A DNA stretch of 64,000 nucleotides from Chlorophyllum brunneum (lineage: Eukaryota; Basidiomycota; Agaricomycetes; Agaricales; Agaricaceae), in NCBI GenBank assembly GCA_963576785.1, contig OY756141.1, positions 3,038,001 through 3,102,000 on the forward strand. The letters are read 5' to 3'. The notes under the pieces were generated by a model. The model made no database searches, was not told the DNA's origin, and saw only the letters and a list, made by a program, of their open reading frames with translations. Positions 1-64,000 of this stretch are shown here, piece by piece. Positions within the stretch are counted from its first letter, which is position 1. Each line of letters opens with the position of its first letter. The position numbers were made by a program, and so were the translations under genes.

Positions 1-58
1 CTGTCAGTATACAGTCCTTCCTTCACTTTATACTAATTATTGACCTATCGTCCATAGT

Positions 59-1451
59 CGACCTTGGCGTGACCATGCGTGTCAAATATGGTTTCTTGCT
101 CCAGAACTTCACCGAGACCGACACCATTCCTGTGTTCAGAACCGAGTCCCAGTACGTATCCTCCACCCAATCACCGCGCCTCATTTCTCACCTAGTTACA
201 GGGACCGCATGCTCGCATCTGCGATGAACTTTGCTATCGGTTTCTTCGGATGGCCATACGAAGATCAATACCAGCAATCCATTACTATCGAAGCCGACAA
301 CGTTTGTCACTACCTTTTCCTTCTCAATTACAATGCACTCATTTTGTTCCCAGTTCAATAATACCCTTGCACCATACAAGACATGCCCTAATGCGCAAAA
401 TAGCTCAAAGTCTGACCGTGGCGTGTGGTACGTCAGTCGCTGGGCTGATAAATACCTTAAGGATGCACAGACACGGTTGGGAAAGGAAATCAAAGGGTTC
501 GATTTGACCATTGAGGATGTATACACTATGCAGCAGATGTGTGCTTACGAGGTGAGTTTCCAGTGTTTCTTCTATTTCAGCTGGTCCGCTGATGTGATGT
601 AATCTCTAGACTGTCGCCATTGGCTATAGCAAATTCTGTGAATTGTTCACTGAGGAGGAATGGGAAGGATTCAACTATTCGTGAGTGTTTAACGAATCGC
701 TTTTTCTCGTCCATCTTGCTAATGCGCTGCATTCTAGGATGGACCTGTACTTCTGGTACGGATCTGCATATGGTTCTCCCGTCGCTCGCATCCAAGGGAT
801 CGGTTGGATTCAAGAGCTCGTCGCACGTCTCACTCACAAACCCATCCCCGTTCATAACACATCCACCAATTCCACTTTAGACGATAATCCAGTTACTTTC
901 CCGCTTAATCAGAGCTTGTATGTCGATGCGACGCACGAGGTCGTCGTTCTTAATAGTGCGTACGGCAACACTCACGAGAGAATTGGTCGCTGACGTGGCA
1001 TTGTCACATAAAGTCATCACTGCACTCAACTTGACGAGCTTTGCTGAACAAGGTCCCTTGCCGTATACACATATTCCTGAAGATCGCAAATTCCGCGTTG
1101 CGGAGCTCGCACCGTTTGCGACGAACGTACAACTTCAACGTAAGTCACAGTTATCTCTTTCGCGACTTCATTTCCGCTTAGCATGCCCATTTCTTCCTTG
1201 TAGTACTCGAATGCACATCCCTCCCAGGCCCACAAATCCGCATCATTGTCAATGATGGTGTTGCCCCTCTGACAGGTATCAAAGGATGTCCTGAGCAGAA
1301 AGATGGCATGTGTCTTGTTGATACTTTCGTTGATGCCATGCGCGAGAATATCGAGAGCAAAGATTGGAATTGGGATTGTCATGGTGATTGGGAGGTCCCG
1401 CCTGGTACGGAATGGTCAACCACCACTGGCGACCCTCCAGCGAGGAGTTGA
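59..1451 (+). CDS. histidine acid phosphatase (phytase-like), 3' part
   Basis: Hydrolyses phosphate monoesters such as phytate; family members are usually secreted. The 5' end lies outside the window, so the signal peptide and the RHGxRxP nucleophile motif cannot be seen. Exons read from the sequence are 59-151, 202-301, 354-551, 610-680, 738-955, 1014-1139 and 1204-1451, all in phase, ending at TGA 1449-1451. Family signs are the RVKYGFLL block, the proton-donor region VDATHEVVVLN, and the Cys-rich tail (GIKGCPEQKDGMCLVDTF) typical of phytase and PhoA-type enzymes. The donor motif reads His-Glu rather than the usual His-Asp. The assignment to clade 2 histidine phosphatases is firm; phytase versus general acid phosphatase is not decided. 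Confidence 0.85.
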
Positions 1452-1588
1452 TTCTAAGTACTGTTGCATGTCACGATATCAAATAATCTTGGTTATTGAC
1501 ATTCCTTTGTCTTATCATACTAATGCAGAATGGGTTATCTGATAAATATCCGATATTCATTGGGGTACATTTCTTCACTCTAATACAC

Positions 1589-2920
1589 CTAGTTGATGGA
1601 GATGGAGTACGCGTTGATGCTGAGGGTAGCACTCCCTGTAACACAAGGTCTCGTCAACACCGTCTTCAAAACAAGTCAGAAGAGGAAGCTTACCAACGAA
1701 AGGCTCCGTCCCAGCCTGGGCTTGAACGAGGAATTGGTTGGAAGGTACGCCTTGGTTGTTAACAAGGAAAGCTGGGTGAAGGTTTTTAGCTTTTGCATAT
1801 AGGAGTAGCCTCAAAGCCATGAACGCACTCAAGAATGATTTAAGATCCTGGTTAAAGTTCGTGATCTCATTTGGAGCGACAAAGGAGAAGACAGTCCATG
1901 TCGCCACAGTGCCTTTGAACAATTTCCAAGTCACGCCATTGACGCTATAACAGGAATTTCGTTGACTTTTAATATTGGCGTGAGTAACTGAGAGTTTGGT
2001 CATACCTTGCAGTGCCGATTTGAGAACCAGCGGGACCAGCACTAAAATACCATATCATCAGCTCAACATCCCAATTTCAACAATAGAAATAAAAACCCAC
2101 CCTCCTCTAGTGCTCAACCAAACCATACTGTAGCATAAACCTCCGTAAGCTTTACGTGTCAATATCCAATAGGAGAATGGGTTGCGTACATTTCGAAAGT
2201 GGAGGTAGAGGAAGCTCCTCCAGTACCAGCGACGTTAGACAACCACAAGTCGTATGATACATCAGCGACGAGATCAGACGAGGCAGAACTATAGGTCCAA
2301 GACCAGGTAGTGGGGATTGAACCGATCTGTGAGATGGTCTTGCCTAGGCCTGTTCGGAGATCCAGATTCGCGTCTAAGATGGAACAAGTTCAAAATATGT
2401 AGGATGACGAAATTGTGTTGTAATTCACTCACAGCTCTTGACATTGAATGGACCTTTTGAACCAGGTTGTTAACTGTCGATGGATAACGAGAATAGAACG
2501 AAGAACATACCTCCCTGCCAAGTATATGTCGTATGCCAAGTAATAGCGTTACCATTGGTACTTGTAACCTGAGAGGTTTGGGAGCCTATCCAATGTCAGA
2601 TCGAGCATGAGGGAAATACATATAATTAGTACACACCGCTGGTAGCAGCAGATTCTCCCCAGAGATTATTCTCGAGAATGAAACGGCTAATTCAAATATC
2701 AGTATGTATGAGAATCCATTGTCCGTTGACTTACCCGTTCGCCTATCGTCATACACGCGTTAGTCAAACGTGGATCGAAGATAAAGATGTATATTACCTC
2801 AGACTCAGTCGCGAACTGAGCGGAGAGGACAGCACCGCGTTTCTCCAAGGTGTTGTTCGCCTCTTCAATGGGAGATGCGAGAACGACGGCAGAAAGCGCG
2901 AGAAGCGATAAAACCCTCAT
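1589..2920 (-). CDS. GH12 endo-beta-1,4-glucanase / xyloglucanase
   Basis: A secreted cell-wall-degrading enzyme of glycoside hydrolase family 12, predicted at 254 aa. Eleven exons: 2798-2920, 2735-2742, 2637-2686, 2511-2585, 2433-2453, 2190-2373, 2101-2127, 2006-2041, 1829-1944, 1694-1771 and 1589-1635, summing to 765 nt. The N-terminus MRVLSLLALSAVVLA is a signal peptide, followed by a short propeptide ending in Lys-Arg. GH12 hallmarks appear in order: ENNLWGE, TWQGG, VKSYAN, FEIMVWLS with the nucleophile Glu, FVAPNEITNF and GTEPFVG with the acid/base Glu. The first catalytic block is split by an intron inside FEI. Exon 2 is only 8 nt long, and without it the frame does not join. An A/T-rich CATAAATA stretch lies just upstream of the ATG on this strand. 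Whether cellulose or xyloglucan is preferred cannot be read from sequence. Confidence 0.9.
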
Positions 2921-3673
2921 TGCAAGAAGTATCCTATTGATAAGGAGAGAGAGATTTCGACGCGTATTTATGGGGCTCAGTGACTGCAGGACGGCCCGCT
3001 GCATTGACTCCGGGATGAAGGAAACGGAGAATTAGCGACCCATCGCGGGGAAACCTGACGTTCGTGGGCTAAAGAACAAAGGTAATCAAGAAGGGGAGAT
3101 GTGGACGATGAGAACGCAAAGGTGAGAAAGGGAAGACAAATTTCTCAAAGTGAGAATTAACCGGAGTGGACTGTTGACGTGACCAAAGTCAATACACAAA
3201 AAAAGAATATCCTGAGAAACTGGAGACTTTTTCAGGCCAGAGTGTCTGCTGTATTTAAAAGGACGCGTTCGTCACTTGGACATGTGCCCCTGTGCCTCTG
3301 GTCAATCAGACGGTGACAAAACAGACTAGCCGGCACAGCTGTGATCCTTACAACTTCTGGTAACCATATCCAGGCCATGATTGGGCACACGGCCTTGACA
3401 CATGCGTCGAAGAGAGTGGAGTGGGGAATCAGCATTTTCCAATGAGGTGAGAAACAAGGTCCGCATCAAAGGGAGTGCAGTGAGGATCAATCTACTCCAA
3501 GCTGGGGAAAGCGGACCCAAGACTGGATTTGTCGGAAAAATCGAATTACGCGAAGTGGTGTAGAAACACATGTATAGTGAGAGCACCGCAGCCTGTCAAT
3601 GGAATATATTTCAGACATATCTGCTCGGAAATTAGATCCACTGACGAGATGAACCTGAAACCACTTACAGATC
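2921..3673. other. intergenic: upstream of GH12, downstream of PER1
   Basis: Contains the GH12 promoter (transcribed leftward) and the 3' flank of the PER1-like gene. The open frames here are short, lack family motifs and overlap one another on both strands. I see no additional gene. Confidence 0.6.
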
Positions 3674-4748
3674 TCATATTCTTTCTTCGCGCCAGCTAGG
3701 ATCGAGACTATCCTCAACCAAAAAAGGGTACCAATAGTAGGCTATTGGTACAGTAACTAAATGCCACAGCGCATGGGCATCGATGACCAAACCCCAGGGT
3801 GGAAAGTCGAATAGTTCTAGGGCCGTCGCCGCTGTTGTCAGAGCCACAAAGACTCCTGCTTTCGCAGCAAATGAAGGGCGATATGACTTTGGACGCAAAG
3901 CAAATCTCCGCAAGAGAGAAAATGAAGTGGGCATCGAGTATAGAAGCCAGAGGAGGTTGTGGAGCAAACCAACCACGAGATTGAAAGCCATGTTGTATGT
4001 ATAATCAAATCTTGGGAGTAGCGTTAAGTATGTGATATGAGCGAAAAATGCGAGGGAACACGACCAAGTTAGAGCATAAAACTTCCAGCTCTTGGATGCC
4101 TTGGAAGTTTGTGTTAACTTGTTAACTGGGCGGTAGAGGTGGGATAGGCGGATGGTCGTATAGTACAAGGCATACATAATGGCTAAGGCAGCTGAGAAAT
4201 AATCCATCTTCTCAGTGAACGGCAGGTCTGCAAAACTCAATGAGTCAGGGAACTTACAAAAGCGCATCTGACTGCTTACCCCGGGTGTGAAAAATAGATG
4301 ACCATATCCAGGCATTGATGCTGGTCAACGACCACACCAAGTAGTAGAAGCGCATAGGATGCTGCCGTGAAACCCGTTGCATGATCTTTTTTGCGCCCTG
4401 GATGTGTGCCCACATGTTGAAAAGAGAGAACAAAACGGAGGCAGGCTCCTGGATACCGCCTAGACGCCAGAAAGGCCATTTCCCGTAATATTGGTGTATC
4501 CGCGTTCCACGAGCCTGATCCGACTCTGTAAGCTGGTGCATACAGTCATATCGGCAGTCATCTAAACACGACCAGCGTGTAAGGTATAGAGGTAATGGTT
4601 GGGCGAGTCGTGTTGTGGCTGCCGGACATCGGCTAAATTGGCACTGCGAGACACATGTCGTGAATTCTGGTCGTCTATCTCCAGAGGAGGCAGAGACGAG
4701 AGTGGAGGAAAGTATCCAAAGCACCGGGGTAGTGTAAGAGATCCTCAT
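3674..4748 (-). CDS. PER1: PER1/PGAP3-like GPI-anchor remodelling protein
   Basis: Acts on GPI-anchored proteins in the secretory pathway. The family is needed to remove the sn-2 acyl chain during lipid remodelling of the anchor. Two exons, 4280-4748 and 4227-3674, encode 340 aa. Visible features are an N-terminal signal peptide, a luminal Cys-rich segment (CVSQCQFSRC, CLDDCRYDC), the core HQYYGKWPF..GIQEPASVLFSLFN, the FHTRD-LPFTEKMDYFSA block across the splice junction, about six further hydrophobic segments, and the late DAHALWHL motif. The His and Asp residues of these motifs are the conserved set of the CREST/Per1 superfamily. Length matches yeast Per1 (about 350 aa). The gene is divergent from HOS2. 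Confidence 0.93.
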
Positions 4749-5171
4749 GGCAGAGGACAGCTCAGTGGTCGACTGCGCCAGAAGTTGCTCAGGACGAGAT
4801 GTGGCTTAGTCACCGTGGCTGTGTTCCTCAACCCATCCGAGTTTTCGTCTAACTTAGCTTCAGGCAGTACTTGAACAACCCGCCGTCGAAGAGCAGCACT
4901 CCACTCCCCCGTTACATATCTTTCTACAGTTTGACCTCAGGTACGCTCGTAAGTAGTATGTTGTGTTCAACTTACCCGGATGCATGGTGTATACTTACAT
5001 TACTGGAGTCTAAAGTAGACCGAAACTCGAGCCGAACTTGGATACGATACCCGAAACCCCTCACGTCCAAGAGCTGCTAGACAAACCCGACAGGCTTGGT
5101 GAAGCTTCCGACTGAGTACAATTACATCTTGAAATTTCCAGATCAAAAGCTTCATAGAGATTTAGATACAC
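4749..5171. other. divergent promoter region between PER1 and HOS2
   Basis: A 423-bp intergenic stretch between two divergently transcribed conserved genes, so it must hold both promoters. I see no repeat, no tRNA and no coding motif in it. Confidence 0.6.
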
Positions 5172-7300
5172 ATGGTTCGGACTTCACAAGCAACTTCGTT
5201 AACCTTCTCGTCTTCCCCTTACTTTTATGACCGGGGCCATCATGGAACGGCCCAGCCCATAACAGAACGCATCAATGTAGGACTGTGGTTTCAATGCGTT
5301 TTGTGTTCCTTCCTAACCATCACCCTAGCCTCATTCAAGACCGATCGTGTCCTATTACTTTCCCAAAGGGGTCGGTGCGCAACATTATGGGGTATCTACC
5401 TTTTATGTGCAGGTGAGAACTACAGTAATAACGCATCTTTCCTAGGAACGACATCCCATGAAACCCCATCGTCTAACCTTGACCAATGCACTCGTCATGG
5501 GTTACGGCTTGGACAAGCAGATTCATAACATCTACGATCCCCGACCGGCTACCCAAGAAGAACTCGAGATGTATCATGATCGTGACTACATCGAATTCTT
5601 ATCAAGGTATATATTTCTGTAGCAGTCCTAGATAACTCATTCATAGGCATGAACTAGAGTTACACCACAGAATCAGTCACAAACCGATATGAAGCAGATG
5701 ATCGAGGCGTTCAACTGTATAGAAGACTGTCCCGTCTTCTCTGATATGTATGATTTCTGTCGCTTATACGCTGGTGCTTCGTTGGCAGGGGCCCGAAAAC
5801 TATGCGCTGGAACAACAGATATTGCTATAAACTGGTCCGGAGGTCTACACCACGCCAAGCGAGGCGAGGCAAGCGGTTTCTGCTATGTAAATGATATCGT
5901 ACTTGCCATTCTCGAGCTCCTCAGGTTTAGAAAACACCACCTTTCGCGTCCCTTGACTGCCACTGACTTTAGGACATTTTAGATATCATCCGCGGGTCCT
6001 ATACATTGACATTGACATTCATCACGGTGATGGTGTCGAGCTCGCGTTCTATCAATCCAACCGCGTCATGACTGTCTCCTTCCACAAGTATACTGGCGAG
6101 TTTTTTCCGGGTACAGGAAAACTCGACGATAATGGTAACGGACCCGGAAAACATTTCTGCCTCAACGTTCCACTGCAGGATGGAATCGATGACGAAATGT
6201 ACTTGACGATTTTCAAAACTGTAATAGACGATACGGTCACCGCATTCCGACCTACGTCTATCGTCCTTCAGTGTGGTGCCGATTCCCTTGGTTGCGACCG
6301 TCTTGGAGCCTTCAATCTCTCAATTGCAGCACACGGCGAGTGCATCAATTTCGTTCGTAAATACAATGTCCCCCTTCTTGTTGTCGGCGGCGGAGGATAT
6401 ACTATCAAGAACGTCAGTCGATGCTGGACGTACGAAACATCCGTGCTTGTTGGCGCAGAAATTCCCGATGAGCTACCGCAAACAGTCTACGACGCTTTCT
6501 TTGCCGACTCGCACTGGAAACTCCACCCTCCCTTGACAGGGAAAGTCGACAACCAAAACACACCCGCATCATTGAAACGTATAACCATGAGCATTCGCAA
6601 CAAGCTCCGATATTTACAAGGTGCACCTAGTGTCGCGATGCAAGAAATTCCACCGGATATACAAGGCTTTCTCGCTGAAGAAGAACGGAATGCCGAAGAG
6701 AGAGATGAGGAAAGGGGTACGGGTCAAACTGGTGAAACAAGAAACGATAGACACGCAGGACGAGGCGAGCTTTTCGATGGAGACGACGATAACGATGTGG
6801 ATGACTTGCCTTCCGGTACTCGTGGAAGAAGTAGAAGAGGAAAACCACGTGGAAGGGGTCGGACAAGAGCACGGGCGAGAGGAGCTGCAACCATTTCAGC
6901 AGAAGCAGATGCGACGAGTCTTATGTCAACGCCAAACGTCGAGGAAGGTGATGAAGCTACTGTCCCTTCCACAACATCGAGGGGTAAGGGTAGAGGTAGA
7001 GGTAGAGGACGGGGAAGGGCACGTGGAAGAGGTAGAGGGCGCGGAGCAAATGCTACAGCAACCAGGGAGGGCACGGCGACACAGGAGACCGCCGATGTGT
7101 CGACACCGGTCACTCCAGTTGAAACCTCCACACCAGTTGAGGGATCTGCAACTCCAGCTGATACGTCCACACCCTCTGATATTGCTATTTCTGGCCCTGC
7201 TGCACCTAAAGACACGACGGAAGCAGAAGCAGAAAAACGACAGGAGAACGCCATGGATATCGATTCTGATGATTCGATGGACATTGAAGATGATGAGTGA
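5172..7300 (+). CDS. HOS2: HOS2-type class I histone deacetylase with Arg-Gly-rich tail
   Basis: Zn-dependent lysine deacetylase; in yeast Hos2 is the catalytic subunit of Set3C. Exons 5172-5276, 5329-5391, 5446-5606, 5658-5924 and 5983-7300 give 637 aa. The HDAC domain starts at [15 protein letters not shown] and has [14 protein letters not shown], the catalytic [19 protein letters not shown], the Zn-binding [15 protein letters not shown], and [28 protein letters not shown] places it with Hos2/HDAC3 rather than Rpd3. Where Rpd3-type enzymes have HYGPGHPMK, this one has HYGERHPMK, as expected for Hos2. After about residue 430 the protein continues into an acidic linker and a low-complexity tail with two blocks of RG/RGR repeats (around codons at 6820-6890 and 6985-7050), then Thr/Pro-rich and acidic ends. 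Yeast Hos2 (about 450 aa) lacks this tail. Confidence 0.93.
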
Positions 7301-7462
7301 AGCTGGAATGAGGGCGTTTGTCTGATATTAATGTATCGTTATTTGTACACTATAGGTAGTACAGTCTTAATTCGAGGTTGCTAGACGGATTATACAACGA
7401 ATGCTTCAAAGCCGAGGTAGCTTGACACTTAAAATTTGCATCTCAATCCTGGATCGAGCCGT

Positions 7463-10400
7463 TCATTTCTTTGTGTCCATGCTCTTGGTCAAAGCCGCCA
7501 CCATGAGTGACTCCTTTCTCCGCTGTTCCCTGCGTACGAGTACCTTCTTTGCAGCATCAACATAGGTCGTTTTCCTCTCTGTGAAATCACCCTTCGCATG
7601 GCGGAATGCCTCGATGATCCGTTCACGTTGAGCACCCGTACTAGCAGCGTACGCATCTAGTCCTTCCTTCACTCGCACCTTGCGGCGCTGCTGTTCTACT
7701 TTCTCTATGGCACCAACTCCGTATCTGTAAACTAAGTACAATGGTGAGCAATCTTCTTCTCACATACCACAACACTCACGTTTCCGAGCCTTTCCCTTGA
7801 GATATTCCTTCCGAGTTCTGCCCTATGAGAGACTTAGACGACTTCTTAGAACGGGACAACGGGGAATTGCTTACTTCTTTCTTCTTCGGCGGGGACGGCT
7901 CGCGATGGAAACAATGGAAAAATCCCTGAAATTGTCAAGCGGACGAAAGTACGTGAACATAAACAGAACCTTACTCTTGTCTTATTGCTATCCTTCTGCT
8001 TGGCGACCTCTTCAATCTTCTTCGCTTCCGCTTTCCCTGTTTCAGAACTGGGTGGTTCTCCATCAGAAGAAACCATATTCATGATCCCTTCGGGTTATGA
8101 GTGATTAATTAAGATAAGATGCCGCGATGGTCTTACCACGCGGAACCGATGCAGATATTTCCAATGCTTCTTTCACCGGGGAGCTGGAGGGGGCTTGAAA
8201 CACGTAGATCAAGGTGTAGGTTGAGGTACGTACAACAACTTTTCGGCCACCTCTGATACGGATTCCAAAACGGATTCAACTTCTTCCGCCAGAGAGAATC
8301 CAGGAGACACCTCATACTCCCTGGTCCCTAATCGCGATGTTTCTTAGATACTGTTTTTTTTCAAAGAGACAAGGACACTAACGGTGGAGGTCAAGTTCGT
8401 TCATGTCAATGAGCCCAGCATTGGCTAGGGTCTGCGCCGCGAAGGCACTTAGTTTCAGGCACTAGAAACACGATATCAGCTCTTTGTCGGGTGTAATGAG
8501 CGCTGTATCAAATCCTACATGTTGCGTAGACCACCAGACAGCGAGACGCGATGGTTCAAGATCACAGCGCATATTCAACAACGGGAGATGCTGATAAAAG
8601 CTTTGTACTCCTCTTTCCACACCATTCTGCAGGTGCCGTAGTCTGAGCGATGAATTTGACCTGGTGAAAGGAGACATACATCATTTAGGATTTGCTCTGC
8701 CATCTTCCTTGTGGCCTCCTTTGCTGTGGGGCTGATAGCATATGTGATCGCATTTCTCAACCTGGCCACTGTTAGCTTTCTCTGGGGGATTGGCTTAGGT
8801 CCGGCCCCGGCTTGGTAAATCATACTGCCTATATGAAATCATATAGATCTCCTCCTATTAGCAGTGAGGACCTGCAACGTACCCCAGAAACCCTGATCAC
8901 CGAAGAACGGTACGACTACTGTCGGACGTCCTTTCGCCAAACCGATAGCAGTGGTTCCCGCACCACCATGATGCACAACTGCAGAAACGCGTTCGTTGTC
9001 GAACAGCCAATCGTGTGGGATGTTACCAAGGATAAAAATATGCGGAGGAATATCAACACCTCCCAGTCCACCCTGGGATCTAGAATCAATACCTTTGCAT
9101 CATTGGAAAAGGTTGGATCCTACCCATCCAGCAGAAACAAGCGCGCGTACGCCAGCTTGAGCCGTAGCCTCAAAGATTATTTCTGCATATCGTTATTAGC
9201 ACCGCTTTTTGCCTGAACTGGAGAGTCCGGCGTACTCGTCATAGCCTGAGGATCGTCAACGACAATAGAGCCGAATCTACAAATATATCAGATCACGAAC
9301 ATTGTAGAATCGTCGCCAGGCATACCCGATATAGATAGGAGGTTCTCCAGCATTTAGAAAGGTAACAAGATCCGCTGGTGGTTCGTACTTGGTCGCAAGA
9401 TCAAGGAAGTAGAATCCTACCACGTCTGAAGTGCGTATTATTTGAGCTAGTTCATTCCGGTCATTGAACAAACTTTACCAATATTATTTTGCCAGTCTTC
9501 GGGTTTCGGCACCAAAGCTGGACTCATGCAATACGTCCAAGGTATCTTCAGATCTTCCAAGATGCTAGGCCCTGTGCGAACATCTAGTACCTCCAAATTA
9601 AGGGAATGTTTTCGGAATTTGTTGATGGTATTGCCGATTCTACATCATCACGTCAACCAATATCTTGGTATGCATACGAGGACAGCTACCCTTGCCAAGT
9701 CAATAAATCAGCCGTAAAATAAGTTAGATAATTTGTCAGCCCAGGCTTGGCGTTGCTGCTCGTGATATTGACTAGTGGATGGGGGAAGGAGATTGTAGGG
9801 CTCCTAAGAGCATATTAGAGGGAGGAAAAGAGGAACGGAGATTGAACTAACCAAGGCATGGCTTACGGGGGGGGATAGGTGAACGCAAAATTCAATGAAA
9901 ACGATATGGTACACTTACTGAAGCTCATCTGAAGAGGTATTCCAAGTGCCTCCGCACAGTGGATGTGTGCGAAGCCTGGAGGATTCGAAATTATGGCATC
10001 AGCCACAAAAGCGCTCCCCGTTTGAGAAGGAGTATAGCACGATTTCCAGCATCCGTAAATCATCTAGAGTTTTGAGGCCGGGGGCGCGACAAGGCGTAAG
10101 ATATTGAAACATACCTCTTTCAGCATAGATATCTTCTTCTTTATGTCACCATTTGTTAGTGACTCTATCCCAGGTATTAGGCCAGGATCTGGGGGGTGGA
10201 TTAAGCTTTGAGTTCAATAGCATCGAAATCCTACTTACTCTTGACCATGTAACTCATAAGATCTACTGGATTTCCCCCGATGTTGAAAAATTCAAGGCCT
10301 TCGTCTGTTACAAATTGGCGAAACGTTTCGTGGGTCGCGATGCGAATCCTATTGCCGTCCCGCTGGAGCCGTTTTCCCAACGCGACGTACGGTTGCACAT

Positions 10401-10805
10401 CCCCTATATGCCGAGTCGGCTTGGGGCGAGCTTGGAATGGATGAAAACATACCTCGACTTCCAACAATCATTATAACAATATTTATACGGGGGCAACTCC
10501 TCCAATTCGTATCGATTGCAAACTCGTCCACGGGACGCGCATGGTCGTGAGGAAGCTCAGGAAATTCCGTCGGGCAGGCAAGGGAAAGATTAATACGGCC
10601 ATCGGCGTGGACCTGGGCGTTGGTTGATAAGTTCCCTTGGCTAGTTAATTCCGCATAGCCTAATCGAATGATGTCACTCTAACCACCTCTGATATTGTAA
10701 GGGGCAAGGAAACATACGCGAAGTTTGTCCGGGATGACTTCCGTCCGTGCTTGTGCTACTGTGACTTCCGCTGCCATCTACATGCTGAACCTGCTGAGAA
10801 CCCAT
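7463..10805 (-). CDS. sterol 3-beta-glucosyltransferase (GT1 family, UGT80/Atg26-like)
   Basis: Transfers glucose from UDP-glucose to the 3-OH of membrane sterols. I assembled 21 exons: 10718-10805, 10453-10659, 10239-10403, 10115-10188, 9919-10063, 9852-9861, 9690-9803, 9479-9639, 9326-9425, 9236-9276, 9124-9182, 8883-9072, 8680-8828, 8519-8626, 8383-8461, 8234-8327, 8137-8183, 7975-8087, 7875-7925, 7780-7822 and 7463-7731 (2307 nt, 768 aa). Domain marks in order are [17 protein letters not shown] (glycosyltransferase 28 N-domain), [43 protein letters not shown] and [10 protein letters not shown] (nucleotide-sugar site). Unlike yeast Atg26 it lacks GRAM and PH domains, so it is the short type. 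The C-terminus is a charged helical extension. The start at MGSQQVQ is the first ATG in frame. The exon 16/17 acceptor choice is the least certain junction. Confidence 0.88.
9852..9861 (-). other. 10-nt micro-exon of the sterol glucosyltransferase
   Basis: Exon 6 encodes only the middle of the T-M-P-W-S stretch that is conserved in sterol glucosyltransferases. It is flanked by an acceptor ending in GTAAG and a donor GTTAGT. Skipping it would shift the frame and remove the conserved MPW. Confidence 0.7.
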
Positions 10806-12590
10806 GACTTGCAGTCGCTTGCGGTGGTAATTTCGCAGTCCAGTTCTCTCCGCGGTCCTGCCCACAGTAGTGAGGGTTTAGCTAGGCCTCTGGAGAAAGG
10901 TTAGAAGCAAGATGGACTGGGGTATGACTGGGCTTTGTTTGGTGATATGTAAGCCCGGCGCCATCGTCGGTACCGTCTCCCATCGAAGTTGTTGTTAGTC
11001 GTGTGGCTGTGTCCAGCTCGAGCTACATAAAAATAGAATTCGCCGCCGTCGCCTGCGATGACGACCTCAGCTCCGAAAGCGAATGTGGCCCCTAGCGGTG
11101 AATTCGCCTGTAGTGTCGTACTCCGTGCATCCTGCAACCCCACTTTGCGCGGTATTGTCATTTTCAGCTCCCTCGCGAATCACCTATCAAAATCATATGC
11201 GATGACTTGCATATAGTCTACAGAATCTGTCAGGCGTGGCAGTTGACACAAAAGCGCCAAGGTTCTGTCTTGGTGCATCTGGATAGATTACGGGCATCCG
11301 TGGTATAAAATAAACCTGTGAAGATAATAAAAAGGTGGAGACAGGTAATTCGGCTAAGCATAGGTGACGAGCGGATATTATAGGGCACTAACTTTGAAGC
11401 ACTATCGTCTCCCGAAGTTCAACTGAGTCCTCCCCAGTGAGCTACATATACCCCCCCAGTCCAGAACAAACATGCACCAGGACTAACGAAGGAACACATG
11501 CGCATGAGTGGAGAGCCCTGCGAGTCACTCGAAAACGGACGGAGCACGAAAGCAAAGAGCAGAGGGCAGAGTAGAGGGCTTGACGCTTGGGTGGTGGAGC
11601 CTTGGAGGTGTCTCGGAGCATTATCCAAGTCCGTTACTCATTCAATGGCACAGCCTATCTCGGATTATACTGTGCTAAGAACTTCGCGTATTGAAGGCGC
11701 CTCAGGTCGAATTATTGATCAAAGCGCATGTAATATTCCGGGAGTAGCCCTCTTCCTATTAAAACGACGTGACTGCGAGGTCACCAAGGAGTACTAGTAC
11801 TTGGACATCACTCGTGAGCAGCAGGAGCGATTGATAATATCAACTGTTATTTAGGCTATAACGACATGGCCTCTTTGAAACCGTCGACTTCAGGCATATG
11901 GACCTGATGTACCTAGTCTCATGTGTCGGCTTCTTGGCAACGGTCTGAGGACATACTTATTTTAGATTCTCATGGATTAGGATTTCAGAAACGAGAAGTT
12001 CTCACTGCAACGCACTGTCTTTCGGGAACTACGCCACTGATGATCCCAAGACTTACCACTGAACGCATTCTATCCTAACTGTCATTAGTAGCAATGATAT
12101 ATCAGTGAAAGAAATGTTTCATTAGCTGTGCGGCCTCGAGTATGGAACCAGTGAGCAGTGCCTGGGATCCAGTGAAATCGGGGATAGGGCCAGTCACTGG
12201 GCGCCAGATAACCTGTTCCCACTCTCCCATGCTCTTATAGCTCTTATGACGCCTCGAGCACAATCGCCGAAAATCTGACCAAGATGTTGGAATTGAAGAC
12301 AGCCCCGTGAATGCGGGAACGGCGGGTATGTATACCGATTGTACCCATCTGCCGACAGAGTACTCACCCACACTTCAATTTCACAGAAGTGGCCGACAAT
12401 TAGTCTTGTGGCTTCTTCAGCAATGCAAACATTCCCCCAGTCAACCAGCCCACGATGATTGACGCGAAAAACGTACAATTTCACTGGGCAATCCTCAACG
12501 CCATCTTCAATGGAACCGCGTGTACGACCCTTCTCGCTTACTGAAATCACAGATCCTCCTGGGTCCTAAACAGCTTTAGAGCGGCTCCTG
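10806..12590. other. long gene-poor interval
   Basis: About 1.8 kb upstream of the glucosyltransferase. The longest open frames (10901-11161, 12194-12550) have no recognisable motifs, no plausible splice partners, and composition like the flanking DNA. The proximal part must contain the glucosyltransferase promoter. I see no repeats or RNA genes. Confidence 0.5.
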
Positions 12591-12639
12591 CGCCACACTT
12601 GTCCAGGCTCTGCCGCAGACTCAACGGTCTGCGACCCCC

Positions 12640-13560
12640 CTCCCCGATGCCATCCACGAACTCGTGAGCGGATCGGAGGGAAGTTGGAGGATTGGATAAA
12701 CAGACCAAAACGTCCATGGAAGATGCTTTGGCTCCGCGGTTTCGCCGGGACGGGGAAATCCGCTGTGGCCCAAACGTTTTGCTGAGACTTGCCTCAGGAC
12801 AGGCCGTCTCGGGCCGCGTACTTCTTCCGAACAAAAAAACAGACAATACTGTCATTCCAACCCTGGCATCTCAACTTGCTGTACATTTCCTGGATTATGG
12901 AGGTATCCCCACACACCTCGTCGCTCGCGGCCTCACCATTCTGCAGGGGTCACCTCGCGCCTAGGTAAAGAGGCTTATCACCGACCCTTTACGATTCTGC
13001 AGGCACGAGCACACCCCGTTACTCGAAAACCCGTCCTGGTCTTGTAATGAACAGTTTCTGGAGGTTATTGAGATCACAACAAGCCTCTTTGTGCTCGCTT
13101 CGACAATACTTAGATACATCAGGGATTCCTGTCGGGCGAATCCGACAGAGGGTCTTGTCGATATTCTGGCGTTCATGAACAAGACGAGTCGCATTGGTGC
13201 AAAGAATCCACTAGAGACACTCAGTCTGCTATAGTCCCGGATTCTATCCAGCATTGCAGAAGACATGTTTCCAAAGCCGAGGCGAATATGATACTTTTGG
13301 ATGTTATCCAGTCGTCTTCCCTTCACTGCTCAAGGACTATGTGGTTATCTGAACGTAAATCAACGCGCGTTTGAATAACGCCCCACGTCAACTTCACTCG
13401 GCCCTCGACGTGGCCCTTCCGGAGAGAGCAGCTGAAATTCCCTTGCGGGTATTTCACACGTCATTTGAGGATTGTCTCTGGGCCTCCATTCGCTCGGGCA
13501 GGCTTTTCATTGACAGATAAGAGATTGTCCTCGCACACTGCAAACAGAGTCTCTTCCGCT
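12640..13560 (+). pseudogene. decayed NACHT-domain gene (copy 1)
   Basis: A relic of a fungal NACHT (STAND NTPase) protein. From about 12650 a frame reads PPPRCHPRTRERIGGKLEDW and then the Walker A motif GFAGTGKSA, followed by AQTFC and a stop near 12783. The reading then jumps frames. Near 13080-13260 it resumes with SLFVLASTILRYI and NPLETLSLL, interrupted by TAG. Near 13400-13530 it resumes again with LPERAAEIPLRVFHTSFEDC and RSGRLFID, followed by a stop. These blocks occur in the same order in the NACHT gene at 55-57 kb of this window. The segment between Walker A and SLFVLA is largely missing or unreadable, including the Walker B stretch. The locus cannot encode a NACHT protein. Confidence 0.8.
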
Positions 13561-13771
13561 ATAAGAATATTTTAGAATCCACTGTTCTGATGGTAACCTT
13601 CTAATTGGGAGCCTTTATCTTGCTCTAAGCAGCGGTTAAAAGGTGACATTCCAAAATGCATATTCTCTAAATTATTATTGAAATAGTTCTGGGTATGTAG
13701 TGCATGACTAAGATAGTAGTGACGGAGCAGACCTCGTAGGGCCAAGGGAGAAGAGACAAGAAGTAGGGGGC

Positions 13772-15641
13772 TTATGTTTTTTGTGTAACCTGGCCTCCTA
13801 GGCGTGATACAATCTCAAAACATAGGACGAGCAATAGCTGGCCTATAAGGTCCATGAGTGCCGAGTGGATGGGTAAAGCATACATATCCGGATCACGGTT
13901 TTTCGACCAGAGCCAGTTCGTGAGGAAGCGCGCGATGACAAGTGAAGCAAAAACCTAACAAATTGATCAATCACATGAAGCCGTTGATGCAAGACTAAGG
14001 ACTTACAGCACAACAGAAAAACAAGATAGAGAAAGCAATGAACAGGAAAGGGACTTTTAACCATCCGATGCTACGGAGGACAGTGAGGAAGATGATTTCG
14101 ACAGGAAGTGTGATTGTGAGGAGTGTGATCATGACTAGACGTGGGCTGGGTTGGTTTGCTGGTGGTTGGGAGGACTTGGAGAGTAAAGCCGCATGGAGGG
14201 CTGTTGAGAGGCGGGAGACGAATATTGAGCCAGCAGCTCCTGGTAGACCTAAGTGAATGGTTATCGTTAGTTCGTACCGGCATTACGGGGAAAATGCTTA
14301 CCGCTAATTACGACAGCCAGTACTGCGAAACCTTCATATTTACTCACAAACATGTCTAATACGATACCAGTGCCGCTGCTTATGATCATGGCACCGAATA
14401 AGGGCGTCCAACCTTGGCTGAGAAGCGGCCGGACATATTTGTTACGGAGAGTGTAGGTGAGAGAAGTTAGGGCTGTGATGACGGCGATGATGCCGACAAC
14501 GAAGGGGAGTGGGGTGTGGAGGAAGGGTATGAGGATCGTCGAGACAAGGCCGATAAGGCAGAGAGTTACAAGATCACCGAGGCAGGAGGCGATTGCTGGG
14601 GCGATATTATCTGGTGGAAGCGGAGTTAAAATGAGGTATTTATGAGTCAATAGATGGGGATATGGCGCACCGGGGTCACGGTTGAATTTTCGACAGAGGA
14701 CAATTAGAGTACACATGAACGAACCCAGAATTAGGCCCGACAGACATGCCGCTGACATGGTCGTCGAGGCGACCATAAGTAGTCTGGGTGCAGATCTGTT
14801 AGATTTGTTATACTGGCGCTGATGAGTGCAAGAGGCGTACGTGGCCAAGTCCGTGTTACGTTTTGCCTCTGGGGCTGGATGAGGAATCGGTTTTCTTGAG
14901 TCTATGTCATATGGGAATAATAAATCACGAATGGGAAGTGCAGATGTTGAATTGGTAGATGATTGAGCGGCAACAGGGGTTCCTCGTGCTTCATGAGGGA
15001 CGATTAATCCAAGAAGGATAGCGATACAAGCGGCAACGAATGACACAACAATAGCTTGAACTTGCAATAGTGTGAGGTTGCCCACGATCATAGCTCGGCG
15101 CTGCTTGGGTTCGTCGAGCTCTCCGACATTTGCAGCAGTGCCGAGACGTGCGGATAGGTTCATCTCGAGGTTACCCTTGAGATTCAGGACTACGGGTATG
15201 ATCATAATGAGTTGGTCAACTTCTCGCATGGCCCGCCAGTGCTGTGTCGGGCGGTAACAGTGTTCAGTTGTGGGGGTTGTCTAAGCGAGGGTGGGACTCA
15301 CCGAAACTTGATCCAGCAGTTTCCCGGTGAAGAGTAAGCTCACGGTAGTGAGTAGTAATGTAGGTGCGCTCTAGTGGAATTATGATCTTAACGCATTGTA
15401 AACTTGGTATGTAGCTCACCTCTATAACGATTCCCTTGATTTGTGGCCATAGCTTTTTAGGAGAAGAGGAGTAATGTCGTGGCGACTGGTGGCCAAGCAG
15501 AGCAACGTCGCCTCTGTCGTCGGTTTCGTCGTCGTCGTCGTCTGGGGAGTGGCTGTTCTCGTCGAGGATGTCGTTCATGGCAATGACCTCGATGTCGTCG
15601 TCGAGAGAGTCCCTGGAGCGGCCTGGAGAGCTCGCGTGCAT
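13772..15641 (-). CDS. SLC41/MgtE-type divalent cation transporter
   Basis: A membrane transporter of the SLC41 family, related to bacterial MgtE Mg2+ channels. Exons 15420-15641, 15302-15370, 14302-15241, 14007-14248 and 13772-13954 give 551 aa. The N-terminal 70 residues are acidic and soluble. The protein then has hydrophobic segments separated by one longer loop, in two MgtE-like halves. The diagnostic blocks are PVVLNLKGNLEMNLSARLGT with the TAANVG that follows it, and in the second half VISGLPGAAGSIFVSRLSTA. The two halves pseudo-repeat, as in SLC41A1. Substrate is probably Mg2+, which is inference from the family. It is divergent from ADA3 with only 215 bp between the two start codons. 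Confidence 0.9.
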
Positions 15642-15856
15642 TGTGGATGAGAGGATAATTAGGCGTGGGAAACCTAGAGTAATCGCTGTAAACGCCCTTC
15701 GTCCTTCTTCGTCCTCCACTCTCATCATATCTCTCTCCTCCTCACCGCCGGACACAGCGACCACGGTGCTCCAACCGCACAGTACTCGCGTCACTGGCTT
15801 ACCTATAGCCACCCGTAGGTGTGCTTTGAGTGACGCACTGGACACCACCACCGGCC
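15642..15856. promoter_or_regulatory. short bidirectional promoter between SLC41-like gene and ADA3
   Basis: Only 215 bp separate the two divergent start codons, so both promoters must overlap here or extend into 5' coding sequence. No clear TATA box is visible in either direction. Confidence 0.5.
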
Positions 15857-18191
15857 ATGCCGTCCAAGCTCACCCCATACCCAATACCCGACTCATATCC
15901 CTCCGCGTTACTCAAAAACACCCCAGATGCTGTGCCATCGGTTGATGAACTCGAACGCATCCACTCAGAACTCAGGCTACTCAAGCAACGGACCATCGAG
16001 AGGGCCAAGAAGGCAGGCGAGGATCTCAAGACTATCGAAGAATCAATGCGTCGGATGAAGGAGAAAGAGAAAGGGAAGCTCAAGGCCGTTGATAAGATCA
16101 AGCGTGAGCAAGAGTGTACGTTAAATTTCTCTTGAAGTTTTACTTGGAATCTCATGAACCCTTTCCATATCACTCCGACGACTATCTTGGTACTTACGCG
16201 TTTGCTTGTGTTGCGTCATATCTCAACTCAATCTCGCGGTGGTTGCCCTCTTCTGGTCCTGTGTTACTTAACGGAACATGCTATCACCGCGTCTACTTGT
16301 TCCTGCATTTGTTCATACGTTCGACATTCGTGGCTCTGTTTGTAGTTACACCGTTACCAGACGGCGACGATGCTAGGTTATCTGGACCCTACCCGCCCAA
16401 GTCCAGGAACAACTCTATTCCCTCCTCTGCCAATACCCCAGTTTCGCGGTCGTCGTTCGACCCCCGTAACCGCAAGTGAGTCCTTCTCCCCTGCGCCACT
16501 GAGTAAACCCTTACTCGGTCATTAGTGCACCCGAAGATCCCAAGAAGAAAAAGAAGAAGCGGAAACGAGAAGACGACAGTGATGGAGAACATGGTGGGTG
16601 AAGCCAGGTCCGAGCATTCCCTTGGGCTCACTCAAAGCAGATGCACGTCCCCAAAAATCTACACCTCCCCTTAATCATTCCGCCACTTTCATACCCCCTC
16701 CACCCAAGACCTCAAAACCATCAGCGCCCACGCCTCAACCCCACTCCAAGGTATGCCACGGTGCAATTAATTGGTCCCTTGGGTTCTTATTATCACCCCC
16801 TTGTAGCCCCTTGTCGGTCCCGATTTTACTGTCCCACTACCTCAAACCCTCCTCTGTGCTCGCCCTCCCATCTTACCACCCCCAATACCGGGGCCTAGTA
16901 GGGCCTCCGAAGTAACCGAAGACTTTAGCAAAGCCAAACAACCCCCTCAAAACCTCGTCACCACCTTCTACTCCAGCATCGAACCCTGGATACGACCTAT
17001 CCGCGAAGAAGACGTCGGTTTCCTAGAATATACTGGCGATGAAGTTGAGCCTTTCATCATGCCTAAGCTTGGACGTCATTACACCGAAATTTGGGAGGAC
17101 CAAGACGCGGGACTACTGCCGCATGTCATTCTCACCAACCAAGAAGCGCCTCCATCACACTTTACACCACCGCAACCGAAGTGGGATCCGTCAACGCTTG
17201 GAGATACGGATTTGGTGGGTGAGGAGAAAGGTCATGGACCATTGACAGAGAGGGTTATCAGTGCGTTGCTACCGTTGCAAGATCCGGCGGGATGGAAAGG
17301 CGTGAAAGCAGCGGAAGACGCGATGGAGGGTAGACCTGGGGGGAGCGGTGCGGCGGCGGCGCGGAAGGAAAGGCTGAATGTTACCGATCTGGAAGCGAGG
17401 ATAAGAGATAACTTGAGGTCTCATGGACTCCTAGATATGCCTGTGAGTTCGTACTACCGCTGACACGTCCACAGTGTTTCGTTGACATTCATCATCATTT
17501 GCAGCCGGACTTTACAGAAAAAGTAGACGACCCTATTGCGACCACACTACGTCAAGCACAAGCGGAGCTACGGCAAATTATAGCAATGAACAAAGCAAGA
17601 AAAGCACGGTTAATATCTATTGCTCGAGACCGATTAGGATATCAAGAGTACTTCGACCTCCGTGACTCAGTTGACAAAAATATCTCTTCCCTCTTCACCA
17701 AGCTTCAGAAAAAAGACATGCCGAAGTTGGGTAAGAAGAAGAGGAAACCGGATGGATTAGACTCTGGTAGTACAGGGAACGGTGTAAATGGAGCCGGTAG
17801 CGGGGGTTTACTCAGCAATCTCGCACCAAGTCCAGCAGCAGTGGGGTTTAACCAAGACGACGGTCAACATCTCCTAGTAAATGACCAGCTGAAACACCTG
17901 GTCGAGACGAGGAGACAGTGGGTCGATGCCGTAGGCTCGGTTTTCGAGCAGAAGGAAAGAGAGAATCCAGGGAGGATATGGGGTTTACCGAAGGAGAGTG
18001 TGTACAAGGACATCGAGGAGGACGTGCAGCGCTTGTTGGTTAATCCTGGACCACTAATTGTGGTTAAGGATGAAGATATTCTGAGAAATGGAATAGGTGC
18101 GGGTGGGATTGTTCCAGGAAAGGCGAAGGTGAAAGGGAAGGAGAGGGCGAACACACATAGTCTCGGAGGGGATGAGATGGATTTAAGCTGA
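15857..18191 (+). CDS. NGG1: ADA3/NGG1-like SAGA histone acetyltransferase subunit
   Basis: Ada3 links Gcn5 and Ada2 in the SAGA/ADA histone acetyltransferase module in the nucleus. Exons 15857-16115, 16346-16475, 16526-16593, 16641-16750, 16807-17442 and 17505-18191 encode 629 aa. The N-terminus has a charged coiled coil (about residues 25-85). A Lys/Arg run (KKKKKKRKR) follows and is a likely nuclear signal. A central conserved block has EPWIRPIREEDVGFLEY. The C-terminal Ada3 domain shows RDNLRSHGLLDMP, then a helical region with REQ-like repeats ending in LFTKLQKKDMPKLGKKKRK. These are the standard Ada3 C-terminal features. The last 200 residues include Gly/Ser-rich linkers. The gene converges on RPA34. 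Confidence 0.85.
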
Positions 18192-18542
18192 AGCTAGTCC
18201 CATATCCCCAAGGAGGCGTGAGGGTGTGGTGGTGCTTGGGCATTCACTTTTCGGTCGGATTTTCCTTTGGTGGTTCTTACTTCCCTTTCTTGTTTTTTTT
18301 TCTTTCCCTATAGCATCTTCCCATCCCCTGGATTTACATCTTCCCTGTCCCTAACCTTATTCTTCTTTGTGTGCGTAATTGCTATGTTATCCGTGTAATT
18401 TTCCCTACCCAGCTTTATCTCGACATTTGTTGAACAATGCATCGCCCTTGCGTTTTCGGTATTGGATTGTAGCACTCGATTGGTCGAAAGAATAAGGGAG
18501 ACTTCTCGTAACATTAGCCCGCAGGGGGAAGGACCAGTACCA
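18192..18542. other. convergent 3' region of ADA3 and RPA34
   Basis: A 351-bp interval between two stop codons, with T-rich runs (around 18290-18305) consistent with 3' UTR and polyadenylation sequences. No gene is seen. Confidence 0.6.
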
Positions 18543-19588
18543 TCATGAAGTCGTTTTGGGCTTTTTGGACTTTTTGGATGACCCACTGATACCCTCTGCA
18601 TCCTCTCCTTTACGTTTCTTACTTTTCTTTTCTTTTTTCTCCGTCTTCTGTTTCGTCTTAGTCTCCCCCACTCCCCCGTCCTCCACTTTTACCCTCTCGA
18701 TCTTGTCTTTCTTCTTTTTACTTGACTTCCTCTCCTTCTCGACCGGTTCGAGAACGTTGTCGTCGACCTCCATGGTGCCCACCTCTGGATCTACGTCCAT
18801 TGGTGAAGATGACAGTGCCTGGCCAGTGTTGGCGAGTGAACCATAGGGCATGAATCGGTGAGTAAGGAGTTCAACTGGGTATTTATGTCTCTGTGGGTTC
18901 TTGTACATTGTGTCATTCGTTGGAGACAAATCGGATGCGGATGGTTGTATATGTTGTGCAGAGACAACTATATGTCGTGTTATCGGCTTCGGTGCTATTG
19001 AAATGTAAATTACTTTAACATAGTACCGAGGAATATGGGGAGGATTAACATACCAATGTAGAACTTCCCCTTTTTACTTTTTCTTGGCAATAAACATGAG
19101 AGTGACTTGAGTTCTTCGCCTCCTACTAAATCTGCCGATGATGCATCCTTCTCACTGACAGTGCCGTCATCACCCAAAGACCAGATGTCATATGAAGTAC
19201 GTTTTCGCTTTAGCGAACCTATCCGAGCTGTTTTTGGCTTCCCTCTCGTTGAAGAATGGAGGTCAAGAGAAAGTCCTTCAAGGTGTTTTGGTTGAACCTA
19301 TATAACAAGTCAGCAATTTGGATATGTCTGGGAGAAACCAGAACGCACGTTTTCAGGTACCCTTAACACCCAAAGTTCGACGTCTTCGTCCTCCTTTACT
19401 GCATCCCAGTCAAATTCCCCATTATTCCCGTTTATTGAAACGGGTTTTGTCCCAGGCGGAGGTTGGAATGCCCAATTCTGATCTATACCCTCGTTCTTGC
19501 CTGTCGTTGGGGGTACCGGAGCTGAAGGTTTTTGTTTTTTGGCTTTATCCTTTTTACGTTTTGGTAAAGCAGAAGAACTGGTCGACAT
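18543..19588 (-). CDS. RPA34: RNA polymerase I subunit RPA34 (A34.5)
   Basis: A subunit of the A49/A34.5 heterodimer of RNA polymerase I, acting in rRNA transcription in the nucleolus. Exons 19349-19588, 19054-19297 and 18543-18994 encode 311 aa. The dimerisation domain is recognisable from the DVELWVLRVPENV motif followed by QPKHLEGLSLDL. The YDIWSLGDDG segment and the long Lys/Glu-rich tail (KKKKDKIERVK, KKEKKSKKRKG, KKSKKPK) are also typical. The Lys-rich tail explains the strongly biased composition of the 3' end. The N-terminus is also basic (PKRKKDKAKKQK). Confidence 0.82.
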
Positions 19589-19975
19589 GCCCGCAATATC
19601 TGTTGTGCAGTGGATTATAGGTATGGAAGAATTTGACGGGTGATTTTTGTGTTATTTACAACGACTATCGGGAAAGCGGTGCCCTCTGGTAATAACAACA
19701 ACAAATATCACACTGGCCTCCCACTTTTACAGCTTATTCTTCAACACGAACTAGGAACCTTCTGGCATAGAATGGGTATCACTTAGAACGACAACAATTT
19801 CAGGCTCCCGATGCGCGATATCTGCCTAAATGTAGGTGTACATGTAGTGGTCCTTGCAGTGAGTACTGGATATACACAGGGCGCCTAATCGGCGTTAGGT
19901 TGCATCCTAATCGATATGCAGGGCAGAGAAGGCGTGTAACACAGCTCCCATCTCCGTTTCTAACCACCATGTCGC
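19589..19975. other. intergenic, upstream of RPA34 and NACHT copy 2
   Basis: A 387-bp divergent interval. It must hold the RPA34 promoter. I see no coding motif, repeat or RNA gene. Confidence 0.5.
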
Positions 19976-21962
19976 ATGGAATATTTCGTGCTCATCACAA
20001 ACAGCCCACATATGGAGGACAAATCTTCTCACATAACGGCCAATATCACTACGACCGTCAATGCGAATGCTGAGACACGACCCGGTGAGTCTTGCTAGTC
20101 TTTAACATCGATGGCCCCCAATCCCAAGTTCTCAATACTGCAGGTCTCGCAAAGCTCCTCAAGGCTTCTATGCCAGATGCATTCCATGACTCCTCCGCGC
20201 GATATCCACCGCCCCGGTGTCACCCCAAAACCCGCCAGGGCTATATCAAAAGAATCAACGAATGGAGATCCTCCCCTGACTCTTGTCCTCTTCTGTGGGT
20301 CGAAGGACCTGCTGGACCTGGCAAGTCAGCCATAGCCCAGACCTGTGCAGAGCACCTCGCAGAGCAGGAGAGGCTCGGCGTATCCGTGTTCCTAACAGGA
20401 GACACAACCCGAACGCCCTCTTACTTCAATTGCATATCAACTTACCACCAAGTTTAGGGCGTATGCCGACATCCTCAACCATCGCATTGAAAACGACCCG
20501 ACCCTCGTAGACAAATCGGTTCGGGAGCAGTTCTCAGAGCTCTTAGTCAAACCTCTACAGAAGCTGCAGGCCGATGGGACAGAGGCTGGAGAGCTAATCT
20601 TTATCGTCGACGGGTTGGATGAATGCGATGGGCAAGATGCACAATGTGACATCGTAGACATTGTAGCCACGTCGGTTCGGAAAGGAAGCACACGGTTTCG
20701 CTGGATTTTCGTCAGTCGTCCGGAAACCCACATTATCGCTGCCTTCAACGCTGATTATATGACTTCCTTATCACTTCATATCGAGCTACCCGTTTCTTCC
20801 GAACTCAATCACAAGATCCTATGCTTCCTCACAGACGAGTTCATCAAGATCGGGAGGAAATGTGGTTTACCTTCTACGTGGCCATCTGAAGACGACCTTC
20901 AGATCCTGGTTGACCTCTGCGCAGGCTTATTCATCTATGCGGCCACCACTATTCGCTTCGTTGGCGACCCAGATTCTTTAGGGCCCCCCGATCAGCTACG
21001 TCGTGTTCTAGCACTCCTTAAGAAGGCTGAGAGGACGAACGATCCTGAACATCCCTTAGCAGAGCTCGACCTATTCTATACGCTTATCATGCAACGCGTA
21101 CCATCTAAAATGCTTCCCACCATACAGAAGATATTATTGCTCAAGTGCCTGTCTGCCGATCACCCCGGTAGTCCCCCTAATGCAATTTTTGTTGCCAACA
21201 TCCTTCAGCTATCCGAGTCACAATTCCGTACTGCTTGTGGTGCTCTCCGTTCCGTGTTAGAAGTTGGATCATTCTCAAGCACATCTCCCCTCAAGTAATA
21301 TTCTACCACGCATCATTTATGGAGTATATTCGGGATCCAAGTCGCTCTGGAGCGTTGTCCGTCTGCTCCGGGTGTCAGGATACCCTTTGGTTGGAGCTGT
21401 TTGAGCGATTGCAAAATGCCAAGTCCATTTCAACCAGTGTGTATTTTTGTGTCTTAGTAAATGAATAATACTTATGGCTGTCGCTCTTTTTTCCCCAGAC
21501 GGGGGCTACAAGGATACCAGATGGCCTAGCGACGGAGATGTTTTCCCAGAGACCGAATGGGTGTATGGTCTTTCCGTTTGGGTGTTCCTTCACCTCGCGT
21601 CTTATCATATAAATTCATCTACGGCCGCTGCTCTAATCAACTTCCGATTCCGAACCGTTCCAATCCTTTGTACAAGATTTGCGCTCTCCCTAAATCCAGA
21701 CCAGTTAAAGGAGCGGGTACTGAGCCATCCCAATTTTTTTCAATCACTATTGACAAGCATCCCTAGGTCCCTGGTGGCCTTCGGAACAAGATCATTCGAA
21801 GGAGCTACAATCCATTTATCCAATCGCGAAGACCGGTTTATTCGATCTGGGGTAAGCCCTACGTTCTCGGACATGGAAAGAATAAAGTGTTATGCTGGAT
21901 GGTCGGCCCGGACTGGACCTACATATTGGAACCGTACCCAACACTTTCGGAAATGGCGCTAG
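19976..21962 (+). pseudogene. NACHT-domain gene with frameshifts (copy 2)
   Basis: A STAND-type NTPase of the fungal NACHT class. A possible first exon (19976-20084) joins at 20144 to GLAKLLKASMPDAF, then PPPRCHPKTRQGYI and the Walker A variant GPAGPGKSA. The frame shifts near 20400-20420; downstream the new frame reads IAYQLTTKFRAYADIL and LIFIVDGLDECDG (Walker B with acidic DE). It continues with FVSRPETH, LCAGLFIYAATTIRFVGD and a helical region to about 21290. There a second shift (one base missing near 21295) is needed to reach VIFYHASFMEYIRDP. A possible intron follows at about 21437-21498, and the last open stretch ends at 21962. Either two disabling indels or sequencing errors are present. 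The start codon is uncertain, since a second ATG in another frame begins 6 bases upstream. Confidence 0.7.
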
Positions 21963-23130
21963 CTCCACTCTCATCCATCCGCAAGGCAATTCGCTAGTAC
22001 ATGACAGAGAGCCCGTAATCCGTCCGTTGATCCCATATTTACATTCTAGAATATCTTCAACGGCTCGAGGTTATCCCCAACGTTTCATACATATGCTGTG
22101 GCCCGTAGATTGATTCCACACGTAGTTTGAAACTCAAGGTGCAGTGCGTTCTCCTCCACTTGGAAACTTGCGCTTCGGACGAGTTTTCTGGGGATGATTT
22201 AGAGGTCCCAGAAACATCATGCCCCTGGACCACGACCAACGAAAAAGCTCAAGCGCACGGTTTTATAAATATCATCTCCCCGAGTCGCGTCGACACCGTT
22301 CGCAACCCAAAAACGAGTGTGAAGCAAAAGTGGTAAAGGCAGTTCTCCCAAGGTAACAATGCGCAGCGGATGATGTGGCGGTGGTGCATCGCATCATCTG
22401 AAGTCGAATACCATGCGCGTGACGAACCAAGGTTGGTATGACGGCCGCTCTAATACCACTAGCGAGTGCACTGATGTACCCGCTTCGTTCTCCAGTCGTC
22501 CATTCCACGGTTTATGACGTTCAACTTGGTTCCTGGATGAAACTCAATCTGCCGTCGAGCGGCATAAGTTTATAATATACCGGAACTGAACACCTGATTC
22601 CATTTATTCTATCAGAATGAGGTGGAAATTATTCGTAAATTTAGCTGTGCGAAAGTGGATGAGGGAAGGACGAGGGGAATCGAGGAATAGGAACAAAGAA
22701 ATGATCTTAAATCGGTGTATGATGAATTTCTGACTGCGCGTCTTATTTTTGTTACATGATTCTCATCCGCAAACTTTGAAGTTTTGTAACATTCAGTGAA
22801 GTGAAGTGATTCTCCCTTTGTGATGGTCTAATGAAGGGATCTAAGATTCTGGTTCTGTTCTATGCCATATTTACTAACTGCACGGCGCAATCTAATACTT
22901 CATCTCTTGAGTTGTAAAGTGGAGTCATGATACATGAGACGTTTGCTATCAGCTGACGGAACCTCAAGCTTCGAAAGTTCATTCAGGCTACTCAACGGCT
23001 TTCTTTCAATGCTTAAACAATCACCCTGGGTTCCTATCGCATATTTCTACGGAGCGGTTATCGGTTCAGACTCGGCCAAGTCGTGAGACTGTCAAACTGC
23101 AATGTGTATAAGACTTGCGTTCCAGTTAAC
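21963..23130. other. gene-poor interval upstream of GMC oxidoreductase
   Basis: About 1.2 kb. The first few hundred bases may be the decayed 3' end of the NACHT copy. The rest includes the promoter of the GMC oxidoreductase. No recognisable motif, repeat or RNA is seen. Confidence 0.5.
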
Positions 23131-25446
<2,316 letters not shown>

Positions 25447-25888
25447 ACGATGTCCCCTGTTTTGAGGTCTTGTGGGTGATTAAGTGCCAGATGATGGATT
25501 ATTTCTCGATATACTGGTTAGTTTATTTTCATCCCTATGTAAATGCGTAGAGCAGTAAGGGAAGCGAGGTGACCGAGCACTGTCTGGGGACCGGGGTGGA
25601 ATACGTTCGCGGACATCTCACAGGCATATCAGGCTTCTAGTTTAATCAAGAGAATAGGCTGTAACCGAATGCTGGTGAAAGGTCGCCGGAATCGGCAGCG
25701 AAAGCCAGGACGATATGTTGGCCAAGGGGTTTGAGAGAGGAAACTACAGCATGCCGGTAACGCGCAGAACTTGAGGAAGGTCTCTGTAGGATCCAAACCA
25801 AACCGGACCTCATAGCGAACGACTGTCACACAAATCTGAGAAGGGATCGAATGATGATGGGTTTAAGTACGTACCGAACACAAGGATT
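25447..25888. other. convergent 3' interval
   Basis: A 442-bp stretch between the stop codons of the GMC oxidoreductase (+) and the PIG-L-like gene (-). Only short overlapping frames are present and no feature is supported. Confidence 0.55.
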
Positions 25889-26850
25889 TCAATGTACTTT
25901 GACCTCCTGCCACTCGTTGACCCACATATACCGCGAGAACGATACATAGAGCCACCGGAACCACACGAGCTGGCTTTGATGCATCCGCATTGCCTTAAGC
26001 GCCCGTAGATATTCCGGGAGTCCCGAGACGAAGACTGGTACGCCCCTGTCATTCAAGGCGGGGTCACGTTCCACCACGGGTAGGCCGGTAGTAAGCGCAG
26101 TCTCTTTTCCTGCGAAATTTATCAAGAGGTTAAAGACTCGTGCCAATACAAGATCAAACTTGGCAAGGAGGGGTGCGAGGATAGATGTGTATTTTGCGAA
26201 GAGCGGGACTGTTGTGAGGGTGTAAAGGCGGGGTGTTGGGTGATTGAGGGAGTGGAGGGATTGGATAAGATGTGCGACCCCGTAAGGAAGCGAGATGTGG
26301 TTGGGGTGAGAGGATATGCCGGCTGAGTCAAACGTCAGGATCTGGTATGGTGGTTAGATCAATCGACGCAGAAGAGTGGATAAGGAGGTTCACCGTGTCG
26401 ATACCATAGTCGATAACATAGTCGTTGATTTCTTTGCTGATGATCTTCGGATTCCAAACCGCGGTAATGTTGTCTTGCAGCTCCCTGTTCGCAACGTTGT
26501 TCAGTCAACTAGTTTGATAACCTGGGCAAAACTACAACTGACGGATGGTCGACTACCCAACGCCTCTCCTCTGGAACACCAAGGGCAGCATAGCTTCTAT
26601 GATACTCCTCTCTTCGGATTGCACCAAGGCCGTCTGCATTCCCAATTGAGAGACTCAACCCATATAGGTCGGCGTGCTTGAGCCCAAGAATGGTGGGTGC
26701 AAAAAACATGCATTCGTCATCCGGGTGAGCTGTTAGAACCAAGATACGTGAGTGACCATCCTGCGTAGTAAAGCTCCCGGTGTCGAGAGGGGAGTAGAGG
26801 AGGATGGAGAGGATGGAGAGGACGAAGATGATGAACGTTGGTCGCAACAT
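25889..26850 (-). CDS. GPI12: PIG-L/GPI12 N-acetylglucosaminyl-PI de-N-acetylase
   Basis: Catalyses the second step of GPI-anchor synthesis on the ER membrane, removing acetyl from GlcNAc-phosphatidylinositol. Exons 26543-26850, 26394-26484 and 25889-26341 encode 283 aa. The N-terminus has a single membrane anchor (residues 5-20). The metal-binding motif AHPDDECMFFAPTI follows, then SIGNADGLGAIRREE, and in the third exon ILTFDSAGISSHPNHISL, where the HPNH supplies the remaining His ligand. Length agrees with the family (about 250-300 aa). The start at MLRPTF directly precedes the anchor. Confidence 0.92.
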
Positions 26851-27139
26851 AGAACTGGAGTAATCGGCACTCCCCGCAGGTGCGATGTTGGAGTCTGTGG
26901 TTCCCAAACTCCATCCCTTGCTTATCCCTCCTCAAAATATATTGTCGACGGTATCGTCTAGGCCCATAATCTGCTCTCCAGGATCCCTTGCTTCTGCTCT
27001 CTACACCATCTGGGCCGATAGCCGAATTCGCGTCTGTCACGTCAGAACGTGATTTTTGGATGGTGTGACGGACGCGTCGCGGCGACATGGCGACCCGATT
27101 GTACTTTGTACTCAAGAAGGAACAATAAGGCAACGTTGC

Positions 27140-27430
27140 ATCCTTAGGCTAGCCAAAGAGTGTTCCTTTGGGAATTCCTCAGCCAATTCACTAGCAGGGC
27201 AGTCGAGCCGGTGCCCGCGTCATCTGCAGTACCAGGGGTGTTCTCTAAGTCTACAAGGGCGCGGAGTGGCACCACCGTACTGCATCCCACGGTATGCTCT
27301 TCTCGAAACCGTCTTCCCTTTGTTCACTCAAGTTGTCAGGCACTCCAACACAGAAACGCTTGATGAGTTGTTGATGAGCATAGCTTGCGCTAGCATCGGT
27401 CAAATACACCTGTTTTGGATAACTGAGCAC
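27140..27430 (+). pseudogene. importin-alpha armadillo-repeat relic
   Basis: One open frame preserves pieces of importin subunit alpha in family order but with gaps. LAKECSFGNSSANSLAGQSSRC resembles the ARM repeat segment ending in GNIAGDS(S/P)RCR. SLQGRGVAPP resembles the NLCRGKGVAPP hinge. FPLFTQVVRHSNTETLDELL resembles the LxQLVHSTDTETLVDACW segment, followed by SIACAS. About 30 residues expected between the first two pieces are missing, and the essential Trp/Asn array is lost. No initiation region or C-terminus is present. I read this as a short decayed copy of a gene presumably intact elsewhere. The match is from memory of the family and is moderate. Confidence 0.5.
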
Positions 27431-27710
27431 AACACAGCAAATCTTACCATCCGTACCGAGGGATCACTTGCATTTCCGAGGACCAGCTCCAAGAATGTAC
27501 CGGACAGAGAGGCGGAGCTTTCTTGAGGGCTCCAACGGCTTGCGGGGACCAGATGGTGTGCGACGTACTACCCAGCTTTCGGCAAAATCAGGCGCAACTG
27601 TCATGCAGGGTCGGAGTCACAGCATTCTACCTACAGCACCCGCTACCACTGCCGAGGCTAGCCTCCTGGTGACATCAGCGACTTGCCGAGTGGCTCAGGC
27701 GTCCTGACGG

Positions 27711-27718
27711 GACATAAA
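27711..27718 (+). promoter_or_regulatory. TATA-like box before repeat unit A
   Basis: ACATAAAAGACC lies about 60 bp before a GTAAGT donor (27773) and resembles the TATAAAAG box at 29406 that stands in the corresponding place before unit B. Confidence 0.35.
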
Positions 27719-27772
27719 AGACCTCCACCGGACCAGCGAATCCTTCAGAGCCACCCTCACTTAGATTGCTAC

Positions 27773-27889
27773 GTAAGTGCAAGACTTCTCTCGCCTCAGC
27801 CCTTTTCGTCCTAATCTCTTCCCTCCAAGCGTAGTGGCTCTCTGAGGCAGCTGCCACACACGGTTTTTCACTATGCAGAGCTATTTCAG
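27773..27889 (+). other. putative intron before repeat unit A
   Basis: Begins GTAAGT and ends in TATTTCAG nine bases before the first hairpin of unit A. Putative introns occupy the same relative place before units B, C and D. Confidence 0.4.
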
Positions 27890-27897
27890 CTTTCGTT

Positions 27898-28430
27898 GGT
27901 CACTCCAGTCGTTCTCGCATTGATTTGTTGAGGAATCCTGGTGACCGGAAGCTGCTCGCATATCAGCCTCCGTTGATATGCGATTTAGACGTTCCACTAT
28001 GACCATTTCAGTCGTTCTTGCATTAATTTGTTCAAGGAATCCTGGTGGTCGGAACGTCGGTCTCTCAAACTCCATCTCACTGACTTACGTTCGGTTTTTT
28101 TTTCTTTTTCTTTTTTATCACAGCAGCTCGCCGCTTCCATCCATCACTACAGTTGTACATCCTCAACCACACTTGGTCGAGGAAGAATAAACTGGTGATG
28201 AACAAAGTGGAAATGAATTATTGGCTGAGCTCTGCCTGCCTCTTTCATAAACGAGGTGCTACAGCCCGATTCTCTCCAATGAGGATTGAGAACAACCGCT
28301 GACACTGGGTATGATTTTGACAGGTGGACCTGGGGAAGGTTACTTTGATACCTCGTGCACCCTTGACGTGGGCCCCAGGCTTAGAATCATGCTCTCGATA
28401 TCGTTGACATGGTTAACCAATGCACGTAAA
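27898..28430 (+). ncRNA. structured repeat unit A (candidate non-coding RNA)
   Basis: First of four homologous units. Hairpin A1 (27898-27946) closes with GGTCAC/GTGACC and an inner TTCTC/GAGGAA helix around a GCATTGATTTGTT loop. Hairpin A2 (27988-28058) closes with GACGTTCC/GGAACGTC and has TTCTTG/CAAGGAA inside. Between them is a perfect 10-bp palindromic stem TCGCATATCA/TGATATGCGA. A T-rich run (28094-28117) then leads into CAGCTCGCC (28124). The 3' domain (28354-28426) is closed by CGTGCA/TGCACG and contains the invariant CCCTTGACGTGGGCC. Inside it a variable hairpin pairs AATCATG with CATGGTT. No reading frame is shared with the other units. Function unknown. Confidence 0.6.
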
Positions 28431-29400
28431 ATCTTTGTTCTTTAAAACCTTGGCTCTTCAGGAGTGGTATTATGTAGCGTTAGTTAGATGCCTCACTGCT
28501 GCGTAATTCACTTCTGTATTTCTTTTCCGTATTTTCCGATCACTCACTGGAAGAGAGAATACAGCGATCCAGCTCTCGACGGGTGCTAAATTAGGGGCAT
28601 CACGTGAAGGGCGGAGCATCGTCGCGTCCCTAACGCGTATGTGGAAGGTGACATTGACAACCACAAGGTGGTTATATCGTTCCGCCACAGCCGTTTCGTT
28701 AAGCCAGTCTCTACTACTACAACACATAGCCAAATGTAGGACACTTTGCGAGTGCAGGCCTTGACCAAGGGATGGATACCCTGTCATCCGACCTCCAACC
28801 CATCGCCCAAGTCGTCGTGAGGAGCAAGTCCAAGCGAAAGACACATGCCATTTGCACGAGGAAAGTACTAGTACTGATGGGGAATGCTACTCCAATACAT
28901 CGGGATCCTATGCGTCCAATCGCGACGGTGAGTATTGTCATTTTCCACCGCATGTTCCAGGTTCACAGAGGAACATTGGTCCTGATTTCCCGATAAGTAT
29001 AAATGACGAGACTACCGGTCATCGGCTTTGATTATTTGTAAGCGTCTAGCAACAATGCATGGTGAGTTCCACTGGACGCGTGGCCGGTCGGAGAATTAAT
29101 TTATATTCTTGGGCGCTTCCAGTTAGTCCTCCTTATTCCGAACGAGTCCTTTCTCGAAACCCCACACCCATTGAACAAACAACTAGAAGACACCTAGAGT
29201 AAGCAGTATACAAAAATTCAAAAGAAACGGATCACTGTAACTTCCAGGATTCCAGGTTTTCCTCTGTAGCACCGTCCAGTAAAACAAACATGTGGGAATC
29301 AAATAGGGCCACACCTGACCATTCTTCTGTCAAATATCCTCAGGGATAACGCCACCAATTATTCGGATTGCACAGCAAAAATGGTCCGTGCGTGATTTGG
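28431..29400. other. interval between repeat units A and B
   Basis: About 1 kb with only short frames on both strands (for example 28470-28844) and no recognisable protein motif. It must contain the promoter of the unit B-D transcript if that is transcribed separately. Confidence 0.45.
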
Positions 29401-29405
29401 TTGGA

Positions 29406-29413
29406 TATAAAAG
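29406..29413 (+). promoter_or_regulatory. TATA box before repeat units B-D
   Basis: TATAAAAG, followed directly by CCCCTCGAGATTCGGGG, which can form a small hairpin. It lies about 275 bp before the first hairpin of unit B and is the best core-promoter match in this protein-free region. Confidence 0.5.
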
Positions 29414-29552
29414 CCCCTCGAGATTCGGGGAAGGACCCCCCAACTTGTTCGCCCAACCACCCTTCTCTCCTTGGTACGCCTCTTATTCTCATTCTAGTTT
29501 CTACGACCTTTGCTCACGTCCTTATTAGATGGGACTATGATTCACCGACATC

Positions 29553-29588
29553 GATGATAGTCGGTGTGGGTGGCCACACTGGAGCGTC
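29553..29588 (+). other. leader hairpin in putative first exon
   Basis: CACCGAC and GTCGGTG form a perfect 7-bp stem around a 10-nt loop, followed by TGTGG/CCACA. It lies between the TATA box and the first putative intron of the unit B-D transcript. Confidence 0.4.
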
Positions 29589-29601
29589 GACTTCACTCGT
29601 G

Positions 29602-29650
29602 GTATGTCTTGTTCTGTATCATCTTTGCCACGTTACTGACTAGCTTTCAG
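29602..29650 (+). other. putative intron before repeat unit B
   Basis: Starts GTATGT, has a TTACTGAC branch-like sequence, and ends at CTAG (29643) or TTTCAG (29650). Confidence 0.45.
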
Positions 29651-29680
29651 CCCTTTACGTTACCCCCCTCCATGCCTCCA

Positions 29681-30120
29681 GTGATCGGCCAGTCGTTCTC
29701 GCATTAATTTGTTGAGGAATCCTGGTGATCGGAAGCGATACAGACATTCCATCATAGCCACTCCAGTCGTTCTTGCATGAACTTGTTAAGGAATCCTGGT
29801 GGCTGGGACGTCTGTGTTCTCCTTTCGCACTACCCCGCTGCAGCTCGCCACTTTCACCCTTCCCCTTTTAATTATTCTCTCAGTCGTTGTGTGTCTGATC
29901 GAGAACGAACTAGCGATGGAGTGGAAATGAACTGGCTCGAGCTCCGCCTACCGCTTCCAAATAGTGCTGCAGTCGCTCCAGATTACAACCGGAAGCACCA
30001 CTGGCACTGGAAATCGTTTGGTGGGTGGACCCGGAGAAGGTCATCAGGTACCTCGTGCACCCTTGACGTGGGCTCTGGGCTTAGGTTGTGTCCTCGGACA
30101 TAACTGACCAATGCGCGTAA
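29681..30120 (+). ncRNA. structured repeat unit B (candidate non-coding RNA)
   Basis: Hairpin B1 (about 29681-29732) uses GATC on both sides of the closing helix and TTCTC/GAGGAA inside. Hairpin B2 (29740-29815) closes with ACAGAC/GTCTGT and AGCCAC/GTGGCT, and has TTCTT/AAGGAA inside. The middle block starts at CAGCTCGCC (29841). The 3' domain (30054-30117) starts CGTGCA and ends TGCGCG, which keeps the stem through a G-U wobble. Its variable hairpin pairs GTTGTGTCC with GGACATAAC (30085-30104). A putative intron (30157-30208) separates it from unit C. Confidence 0.6.
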
Positions 30121-30156
30121 ATCCTTGTCTGCGCCGCTATTCACCTCTCAGTTATG

Positions 30157-30208
30157 GTACGTCCCAGGTTATATATTCCTGGTAAATCTTGTTGACTGGC
30201 TCTCATAG
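30157..30208 (+). other. putative intron before repeat unit C
   Basis: Starts GTACGT and ends CTCATAG, with GTTGACTGG as a possible branch region. It is in the same position relative to the hairpins as the other putative introns. Confidence 0.4.
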
Positions 30209-30247
30209 ATTTTCCCTCGCTTGCCCTTACCCTCCTCCGCATTTGGC

Positions 30248-30735
30248 AGTCACTCCAGTTGTTCTCGCATGAATTTGTAGAGGAATCCTGGTGACCGGAG
30301 CCCTTGCGTGCCCCGCCTGACATGCACATGCAACGTAGACGTTCCTCAACAGCCACTCCAGTCGTTCTCACATGAATTTGTAGAGGAATCCTGGTGGCTC
30401 GAACGTCTACCCCACACCTCCCTTACTGACCTTTTTTTCTCTTCCCATTCTTCTAGCAGCTCGCCGCTCCCGTTTCGTCGCTGCAGCCGTTCTCCCTCCA
30501 ACAGAACAAGCTGGTGATGATACAGGAAGGAAACATCGGCTCGAGCTCCGCCCGCTTCTTCCACAAACAAAGTACTGCAGCCGTTCTCTTAATGGAGGAC
30601 ATCCGCTGGTACTCGGAAATGTTTTCGGCGGGCGGACCTGGGGAAGGTCTATTGGAACCTCGTGCACCCTTGACGTGGGCCCCGGGCTTAGATCGTGTTC
30701 CGAATTTACGGACGCGATTGACCAATGCACGTGAA
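30248..30735 (+). ncRNA. structured repeat unit C (candidate non-coding RNA)
   Basis: Hairpin C1 (30248-30296) closes with GTCAC/GTGAC. Hairpin C2 (30335-30410) is the longest, closing with a perfect GTAGACGTTC/GAACGTCTAC helix continued by AGCCAC/GTGGCT. The polypyrimidine tract at 30430-30456 ends in CTAG just before CAGCTCGCC (30457), like a 3' splice site. The 3' domain is 30661-30731, closed by CGTGCA/TGCACG. Its variable hairpin pairs ATCGTGTTCCG with CGGACGCGAT (30692-30718). A minus-strand frame (30453-30725) covers the block but its frame is not kept in the other units. Confidence 0.6.
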
Positions 30736-30754
30736 TCCTATCTACTTGACTTTG

Positions 30755-30803
30755 GTATGTCCTTCATCACTCTCAACTGCCACTGCTGACTTCATTCTTA
30801 CAG
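30755..30803 (+). other. putative intron before repeat unit D
   Basis: Starts GTATGT, has CTGCTGAC as a possible branch sequence, and ends TTCTTACAG. It is the clearest of the four. Confidence 0.5.
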
Positions 30804-30835
30804 GTGTTATATTCCACCCGTTCCCGATGCTCCAC

Positions 30836-31268
30836 GGTCGCTCCAGTCGTTCTCGCATGAACTTGTTGAGGAATCCTGGTGACCTGATGCCTTCTCTTCG
30901 ACCGCTCCAGTAGTTCTTGCATTAATTTGTTAAGGAATCCTGGCAGTCGGAACTCGGTTATCTCTCCCCTTACCTCCTTATCTAGCAGCTCGCCTCTCCC
31001 ATCGCGTCATTACAGTCATTCTCCTTCAACGGTTGAGAATAATCTGGTGTTTGGACGGGAACGAACTTCGGCTTGAGCTCCGCCTGCCACTCTTCCACAT
31101 GTACGACAGTCGTCCTTCGGTTAATAGCTTCGTGAGGACACAACTGGTACAGGAAATGTCTTTTTCTGGCGGCGGACCCGGGGAAGGTTTTCGATACCTC
31201 GTGCACCCTTGACGTGGGCCCTGGGCTTAGATCGTGTCCTTTGACACGGTTGACCAATGCACGTTAAA
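30836..31268 (+). ncRNA. structured repeat unit D (candidate non-coding RNA)
   Basis: Hairpin D1 (30836-30884) closes with GGTCGC/GTGACC and TTCTC/GAGGAA. Hairpin D2 (about 30897-30952) is the weakest copy, with TTCTT/AAGGAA inside and a partly paired closing stem. The middle block starts at CAGCTCGCC (30986). The 3' domain (31200-31263) is closed by CGTGCA/TGCACG. Its variable hairpin is the shortest, ATCGTGTC/GACACGGT with a CTTT loop (31231-31250). Confidence 0.6.
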
Positions 31269-31406
31269 TTGTTTTTCTTGTTCGTCTAGCCGTTGTTATC
31301 TCCGTGAATGTACTTAGTTACACTAAATGAAAAATGAACGATATCCCTGTCTTCATCAGCTATCCGAATAATTGAGCTGTCCCCTTCAGTCAAACATAGA
31401 TACCCG

Positions 31407-32924
31407 CTACCGTTGAACTCCCCAATCAGCCCCCATCATCTCATTACTCTTTCCGTCCATCTCGTTCAATAACATATGCGCACATTCAACACCTGCTACC
31501 GGTAGTCGCAAAGTACTATTAGATCCCTCGGGTCCAGGATATGGTACATGAGTTGGCAGAATGCCCGCCTGTCGAAGCGCAGTAGCTTGATCCCACCAGA
31601 TATGTTCTATCGCGGCGAATCAACTTTGAGTGTCCTGGTAACAACGTATAAACGATACCGTACCATTATACAGACGATCACCACGGATATTCACAACCGC
31701 TATCAAAGGAAGGGAAAGTTTTTTTCCTGTTGGTGGGACGCCCGGTAACAGGTAATCGATGGTTTTATCATGAGTGCCATGATATACCAATTCGTCTACA
31801 TTGTAAAGTCAAACGAGGTTAAATGTGGGATAGTAGGGCAAATGTACCAACGATACGGTCAGCCCCGACGGTTCGTGAAACGACTTGAAGGTTCGCATCG
31901 TCGGGGTTACTAAATATAAAGTGGTCGCGGTAGAAGGCTGACAGTGCTTCGCGGCCAACTCCTCCAGTCATCTAGAGATATTTGTATCAAGCAAGGAGGC
32001 ATCATTACTATGCTTACTGTCGGAACGTGATTAACATATGGTTCTTGCTATAAAACGGCGGTAAACGTTATGTCGGTATCGCACAATGAAAAACCTCAAC
32101 ACGCACCACCATAGTCGCCATTGTTTTCGCAACACTCCGAACTTCAAATTCAAAATAACAATGTTCATCCCATATCGCCTCCAAATCAAAAAAAGGGCCT
32201 CCAAGCCACTTGCGTAGGAATACCAAAGAGCGACTATGCGCCAGAGCTGCATTTCCCGGATCATAATCTGACGTTTGTGGGAGAACGAAATGACGAGATT
32301 GGTTAGGATAGGTATGGATATTGATCAATTCCACCGCTGGTGATTTAATATTGCTCGTTTGATGGAAAAGCGCTGGAATATGAGGTGATGAGGCGGAGTC
32401 GGGGTTTATTGATGTGCCATAAGAAAGAAAACACGCAATCGGTAGATCTTCTTCCAAACTGCACAAAACGTTGTAAATTTCTGGCATATCATCATATACT
32501 AAAAGTCCTAGATGATTAGCACACAAAATCAAACATTTTTTGATGCGAATTTCAAATCCGTACCAATGATACCGAATTTGTCTCTTACATCAAGCTCGGA
32601 CGGATCAAGTGCAAGAAGACCGTCAAATGCTTGTTTCAAAGCTAAAGTCATTGAGCTGGCTTCAGGATTCGATATGGTCACAGCGACGACTGCGAATCCT
32701 TCTTCAGCCCATTTCTGTGTAGGTTCTGGATCTAGGGGTTTGGGACCTGGTCTTGGATTGAGTTTCGAAGTGTCGGGTAGGAAGAGAACGAGCCCAGGTC
32801 CGGATCCCCGACGAGTTAAGGGTGGCTGAAGAACAATGTTAGATGCTAGTTTACGGGGTGGGGCTGATGGTAAAGGGGGTGCTTGTTCGTTTTCTGATGT
32901 TGGATCGTAGGACTTTGGGGCCAT
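31407..32924 (-). CDS. dienelactone-hydrolase-like protein with C-terminal SnoaL/NTF2-like region
   Basis: Exons 32564-32924, 32107-32507, 32018-32047, 31848-31971, 31664-31795 and 31407-31606 encode 415 aa. The first 250 residues resemble the alpha/beta hydrolase fold of dienelactone hydrolases (carboxymethylenebutenolidases): LVLFLPDTSKLNPRPGPK, WAEEGFAVVAVTI, FGIIGLLVYDDMPE, and LPIACFLSYG. I did not find a clear GxCxGG nucleophile elbow, so catalysis is uncertain. The second part (TGGVGREALSAFYRDHFIF, DELVYHGTHDKTIDYLLPG, LPLIAVVNIRGDRLYNEHI) looks like the SnoaL-type NTF2 fold often fused to these proteins in basidiomycetes. It is probably cytosolic, since no signal peptide is seen at MAPKSYDP. 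The exon 1/2 intron is required to avoid a stop. Confidence 0.72.
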
Positions 32925-33143
32925 GGTTGGGGATTGCCAAGTGCGTGAATCCAAGTCACACACCTTGGCAATAATTATATACTCTTGCACGTGCGACACA
33001 GAAATGTTGTATATACGATTGGCTGATATTCGTGTCTTCATCGGAACCGTGTCCTGAGTCAAGAGTTTAAGTAATAGAATGATCTAAGGTACAATGTGCC
33101 GAATAATACATGCATAAGATGAGCCAGAGGGTGCATATATAAG

Positions 33144-34398
33144 TTATGAGACTTCCTCCATATCCTCGTCATCATCATCATCATCATAGTCTTCGTCCAA
33201 CTCCATTTTGGGTCCTGACGAATCGCCTGGCGTACCCGCGCTCGGAACGTTCTCGGCCTTGATCTACAGCCACAAATTTAACCTTTCGTGAAGAACCGCA
33301 AGTAGGGACAAGACGTACATTCTCATCCTTGAAATTCTCTTTCAACTCCCACATACCATTGTGCTCTCCACTCCGATGAAGGAATGCGATCTCAGACAAC
33401 ACTTCCTTGAGATATGCTTCGGGCTGTTGTGTCTTATCACGCAACGGCCGTAGACCCCAGTGTGGTGCATCGCGGAAATGAGAGAAAAGTTGATCGAGGA
33501 GTTGGTTTCGTGGAATACGGGCCATACGCTCGAAGCCTTTCTGGGGTTTTGGCCTTGTTTTCTGAAACGGGGGTCATTTTTAAGCTATAGTAGAAGAAGA
33601 GAACACGCACGATAAGATCACTGAATGCACCACCACTACCGACGCCCACACCACTGCTAAGCCTATTAATTCCACCTCGTCCACCGGAGACACCAGCTTC
33701 CTCAATCATTCTGATCTGTCGTTGTTTGGTGTTATACTTCAGATGGCGTTCGCGCATCTGTTTCCTGTAATTCTCGTTGAACGAAGGCCGGAGGTTGCAT
33801 TCATGTTTAATTCGGCCCGTGAGGATTGTCGTCCGTGCCCTCGAGTTAAATGGTGTGTTAGCCCCGTGGACGGATAAAGATGTGTCCTTTGGTCGCTCAG
33901 CAACAACGACTTGGTTCTCCACGGTTTCGTTAACCATGTCCAGTTCATAACAGTCCGGTTCGGCACCAGTCGTAGCGTAAGAAGTTGTGAAATTGAACGC
34001 CGGACGATTAGGCAATTGGGGAGGAGGGGGTGTTGCAGGTGCAGGATTATCATTTGGAGAGTCTTGGCTGTTGTTGGGTTCGTGGTTGGGTGGAAGAAAC
34101 AATACGAATCGTGGTTTACCGCCGTTTGGTGGTGTGTAAACACGTATTGTGGCGAGGTGGACGTCTTCTGCGTTCGCAGCTGTCCAGCGCTCCAATAAGA
34201 ATTTAGGGATCTAGGAGAGTGCAGTTGGATGAAACCATGGGTCTGTTGGTCAAAATGGGTGAAAGAGACCTTGACAAGCCATACGCGGCCGCTGCCTTGG
34301 TCTAGCATGAGGTGTTCATCGGGGTCTGGTTGAGCGTCGTCGTCGTTGCCTGTTTCGGCGTCGAAGGGCTTGCTCTCGTCGTCAATGGGTCCATCCAT
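33144..34398 (-). CDS. TFG2: TFIIF beta subunit (TFG2/RAP30)
   Basis: A general RNA polymerase II transcription factor subunit. Exons 34270-34398, 33611-34210, 33319-33561 and 33144-33263 encode 363 aa. The N-terminal dimerisation domain shows GRVWLVKIPKFLLERW across the first splice site. The central domain has an extended Pro/Asn-rich insertion, then the linker NSRARTTILTGRIKHECNLR. The C-terminal winged helix is clear: RIPRNQLLDQLFSHFRDAPH, WGLRPLRDKTQQPEAYLKEV and LSEIAFLHRSGEHNGMWELK. It ends in an acidic DEDYDDDDDDEDMEE tail encoded by a GATGAT microsatellite-like run (33160-33190). The gene is divergent from the F-box gene at 34.9 kb. Confidence 0.93.
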
Positions 34399-34918
34399 GA
34401 GTGAAGGAGACCAGGAGTGACAGAGTATCAACAGTAGAGTGTCGAGTCAGGCCAAGGTGCAACTTGTTCCAAGGCCAGTGTGCTTGTTTGGTTCCAGGGA
34501 CGATCACAAACAAACTCAAAATAATTTTTCAGATTGCATCAACAAGTTTGGCTCGCCAGCTGCGACGACGGCAGAGCAACAATCAGTTCATCACCGGCCA
34601 TCTGCTCAAAACCCATACTCCCAATGCTGCCTCATAACCGCCATGGACTAGAGCTTGGACGTCAACTCTGAGCGCCAAATCACTCAAGTCTGCTGATTGT
34701 TACGGGGGTCGACGGTGCGCCCAGCTGTCCCCCACAAGCGAAGAGGGATGGGAAATCCGCTCCAGAGGGATACAAGTACGGAAACGAGATGGTCTGTGTT
34801 TCAGATTGCTGTTGACCGCCTATTGTAGTACTCTGACTCACCCTCCATCATATTTAACAGCCTATCAAAGTGCACCAGCGCTCACAGCCTGCCCACCCCC
34901 CACCACCGTCGCCACACA
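34399..34918. promoter_or_regulatory. divergent promoter interval TFG2 / F-box gene
   Basis: A 520-bp interval between two divergent ATG codons. A C-rich stretch (34895-34915) lies just before the F-box start. No further gene or repeat is seen. Confidence 0.5.
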
Positions 34919-36367
34919 ATGGTGACACCAATTCACGAATACTTCCCTCTCGAAGTATTCTCTCTCATCCTTCTTGACGCATGCCACACCGCAGGCGCCC
35001 ATAATGATCGACAAGCCCATTCACATCAGACATGCGACTCAATGGTCAGGGTTGCCATCAAATTCTCCAGCGTTTGCAGGGAATGGCGTTGTATCGTCAC
35101 ATCCCTACCCCTTCTTTGGTCAAACATTGAATTCACAAATTTTCTCCATCCTAATCCACGTGATGCTATGACTTGTGTCCAAGAGGTGCTTCGGCGCTCT
35201 GACGGACGTTTCCACCGCGTTTGTCTGGACTTCTCGTCACTCAAGGATGTTACTAACGCCGAGGATATCATCAACAAGACTCTAGAAGACCTCTTGGCAT
35301 GCACCATTGCACCTCCTTTGTCTTCCTACGAGCTCTGTGTCACAGCGGCCAAGGACGAGCATATGGATGCCGTTTCTGATCACTTCCTCTCGGCCCCGAG
35401 CGCTTCACTTGTAAAACTGGAATCCATCACCACACTCCGGCTAGTCCTGATACAGGATCCCCCGGCGCAATCCCAACCTACCCCCTCTGTATCTGAAAGG
35501 CGTCTGCGAAGCTATCGCGGACACAACGAGGCACTCCCTCGGTTCAATATCCTCCATTTTAAGTATTTGGCGAACATACATCTGACAAATGTTCGGATTC
35601 TTGTTTTCCCAACTGTCCAACGTCAATTGCTGCGCCTGTCCAAACGCTTACTTCAAATATACCTGGATAACTGGACAAACCAAATTGACAGTACACTTTT
35701 AATCACCGCCGCTATAACCCCGGACGAAGATGATGAACCCAATTTATCAATGATTCCGAACCATATAATCACAAATTCAGCTGCGAATATAGTCGATTCC
35801 CCATTAAGCTCTACTCCTGCATTTACGATTGTGTTCCCGGACGCAATTATCACATCCAATTCAACATTTCTCATCGAACCCTCCTCGTTCGATACCCTTA
35901 CTCGCCTCTTGCCACACCGCAGGATACGACATCTCGTCTATCTCGAACTATCAAACATAACTCCCCAGATCTGGCTCACGTTCCTCGGTCTCCTCAAACA
36001 GATCCCTCCGACGTTATTGGCGTTTGACCGGACTCCCATATCGGATTTGTCCTGGCGACACCTCGTCGTACGTTTCGCGCCCCTCAGCATCAACCAATCT
36101 TCTCGTGGTTCACCACCATCTTTGGAAATCGCACCGAAACCTCGAAATGAACCCTCGTTGGATAGAGAGCTAAAGGATAGACTTCGACTCGGCTTTAATT
36201 TTACTAAGGAGCTTTCTAATGTTGCTTGCGTCGAGGAGCTGGGAGTGTTGATGAGAACGTGTTTGAAAGTTCTCCCGAAAAGTACGCTACCGCAGTTGGA
36301 AACCTTTGATTGTCATGATCATCAAGGTCGACATTGGAGAACTAGACTCAATGGGGATGAGAGATAG
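34919..36367 (+). CDS. F-box protein, single exon
   Basis: An intronless gene of 482 aa. The N-terminal 60 residues fit an F-box: YFPLEVFSLILLDACH, then a short insertion and VAIKFSSVCREWRCIVTSLP followed by LLWSNIEF. F-box proteins are substrate adaptors of SCF ubiquitin ligases, with the N-terminal box binding Skp1. The rest is the weakly conserved, LRR-like stretch seen in the large expanded F-box families of mushrooms (LHFKYLANIHLTNV, LEVACVEELGV-type segments). The target is unknown. The absence of introns contrasts with the intron-rich neighbours and is common in these families. Confidence 0.8.
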   Translation: MVTPIHEYFPLEVFSLILLDACHTAGAHNDRQAHSHQTCDSMVRVAIKFSSVCREWRCIVTSLPLLWSNIEFTNFLHPNPRDAMTCVQEVLRRSDGRFHRVCLDFSSLKDVTNAEDIINKTLEDLLACTIAPPLSSYELCVTAAKDEHMDAVSDHFLSAPSASLVKLESITTLRLVLIQDPPAQSQPTPSVSERRLRSYRGHNEALPRFNILHFKYLANIHLTNVRILVFPTVQRQLLRLSKRLLQIYLDNWTNQIDSTLLITAAITPDEDDEPNLSMIPNHIITNSAANIVDSPLSSTPAFTIVFPDAIITSNSTFLIEPSSFDTLTRLLPHRRIRHLVYLELSNITPQIWLTFLGLLKQIPPTLLAFDRTPISDLSWRHLVVRFAPLSINQSSRGSPPSLEIAPKPRNEPSLDRELKDRLRLGFNFTKELSNVACVEELGVLMRTCLKVLPKSTLPQLETFDCHDHQGRHWRTRLNGDER

Positions 36368-37211
36368 TTGGCCTCTATAATTGGCCGTTATTTTGCTTCA
36401 TTTTTTTTTCGTTTTCGGGTATTTTACTTTTTGTCTTGCGATGAGGTCTCTTTTCGTTATTCTTCATTTATCCGTTTTATTATTCGTATCTATGGTTCTC
36501 TATTAATTTATTTGGAATCGCTGGTCGTTTCTTGGTGTTAACTTGTACAGTGTTGATTGGGGCATGTTACTAGATCGAATGAATGACCCCTGTTTGCATG
36601 ATGAGGTGTGTTCTTGTGGTACGTCCCTGAATCCAGGGTTGATCTAATATATATGTTCGTTGGCGCTTTGAACAAGAAACGCCATCGTCATCTTATTGCC
36701 GTACCTTAAGTGTACAGCGTTAGGAACGCAATAGTCCTCTTCCTGGATATTATCACCGTTTGTAAGAGACAGGCCAAGTTGTCACTTTCTTCAACAAGGA
36801 GTGGCTTAACGATCCTAAACGCTCGTGGAAGATGGCTAAGGATCAGTGGTTTTGCTACTCTCCCCAGACATTTCCAGAGTTCTGCATCGAAGAACGTCGA
36901 CTTGGTGCGGTATAAACTTGAAATTATCCATATAATCGCAGACTGCGATTGAACATAACGCTATCATTTGTTGTGGAGCGAGATATAGGAGATACCAGTT
37001 CAATCAGCTTGGGGAGCAGGGGTGGTGCGAGTAGTGACACAGGTTCTCCGTCTAAGAAAGAGTTTTCATCTGAAATTATCCATAGGTATCCACAACCACA
37101 CACGAACGAGGAGTAGCTCTGTGAAAGACAAGAACAACAACAGTCGTAGATATAAAGATATACTTAGATCGCGATACCAGAATAGAAGACACATTCGTCC
37201 AGCCAACCACG
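36368..37211. other. intergenic between F-box gene and P450 cluster
   Basis: 844 bp. T-rich 3' UTR-like sequence follows the F-box stop (36400-36520). The short frames at 36710-36952 and 37022-37234 have no recognisable motif. A GAAATTATCCAT sequence occurs twice (about 36919 and 37071), which may mark a small decayed duplication. Confidence 0.5.
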
Positions 37212-39366
37212 TCAATCTGCCCTCCTCTTCCTAAACATCATCTTTGCCTTCTGATCAGGAAGGATAGTCGATTCAATATACAAATTCGGTGGGCGTTCCA
37301 TGGATCCATTCTCCAGTTGAACCTCATAGTTCAGGAGGATATGAGCGAAGATTGTCTTGATCTCGTTTACAGCAAGGAACCGTCCAGGGCTACATCAGTC
37401 GGGTACCAATGAGATCGCGACATACAATAAACAGGGAAATGAGCGTCATACCAGGCATGTCGACCGTGGCCAAAAATTATCTGGTCGAATTCTAGAGAAA
37501 CCATCTGATGCTTGATGCTATCCAATTCTCCATCTCTTTCTCGCATCTCTGCAAATCTGAACCCTCGAAATTCGTCGGCGTCCTCGAAACTATCCTGATA
37601 CCGGAGTTAGGTTCATTCTACAGTGTTGACAGTAGAACAGGAACGGACCTTCGCTCTGCCCATGGCAGCAGCAGCAACTCCAATGAAAGAGCCAGCCGGA
37701 ATGAACGTACCATCCGACATGGTCCAGTCTTTGAGCACTTTTCGGGTCATGAGAACTATTCAAAGAAATCAGAACTGAAGGTCCGTGACGACAGGAGAAA
37801 CTCACGGCTTCCAGTGCCATTAAGACGCATGGATTCCTTCATGAAACTATCAATCTTGCGCATCCTCTGCATGGCAGCTTTGCTCCACCCATACTCAGCA
37901 ACTGCGGCCTCAGCTTCTTCACGCATTTCATCCGCGTATTCTGGGTGAACCGCCAAGTCATACATTGAGTGACTAAGTGTCTATCGAGGAGACAATGGGG
38001 TCAGACATGATCTGGCTCCGCCTCGAAATGTTTACTTGCCATTGTGGTGGTGTGTATAGCTGCGAAATTGAGAAGTAAGATTCGGTTGACTATGTCATGA
38101 GGGGTACGGTGGTAGTCTTCTGTAGCAGTATCCAGGAACCAACTAATCAAATCATTCTATGCGTATTGTGAGCCGGAAACGGTAGCACAAAAATTGTGTA
38201 TACCCACCGGCCGATCTGGGTCATCACGTCCATACTGCTCATATCTTGAAATTCTTTCCTCGACGATGGGTGCAAGATATCGCATGGCCTGTCTCATTCT
38301 CTTCGGAACAGGCGTTACGTACCTCCCAACGAGGCTATCCAGTAAATGATGTCAGCTGGAAGTGAAGATGAATTTACTGGGTGACGATACTGACGGTTTG
38401 AGAAAATCAGGGAAGCAGTTGATGATCTTACCGCTCACGACGACATCCAACGTGTATTGCTCTTGAAGTTCACGATACCCAGGATCACGACCTGAACAGG
38501 ATCTCTCAGCTCAAGTTATAAACGAATGCCGTGAAGGACACATACAAAGCGGGAGCCCTACAAAGTACCTGTTAATGGTACGGCAAATGATGTGCATGAG
38601 CGTTGTGTACGCGGGAACTGTCAGCCAGTCTACCATAATGTCAGCGCTCGTGAGTGGGACAAAGTTTCATATTGAGAGCAACCTTCGGTAAGAGGGATGT
38701 GATCCTTGAACCCTTCGACAACTTCATCCCTAATTTCATCGAATTTGCCAACGATGTTTCGGGTCACACCAGAACGGATAGTTATCTCGTGGTGGGGATG
38801 TATATCCACCGGCCCGAAAGTATATTTAGTTTGTGAGGTCTGAGGATTACGAGAGGTTAGATCAAGTACGTAATCCGAGCAGGACCCACATTTGGAACAA
38901 TCTCACCTCTGCAATAGCTTCGACAAGGGATAACACTTCATCTGGTTCCCGGCGTATATCGTCGATATGTTGTTTCCCACTGAGGACAACCACCCATTTG
39001 GATATGGCAGCAACTTTGAAGGGTCTATTGGGGTACTATAGGTCGAGAGGGGTTTGAGTTGTGGAGTTTGAGGCAGCGCAACAACTCACCTTATCGTACC
39101 CCTCACGAATCAGGCCTCCGCCGTTAAGCAACCATTGAATCCCGGTAATGTAAGAAGTCAAGACGCCTGAATAGCCAACAGTTGGAAGAGCGTTCAACTA
39201 CCCGGTTATCATAGTCAGTCGGGGCAACACTCAAACGTTTAAGATCACGCACTGGTGACCTCTTTGCCTCAATGTACTTCACGGCTCCATAGGTAGCACC
39301 AAGAATACCCAAGACTTGAAAAATATTGAAGGAAGAACCCATGAAGTCGATAGAGAGGGACGACAT
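37212..39366 (-). CDS. cytochrome P450, tandem copy 1
   Basis: A membrane-anchored fungal P450 monooxygenase with about a dozen short-intron exons. The N-terminus (MSSLSIDFMGSSF...) has a membrane anchor ending in YIEAKRSP. Exon 2 carries the LNALPTVG block, exon 3 WVVVLSG. The I-helix reads FAAIHTTTM, the K-helix ExxR is ESMR, and the heme loop is FGHGRHACPGRF. The heme Cys codon is split by the last intron (TG at 37452, C in the final exon starting 37389). The protein ends MFRKRRAD. The sequence style resembles fungal CYP512-type enzymes involved in terpenoid and sterol oxidation in mushrooms, but the family number is my estimate. Substrate is unknown. It is the last of five same-strand copies. 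Confidence 0.88.
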
Positions 39367-39712
39367 GGTGACGGCCAGAAGTCAGTGTTGGTGTAATTGA
39401 TCAAGTCATGATATTCGAGCTCAAGACGGCCCGAAATGACAAAGAAAAATACAGTAATACGGCAGTTGTTCTGGCAATCACCACCGGTTCCCTAAACTTA
39501 GACCACGGACGATATTTGTGCCGTGCCCGAGAGCGGGCGGCAAAGTTCTCCCAGGCCTCGGCACGACCCAAGACTTTATCCGATTCGTCCGTTACACAAG
39601 AAATGCTGATGGTTGTGAGTATCAACGCTGTACATATATTCGGACGGCCCACGGCATGCATAATTCTGGTTATGGAATTTTCCTATTATTACAGGGTCCT
39701 TCGTATTAGTGG

Positions 39713-41857
39713 TCAGGCTCTCCTCTTCCTGAACATCACCTTGGCTTGTTGGTTTGGAACGGCTGATGTTTCGAAATATATATTCGGCGGTCGCTCCATA
39801 GACCCGTTTTCAAGTTGAACGTCGTAATTGAGCAGGATGTGAGTGAATATCGTCTTCATCCCATTAGCGGCAAAAAATCGTCCGGGACTAAGGAAAGTTA
39901 GAAGTACTCTCCCATGGTTCGTGGCTGCATCACACACCATGCGCGTCGGCCATGCCCGAAAATAATGTGGTCTGTATTTAGGCAGACCAAATGGTGCTTG
40001 ATGGAATCCAACTCTCCATCACCATCACGCATCTCCGCGAACCTGAAGGGTTTGAAGGTTTGCGCATCCTGGAACAAAAGCTACGTAGAGACAGACATCA
40101 ATTTGGTGTACCACGGAGAGATACGTGAGGGGATGAACCTCCGAAGTGCTCATTGCTTCAGAAGCAATTCCGATGAAAGTGCCAGCCGGAAGCATTGTAC
40201 CATCAGAAAGGGTCCAATCTTTCAGTGTCTTACGGCTCATGACGACTGGATGCTATAATTAGTTTTATCGGGGGTAAAATAAGTGAGGTATATCTCACGG
40301 CTTGTTCCACCATTCAAACGGTGGGATTCCTTCAAGAAACTATCAATCTTACGCAACTTTTGCAAAGCCACTTTGTTCCATCCGTATTCCCCAATCACGC
40401 TTTCTGCCTCTTCACGTAGCTCTTTCACATATTCCGGATGAATGGCTAGGTCATATATCCCTTGGGTAAATGCCTACAAAGGGTGTCGGTTCAAAAATTC
40501 ATCATTCAACGGCAAGATATCAAACCATTGTACTCGTATGAATGGCCGTGAAATTAACCACAAAAATACGCATGACCAAATCACGCACCGCAAAGTGATA
40601 GTCATGCGTAGCGGTTTCCAGCAGCCAGGTGACAAGGTCATTCTATATGAATTATCAAAATGAGGGAAAGCTCTCGTCGACGTTGCACGTACAGGTAGAG
40701 GTGCATCAGGGTCCAGTTTGAATTGAGTGAGCCTCTCCTCTACTAGAGGGGCAAGATGGCGAAAACCTGCTTCAAGTCTTCTCGCTACGGTTTTCAAACT
40801 CTTTCCTACAAGACTGCGGCTCGACTAAATCGCAGGAAGAAGGCAAGTTTACAGAACTATTACTTACGGCTTGAGGATATTCGGGAAGAGGTTTATAATT
40901 TTGGCCGAGGTAGTGACGTCGATTGTGAGTCCTTCGATAGCAGAGAGATAGTCCGTATTACGACCTATAGACGGTCTCAGACGTCTCCAACTGAACCGGA
41001 GATCAAGACCTACAGAGTGGAGCCCCAACAAAGTATCTATTGGCCGTACGGCAGATGAAGCGTAAGAAAGTCGGGTACGCAGTAACTCCAACCCAGTCTG
41101 ACGGTTAATCGATATAAATAACCGCTGCAGTAAATTCAACGTTACAAACCTTCAGCGTTCGAGAAATACTCCTTGAATATTTCAAGCACCTCATCTCTGA
41201 AATCGTCATACTTGCTAACCAAATTACGATTGATATGCGAGCTGATGGCCGTTATATGGTGAGGATGGGAGTCCAGTCCAGGTCCGAACGTGAACTCTGC
41301 TTGAGTCGTCTAGTCGCCATCTTTAATAATTGTCAGGTTCGGTGCGAGATGGAAACGTACCTCTTGGATTGCGAGGTCGAAAGACAAAATATCGTCCGGG
41401 GCCTTGCGAACCTCATCGACAAGCTGTGGTCCATTGAGGACGACAACCCATCTGGAAATTGTAGCAACTTTGAAAGGCCTTCCGGGATACTATCGACGAA
41501 GAAAAGCTCGTGAGCGACTCAACAAGACAACGATAAGACTCACTTTATCGTAACCTTCCCGTATTATTTCTCGGCCTTGGGTCATCCACTGTAATGCTGT
41601 GATATAGGAGGTGAGAACTCCCGAATAGCCCACAGTTGGGAGGGCATTCAGCTAAGTAATCAATGCACCGTCAGCTCTCATAAAGGTTCTGATGAATCTG
41701 AGGACAAACGTACCGGGGATCTCTTCGCTTGTAAATACTTCAAGATGGCATACGTGACGACGAAAGACAAAACCAGCCGCACAATGGCAGGGTAAAAGTC
41801 TTTGATTGAGCGAAGGTTGTGAATTGGAAGCCAGGAGGTAAGAGTCGTTAAAGACAT
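39713..41857 (-). CDS. cytochrome P450, tandem copy 2
   Basis: Same exon plan as copy 1. Start at MSLTTLTSWLP (41857), followed by an anchor ending in YLQAKRSP. The I-helix is FTAIHTSTM, ExxR is ESHR, and the heme loop reads FGHGRRACPGRF with Arg in place of the His present in the other copies. The C-terminus is VMFRKRRA. All exons can be joined without stops. The PLCRNTDYL junction replaces the RDPGY motif of its neighbours, so this copy is somewhat diverged. Confidence 0.86.
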
Positions 41858-42670
41858 CAAAGCGAATGGGAGAGGGTGCTTCCCAGCTACCCAAAGGAAG
41901 CCGTTAAAAGTCCCCAAGGCTCTTCAAAACAAGCGGGGATGACAGACGGTCAATAGAACGATACTCGTTCAGGCAAACCTCTGAAAGCACATTGTGACTA
42001 TACAACAACCATCTCGGCGGGCGAGTAGTGCCCTCGAATATGTTAAACTGCATTCGACTAGCTTTCCAATGAACTTTATGCATATCACTGGCAGTCCAAC
42101 TAGTAATGTGATCCTGGAAAATGCAAGTTCGACGTGCAATGGTGGTTGGGCGCGTATCGTCCTGGTGTAAAGTCATAGTGAGCATAGTTTTCCGCTTCCA
42201 ACGACGAATGGGATCATCCTCAGCCAACCAACACTGGAGAGGTTGGTCACAAATTGGTGTGCATTATGGAGAACTGCACGGAGTAGACCAAAAGGAGACT
42301 CAGTAGGTCGTGGCACCTACGTCACGTCACCTAGACAGATCGCAACCTTTCCCAAAGCTACCTTCTGACCATAACCCACCACTGCCTCTGGCCCGATCCA
42401 CACAAGTCCGCTTCAACCGAAATGGAGAACTTCTCGTCTCATCATCCAGACCTATGCATATGTGGCTACGACGTAAGAGTTGGGCGACGACGCCACAATT
42501 TCTCGTTCGTTTGGGCACCAAGTCTTCGACATGAGCGGGATCCAACAATTCTGACAAGGTTCGATACATCAAAACTCTGCGGCTTGGTCACCGCTCTGGA
42601 GCCAGTACTAACTACAATATCACGCCACATTGCGCCAGAAACAAGCAACTCCGCCTACATATCCCAGCAA
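41858..42670. other. intergenic between P450 copies 2 and 3
   Basis: 813 bp holding the promoter of copy 2 and the 3' end of copy 3. The open frames seen here (41904-42227 minus, 42422-42709 plus) have no P450 or other family motif. No extra gene is supported. Confidence 0.5.
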
Positions 42671-44866
42671 CTAAGCAGGATGAGGAGTGCTCCTCTTTCT
42701 AAACATTAGCTTTGCTTCATTATTCGGGATGACTGAAGTCCCGAAACAAATATTGGGCGGGCGCTCCAAGGATCCATTCTCGAGCTGAACATCGTAATTG
42801 AGGACGATGTGCGTAAACACCGTTTTAACAGTGTTCGTAGCAAGGAATCTTCCAGGGCTGAAGTCTCATGAATAACCGACTTGACACGGATAGTACCAAG
42901 GGCTTAGGGACGTACCAAGCATGTCGACCATGACCAAAAACGATGTACTCCGGACTCAAAGAGACGAGTTGGTGCGGGGCCGGTTTCGGCTCTCCGCCAC
43001 TTTCGTGTGGATCTACGAATCGGAATCCCCTGAAGGTGCGCGCTTCTCGGTACACATCCTGGGGAAAGTCCCCGATTAGGCTTACTCGCAAAGCAGAAGG
43101 AGGCGAGCGAACCTCATCTTTGTTCATTGCATCAGTAGCGACCCCAACATAAACATCGGGTGGAATGACGGTGCCGTCAGAGAGCTTCCAATCCTTGAGT
43201 GTCTTTCGGAGCATAAGAACTTACGATCCTATTGGTGACGTGAAGGGTATAATCAAAGGATGTCAGCTCACAGCGTGCGGCATTATGAAGCCGAAAGGAT
43301 TCCTTCAAAAAACTATCAACTTTATGCATCTTCTGCAAGGCTGCTCTTGACCATCCGTGTTCGGCAATCGTTGCTTCCACTTCTTCCCGCAGCTCCTTGA
43401 CGTACTCGGGGTGGGTAGCCAGATCGTAAACCCCCTGGGTAAGTCCCTGTACGCCATTCAGCTTCAAGCTGGGGGAGAGGGCTGGTAAGATAACGACGTA
43501 CCATGCTGCTAGTATGGATGGCTGTGAAGTTGATTATTAGAATCCGGAGGACTATGTCTCTGACGGTGAGATGATAGTCCTGTGTGGCGGTTTCCATTAG
43601 CCATGTAATAACGTCATTCTATCCAACCCCGTCATCAAAAGATCTACTGCTGTGTTGTTTGGAACCTACGGGTTGTGACTCGTGGACACTCCCAAGCCGT
43701 TTCTTTTGTGCGAGCCTTTCTTCAATAAGAGGGGAGAGTAGATTGTGGATTTCTTGGATTCTCTTCGCCACAGTTGTCAGATATTTTCCAACCAGACTGA
43801 CCCATATAATAAACACGTTCAATAAAACAAAGAATGAGAAAAAGCCATCCTCACGGTTTGAGAAAGTTCGGAAAGGCACTTATGACCTTTGCTGTTGTGA
43901 CTGTATCAATTGTGAATTGCTCGTTGATGAAGCGATACGCGGGATCCCGGCCTACGAGATGACAGTGCCTAAGACTTCGGGTACGTGGAGGTACTTCCTG
44001 AATGGGACACTTACACAACGGAAGTCCAATGAGATACCTATTAGTGGTGCGGCAGATGATATGCAGAAGTGTATCATATGCAGGGACCGTGATCCAACCT
44101 GCTTTCGTCAGTGCTCGGATCTGTTTTTTTCAGTGTGCAGGGCAGACCTTCATCAGTGAGGGGAATGTAGTCCCTGAGCGATTCGGTAACTTCGTCTTTG
44201 ATCTCGTCAAACTTGACATTCAAATTACGAGTAACCGCAGAGCGAATAGTCGCTATATGATGAGGATGGGTGTGTAAACCTGGTCCCAGAGTGTAGTCGG
44301 CTTGTGTTGCCTAAGACATTGGGATACAACCGATGGGCCATTGAGCCATCCTAGGAACAATGACCTACCTCGATGGCCGGTTCATCAAAAGACAGGATAT
44401 CATCTGGAGCCTTGCATAGTTCGCTGACGTATTTCTTTCCGCTAAGAACAACCACCCATCGGGACATTGTCGCTACTTTGAAAGGCCTTCCGTGAAACTG
44501 TAGATGGTATCGAGAATTTAATGGGCTTTCCAACGGTACATACACCTCAAAAGTCTGACTTACTTTCTCATACCCTTCTTGAATGAGTTCTCCTCCACGG
44601 GATGTCCATTCCATTGCGGTGATGTAGGATGTTAGAACACCGGAATGTCCAACCGTAGGTATAGAGTTCAACTGCAACCGTGTATGTTAAATCAATAGTC
44701 AGATAAACGGTCTCGAGCAGGGCTCGGAGGTCATGCATACAGGAGAATTCCTTGCCCTTAGGTATTTGGACGCAATATAAACAATGATTGCACACCACAA
44801 GAGATGGAAAACACCCAGTGAAGCTTCCACGGAAAAGCCCAGATCGTACAGCAGTAGGGATTTCAT
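42671..44866 (-). CDS. cytochrome P450, tandem copy 3
   Basis: Starts at MKSLLLYDLGFSVEA, with an anchor ending in YLRARNSP. Exon 2 has LNSIPTVGHSGVLTSYITAM. The I-helix is FTAIHTSSM, ExxR is ESFR, and the heme loop is FGHGRHACPGRF, again with the Cys codon split by the last intron. The C-terminus is LMFRKRSTPHPA. The exon joins PAYDTLLHIICRTTNRYLIG and LCRDPAYRF confirm an intact middle. The gene appears complete and functional. Confidence 0.87.
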
Positions 44867-45487
44867 CGAGAATAATGCCTCGATTGTAGGGCAGAGTTGC
44901 TGTGGTGTCCACATTAAAAGGGAATAGATACCCTTATCTAGGCCGATATGACGGAGGTAATACCATCCACAAAGAGCATGACGGCATATCCTTTGGCTTG
45001 CGGATCCTGGGTCTTGGTCCCCATCTCCATCCAGGTGTCGGAAGAAAGTCCACAAAAGGCCGGCTTCGGGATGCCGGCAAACATTCATTAATATCAAAAC
45101 CAGGTGAGTGCATGCATAGGCGCGCATGCGTTTTTCAGCTGGGCACGACTCCCCGGCTCGACGAGTTGGTGGGAACAGCATCCGTGTTGGATTTGTGTCC
45201 AAGATTGACGCGACTGAATAGTGCTAGTTCGTGACACAGCCACATCAGGCCTCAAGGCTCTACAACCTTGGTCTAGTTAAGTTGTGGAGTGGGACAGGGA
45301 TGTTCGGGGTAACTGCTTAGTTTGTTTAAGCTGGGCCTTGGTACTAGGCCTTACCCTCCTTCTAGAAGAACAGTTGACACCTTTGGGAGCGAAAATACTC
45401 ATGGTAATCAGACGGCGGTTCGAGACAATATAATGTGGAGGCATTCCCGGACGCATGACATTGTCTGTGTAAGGCGAAGACAAGAAT
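44867..45487. other. intergenic between P450 copies 3 and 4
   Basis: 621 bp with only short frames. It holds the promoter of copy 3 and the 3' end of copy 4. No further feature is seen. Confidence 0.5.
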
Positions 45488-47638
45488 TCAGCCAACTGTG
45501 GTGCCGTCACTCCCAGGACCTTTGGAAAGTCTTCTTCTGAACAGTACTTTCGCCTTTGAATTCGGGACTGCTGATGTTTCGAAATTCAAGTTCGGGGGGC
45601 GCTCCAGCGACCCATTCTCCAGCTGAATATCATAATTCATGACGATATGGGCCAACATGGTCTTGATTTCATTAACAGCGAGGAACCGCCCAGGACTTAA
45701 CAAAGAGGAATGTGAGATGTGTTGGGGCAGAGATAGATAGAGCGCACCAGGCGTGTCGACCAAGACCGAAGATAATCTGATCATTATTCAGGCACACCAT
45801 CTGGTGTTTGGTGGGATCGAGCTGGGCATCTGTACGGGACATATCCACGAATCTGAAGCCCTTGAACATTCGTGCGTCCTGGAAAACTCCCTATGGACAG
45901 TCACGTTGTATTGGCCCAACAAAACAGAATAGGCAACCGAAACGAACCTCATCCTTACTCATAGCATCGGCAGCTATGCCGATGAAAGTACCAGCGGGAA
46001 TCAATGTGCCATCAGAGAGTGTCCAGTCGACAAGCGTTTTCCGAACCAAGGCCACTGTTGTTGGACATTTGGTACACTTGGCAAACACCGAGCTGTTGTC
46101 AACCTACTCTTTGCAGAACCATTCAACCGCTGGGACTCCTTTAAAAAGCTATCGACTTTGTGCATTTTCTGCACCGCGTCTTTCGTCCAGCCGTGTTCGG
46201 TAACGACGGCCTCTACCTCTTCGCGTAGTTCATCAACATATTCTGGATGGACAGCAAGATCATATAATCCTTGAGCGATAGACTGTGTGTTCAATCAACG
46301 CGGAGGCCAGTGGCATTGACAAATTTAAACGAACCATCGAGCTTGTGTGGACAGCGGCAAAGTTCACGATGAGAATTCGCATAACCAAATCCCGGACCGT
46401 GCGATGATAGTCATGGGTGGTGGTTTCGAGTAACCACGTAATGAGGTCGTTCTGCAGCTTTTAATAAGTGTGCCAAGGTAGGATTATACCCACTCACTGG
46501 TTGATCAATATAATCAGGGCTAACTTCTCTTTGTAAAGTGAGTCTCTCCTCGATTATTGGTCCAAGATATTGTATAGCTTCCTTGATTCTCCCCGGAACA
46601 GTGGTTAAGTATTTGCCCACAATGCTATAGTCGCCGGATCAGCAAAATACAACGACATAAAAAGGGGAAACGATGACGATTTACGGTTTCAAAAAGTCCG
46701 GAAAACAATTGATGAGCCTTGCGCCAAGAACCACGTCGATTGTAAGCTGTTCATTGAGAGTGCGATATCCTGGATCACGACCTGTAAAAGTTAATCACGA
46801 TCAGGAAGTATCAGGAATGGTGTTACTTACAAAGAGGCAATCCAACAAGGTATCTGTTGGTAACCCGGCAGACGATATGTAATAATGTTTCAAAAGCAGG
46901 AATTGCCACCCAATCTATGGGTTGTTAGCTTAGCGAGGGAAAACCGTGTCTGCAATCGCTACCTTCTGACGGGGGAATGTAATGATCGAATGACTGAACA
47001 ATCTCATCTCTCAAAGCGTAAAACTGGTTGCCGATGTTGCGGGTAAGCAGAGACCGGATTGTATTTATATGATAGGGGTGGGCTCCAAGTCCGGGCCCGA
47101 AAGTGTAATCCGCCTGTGTTGTCTGTATCATATTGAGCCGGTAGCCCATATCCCGAAGGCGAAAAGACGCACCTCAGCGACTGCATCGTAAAAGGATAGC
47201 ACCTCGCTTGACGCCTTACGTATATCGTCGACGTGTCTCTCTCCACTGAGGACCACTACCCATCTTGACACCGTCGCGACCTTGAAAGGTCTCGAAGGAT
47301 ACTAGTTCGTGGATATTAATCCGTAAGCAATAAAGCTACTCGAGGCTAGGCTCACTTTGCTATATCCTTCTTGGAGCAATTCTTCACCTTTGAACATCCA
47401 TTTTATCGCTGTGATGTAAGACGTCAATATGCCCGGGTAACCGACGGTAGGGATGGCATTCAGCTATGGGAAGGCGAACGTTAGCATCGAGTAGCTTGTT
47501 CAAAGATGGGGAAGCACGCGCCGGTGAGTTTCTCGCCTGAAAATACCTGAAACCAGCGTAGGTGCAAGCAAGGATTCCCAATACCTCGTATACACCAGAG
47601 GAGACATCCAAGTGGCGAAAGATTGGCAAGCCTCCCAT
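45488..47638 (-). CDS. cytochrome P450, tandem copy 4
   Basis: Starts at MGGLPIFRHLDVSSG, with an anchor ending in YFQARNSP. The first intron appears to use a GC donor (CCG|GCGCGT at 47521) where the other copies have GT. The I-helix is FAAVHTSSM, ExxR is ESQR, and the heme loop is FGLGRHACPGRF. The C-terminus extends about ten residues past the usual RRR end (LSKGPGSDGTTVG). The rest of the exons join in frame. If the GC donor is not used, the first exon would run into the intron and the product would be disrupted. Confidence 0.85.
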
Positions 47639-48054
47639 AATGAAAAGTTACTAGGGATCACGATTCGTTATGGACAAAGCGAAGTTACAGCGATTCCAAA
47701 CAAAAAGGCACCTCCCTTAGCACACGGGCGGAGCGACAGATGGGATGACTTAAACTTCACTAACGGCAGACCAATGCCTTATTTGTCGTGGTTTCCAGGC
47801 GATCATTCAGTGAAGAGTAGAGTCTATAATTCCGATCATTTCGTTGTTAGGTTTGATATGATATGAGTCGAATTGTGCTGACGGTCCATGAACATGAGAT
47901 GATGTCTATTTATTAGCTCCACGCATGAGCCACCCGACCCTGATTTACTGGGCGGGAGGAGAATCGGAGGGTGCGAACGCTGAATACAACTTCATTATGT
48001 TGTGCAAACCTAGGGGTACAATGGTCCTTTCACCAACATGTGGGGCAACAGCAA
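47639..48054. other. intergenic between P450 copies 4 and 5
   Basis: 416 bp containing the promoter of copy 4 and the 3' end of copy 5. No other feature is seen. Confidence 0.5.
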
Positions 48055-50200
48055 TCAAACCATCCTCTTCCGGAACATAACCCTTGTCCTCATGTTAGGC
48101 ATTATGTTCGTCGCCATGCGGAAGTTCACTGGGCGCTCCATGGATCCATTCACCAATTGGACGTCATAGTTTAGGAGTATATGGGCAAACATGGCTTTGA
48201 TCTCGTTGACTGCGAAGAATCGTCCAGGGCTTGACAAAAAATTCAGTGATCTGTTCGGTGGTAGGGAATAACGTAACAATCAATGCTCACCATGCATGGC
48301 GTCCATAACCAAAGACAATGTGGTCTGGGTTCAAAGAGACCATTTGATGCTTGATACTGTCAAGTTCGCCATCGCCATCACGCATTTCAACAAACCTGAA
48401 ACCCCTGAACGCGTGTGCATCCGGGAACGAATGCTATCGGGCCCTCACCTAAGTTGCCTGAAACACGAAAGAAGGTAATGCTCACCTCATCCTTGTTCAT
48501 TGCTTCACTTGCCACACCCAGGGTTGTACCAGCTGGAAGGAGTGTGCCATCTGAGAGGGTCCAGTCCCGGAGAATTTTCCGTGTCATGATCACTGCAGGA
48601 GAAACTGAGCCGATATCAGCTTGGTAAGTGGAAGGTGAACGCACTGCTGCTAGCACTATTTAATCGCTGAGATTCCTTTAAAAAGCTGTCAACCTTGCGC
48701 ATTCGCTGCATCGCAGCTTTGGTCCATCCATCTTCGGCAATTATGGACTCGGCTTCTTCGCGCATTGCATCGACATATTCAGGATGAATAGCTAAATCGT
48801 AAAGAGACTGAGTGAGGGTCTGCAGTAATACGCCGTTATGAGCAGTGGCAAATAGATTAAAAGAGTAGATAGACCATTGTGCTCGTATGAATGGCAGCAA
48901 AATTGACTGTCAAGATCCGGAGAACCAAATCGCGAACAGTGCGATGGTAGTCTTGTGTTGCGTTTTCGAGCAACCAAGTGATGAGATCGTTCTGCTTGAC
49001 CCGTTAGGCCAATGATACGAAAATCCATGTCACAGATACGCACAGGTCTTTCGGCCCACATGGCTCCGTGTTGCTTCTCCTGGGCGAGTCTTTCTTCCAG
49101 AGTTGGCCCGAGAAATTCAAGGGCTCGCTTCACGCTCTTCGGTACCGTAGTCAGACAACGACCAACCAAACTATGATATGGAAAATTGTTACGTCCGTTG
49201 TCGGACCAGGTGGCAAATACTCACGGTTTGAGGAAATTCGGGAAGCAATTGATAATGTTCGCGCTGCGAGTAACGTCAAACGTGAATGTTTCGTTGAGCG
49301 AACGGTAACCAGGTTCTCTGCCTGAGAACATTCGATGCGGACGTCAAGATACATGCACTAGAATGAAATAAAGGTGGACATACACAGTGGAAGGCCGACA
49401 AAATATCTATTACTGGTGCGACATACAATATGCATAAGAGTTTCATATGCAGGGACAGTAGTCCAGTCTATTGACCAGCAGGATAACTAAGTGAAGCTAC
49501 TTTTTTTATCACAAAATAGGACTCACCTTCATTGAGAGGTATATAATACTTGAAGGACTCTACAATCTCATCTCTGACATCGGCAAATCTGCCGGCCAAG
49601 CTACGAGTCAGCGGAGACCGGACAGCCGCTACATGGTATGGGTCATCGTCAAATTTACGCCCAAGCGTGTGTCGTGTTTGCATCCTCTTGCATCGATAAT
49701 ATTAGCCAGAGCGTGAATTCATCTGAAATGCCGGCATACCTCTGCAACAGCTCGACGGAAGGACAAGACGTCATCAGGAGCTTTACGTAGTTCATCAATG
49801 TGCTGCGCCCCAGCAAGTACAACGACCCATCCAGAAATCGTCGGCACCCTGAATGGTTGACCTGGATACTAATACCAAAAGCCTGAGTGAAAGACCCATG
49901 ACGGACGGTATTCGCACACCTTGTCATATCCTTCTTGTAGGACCTCTCCACCATGTTGAAACATTTTAAAAGCCGTGACATAAGAGGTCAAAACTCCAGA
50001 ATAACCGACAACAGGAATTGCATTTAGCTATGAAAAGCGAATTTAGCAAACCAGGAGTGCTAAGGAGGGCATTCACCTACCGGTGATCTCTTCGCCTCGA
50101 TGTATTTCCACGCCCCATAAGTCACGACACAGATACCCAACAGACGAGGAAGGGTAAAATATATAGAAGAGTCCGGAGATAACAGAGGTATCTCCAACAT
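48055..50200 (-). CDS. cytochrome P450, tandem copy 5
   Basis: Starts at MLEIPLLSPDSSIYF, with an anchor ending in YIEAKRSP. Exon 2 has LNAIPVVGYSGVLTSYVTAF, exon 3 WVVVLAG. The I-helix is FAAIHTSTM, ExxR is ESQR, and the heme loop is FGYGRHACPGRF. The C-terminus is RVMFRKRMV. It is the upstream-most of the five tandem copies and seems intact. Confidence 0.87.
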
Positions 50201-51124
50201 GACGCTTGGGATCAGGAGAGTTGACTATGGGGATGGTCGATGGGCTGGGAGGTAAATGAGATAGTGCCGACCTGCATTTAACCCAGTGTACGGGCCGAGT
50301 GACGAAAGGGGGCGGGAGTAACACATGGAGCTAGGGAATGTTATAGACCTTCGTTTCCCATATTTACTTGAGTAGGCCAGCTGATACTCGTCGGAACTAT
50401 CATGCACAGCGGCGGGTGCCACGATCATCTTTGGACCTACACCGATATGGATGCATCTACGTGGGATATCTTGCTACTAGTCAAGATCTGTTCACGAGGA
50501 CTTCCACGAGGACATGGGGGTGTGAACGTAGGGAAACGTTGGGTGCCTGCAGAGAGTGAGTTCCCAGGGCAATTATAACCAACGCCAGGAGATATCCGGC
50601 AAGATATGATTCCAGAATTGTGGGGTCACCTAGAGAGTATTGGTATGGGAGGGAGAGAAAACAGTGGCTTTACGTGCCACCAATCGTTAGGCATTAATCA
50701 AGCGTTTAGCTTTGCGGCCCTCGGGGCCATCAGTCCGATTCCACTCTGGCCAAGTATCAAACGTCTCGAACGCCTCAGTGGGACAAACTATATATAATCA
50801 AGATTAGAGCAACAGCTACGAAGCAAAAAGACATCAATTTGTTTTCATGATTATTATACCGCATTAGCTCCACGAATTCCAAACAAAATATTTACTTTAT
50901 ATATCTACCAGATCAGAGCGATGAAAAGAGTGTTTGTGTAGTTGGTAATAGGGAGAGGAATGTCCACAGGGGGAGGGAGGAGGGCGCGGCAAGAACATAA
51001 CAAAAAGCAAAAAAAGCAGATCGGAGCCGAAATACGAAAACAAAAGTGCAGAAGGGAGTAGGTATCCATTCAATCAACAAACGAGTGAAGGTGCATATTA
51101 GTCATTCAGAAATAAGAGGTTGGT
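50201..51124. other. intergenic between P450 copy 5 and F-box gene 2
   Basis: 924 bp. It contains the promoter of P450 copy 5 and, near 50820-51120, A-rich sequence consistent with the 3' UTR of the F-box gene on the minus strand. No gene is recognised. Confidence 0.5.
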
Positions 51125-53364
51125 TCAGCAGACAGTCTGGGGAAAGAATGGCTCTGGGTCATGAGGGAAATCAGGGAACCATGAACGGAAGTGTTGTCGC
51201 AAAGTGAGGTTGATGTTGGTCTTGGCACTGGGAGCGTGGAGAACGCGAAGTCGAGTAGGATATTTCTTCAGCTGTTGGTGGAATACACGATATAGTGGAC
51301 CAGAGGAGGTCTGCGGAGAGATAGGCCAGAGTCGAGCGTTAACCGCGTCGAGAGCCCGCTGACCATCCTTAACCAGGGGTTGGTGAATGAACACCACTCC
51401 CGAAGGAATCCTCGACATCACCAAACCCGCCAAGGCATTCGCCTCAGCATGGCCCAGCTTCATCTCACATCCAAAGGTCTCTAACCCCGGGAACAGATCC
51501 GAAGCATCAGGATCTCCCTTCCACGCCAGTGTGAGCAGGAGTTTCTCCACAAGTTCCGGATGACCTCGACCTAAGATCAACGTTTTGAGGTTTTGGAGAG
51601 GTGCAAAATCAGGTTTGAGGATGTAGCTGTAGATATACCTTGGGTCATGATTGCCGTGGCTCGAAGGTTGAGGAGGGACAAGGAACATTGCATCGGCTCT
51701 CAGCAGGTCCAGGTTACATTGAGAGCGTCTGAGGAATCTGAAGAGAGATTCACAAGCAGATTGGTCGGACAGAACCTGTGGAATGCCGATACCAGCCTCA
51801 AACGAGTTGAGTCTGAGAGTTGTGAGTTGTCTGGCCTTCAACGAACCCAGGAAGAGCTGAATAGATTTTGGAAGACCCTGAAGACTCAAATGGGTCAGGA
51901 ACGGAAGGTGGACGTGCGCCCGGCGCCTAGGTGACGCTGAACCCTCCCTGTCGATGGCACCAGCGAAAAACCCTCCATAGTGGCGACTATGGGTTGGATT
52001 TGGGCTCGGAAGAGGCGAGGAATGGGGTGACGGATAGGGCGAAGGGGACACTCCGGGCTCGTTGTACGACATCTTCGCATCAAGGTGGGTCAACATCGGC
52101 ATAGCTCCAAGCAGATCAAGGAGTTGGCCGAAGTTGTATTTGCAGTTGGAAGATGTGAATTTGCTGATCTGGGACCACGGAATGCCGTTGCAGCAGAATG
52201 ATGGCGAGCATGAGAGTAATGTGAGATTACTCAGAGCGGGCAGTGTAGTACCACTGTCTAGATTTGCGATGTTCAACACCGCATCTTGAGCCCAATTACC
52301 CAGCGTCAAGCTCTGCATTCGATCAAGCTTTGTAATGAAACCCTCTAGAGCGCTTAAAGCACCATCGTCAGCGATGATGGGACTAGAGAACGTACGACAC
52401 GGGCTACGGGGGCTTGCAGAGTATGGCGGAGTGGCGAGGCCGGTTGCACCTGGTGAAATAGGTGATGGCAATCTATGAAAAGGAAGCTGCGCTCTGGCGT
52501 GATCTGTCCTCTTCACTACAAGATCCCGAACTCTCCACGTATCCTCTCCAAAAACATCTAACACCCGACATAGCACCTCACCTGCCGCACTGGCCCCACT
52601 AATAGCACCAGAGTTCAGACAGTTGGTCTGGATCTCGACGGACAAAGGGACTGCTCGCGAACGGCGGAGATGAAGCTCAATTTGGCGAGCAACAGTGCCT
52701 ATGTCCCTTTCCCTCCGGTACCATCGGGTTTCGGGGAGACCATGAGCGCGGTAGAAGGAATAAGGAAGGTTGAGCCAAATGCGAATGGAAGACCAGAGCT
52801 GGGGTGTGTTGAGAAAGACCTTCCTCCAAGAATGACAGACGAGCCCGAGAGTTGCTCCGGGATGTCCGAGCTTCTGCTCAGCATCTGACTTTGTTTCCCC
52901 GCCGTCGCAGGGACCGGTAAGGTTGGCTACAGAAGGCGCAGCCCCAGATCGGATCCACCGCTCCCAGTTTGCGCCGATAAAATATCCGCTATTTTGTTGG
53001 ACCTCCTCGTCGTAGTAGTACTCCAAGAAAATGTTTCCAAGGACCTCCAGGGGAATAGAATCGAATGGTGATCTTGTATTATTCACATTCCGACTCCCGA
53101 CAAGACTACGAAGACCAAGGAAAACACATCAGTCATAGACGCTCGGGGTATATGCCACCAGATAGGGGTGGAATTGGTATTTCATACACACCTTTTGCCC
53201 ACCGCATACTCTTTCAGTCCAATCCAGGGAACTGTCTTCAACCTCTTCGACAATCTGACATCCAACGTCGTCTCCACACAAAAATCGCGACGGTAATCCA
53301 TCACCCTGTCAACCAGCTGTTTTTGGTGCCTTTTGGAGTTGTTGAGTCGAGAAACCACCAGCAA
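51125..53364 (-). CDS. F-box protein, two exons
   Basis: A 717-aa F-box protein if the first exon 53192-53364 is joined to 51125-53105 (the intron starts GTGTGT and ends TTCGTAG). The F-box reads FDSIPLEVLGNIFLEYYYDE, with a loop insertion before LGLVCHSWRKVFLNTPQLWS. A variable LRR-like region follows, with a Ser/Pro-rich low-complexity insert (PSPYPSPHSSPLPSPNPT). The first exon has no family motif, so the start could also lie elsewhere. The long second exon alone has no ATG before the F-box, which supports an upstream exon. It is likely a substrate adaptor of an SCF ligase; the target is unknown. Confidence 0.75.
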
Positions 53365-54735
53365 AGCCTCACCGCATCCAAACTACAGCTGGAATCAGGT
53401 TTTACGGAGAAGAGAAACGAAAATGGGATGAAGGGGAAGGGGAAGGAAGGGAAGGAGATTAGGTGGGTGAGTGTGTGAAGGTGTATGTAATTATGGCAGT
53501 TTCTCGCACCCTCATACAAGGGGGGTCCAATTTTGGACTCAGGGACATCACCGATGCATGATACCTACCGAGATGGTCGTTTGAATTTTGAACCTCTTCT
53601 GCAGCTCCAGTGCCGGGCTTTGTAAGGGTAGTCATTATTCAGAAGCCGGTATATGCAAAAAACCAGGAGGACGGAATGCTTGGCCAGGGGGAATTCATTA
53701 TTCAACTGCGCACAGGTATTGCACAGGTTCTTGACTAGCTTGATTCATGACTAACGAGTATGTCAAAGAGGCACCTTCGTGATGTAAACCAACAGCTGAC
53801 ACAGTACCCAACGAATCTTGTATCACTGCAATCCTCCTCAGGACCTATGCCGGAACGAACCCGGCGTTCTTTACTTCCGGTGGTTTCTTGGAGGCGAAAT
53901 GATTTCCTTGACCCGAACGAGCATCCTGACAATAAACTGGGAGGGTTGAATGTCAAACAGATCGGAAATTACCTCTTGAATGATGATCGATGATCGATGA
54001 CCGATGATCCCATTCGATCCTCTGTCACAAAGACAACAGCTGATGTCATTCGCCTTGATAGCTTGTGAAGAGCACCAACGCAACTGTAAAGGTGCAGGTG
54101 GCCCAGGTAACTCAAACACCGGTCAGAACCTCTTTTCATTTTGTAGCAACAGCTTGGATACCCACCGTATATATCCAGGCTAACGATCGTCGCTCAGCGC
54201 CCCATCAACTGCTGCAGGGACAAACAGCCGAGCAATCGCATTTCGGTAGAGGCGCTTTTAGGATGTGTTCACCGCCATCAACGGGCTGTCGGGCCCAAGG
54301 CAGGAAGGCGACCAGTTGCCTTGATTCAACGTCGGAGATCCGAATTCTGACGCAGAGGTGCTTCGAGAACACACAATGCTGAATTGTCAACCCACAGACG
54401 GGAGGACTCAGAAAGGAAAAGACCAAGAGAGATCTTGACGCGGATTTGGTGTGATTCGAGACTTATTTAACTACTTGCAATCGCCCTCTCCCCTCGATCG
54501 TACTCTCAGAAGAGTTTCCGTCCCCCATCCCAATTCCACGAACCAATAGGCTAATACATAGATAGCTTTTCCTTTTGAATAACACAGTCCGAAGTCCTAT
54601 AATCTTGTTTAGGTAGCACCGTGTACCTCAGCCGACACCTCCCAATTACATGCAACCCGTCATCAAACCAGAACAAACAGGTCCGCACGCCATGACCGAT
54701 CAACAGATACCCGGGACACGGAATCTTGGATGCAA
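53365..54735. other. gene-poor interval
   Basis: About 1.4 kb. The only local structure I see is a short imperfect tandem of GATGATCGAT around 53983-54010. The frame 53760-53993 has no recognisable motif. The F-box promoter lies at the left end. Confidence 0.5.
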
Positions 54736-56945
54736 TTAGAACACTAACAAAGTAGCTGGTTGGCAGCTCACCTCGTAGAAAGGTAGAGGCTCCATAGGCT
54801 GTCCCACCTCCGAGGTAACTCGGTCCAACAATATCTCGTCTAGTTTGTTGCTCGGCGTGGTCCGCAAAACCGTATTCAGAGAACCCTATGGCCAGAGGAA
54901 CAGCTCAGAAGCATAGCAACAGAAGGTTGTTAAACTCACCGCCGCGTACAACCATCTCGCAAAGTCGTAGAACTGCCGGCTGTAATCCGTCACTATACGT
55001 CTGAAATCAAAGTCCTCAATCTGGGCAAGAAGGTCGCGCACACCCTCGTGGGTCATGATCGTATAATACGCATCCCAACTATCTCGGGAAACTTGTTTGA
55101 TTTTTTGGAATATTTTCGGGCCAGTTTCGGGGGAGGACCACCTCAAAGCCGACGAGATGGTATTGGTGATAGTTGGCTCTGCGCTTTCAGAAGAACCTGA
55201 GGGCCGCAAATGAGAGCGACACCACGGATGCTACTGCTGACGTACCATCAGAGACATCAAGAGTATCTATAGGCTTGCACCAGAAGAGAGACATTTTGCT
55301 GAATTCAACATAACCTTCCTGTCGACTGATGGAGAATCTTCCAGAGCGGACGGAGGAGCGGAGATAATCTTCGAATGATGCATGAACAACCTGCAATGGA
55401 ACCTCAGCGGATTTCTCGGGCGAGGGTACGTCGAGCAGCGAGTGGACCTTAGCCAAGGCATTGTAGAACTCGTGTGTAGTCAGGCGCAGGAAATTGCAAA
55501 GTGTCTGCGCGGAGTCGATGCCGATGTAGGTAAGATAGGCATAGGTTCCAAGACCCAGTATTCGTCTTTTTGTCGAGAAGACGACATCTGGTATGTCGGC
55601 AAGTATCTGAGAATAAAGTAAATCAAGTGTTTCTAGAGGATTGGCCGCGACAATTCCGTCTGCGTTCCGGATAAACGCCAGAAAGCCTACAAGGCGCCCC
55701 ATTGGGTTTCCATAACTCGAGTCACCGATATATCTCACGATCGTAGATGCAAGCACGAACAGGCCGGAGGAGGTGTCAATAACGCTTTGAAGTTGCGTTT
55801 CGGAAGGCCAAAGCGCATCCGTAACATATGGAAACCGAGCCCGGATGCCGCTGAACGAATCACGTAAATAACGCTCGACGTCGTCTCTTGTTTCTGCATC
55901 AATCACAAGCATCTCACGACCACAGCCAATAGAGAAATCCGCCCTCGAGAAGATATACTTGAGGTGCGGCTCGGGGCGACTGGAGATTAACCAGAGCAAG
56001 GGAAGATCTGCCTTCAACCGGACCACTTCACGATGATGTCACACTGTGAATCGACACCGCAGGACACATCGATTCCCCTGCATTCGTCTAGTCCATCCAA
56101 GACAACGACGAGTGGCGAATGGGATATTCGATGGCCGCGCATTTGTAAGATGGAGAGAGGTTCGACGATGAGGCTGGTCATTTGTGCGCGTGGCGTCTTC
56201 TTGAGAATCGCAGGATCATTTGCAATGCAATTTGCGAGAAGGGGTCTGTAGTCAGGAAGATAAACAGCCAGTTGATATGCGATGGTCGGCACAACCGTGC
56301 TCGGGTCGTTCCGATTATTCGGGCGAGAGAAGAAGTAGGATGCGCCGAGACGGCATTTCTTAACACAGAGCTCGGCGAATGTTTGGGCTACGGCTGATTT
56401 TCCTGTACCAGCGAAGCCGCTGAGCCATATCATCTTCCACTGGCGTTGTGGACTGTCCAGCCACTTCTCGAGCACAGAACCGATTCGCTGGCGGGTTCCA
56501 GGGTGACATAGAGGGGGTGGGTGACGGGCGCTCGAGTCAACCGCAGCGTCTTGGCAGGTATGAGGAAGGAGGCGTTCTACAGCTATCAACAGTCATATAA
56601 GTCTCCATGCATCATTCAATGCTATACATACCTGTTGTCCCAGTCATGATGGTATTGTAAGTCATCTGGTAGAATTGCGGGTTTTGCATGTCGAACATGA
56701 CAGGCTGATTAATGACAAAACCAGTGGAATTGGCGAAGAAACCACCAGAAGAATTCCCGACGCCTGCTCTTGAAGCTGTGGGAGTAATTTGAGTTAGCGC
56801 CTAGGATTAATGGACAATTTGACGCTATCCCCATACCAGTAGCCGTTCCACGCTCATCGATCCCCCCCGGCAAGGATTCACCCTGTCCGTTTTCATTAGA
56901 CGTCGATTGAGGAGGTATGAAACGTGAGAACCACTCGAGAATCAT
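54736..56945 (-). pseudogene. NACHT-domain gene with one frameshift (copy 3)
   Basis: A fungal NACHT/STAND protein. Exons read as 56837-56945, 56632-56775, 55246-56582, 54940-55196 and from 54885. The N-terminal part has a beta-rich stretch (GGFFANSTGFVINQPVMFDM). The NACHT domain follows with PPPLCHPGTRQRI, Walker A GFAGTGKSAVAQ, IAYQLAVYLPDYRPLL and Walker B LVVVLDGLDEC. At about 56014-56030 the frame breaks after QCDIIV; one base must be missing, because the next frame continues with LPLLWLISSRPEPHLKYIF. Everything after it is open: SSGLFVLASTIVRYIGD, NPLETLDLLYSQIL, PLQVVHASFEDYLRSSVRSG. The tail is helical, and its end at 54736 is uncertain because a GTGAGC at 54772 might be spliced. It is recently broken or a single sequencing error. 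Confidence 0.72.
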
Positions 56946-57190
56946 GGTGGAAGAGAGGGAAGCTGCCTCACAGAGATCAGGATGGTGATCATTATTTTTA
57001 GAGCCTAGATACAAGACTGTGCGAGATTTGGTCGTTAGCCCGCTATTATTGATGTAATGCATCACGAACGCTTCACGCCTTAGCAGAGGATGGAGCATTG
57101 CCCCGATTATTCAATGGCTCAAAAAAAGGGAACAATCCACATGATGATAATAATGCAAACTTCATTTTGGACATCTATGTACAGGCCACT

Positions 57191-57788
57191 TCAGTTAGCT
57201 ACTTTAGTGAAAGCAAAAACTTGTTTGTTGCTAGACGGTTCAAGCTCTGCTAAAATTATGATTTTCTAACACGCAGCCACTTTAGCATAGGGAATAGTGT
57301 GCAAAAGCACAGACCAACTCACCCCACCCTCGAGTGGTGCATTTCTGGTATCAGAAACAGTCCAAACGATACTATTTTCACCATTCGGATTACAAATGCT
57401 ATCGCCGCCACAAAACATGACATGCGTCAATGAAAAACACAATGATCATAAAGTGATTAATAAATACTAATACTCACTGGTACGTATCTTCATAACCAAC
57501 AGGTCGTAAAATCCATTGCCGAGATTGTCCACCAAATCCTTCTGTGGGAATCGCAACAACCTCATCCGAATTCTCATCCCGAACACCAGTACCCACTCCT
57601 CCAGCTCTGAGAATATAACCGCCTCCCTTACTCTCAACAATCCAATGGGTCGATCCAGGTTGAAAACCAGGTCCACTTTGGACTGTGATATTCTTTGGAC
57701 TCTTTGAGAAATCCTCAACAATATGTCGACCGATAGTATCACCAGTCAGGATACTCTTGATTTCATAGATCCCGTTCTCAATCGACAT
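57191..57788 (-). CDS. I66-family serine protease inhibitor-like protein
   Basis: A small beta-trefoil-type protein resembling mushroom serine protease inhibitors of family I66 (cnispin group). Exon 1 (57478-57788) starts MSIENGIYEIKSILTGDTIG and continues RHIVEDFSKSPKNITV, THWIVESKGGGYILRAGG and QSRQWILRPV. Exon 2 begins at 57398 (HICNPNGENSIVWTVSDT). The 3' end is uncertain. Reading through gives a stop at 57266, whereas one possible splice would add a last exon ending NKQVFAFTKVAN with a stop at 57191, which matches the usual end of the family better. No signal peptide is seen, as in known members. A ricin-B-like lectin is the alternative reading. Confidence 0.62.
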
Positions 57789-58467
57789 GATAATAGTAAA
57801 GGAGGGGGGGAGATGGAAAAAATATAAAAAATAATCTCGAACGAGCCTTAAGTATCCAAAGTGCTGATGTACATGGTTCCCTTCCCCGATCAAAGTGAAA
57901 GGTCTGAGGAGCCTGACATGATGTATCCCAGTGATGATTACAAGTTATACACGTCAGATGGAGCAGGCTTTGCTAGCCCCAGCAACACGAGGAAGCCCAA
58001 TGAGCCAAAGTTGGAATTCTGGAATCCCAAAGACGTCATTCCAATTTCCGAGATACTCACTAGAGGCACATAACCAATCCTATCGACAAGCGTTCCAAAT
58101 AAATAAATAAAAAATATAAGGTCATTATACATAAAATTGAAAACCAACAACATATATACACAGCATTGCGATAAGAAAACAAAGCAATGAAGATTTAAAA
58201 AAGCCTCTAACGGAACCATAGCAATTGAACGTTGAACCCGGAGAAAAGGAAAACTCCACGATGCTGATGAATTATACATATCAAGTCCACTTCCATGCAG
58301 TAACCGCAAATCCCAATCCCAATGCACCACCAGTAACCAACCTTCAAACCCACAAAAATAATTATGATGACGCCGACGACGACACGGGATAGATAGCCCG
58401 AGCAGGGAAGACGCGAGAAAAACCGCAGTCACCAACAGCGTATCGGAAAGACCAGAAAAAACCTCGC
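57789..58467. other. intergenic between inhibitor gene and GH5 gene
   Basis: 679 bp. A/T-rich sequence around 58090-58160 fits the 3' flank of the GH5 gene, while the left part is the inhibitor promoter. No gene is seen. Confidence 0.5.
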
Positions 58468-61400
58468 CTACATGATAATACAGCCTTCACAATCACATAA
58501 CCTCTCACACCAACTCTTCTCCTCCGCAGTCCTACTACCATCACCTTTCCTCAACGACTGCGGTCCTTGCCAGCTCTTAACCTCAACCCAACCTCCCTTC
58601 CTAAGTTTAATCGCCCCTCCTCTCCTCTTCACTTCAATCACACATTGTGTCCCTTCGGTGGTTGTAGTGTTATACCACCAAAACAACGTCTGACCTTTAA
58701 TCCTCCACCTTCCGCAAGACGCTTTCACTTCCACATCTAACAAGTCTTCACGCCCCTCGAGACCCTCCAACACCCTTCTCTCATCTTCTTGCCTGTCAGA
58801 CATAACCAGATGATTCTTCCATCCATACCCCTTCGGACTTTCCATCTCCATTCTTTCGCTCCTCTTCCCTTCGGGATCCCATCGCGCCTTTGAGGATTCC
58901 AACAAATCCCTGCTCGCAAAATGTACCAGAGGGAGATAAATCTCTGTTGCGACCTCTTCTCCTTCTCCTTCTCCTCCCACAGGTGCAACAGGAGCAGGAG
59001 CCTGGATAACGCATTTGAACTCCGCTTTCGAAATCTCAAACTTCGTATCCAAGATCTTGCCCAAGACTTTGACTGGACGAGGACGACAGAAAGCTCTCAC
59101 GGCTCTTGCACCATCCGTCAAGAAATCATATGGGTCTGCATCAGGATCAACATCCCTCCCAGATGTAAGCGTCGACGAGGACGAGGACGTCTTCTGCATT
59201 TTTGGTGGTCCAACAACTGTGCCAGGATTCTCCAGAGCCAAAGGTAGCGATGGTACAGTTTGTATATCATCCACGATCGTCTTGGAGCTAAACGTAACCG
59301 AGGGTTTCTTCGACAACAATGCTAACGTAGGTGTCGATGCCGAAGGTGTGAGCAATACCGGTGATTCTCCACCTCCTTCACCACCAACAGGTGGATTCGC
59401 TCTCGTCGAGATCGTATTCAAGCTCAACGTCGATACATTCTTGCTCCCCAATACCCCCGTGCTCCTCCCACCACCGCCAAGTAACCTAGCCTGACTTTCA
59501 CTTTTCAGCGGTGCAGGTTCGTTACTACTTCCCCTTCTTCTTTTCGTCAATCCACCAACACTACAACATTCACCTTCGCTCTCAGTAGCATCGGTGTATG
59601 TACTCCGTAGGTCATCCGGACTCCATAAACTCAAATCCTCGCCATTCCAACCATCTCCCCATTGATGTGTATGCCCACGAGCGAGGTACGTCCACACCGT
59701 GTACGATACGTTATTGTACCCGTCACACGCATTCAAACTCGCATCAAGCGCTTTCTGCTGATTCGCGTAATCGCCTTTTGAGGTATAATAGGAGTACTTT
59801 TTGTCCATGTCGAATGGAGTGCCGATTTCTCCTATGACGGTAGGATACTCATTTGGTTTGGCCGGAAGGGATGGTGGTAGTGGAGGGGATGAAGGTCTGG
59901 TCGAAGGCGCAGAGCCAGAGCGTGATTGTGATGGTGGAGGTGCAGTGATGAGTTTCGCGTCTGATTTGAGTACACCAATTTGTTCCATGATACTGTTCCG
60001 AATTGCTCTTTCACCAATCTTGACAGCTTGCAAGGGGGACCGATACTTCCCTCTCAACACACCCAACGAATCCGCATTGAACCAATTCCAGTGTTTCGTA
60101 ATAAGCGTTAGGCCATCATAATAATGCCCCGTATACGCACACCGCCCTTTCAAAGTCTCCTCATCCACACTTGGAGGCATTGCGAATACCGGGGGTTGGA
60201 TGAATAAGATTGCGTCTGGATGTGATGAACGTACTCGTTCACCGTAGGCTCTAAAATGGGGTAACCAAAAATCGGGTAGAAACTCCACTTCGATACCCGT
60301 TGCAGGATGATACTTGAAATAATCGGGTCGAAGCACGTATCCAGATTCCACATCCCAAACGCCATGCAATGCCCATATGCACGTGCCCAAAGGCCACTTG
60401 GTTACATCACGTTTCCAGCCCCAACGTGGATGGGTCCCATCAGGTAATTCACCGCCCTCTGTACCAGTGAGATCTGGTTCGGCCCAAACTTTCCGGCCCT
60501 TGGGATCGATAGTGACAGTACCAGTGCGTTTGGGTCCAAAAGTACCAAAATCCCAACAGTCGACGGTTTGGGATTTGCCCATGCCTAGGCGGAGGGATTG
60601 AGCGGGGGTTGGTGTAGTGCCTTTCTTGAGAGTGGTGCCTTGTTGGGTGGGATTTTTATTGAGGTCGTCCCATGAGACGAGACCTTCGGCGGGTTCGTTG
60701 AGACTGTCCCAGCCAATGATACATGCATCTCGTAGACCAGCACCCTCTTCTTCGTCTGCTCTCCGGATTCTATCACCCAGTTTGCCAAAGGCAGAAATAT
60801 AGTGTGATTGAAGGTAGTCCTGGATATTCATGCTATCAATGATGCAGTTGGGTGCGAACGCGCGACCGGCAAAGAAGAGGGTGAAGAGGGTGAGAGAGAA
60901 GAGACGACCATAGTTCGTTCCCCAGATCATGGCGGGAAAGGTCGATGGATCAGAGCTGTGAGGGAGCGGCCATTCGGAGTGGATGAGTGCGGCTTGGGTT
61001 GCGGAGATATGGTAGGGATTGATGCCGCAGGCTGGTAATGTCCAGAAAGGTGCCCCCGAACCACCGGAGAATCGAGACCACTTTGAAATAAGACAATGTT
61101 TAGGAACGGGGTGGGGGTGGTTTACTGTGCAATACGTACGGTATCTTGATGTGGATCCACGTACACACGGAAGCCGTATTGCTTGCACTTGAGCAGCACA
61201 CGAACAATATAATCCATGAATTCATAATCATATTTTTTCCTGGATGACACTTGAGATGCAGTTAGGTATCAGTTGACGAAAAGGAGACTCACGGCCCGGC
61301 GTGTTCTAGAGCCTCCCATGTCACCGGGAACCGCAAAAGATTGAAACCCCAACCCCGCAATCGCGCAAGATGCTCATCACCAGAACCATCTTCGAGGTTG

Positions 61401-61597
61401 AGGGGCTGGCCAATAAAGGATTCTCCCCCAGCCTCCGCGGTTTCCCAAAAGTCCTCAAGGAGATGAGAGGGCCGGTTGATGGGTGTTTTGCTTGAGCCTG
61501 AGAGGTTTACGCCTCTGAGATGGATCTTGCGGCCGTGTGCGTCGACGAAGGCGAACTGGGTTGTTCTGAGCAAGTCTGGGTGTGGTGGGGAGGACAT
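58468..61597 (-). CDS. GH5 sterylglucosidase/glucocerebrosidase-like protein (EGCrP2/Sgl1 type)
   Basis: Exons 61293-61597, 61140-61239 and 58468-61080 encode 1005 aa. The catalytic domain has [47 protein letters not shown], the acid/base Glu in [11 protein letters not shown], and the nucleophile Glu in [14 protein letters not shown]. This matches GH5 subfamily 12 enzymes, which in Cryptococcus (EGCrP2/Sgl1) hydrolyse ergosteryl glucoside. Between residues about 430 and 470 there is a Ser/Pro-rich insert, and another low-complexity region follows the domain. The C-terminus CDCEGCIIM ends in a CaaX box, suggesting lipid anchoring. No signal peptide is present. The Cys-rich tail just before the CaaX could be palmitoylated. 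Substrate is inferred from family. Confidence 0.87.
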
Positions 61598-61828
61598 TGG
61601 GGGAGGTGGCAGGCTGGTGCCCAACAGGTGAGCAGGCGGAGTAGGTCACCGCCACCGGCGCTAAATATTTAAATTGGATTTCGAGTCGTACCACTTCTCT
61701 GCTATTTCCTTTTCCGGAAGTCATTCCGTCGGGGCTGCCGGGACCTGGCCGGATTTGTCTTACTCTGAGCTCTCGCTTTACAACCTCTCACTATCCGGTT
61801 CTGCGCAGCACCAGCACTCGGCCTCGTC

Positions 61829-62182
61829 ATGCTTTCACTCGCCAAACTCTGGATCGCCACTCTCGTCGTCTCGTTTACCGCCTTCTCTGCAATATCCGCT
61901 AGGCCTATCAACGCTGGTCGTTCATCATCACCATCTACCCTTCTTGGGCACCGCATCTATACTCCTCCCTCCTTGCATCCACGGGAAGCCTATCGCTACA
62001 GCCTACCGCGTAACGGAGACCAGGACCAGACCGACCACCCGTTATCAGCAACTGTGCCCCATGGCCGATATCCCCGCTTTTCAGGCCATATGCATACACA
62101 CCCCTTGCGCGACGCCCTTTCCCGTGGTTCACTCTCCTTCAGCGACATCGTCAAATCCACACCCGGAGAAGACAAAAACTAA
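61829..62182 (+). CDS. small secreted protein, unknown function
   Basis: An intronless frame of 117 aa. Residues 1-24 (MLSLAKLWIATLVVSFTAFS and AISA) are a convincing signal peptide with cleavage before RPINAG. The mature part is about 93 residues, rich in Ser, Pro, His and Arg, with no Cys and no family motif that I recognise. A Lys-Asn end follows FSDIVKSTPGED. It is divergent from the GH5 gene with 231 bp between start codons. Small secreted proteins of this size are common in mushroom secretomes. I have no function to propose, and a chance open frame remains possible. Confidence 0.5.
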   Translation: MLSLAKLWIATLVVSFTAFSAISARPINAGRSSSPSTLLGHRIYTPPSLHPREAYRYSLPRNGDQDQTDHPLSATVPHGRYPRFSGHMHTHPLRDALSRGSLSFSDIVKSTPGEDKN

Positions 62183-62318
62183 ACACTCGTTCGACGTCAA
62201 AATCCAATGGATACAATCCTAATCCTTTCATGTCTATTGTACAACGTAGTCTTATTCATATACGGAATATTGTTTAAATGCGGTCCAGACCCGCGCTGGT
62301 TAGGTTTAGTTAAGAAAA

Positions 62319-62327
62319 CAAAAAAAA
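62319..62327 (-). terminator. oligo-T Pol III terminator of tRNA-Glu
   Basis: On the minus strand a run of at least eight T follows the tRNA 3' end after two bases, as expected for RNA polymerase III termination. Confidence 0.75.
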
Positions 62328-62329
62328 AC

Positions 62330-62401
62330 TTCCGATACGGGGAATCGAACCCCGAGCTACCGCGTGAAAGGCGGTAATGTTAGCCGTTACACCATATCGG
62401 A
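62330..62401 (-). tRNA. tRNA-Glu (anticodon UUC)
   Basis: The reverse strand folds as a 72-nt tRNA without intron. The acceptor stem is TCCGATA paired with TATCGGA. The anticodon arm is CCGCC-TTTCACG-CGG with anticodon TTC. The T-arm has GGGGTTCGATTCCCC, which also serves as B box. The sequence closely resembles yeast tRNA-Glu(UUC). The CCA end is not encoded, as normal in eukaryotes. Confidence 0.95.
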
Positions 62402-62895
62402 TTAATAGACTGGTTATATATTGACACTTGTAACACAGAGGATGCACGCCACCTTGAATCCCGATTCTCAACAGTTCACCTACACACTACCAGACCATGG
62501 GACACCCACAGTCGAACGATCACACGTTCAATAAATCAGAACCACCTATGGTCCCCGGGTGACCCTCACGAATGTTCTCATAATCCGATTGACTCATCCG
62601 GGCCTCAAAAAAATCGTGGAGTCTGAATCGCACCACCTTCAAACCTTCACTTCTTGTTTCTATTTTAAACATGACCTGAACTCTCTCATGCCCACCATCC
62701 GCGTCTTTAGAACCTCACCTGTCGTTTCTGTCCATAGATCACTAAACCCGAATCGGTGTCCATCCGTCAAGCTATTATCCATTTTGGATTTTGTCATTCG
62801 GCCCGTTAGGTTTTGATATATATATATGATGTTTCTCGCAGGGATACCAGAACCCGTTCTTGGACCATTACTACTGCTTTGAATCGTGGTCGACA
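62402..62895. other. upstream region of P450 copy 6
   Basis: 494 bp between the tRNA and the P450 start. An ATATATATAT stretch (about 62817-62828) is the only TATA-like element and lies about 70 bp before the ATG. No other feature is seen. Confidence 0.45.
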
Positions 62896-64000
62896 ATGTC
62901 TCTGGTAACATCATTGTTGGACCATATTCAGGATTTGGATTGGAATTTTCTTGGAACACGGTTTACTGGCATTTTCGTGTTGACCTATGCTGTTTTCAAA
63001 TACCTCGAAGCAAAGAGATCACCGGTACGTCTCGACTACTCTCTACTTAACCTGCTAAAGAGGTTCCTCTCATCATTCCTGTAGCTCAACACCATTCCCA
63101 CAATTGGTCACTCGGGCATTTTATCCTCCTATTTGACCGCTTTCAAATGGATAACCCACGGTGGGGAACTAGTTCAAGAAGGTTATGACCGAGTGAGTCC
63201 GCATCGTACCAGACTGGCTATTAAGTCTAAAATTCACGTTATCAATTCAAAAAGTATCCTAACGGCATATTCAAAATCGCAACCATGTCTAAATGGGTTG
63301 TTGTCGGCACCGGTCGACAATTCCTCGACGAACTTCGTAAAGCACCAGATGATGTCTTATCCTTCGAAGAAGCCGTTAACGAGGTATGTTTGTTTATCTA
63401 TCTAGACAAATTATTGATGTTCATTCTCCGTTCATTCTCCTCGATGGGATGTAGACGACGCAAATCAAATATACCCTAGGCTCTGCTATTGCAAATGATC
63501 AATACCACACGACCACCGTCCGTTCTCCAGTTACGCGGAACCTTGCCATTAGATTTGACGATATCAAAGATGAGATAGCGGAAGCTTGGGCAACATGTGT
63601 TCCGCCTAGTACAGGTAACCTCCTAATTAGCTCTTTTTGCGTGTTTATGTTAATCCCATTATGTTTAGAATGGGTTACTGTTCCGGCGTATGATACAGTT
63701 ATGCATATCGTCTGCAGGACAAGTAACCGGTACTTTACCGGGTTACCTCTATGTAAGACTTCCCTTATACTTGCTGATACCTCTTGACCTTGCTTATATA
63801 TATATCAGGCCGCGATCCCGGATATATCTCTCTACAAGAGAAATTCACGACTCAAGTCATCATCGGCGCTCGAATCATCAACTGTTTCCCAAAATTTCTC
63901 AAACCGTACGTTGTGCACATATCAACAGCAGAGAACCCACTACAACGAATGTATTTATAGACTGGTCGGGAGGTATTTGACAACCGTACCTGGGAGTGTG
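62896..64000 (+). CDS. cytochrome P450, copy 6 (3' end outside the window)
   Basis: Homologous to the five tandem copies but on the opposite strand, 12.7 kb away from them. Visible exons are 62896-63024 (anchor ending in YLEAKRSP), 63085-63192 (LNTIPTIGHSGILSSYLTAF), 63255-63383 (MSKWVVVGTGRQFLDELRKA), 63456-63614, an exon with WVTVPAYDTVMHIVCRTSNR, and one with RDPGYISLQEKFTTQ. The next exon starts RLVGRYLTTVP before the window ends. Intron positions and phases match those of the tandem copies. The I-helix and heme loop are beyond the window, so integrity cannot be judged. Confidence 0.85.

Follow-up and report, generated by a model that had tools for sequence, protein, structure and literature searches.

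Computational analysis of a 64-kb stretch of the Chlorophyllum brunneum genome (the window) revealed an array of four related units (27898-28430, 29683-30122, 30248-30736 and 30836-31266). Each unit combines covarying hairpins with a 3′ domain that has the pseudoknot layout and the key residues of HDV-like ribozymes, and DNA and pattern searches found no further copies in the remainder of the 38.9 Mb genome. The reading we lean towards, with slightly more confidence than doubt, is that the array would give rise to two non-coding transcripts that are spliced, one holding a single module and the other three, and that a self-cleaving HDV-like ribozyme would form the end of every module.

Paired changes in the hairpins of the four units

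A preliminary description of the window had proposed four units with the same order of parts. All of them were found, starting near the positions given there, and the hairpins and 3′ domains of all units lie on the plus strand (Table 1). The eight H1 and H2 hairpins are 48-50 nt long. In their alignment standard pairs occupy 98.5% of 136 cells compared with 92.9% after shuffling, a value equalled by 0 of 500 shuffles, which leave the kinship among the paralogues in place. The two unpaired cells belong to 3a (outermost pair) and 4b (fourth outer pair). Double-sided changes were seen in 13 cells (0 of 500 shuffles equal) and affect five of the 17 pairs, a count that was reached by 61 of 500 shuffles and is therefore not striking taken alone. 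Further pair types were not above the shuffled level (500 of 500 shuffles at least as high). In slid controls of the alignment 35-52% of the cells were paired and no double change occurred.

Three different units have a copy with A-U as the second outer pair (1b, 2a and 4b), a distribution that resembles repeated change. The switch of the inner stem with always matching arms was confirmed, the inner pair being C-G in five copies and U-A in three. Closing stems changing on both sides were likewise recovered as covariation in the alignment, but GACC/GGTC is imperfect in 4b. The loop, described as hardly changing, is nearly fixed; nevertheless 3b begins with ACAT, and 3a and 3b carry TTGTA. G-U pairs are tolerated in the hairpins, a sign of RNA.

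The pyrimidine-rich run is present in its place in the order, and we now read it as resembling a 3′ splice-site tract. The hairpins H3 and H4 look like members of the same class as H1 and H2. The top four non-training matches of the hairpin model R1 in the array all fall on the plus strand and at H3 or H4, with E values of 0.011 and 0.029 for two of them.

By eye, a helix between AGCTCGCC and GGC..GAGCT with a bulge of 1-2 nt was also seen.

Table 1 Features of the array and of its surroundings
Feature	Position	Strand	Basis or remark
TATA-like ATAAAAG ahead of unit 1 (putative transcript T1)	27714..27720	+	weak
Intron-like stretch before unit 1 (GTAAGT..CTAAT..TAG)	27773..27834	+
Unit 1 hairpin H1 (1a)	27898..27946	+	hairpin search and alignment
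Unit 1 hairpin H2 (1b)	28001..28050	+	hairpin search and alignment
Unit 1 pyrimidine tract and AG, 3′ splice-site-like, after CTGAC	28085..28123	+
Unit 1 hairpin H3, apparently same class	28142..28200	+	R1, E 0.029
Unit 1 hairpin H4 (GGTG/CACT, CAG/CTG)	28255..28306	+	not found by R1
Unit 1 HDV-like ribozyme candidate	28329..28426	+	predicted cut 28328/28329; predicted catalytic C 28417
TATA-like TATAAAAG ahead of unit 2 (putative transcript T2)	29406..29413	+	weak
Intron-like stretch before unit 2	29602..29650	+
Unit 2 hairpin H1 (2a)	29683..29730	+	hairpin search and alignment
Unit 2 hairpin H2 (2b)	29756..29804	+	hairpin search and alignment
Unit 2 hairpin H4 (outer stem AGTGC/GCACT)	29963..30008	+	R1 29971-30008, E 1.7
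Unit 2 HDV-like ribozyme candidate	30030..30117	+	predicted cut 30029/30030; predicted catalytic C 30108
Intron-like stretch between units 2 and 3	30157..30208	+
Unit 3 hairpin H1 (3a)	30248..30296	+	hairpin search and alignment
Unit 3 hairpin H2 (3b)	30351..30399	+	hairpin search and alignment
Unit 3 branch-point-like CTGAC, pyrimidine tract (96% pyrimidine), TAG	30426..30456	+
Unit 3 hairpin H3, apparently same class	30476..30519	+	R1, E 0.78
Unit 3 hairpin H4, apparently same class (AGTAC/GTACT)	30570..30614	+	R1, E 0.011
Unit 3 HDV-like ribozyme candidate	30637..30731	+	predicted cut 30636/30637; predicted catalytic C 30722
Intron-like stretch between units 3 and 4	30755..30803	+
Unit 4 hairpin H1 (4a)	30836..30884	+	hairpin search and alignment
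Unit 4 hairpin H2 (4b)	30900..30948	+	hairpin search and alignment
Unit 4 hairpin H3, approximate limits	31008..31052	+	not found by R1
Unit 4 hairpin H4 (TGTAC/GTACA)	31100..31151	+	not found by R1
Unit 4 HDV-like ribozyme candidate	31177..31263	+	predicted cut 31176/31177; predicted catalytic C 31254

HDV-like layout of the 3′ domain

The invariant 3′ block noted earlier was verified as 24 nt, ACCTCGTGCACCCTTGACGTGGGC, identical in all four units, and the invariant CCCTTGACGTGGG lies at the core of a 3′ domain that covaries and whose fold is well supported. The strands follow the order P1-P2-P3-P3′-P1′-P4-P2′ in each unit, a nested pseudoknot of HDV-like type. Its parts are a 7-bp P1, a P1.2 hairpin of 4 bp, a pseudoknot P2 of 6 bp, a 3-bp P3, P4 and J4/2; P2 abuts P3, and P3 abuts P1′. 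Pairing was found in 97.4% of 116 cells (1 of 500 shuffles equal), with double-sided changes at two P1 pairs and three P4 pairs, while further pair types were not above the shuffles (118 of 500 matched or exceeded the observed number). P3 and P1.2 are invariant and P2 varies at one pair and on one side only (U-A to U-G), so that individually these helices draw little or no support from covariation. RNAalifold had predicted P1, P1.2, P3 and P4 before an HDV-like fold was considered; only after that were the P4 base pairs 59-94 to 61-92 added, which place the C of J4/2.

Several key positions are the same in all four units. The P3 loop L3 has 7 nt with U first and G sixth (TTGACGT), and J4/2, which lies between P4 and P2′, reads CCAA, has the form CNRA and begins with C. 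A C-G pair stands at the predicted cut site (columns 7-57), and P1.1 is a single invariant G-C pair (columns 43-58), the next position being U-U.

HDV-like ribozymes are a described class that is present in fungi, and most known members came from structure searches largely ignoring sequence (PMC5640933). In the literature the catalytic C is the first base of J4/2 (PMC10879173), where the C of the array sits as well, and the U and G of L3 lie five apart and form a trans U-G pair (PMC3386971), a spacing with which the array agrees; among known members, J1/2 can hold a P1.2 hairpin and P1.1 can consist of one or two pairs (PMC4908430). The array shares with HDV-like ribozymes such as RF02682 the strand order, the 7-bp P1, the 3-bp P3 abutting P1′, the 7-nt L3 and the CNRA form of J4/2. 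It differs from them by the lack of an Rfam match, by having one P1.1 pair, by P2 directly abutting P3 and by adjoining conserved hairpins and intron-like stretches. The RF02682 consensus loop UCUaCGU agrees with the array L3 in five of seven places and four actual bacterial L3 loops agree in 4, 4, 4 and 3; the first L3 U is absent from the bacterial ribozyme L163. The fungal variants of Li and Breaker 2017 (PMC5640933) resemble the array in their fungal host and in the C-G pair at the cleavage site, which is typical of them. Compared with their published description, the array has no P4 loop E (by eye) and no extra nucleotide between P2 and P3, and additionally has the P1.2 hairpin. The mosquito Agam-2 also carries a J1/2 hairpin between P1 and P2, but its P2 comprises 12 bp (PMC4908430) compared with the 6-bp P2 and the P1.2 of only 4 bp in the array.

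A strict HDV-like descriptor, composed after the 3′ domain had been seen, matched all four units and nothing else on both strands of the window; being paralogues, the units together count as one match. It gave one match in total over 40 shuffled windows and one in 886 kb of bacterial DNA, 200 kb of fungal flanks gave none, and three versions with a wrong base at the catalytic C had no match in the window. None of four Rfam-confirmed bacterial ribozymes was recovered (one chance match in their 17 kb). A loosened descriptor found one of these correctly (L162) and another with a different P1 (L166). It also gave six matches in the 200 kb of fungal flanks, 41 in the 886 kb of bacterial DNA, one extra plus-strand match in the window near position 650 and, with the catalytic C changed to A or T, one window match each. 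With 184 matches in 100 shuffled windows it was dropped as too unspecific.

The Rfam search of the array returned no meaningful family match at gathering and permissive thresholds, the permissive matches being weak and of snoRNA type only (E 4.3 and 3.4). Rfam HDV families (RF00094 being a further family of the class) did not match the array as a whole at E up to 5, nor the unit 4 domain, the sole domain searched alone, at E up to 10. The statement that no described family has this layout holds as far as Rfam is concerned, but not for the 3′ domain with its HDV-like layout and key residues. Since a P1.1 pair is missing, the Rfam HDV models are silent and the strict descriptor is post hoc, we regard the domain as a new HDV-like variant, not a textbook member, and its cleavage as predicted.

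The incomplete P1.1, the silent Rfam HDV models, the invariance of the 24-nt block, the upstream hairpins retained alongside the domain in all four units and the failure of the strict descriptor to recover known bacterial ribozymes would also suit a non-catalytic pseudoknot (protein-binding or scaffold) or a ribozyme fold that lost catalysis, the unit staying uncut as an RNP scaffold or sponge. We consider this unlikely, if clearly worth weighing: the invariant bases occupy the HDV active-site strands (L3, P1.1 position, J4/2) in exact register, and the rarity of chance matches to the strict layout likewise argues against it.

Transcript model and genomic distribution

An intron-like stretch of 49-62 nt lies ahead of each unit. 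Six such stretches were observed compared with 1.29 expected, and 5 of 500 shuffles reached six; four of the six are those preceding the units. TATA-like motifs stand ahead of units 1 and 2; both are weak, and the plus strand of the window holds 23 AT-rich matches of this kind.

Under the self-cleaving model this Agaricaceae mushroom would possess a small group of related RNA genes of Pol II type, whose transcripts would be spliced and non-coding. T1 would carry one module and T2 three with short introns between them, each module consisting of the related hairpins H1 and H2, the pyrimidine tract with AG, H3 (doubtful in unit 2) and H4. The hairpins are probably protein-binding, and a self-cleaving HDV-like ribozyme would follow directly 3′ of each hairpin set. 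Its co-transcriptional cut, predicted one nucleotide past the last helix (GGYGGA/CC, the slash marking the cut), would leave a hairpin RNA with a defined 2′,3′-cyclic-phosphate end, and T2 would also yield two internal pieces of 607 and 540 nt before splicing. The copies may thus cut themselves out of longer transcripts. More tentatively, and at somewhat less than even confidence, the array may stand for a novel type of RNA gene in eukaryotes: a spliced lncRNA of several modules, in which each protein-binding module is freed by its own HDV-like ribozyme, giving several ribozyme-ended RNPs per transcript.

The tandem arrangement, with a ribozyme candidate at the corresponding place of each unit, could instead derive from a mobile RNA element that bore ribozymes and survives as a remnant or in domesticated form (retrozyme-like or a non-LTR 5′ end); its ribozymes would release monomers of 540-607 nt, possibly circularised, and HDV-like ribozymes occur at retroelement 5′ ends (PMC3774820). 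This origin is improbable in our view, as the genome holds these four copies only by DNA and pattern searches, no reverse transcriptase domain was found in the 10 frames scanned of 94 listed, and intron-like stretches separate the units. The 24-nt block, at up to three mismatches, matched the own genome at the four units only. A covariance-model search of 200 kb of flanking DNA and a search of viral contigs with exact patterns gave no match. A 15-base pattern occurred in at least 118 stretches of prokaryote genomes (bacteria and a few archaea among the 80 listed), which is about the chance rate for 15 bases and has no evidence value. A fold kept by paired changes in four copies of a single-locus array, beside conserved hairpins, points to a host function and not to a mobile element. 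HDV-like ribozymes are known from many genomes, and to our knowledge a cellular role has been established for few of them. Literature on HDV and self-cleaving ribozymes in basidiomycetes dealt, by titles and abstract openings, with genome editing, genome mining, viruses and replicons and contained no such array.

Protein-coding exons whose likeness reflects simple tandem duplication are very improbable: three plus-strand open frames of 110-124 codons span units 2 and 3, and a frame of 175 codons is open in one of the four splice models, but this longer frame does not read the paralogous exons of units 3 and 4 in the same register, and two frames across units that were searched had no protein relatives at E up to 10. 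The spacing of conserved blocks differs by 1-2 bases, and as these indels are not in threes the copies have no common reading frame, as had been stated before. Of the proposed selection on RNA or cruciform DNA structure, the RNA part is borne out by covarying hairpins and 3′ domain with G-U pairs, whereas the pseudoknot of the 3′ domain, with its conserved joining strands, makes a cruciform less likely. That the palindromic hairpins are transposon ends or cruciform protein sites is scarcely credible, given the single strand throughout, the G-U pairs, the pseudoknot and the lack of copies elsewhere in DNA and pattern searches.

Known RNAs were also considered. RNase P and MRP RNA were rejected, RF00009 and RF00030 matching once each elsewhere (on C11 and C1), and so was telomerase RNA, a TTAGGG-repeat template being absent from the units. 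The telomere repeat TTAGGG was found at the starts of 4 contigs examined, of 14, and the spacer at about 28.6 kb holds one CCCTAA and one TTAGGG. H/ACA and C/D snoRNAs were discarded as no boxes are common to all units (by eye). The U3 and SRP families had no match anywhere, and as their controls were likewise silent these results carry no weight.

Bacterial CsrB and fly roX are multi-hairpin protein-binding RNAs in which repeated hairpins have a fixed loop and varying stems. The array is similar in these traits, and we know of no sequence relation; in contrast to both RNAs, a ribozyme-like domain follows each hairpin set of the array.

Hairpins of the repeated units

The four units and eight H1/H2 hairpins claimed in the preliminary description are real. 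An alignment of these hairpins (A4, eight rows) also bears out the claim of covarying stems, as 98.5% of 136 cells are paired and both partners change in 5 of 17 pairs. The pairing percentage, the covariation score and the tally of 13 double-changed cells were each matched by 0 of 500 shuffles, the rows being paralogues, whose kinship inflates covariation scores. In a slid-partner control 35–52% of cells pair. The number of doubly changed pairs was reached in 61 of 500 shuffles and that of further pair types in all 500. The units are almost certainly structured RNA, and the constant loops together with freely varying stems suggest that a protein reads the loop and the internal loop. By eye, unit 1 carries an additional perfect hairpin, CGCATATCA/TGATATGCG, between H1 and H2.

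A covariance model built from the eight hairpins (R1) was run unfiltered over 27700–31350 on both strands. Up to E 2 it returned, beyond the training copies, four matches, all at sites of the third or fourth hairpin; over 50,001 bases two of these four rank first and third of eight non-training matches. Within 27700–31350 the model missed H3 in units 2 and 4 and H4 in units 1 and 4. By eye, the outer stem of H4 covaries (AGTGC/GCACT, AGTAC/GTACT, TGTAC/GTACA; GGTG/CACT in unit 1), CAG/CTG is retained, and the hairpin is enclosed by a CCGCC../..GGCGG helix that shows compensating changes. Unit 2 has no clear H3. A unit can best be seen as a set of as many as four hairpins from a single class, H1 and H2 being strict copies and H3 and H4 relaxed ones.

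A DNA search of the same genome gave seven matches, all at the array locus. Two pattern searches with up to three mismatches were likewise confined to it, the hairpin pattern reaching 6 of 8 hairpins and the block pattern all four units, with no reverse or control matches. The covariance models found no further match in 200 kb of flanks, nor did model R2 over 14000–64000 of the window; given this scope, strongly diverged copies may exist elsewhere in the genome.

A candidate HDV-like ribozyme in the 3′ domain

RNAalifold, proposed as a check in the preliminary description, gave four helices on the four exon regions. A fifth, CGTGCA/TGCACG, was added by eye and creates a pseudoknot; in unit 2 it reads CGTGCA/TGCGCG with pairing preserved. 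In the 3′ domain 97.4% of 116 cells are paired and 5 pairs change on both sides. Four measures were each reached by 1 of 500 shuffles, and further pair types were reached in 118 of 500. The strand order is P1 (7 bp), P1.2 (4 bp), P2 (6 bp), P3 (3 bp, loop TTGACGT), P1′, P4, CCAA and P2′, which is the order of HDV-like ribozymes. P4 is extended by U59-A94, U60-G93 (U-A in unit 1) and A61-U92, which puts a C in the first place of J4/2. For P1.1 a single pair is possible (G43-C58), the next position being U-U. The double pseudoknot of HDV-like ribozymes and its helices are described in PMC4908430 and PMC3774820, and PMC10879173 places the catalytic C first in J4/2.

A strict descriptor (7-bp P1 without mismatch and with at most two G-U pairs; J1/2 of 1–45; P2 of 5–6 bp; P3 of 3 bp; L3 of 7 with U first and G sixth; P3′ abutting P1′; J1/4 of 0–2; P4 of at least 3 bp; CNRA, then P2′) matched all four units, which as paralogues count as one independent match, and nothing else in the 64 kb on both strands. 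One match in total occurred across forty shuffled windows, none in 200 kb of fungal flanks and one in 886 kb of bacterial DNA. As the descriptor was composed after the domain was known, such rates make the agreement look more surprising than it is. With the C changed to A, G or T there were no matches. RF02682 ribozymes from 391 genomes served as positive control: six matches were found, four of them over the cut-off, with 4 of 391 genomes positive at E ≤ 0.001 and 2 of 391 over the cut-off. The strict descriptor recovered none of the four over the cut-off and gave one chance match within 17.4 kb of control sequence. A loosened, unspecific descriptor found two bacterial RF02682 matches, with the correct P1 in L162 and another P1 in L166, and missed two others, L163 and L167.

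RF02682 ribozymes and the 3′ domain have in common a 7-bp P1 and a P3 of 3 bp directly adjoining P1′. Loop UUGACGU agrees with the RF02682 consensus UCUaCGU at 5 of 7 places, whereas agreement with the actual bacterial loops is 4 of 7 (L162, L166, L167) or 3 of 7 (L163, whose loop lacks the first U). Two of the loop differences lie at the presumed P1.1 positions, where the 3′ domain has G opposite C. For a fungal HDV-like variant PMC5640933 gives 230 examples in 26 species; it shares the C-G pair at the cut, but its loop E and extra base, as described there, are absent from the 3′ domain, which instead has the P1.2 hairpin. P1.2 is of the same kind as the hairpin accelerating a mosquito ribozyme, a speed-up that, according to PMC4908430, also depends on short linkers and an extended P2. 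How little sequence the HDV-like class retains is illustrated by R2 ribozymes, in which the catalytic C and four further positions are rigidly conserved (PMC3774820). In the literature searched, judged at title and abstract level, no description of the array layout was found.

The 3′ domain very probably adopts an HDV-like fold, and self-cleavage is fairly likely; both estimates were slightly lowered because of the chance match in 17.4 kb and the weaker agreement with actual bacterial loops. The predicted cut lies one base (A) past the H4-enclosing helix in all four units. Cutting would leave a structured, phosphate-ended 3′ terminus on the hairpin module. From unspliced T2, the putative transcript with units 2–4, cleavage would release two fragments, 607 and 540 nt long, both with a candidate ribozyme at their 5′ end. 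For the proposed role in module release we consider the chances even.

Transcripts and surroundings of the array

The intron-like pattern GTRNGT..YTNAY..YAG (46–75 nt) has six 5′ sites in 27400–31400 against 1.29 expected, a number reached in 5 of 500 shuffles. One such stretch lies ahead of each unit. The stretch overlapping the unit 2 ribozyme candidate is probably due to chance. Another, with an ATG directly ahead, lies in the 1.2-kb spacer separating unit 1 from unit 2 and possibly marks another small gene. In all four units a pyrimidine tract with a terminal AG lies between H2 and the CAGCTCGCC block; a CTNAY-like element precedes it in units 1, 3 and 4. The tract may serve as an alternative 3′ splice site, use of which would drop H1 and H2. 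Two TATA-like elements are among 23 such AT-rich matches on the plus strand of the window. Unit 1 is inferred to lie on one transcript (T1) and units 2–4 on a second (T2). Comparing the sequence 3′ of unit 1 with that 3′ of unit 4 gave no match up to E 1. The longest ATG frames in four splice models have 70, 44, 115 and 175 codons. The 175-codon frame, in a spliced T2 model with acceptors before CAGCTCGCC, crosses units 3 and 4, reads their paralogous exons in different frames and is probably a chance frame.

Coordinates of features in the window and of two RNA genes on contigs C1 and C11
Feature	Position	Strand	Remark
NTPase fragment	20396-21298		NACHT/NPHP3-type, PF24883
Frame left of array	26717-27148	minus	no Pfam match
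TATA-like ATAAAAG	27714	plus	
Intron-like, unit 1	27773-27834		
Additional hairpin, unit 1	27947-28000		
R1 match	28142	plus	E 0.029
Predicted cut, unit 1	28328/28329		
Intron-like, spacer	29062-29126		
TATA-like TATAAAAG	29406	plus	
Intron-like, unit 2	29602-29650		
R1 match	29971	plus	E 1.7
Intron-like, in unit 2	30021-30084		
Predicted cut, unit 2	30029/30030		
175-codon frame, spliced T2 model	30154-31212		
Intron-like, unit 3	30157-30208		
R1 match	30476	plus	E 0.78
R1 match	30570	plus	E 0.011
Predicted cut, unit 3	30636/30637		
Intron-like, unit 4	30755-30803		
Predicted cut, unit 4	31176/31177		
Frame right of array	32529-33083	minus	no Pfam match
TFIIF-beta-like exon right of array	33437-34210	minus	
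Frame resembling NTPase fragment	55187-56038		by eye; no Pfam match at 1e-3
tRNA-Glu (TTC)	62330-62401	minus	
RNase MRP RNA gene (L140)	C1:1181178-1181595	minus	
RNase P RNA gene (L141)	C11:1540818-1541245	plus	

The genome holding the window comprises 38.9 Mb in 14 contigs, with the telomere repeat TTAGGG at contig starts (4 contigs examined). Models for U3 and fungal SRP RNA gave no match in the genome and none in controls. The Pfam scan of the window covered 10 of 94 listed frames. An Agaricaceae mushroom as host is probable from one window protein: of its ten matches, three carry organism names (two Leucocoprinus, one Leucoagaricus; 69–73% identity), and the best reaches 77%.
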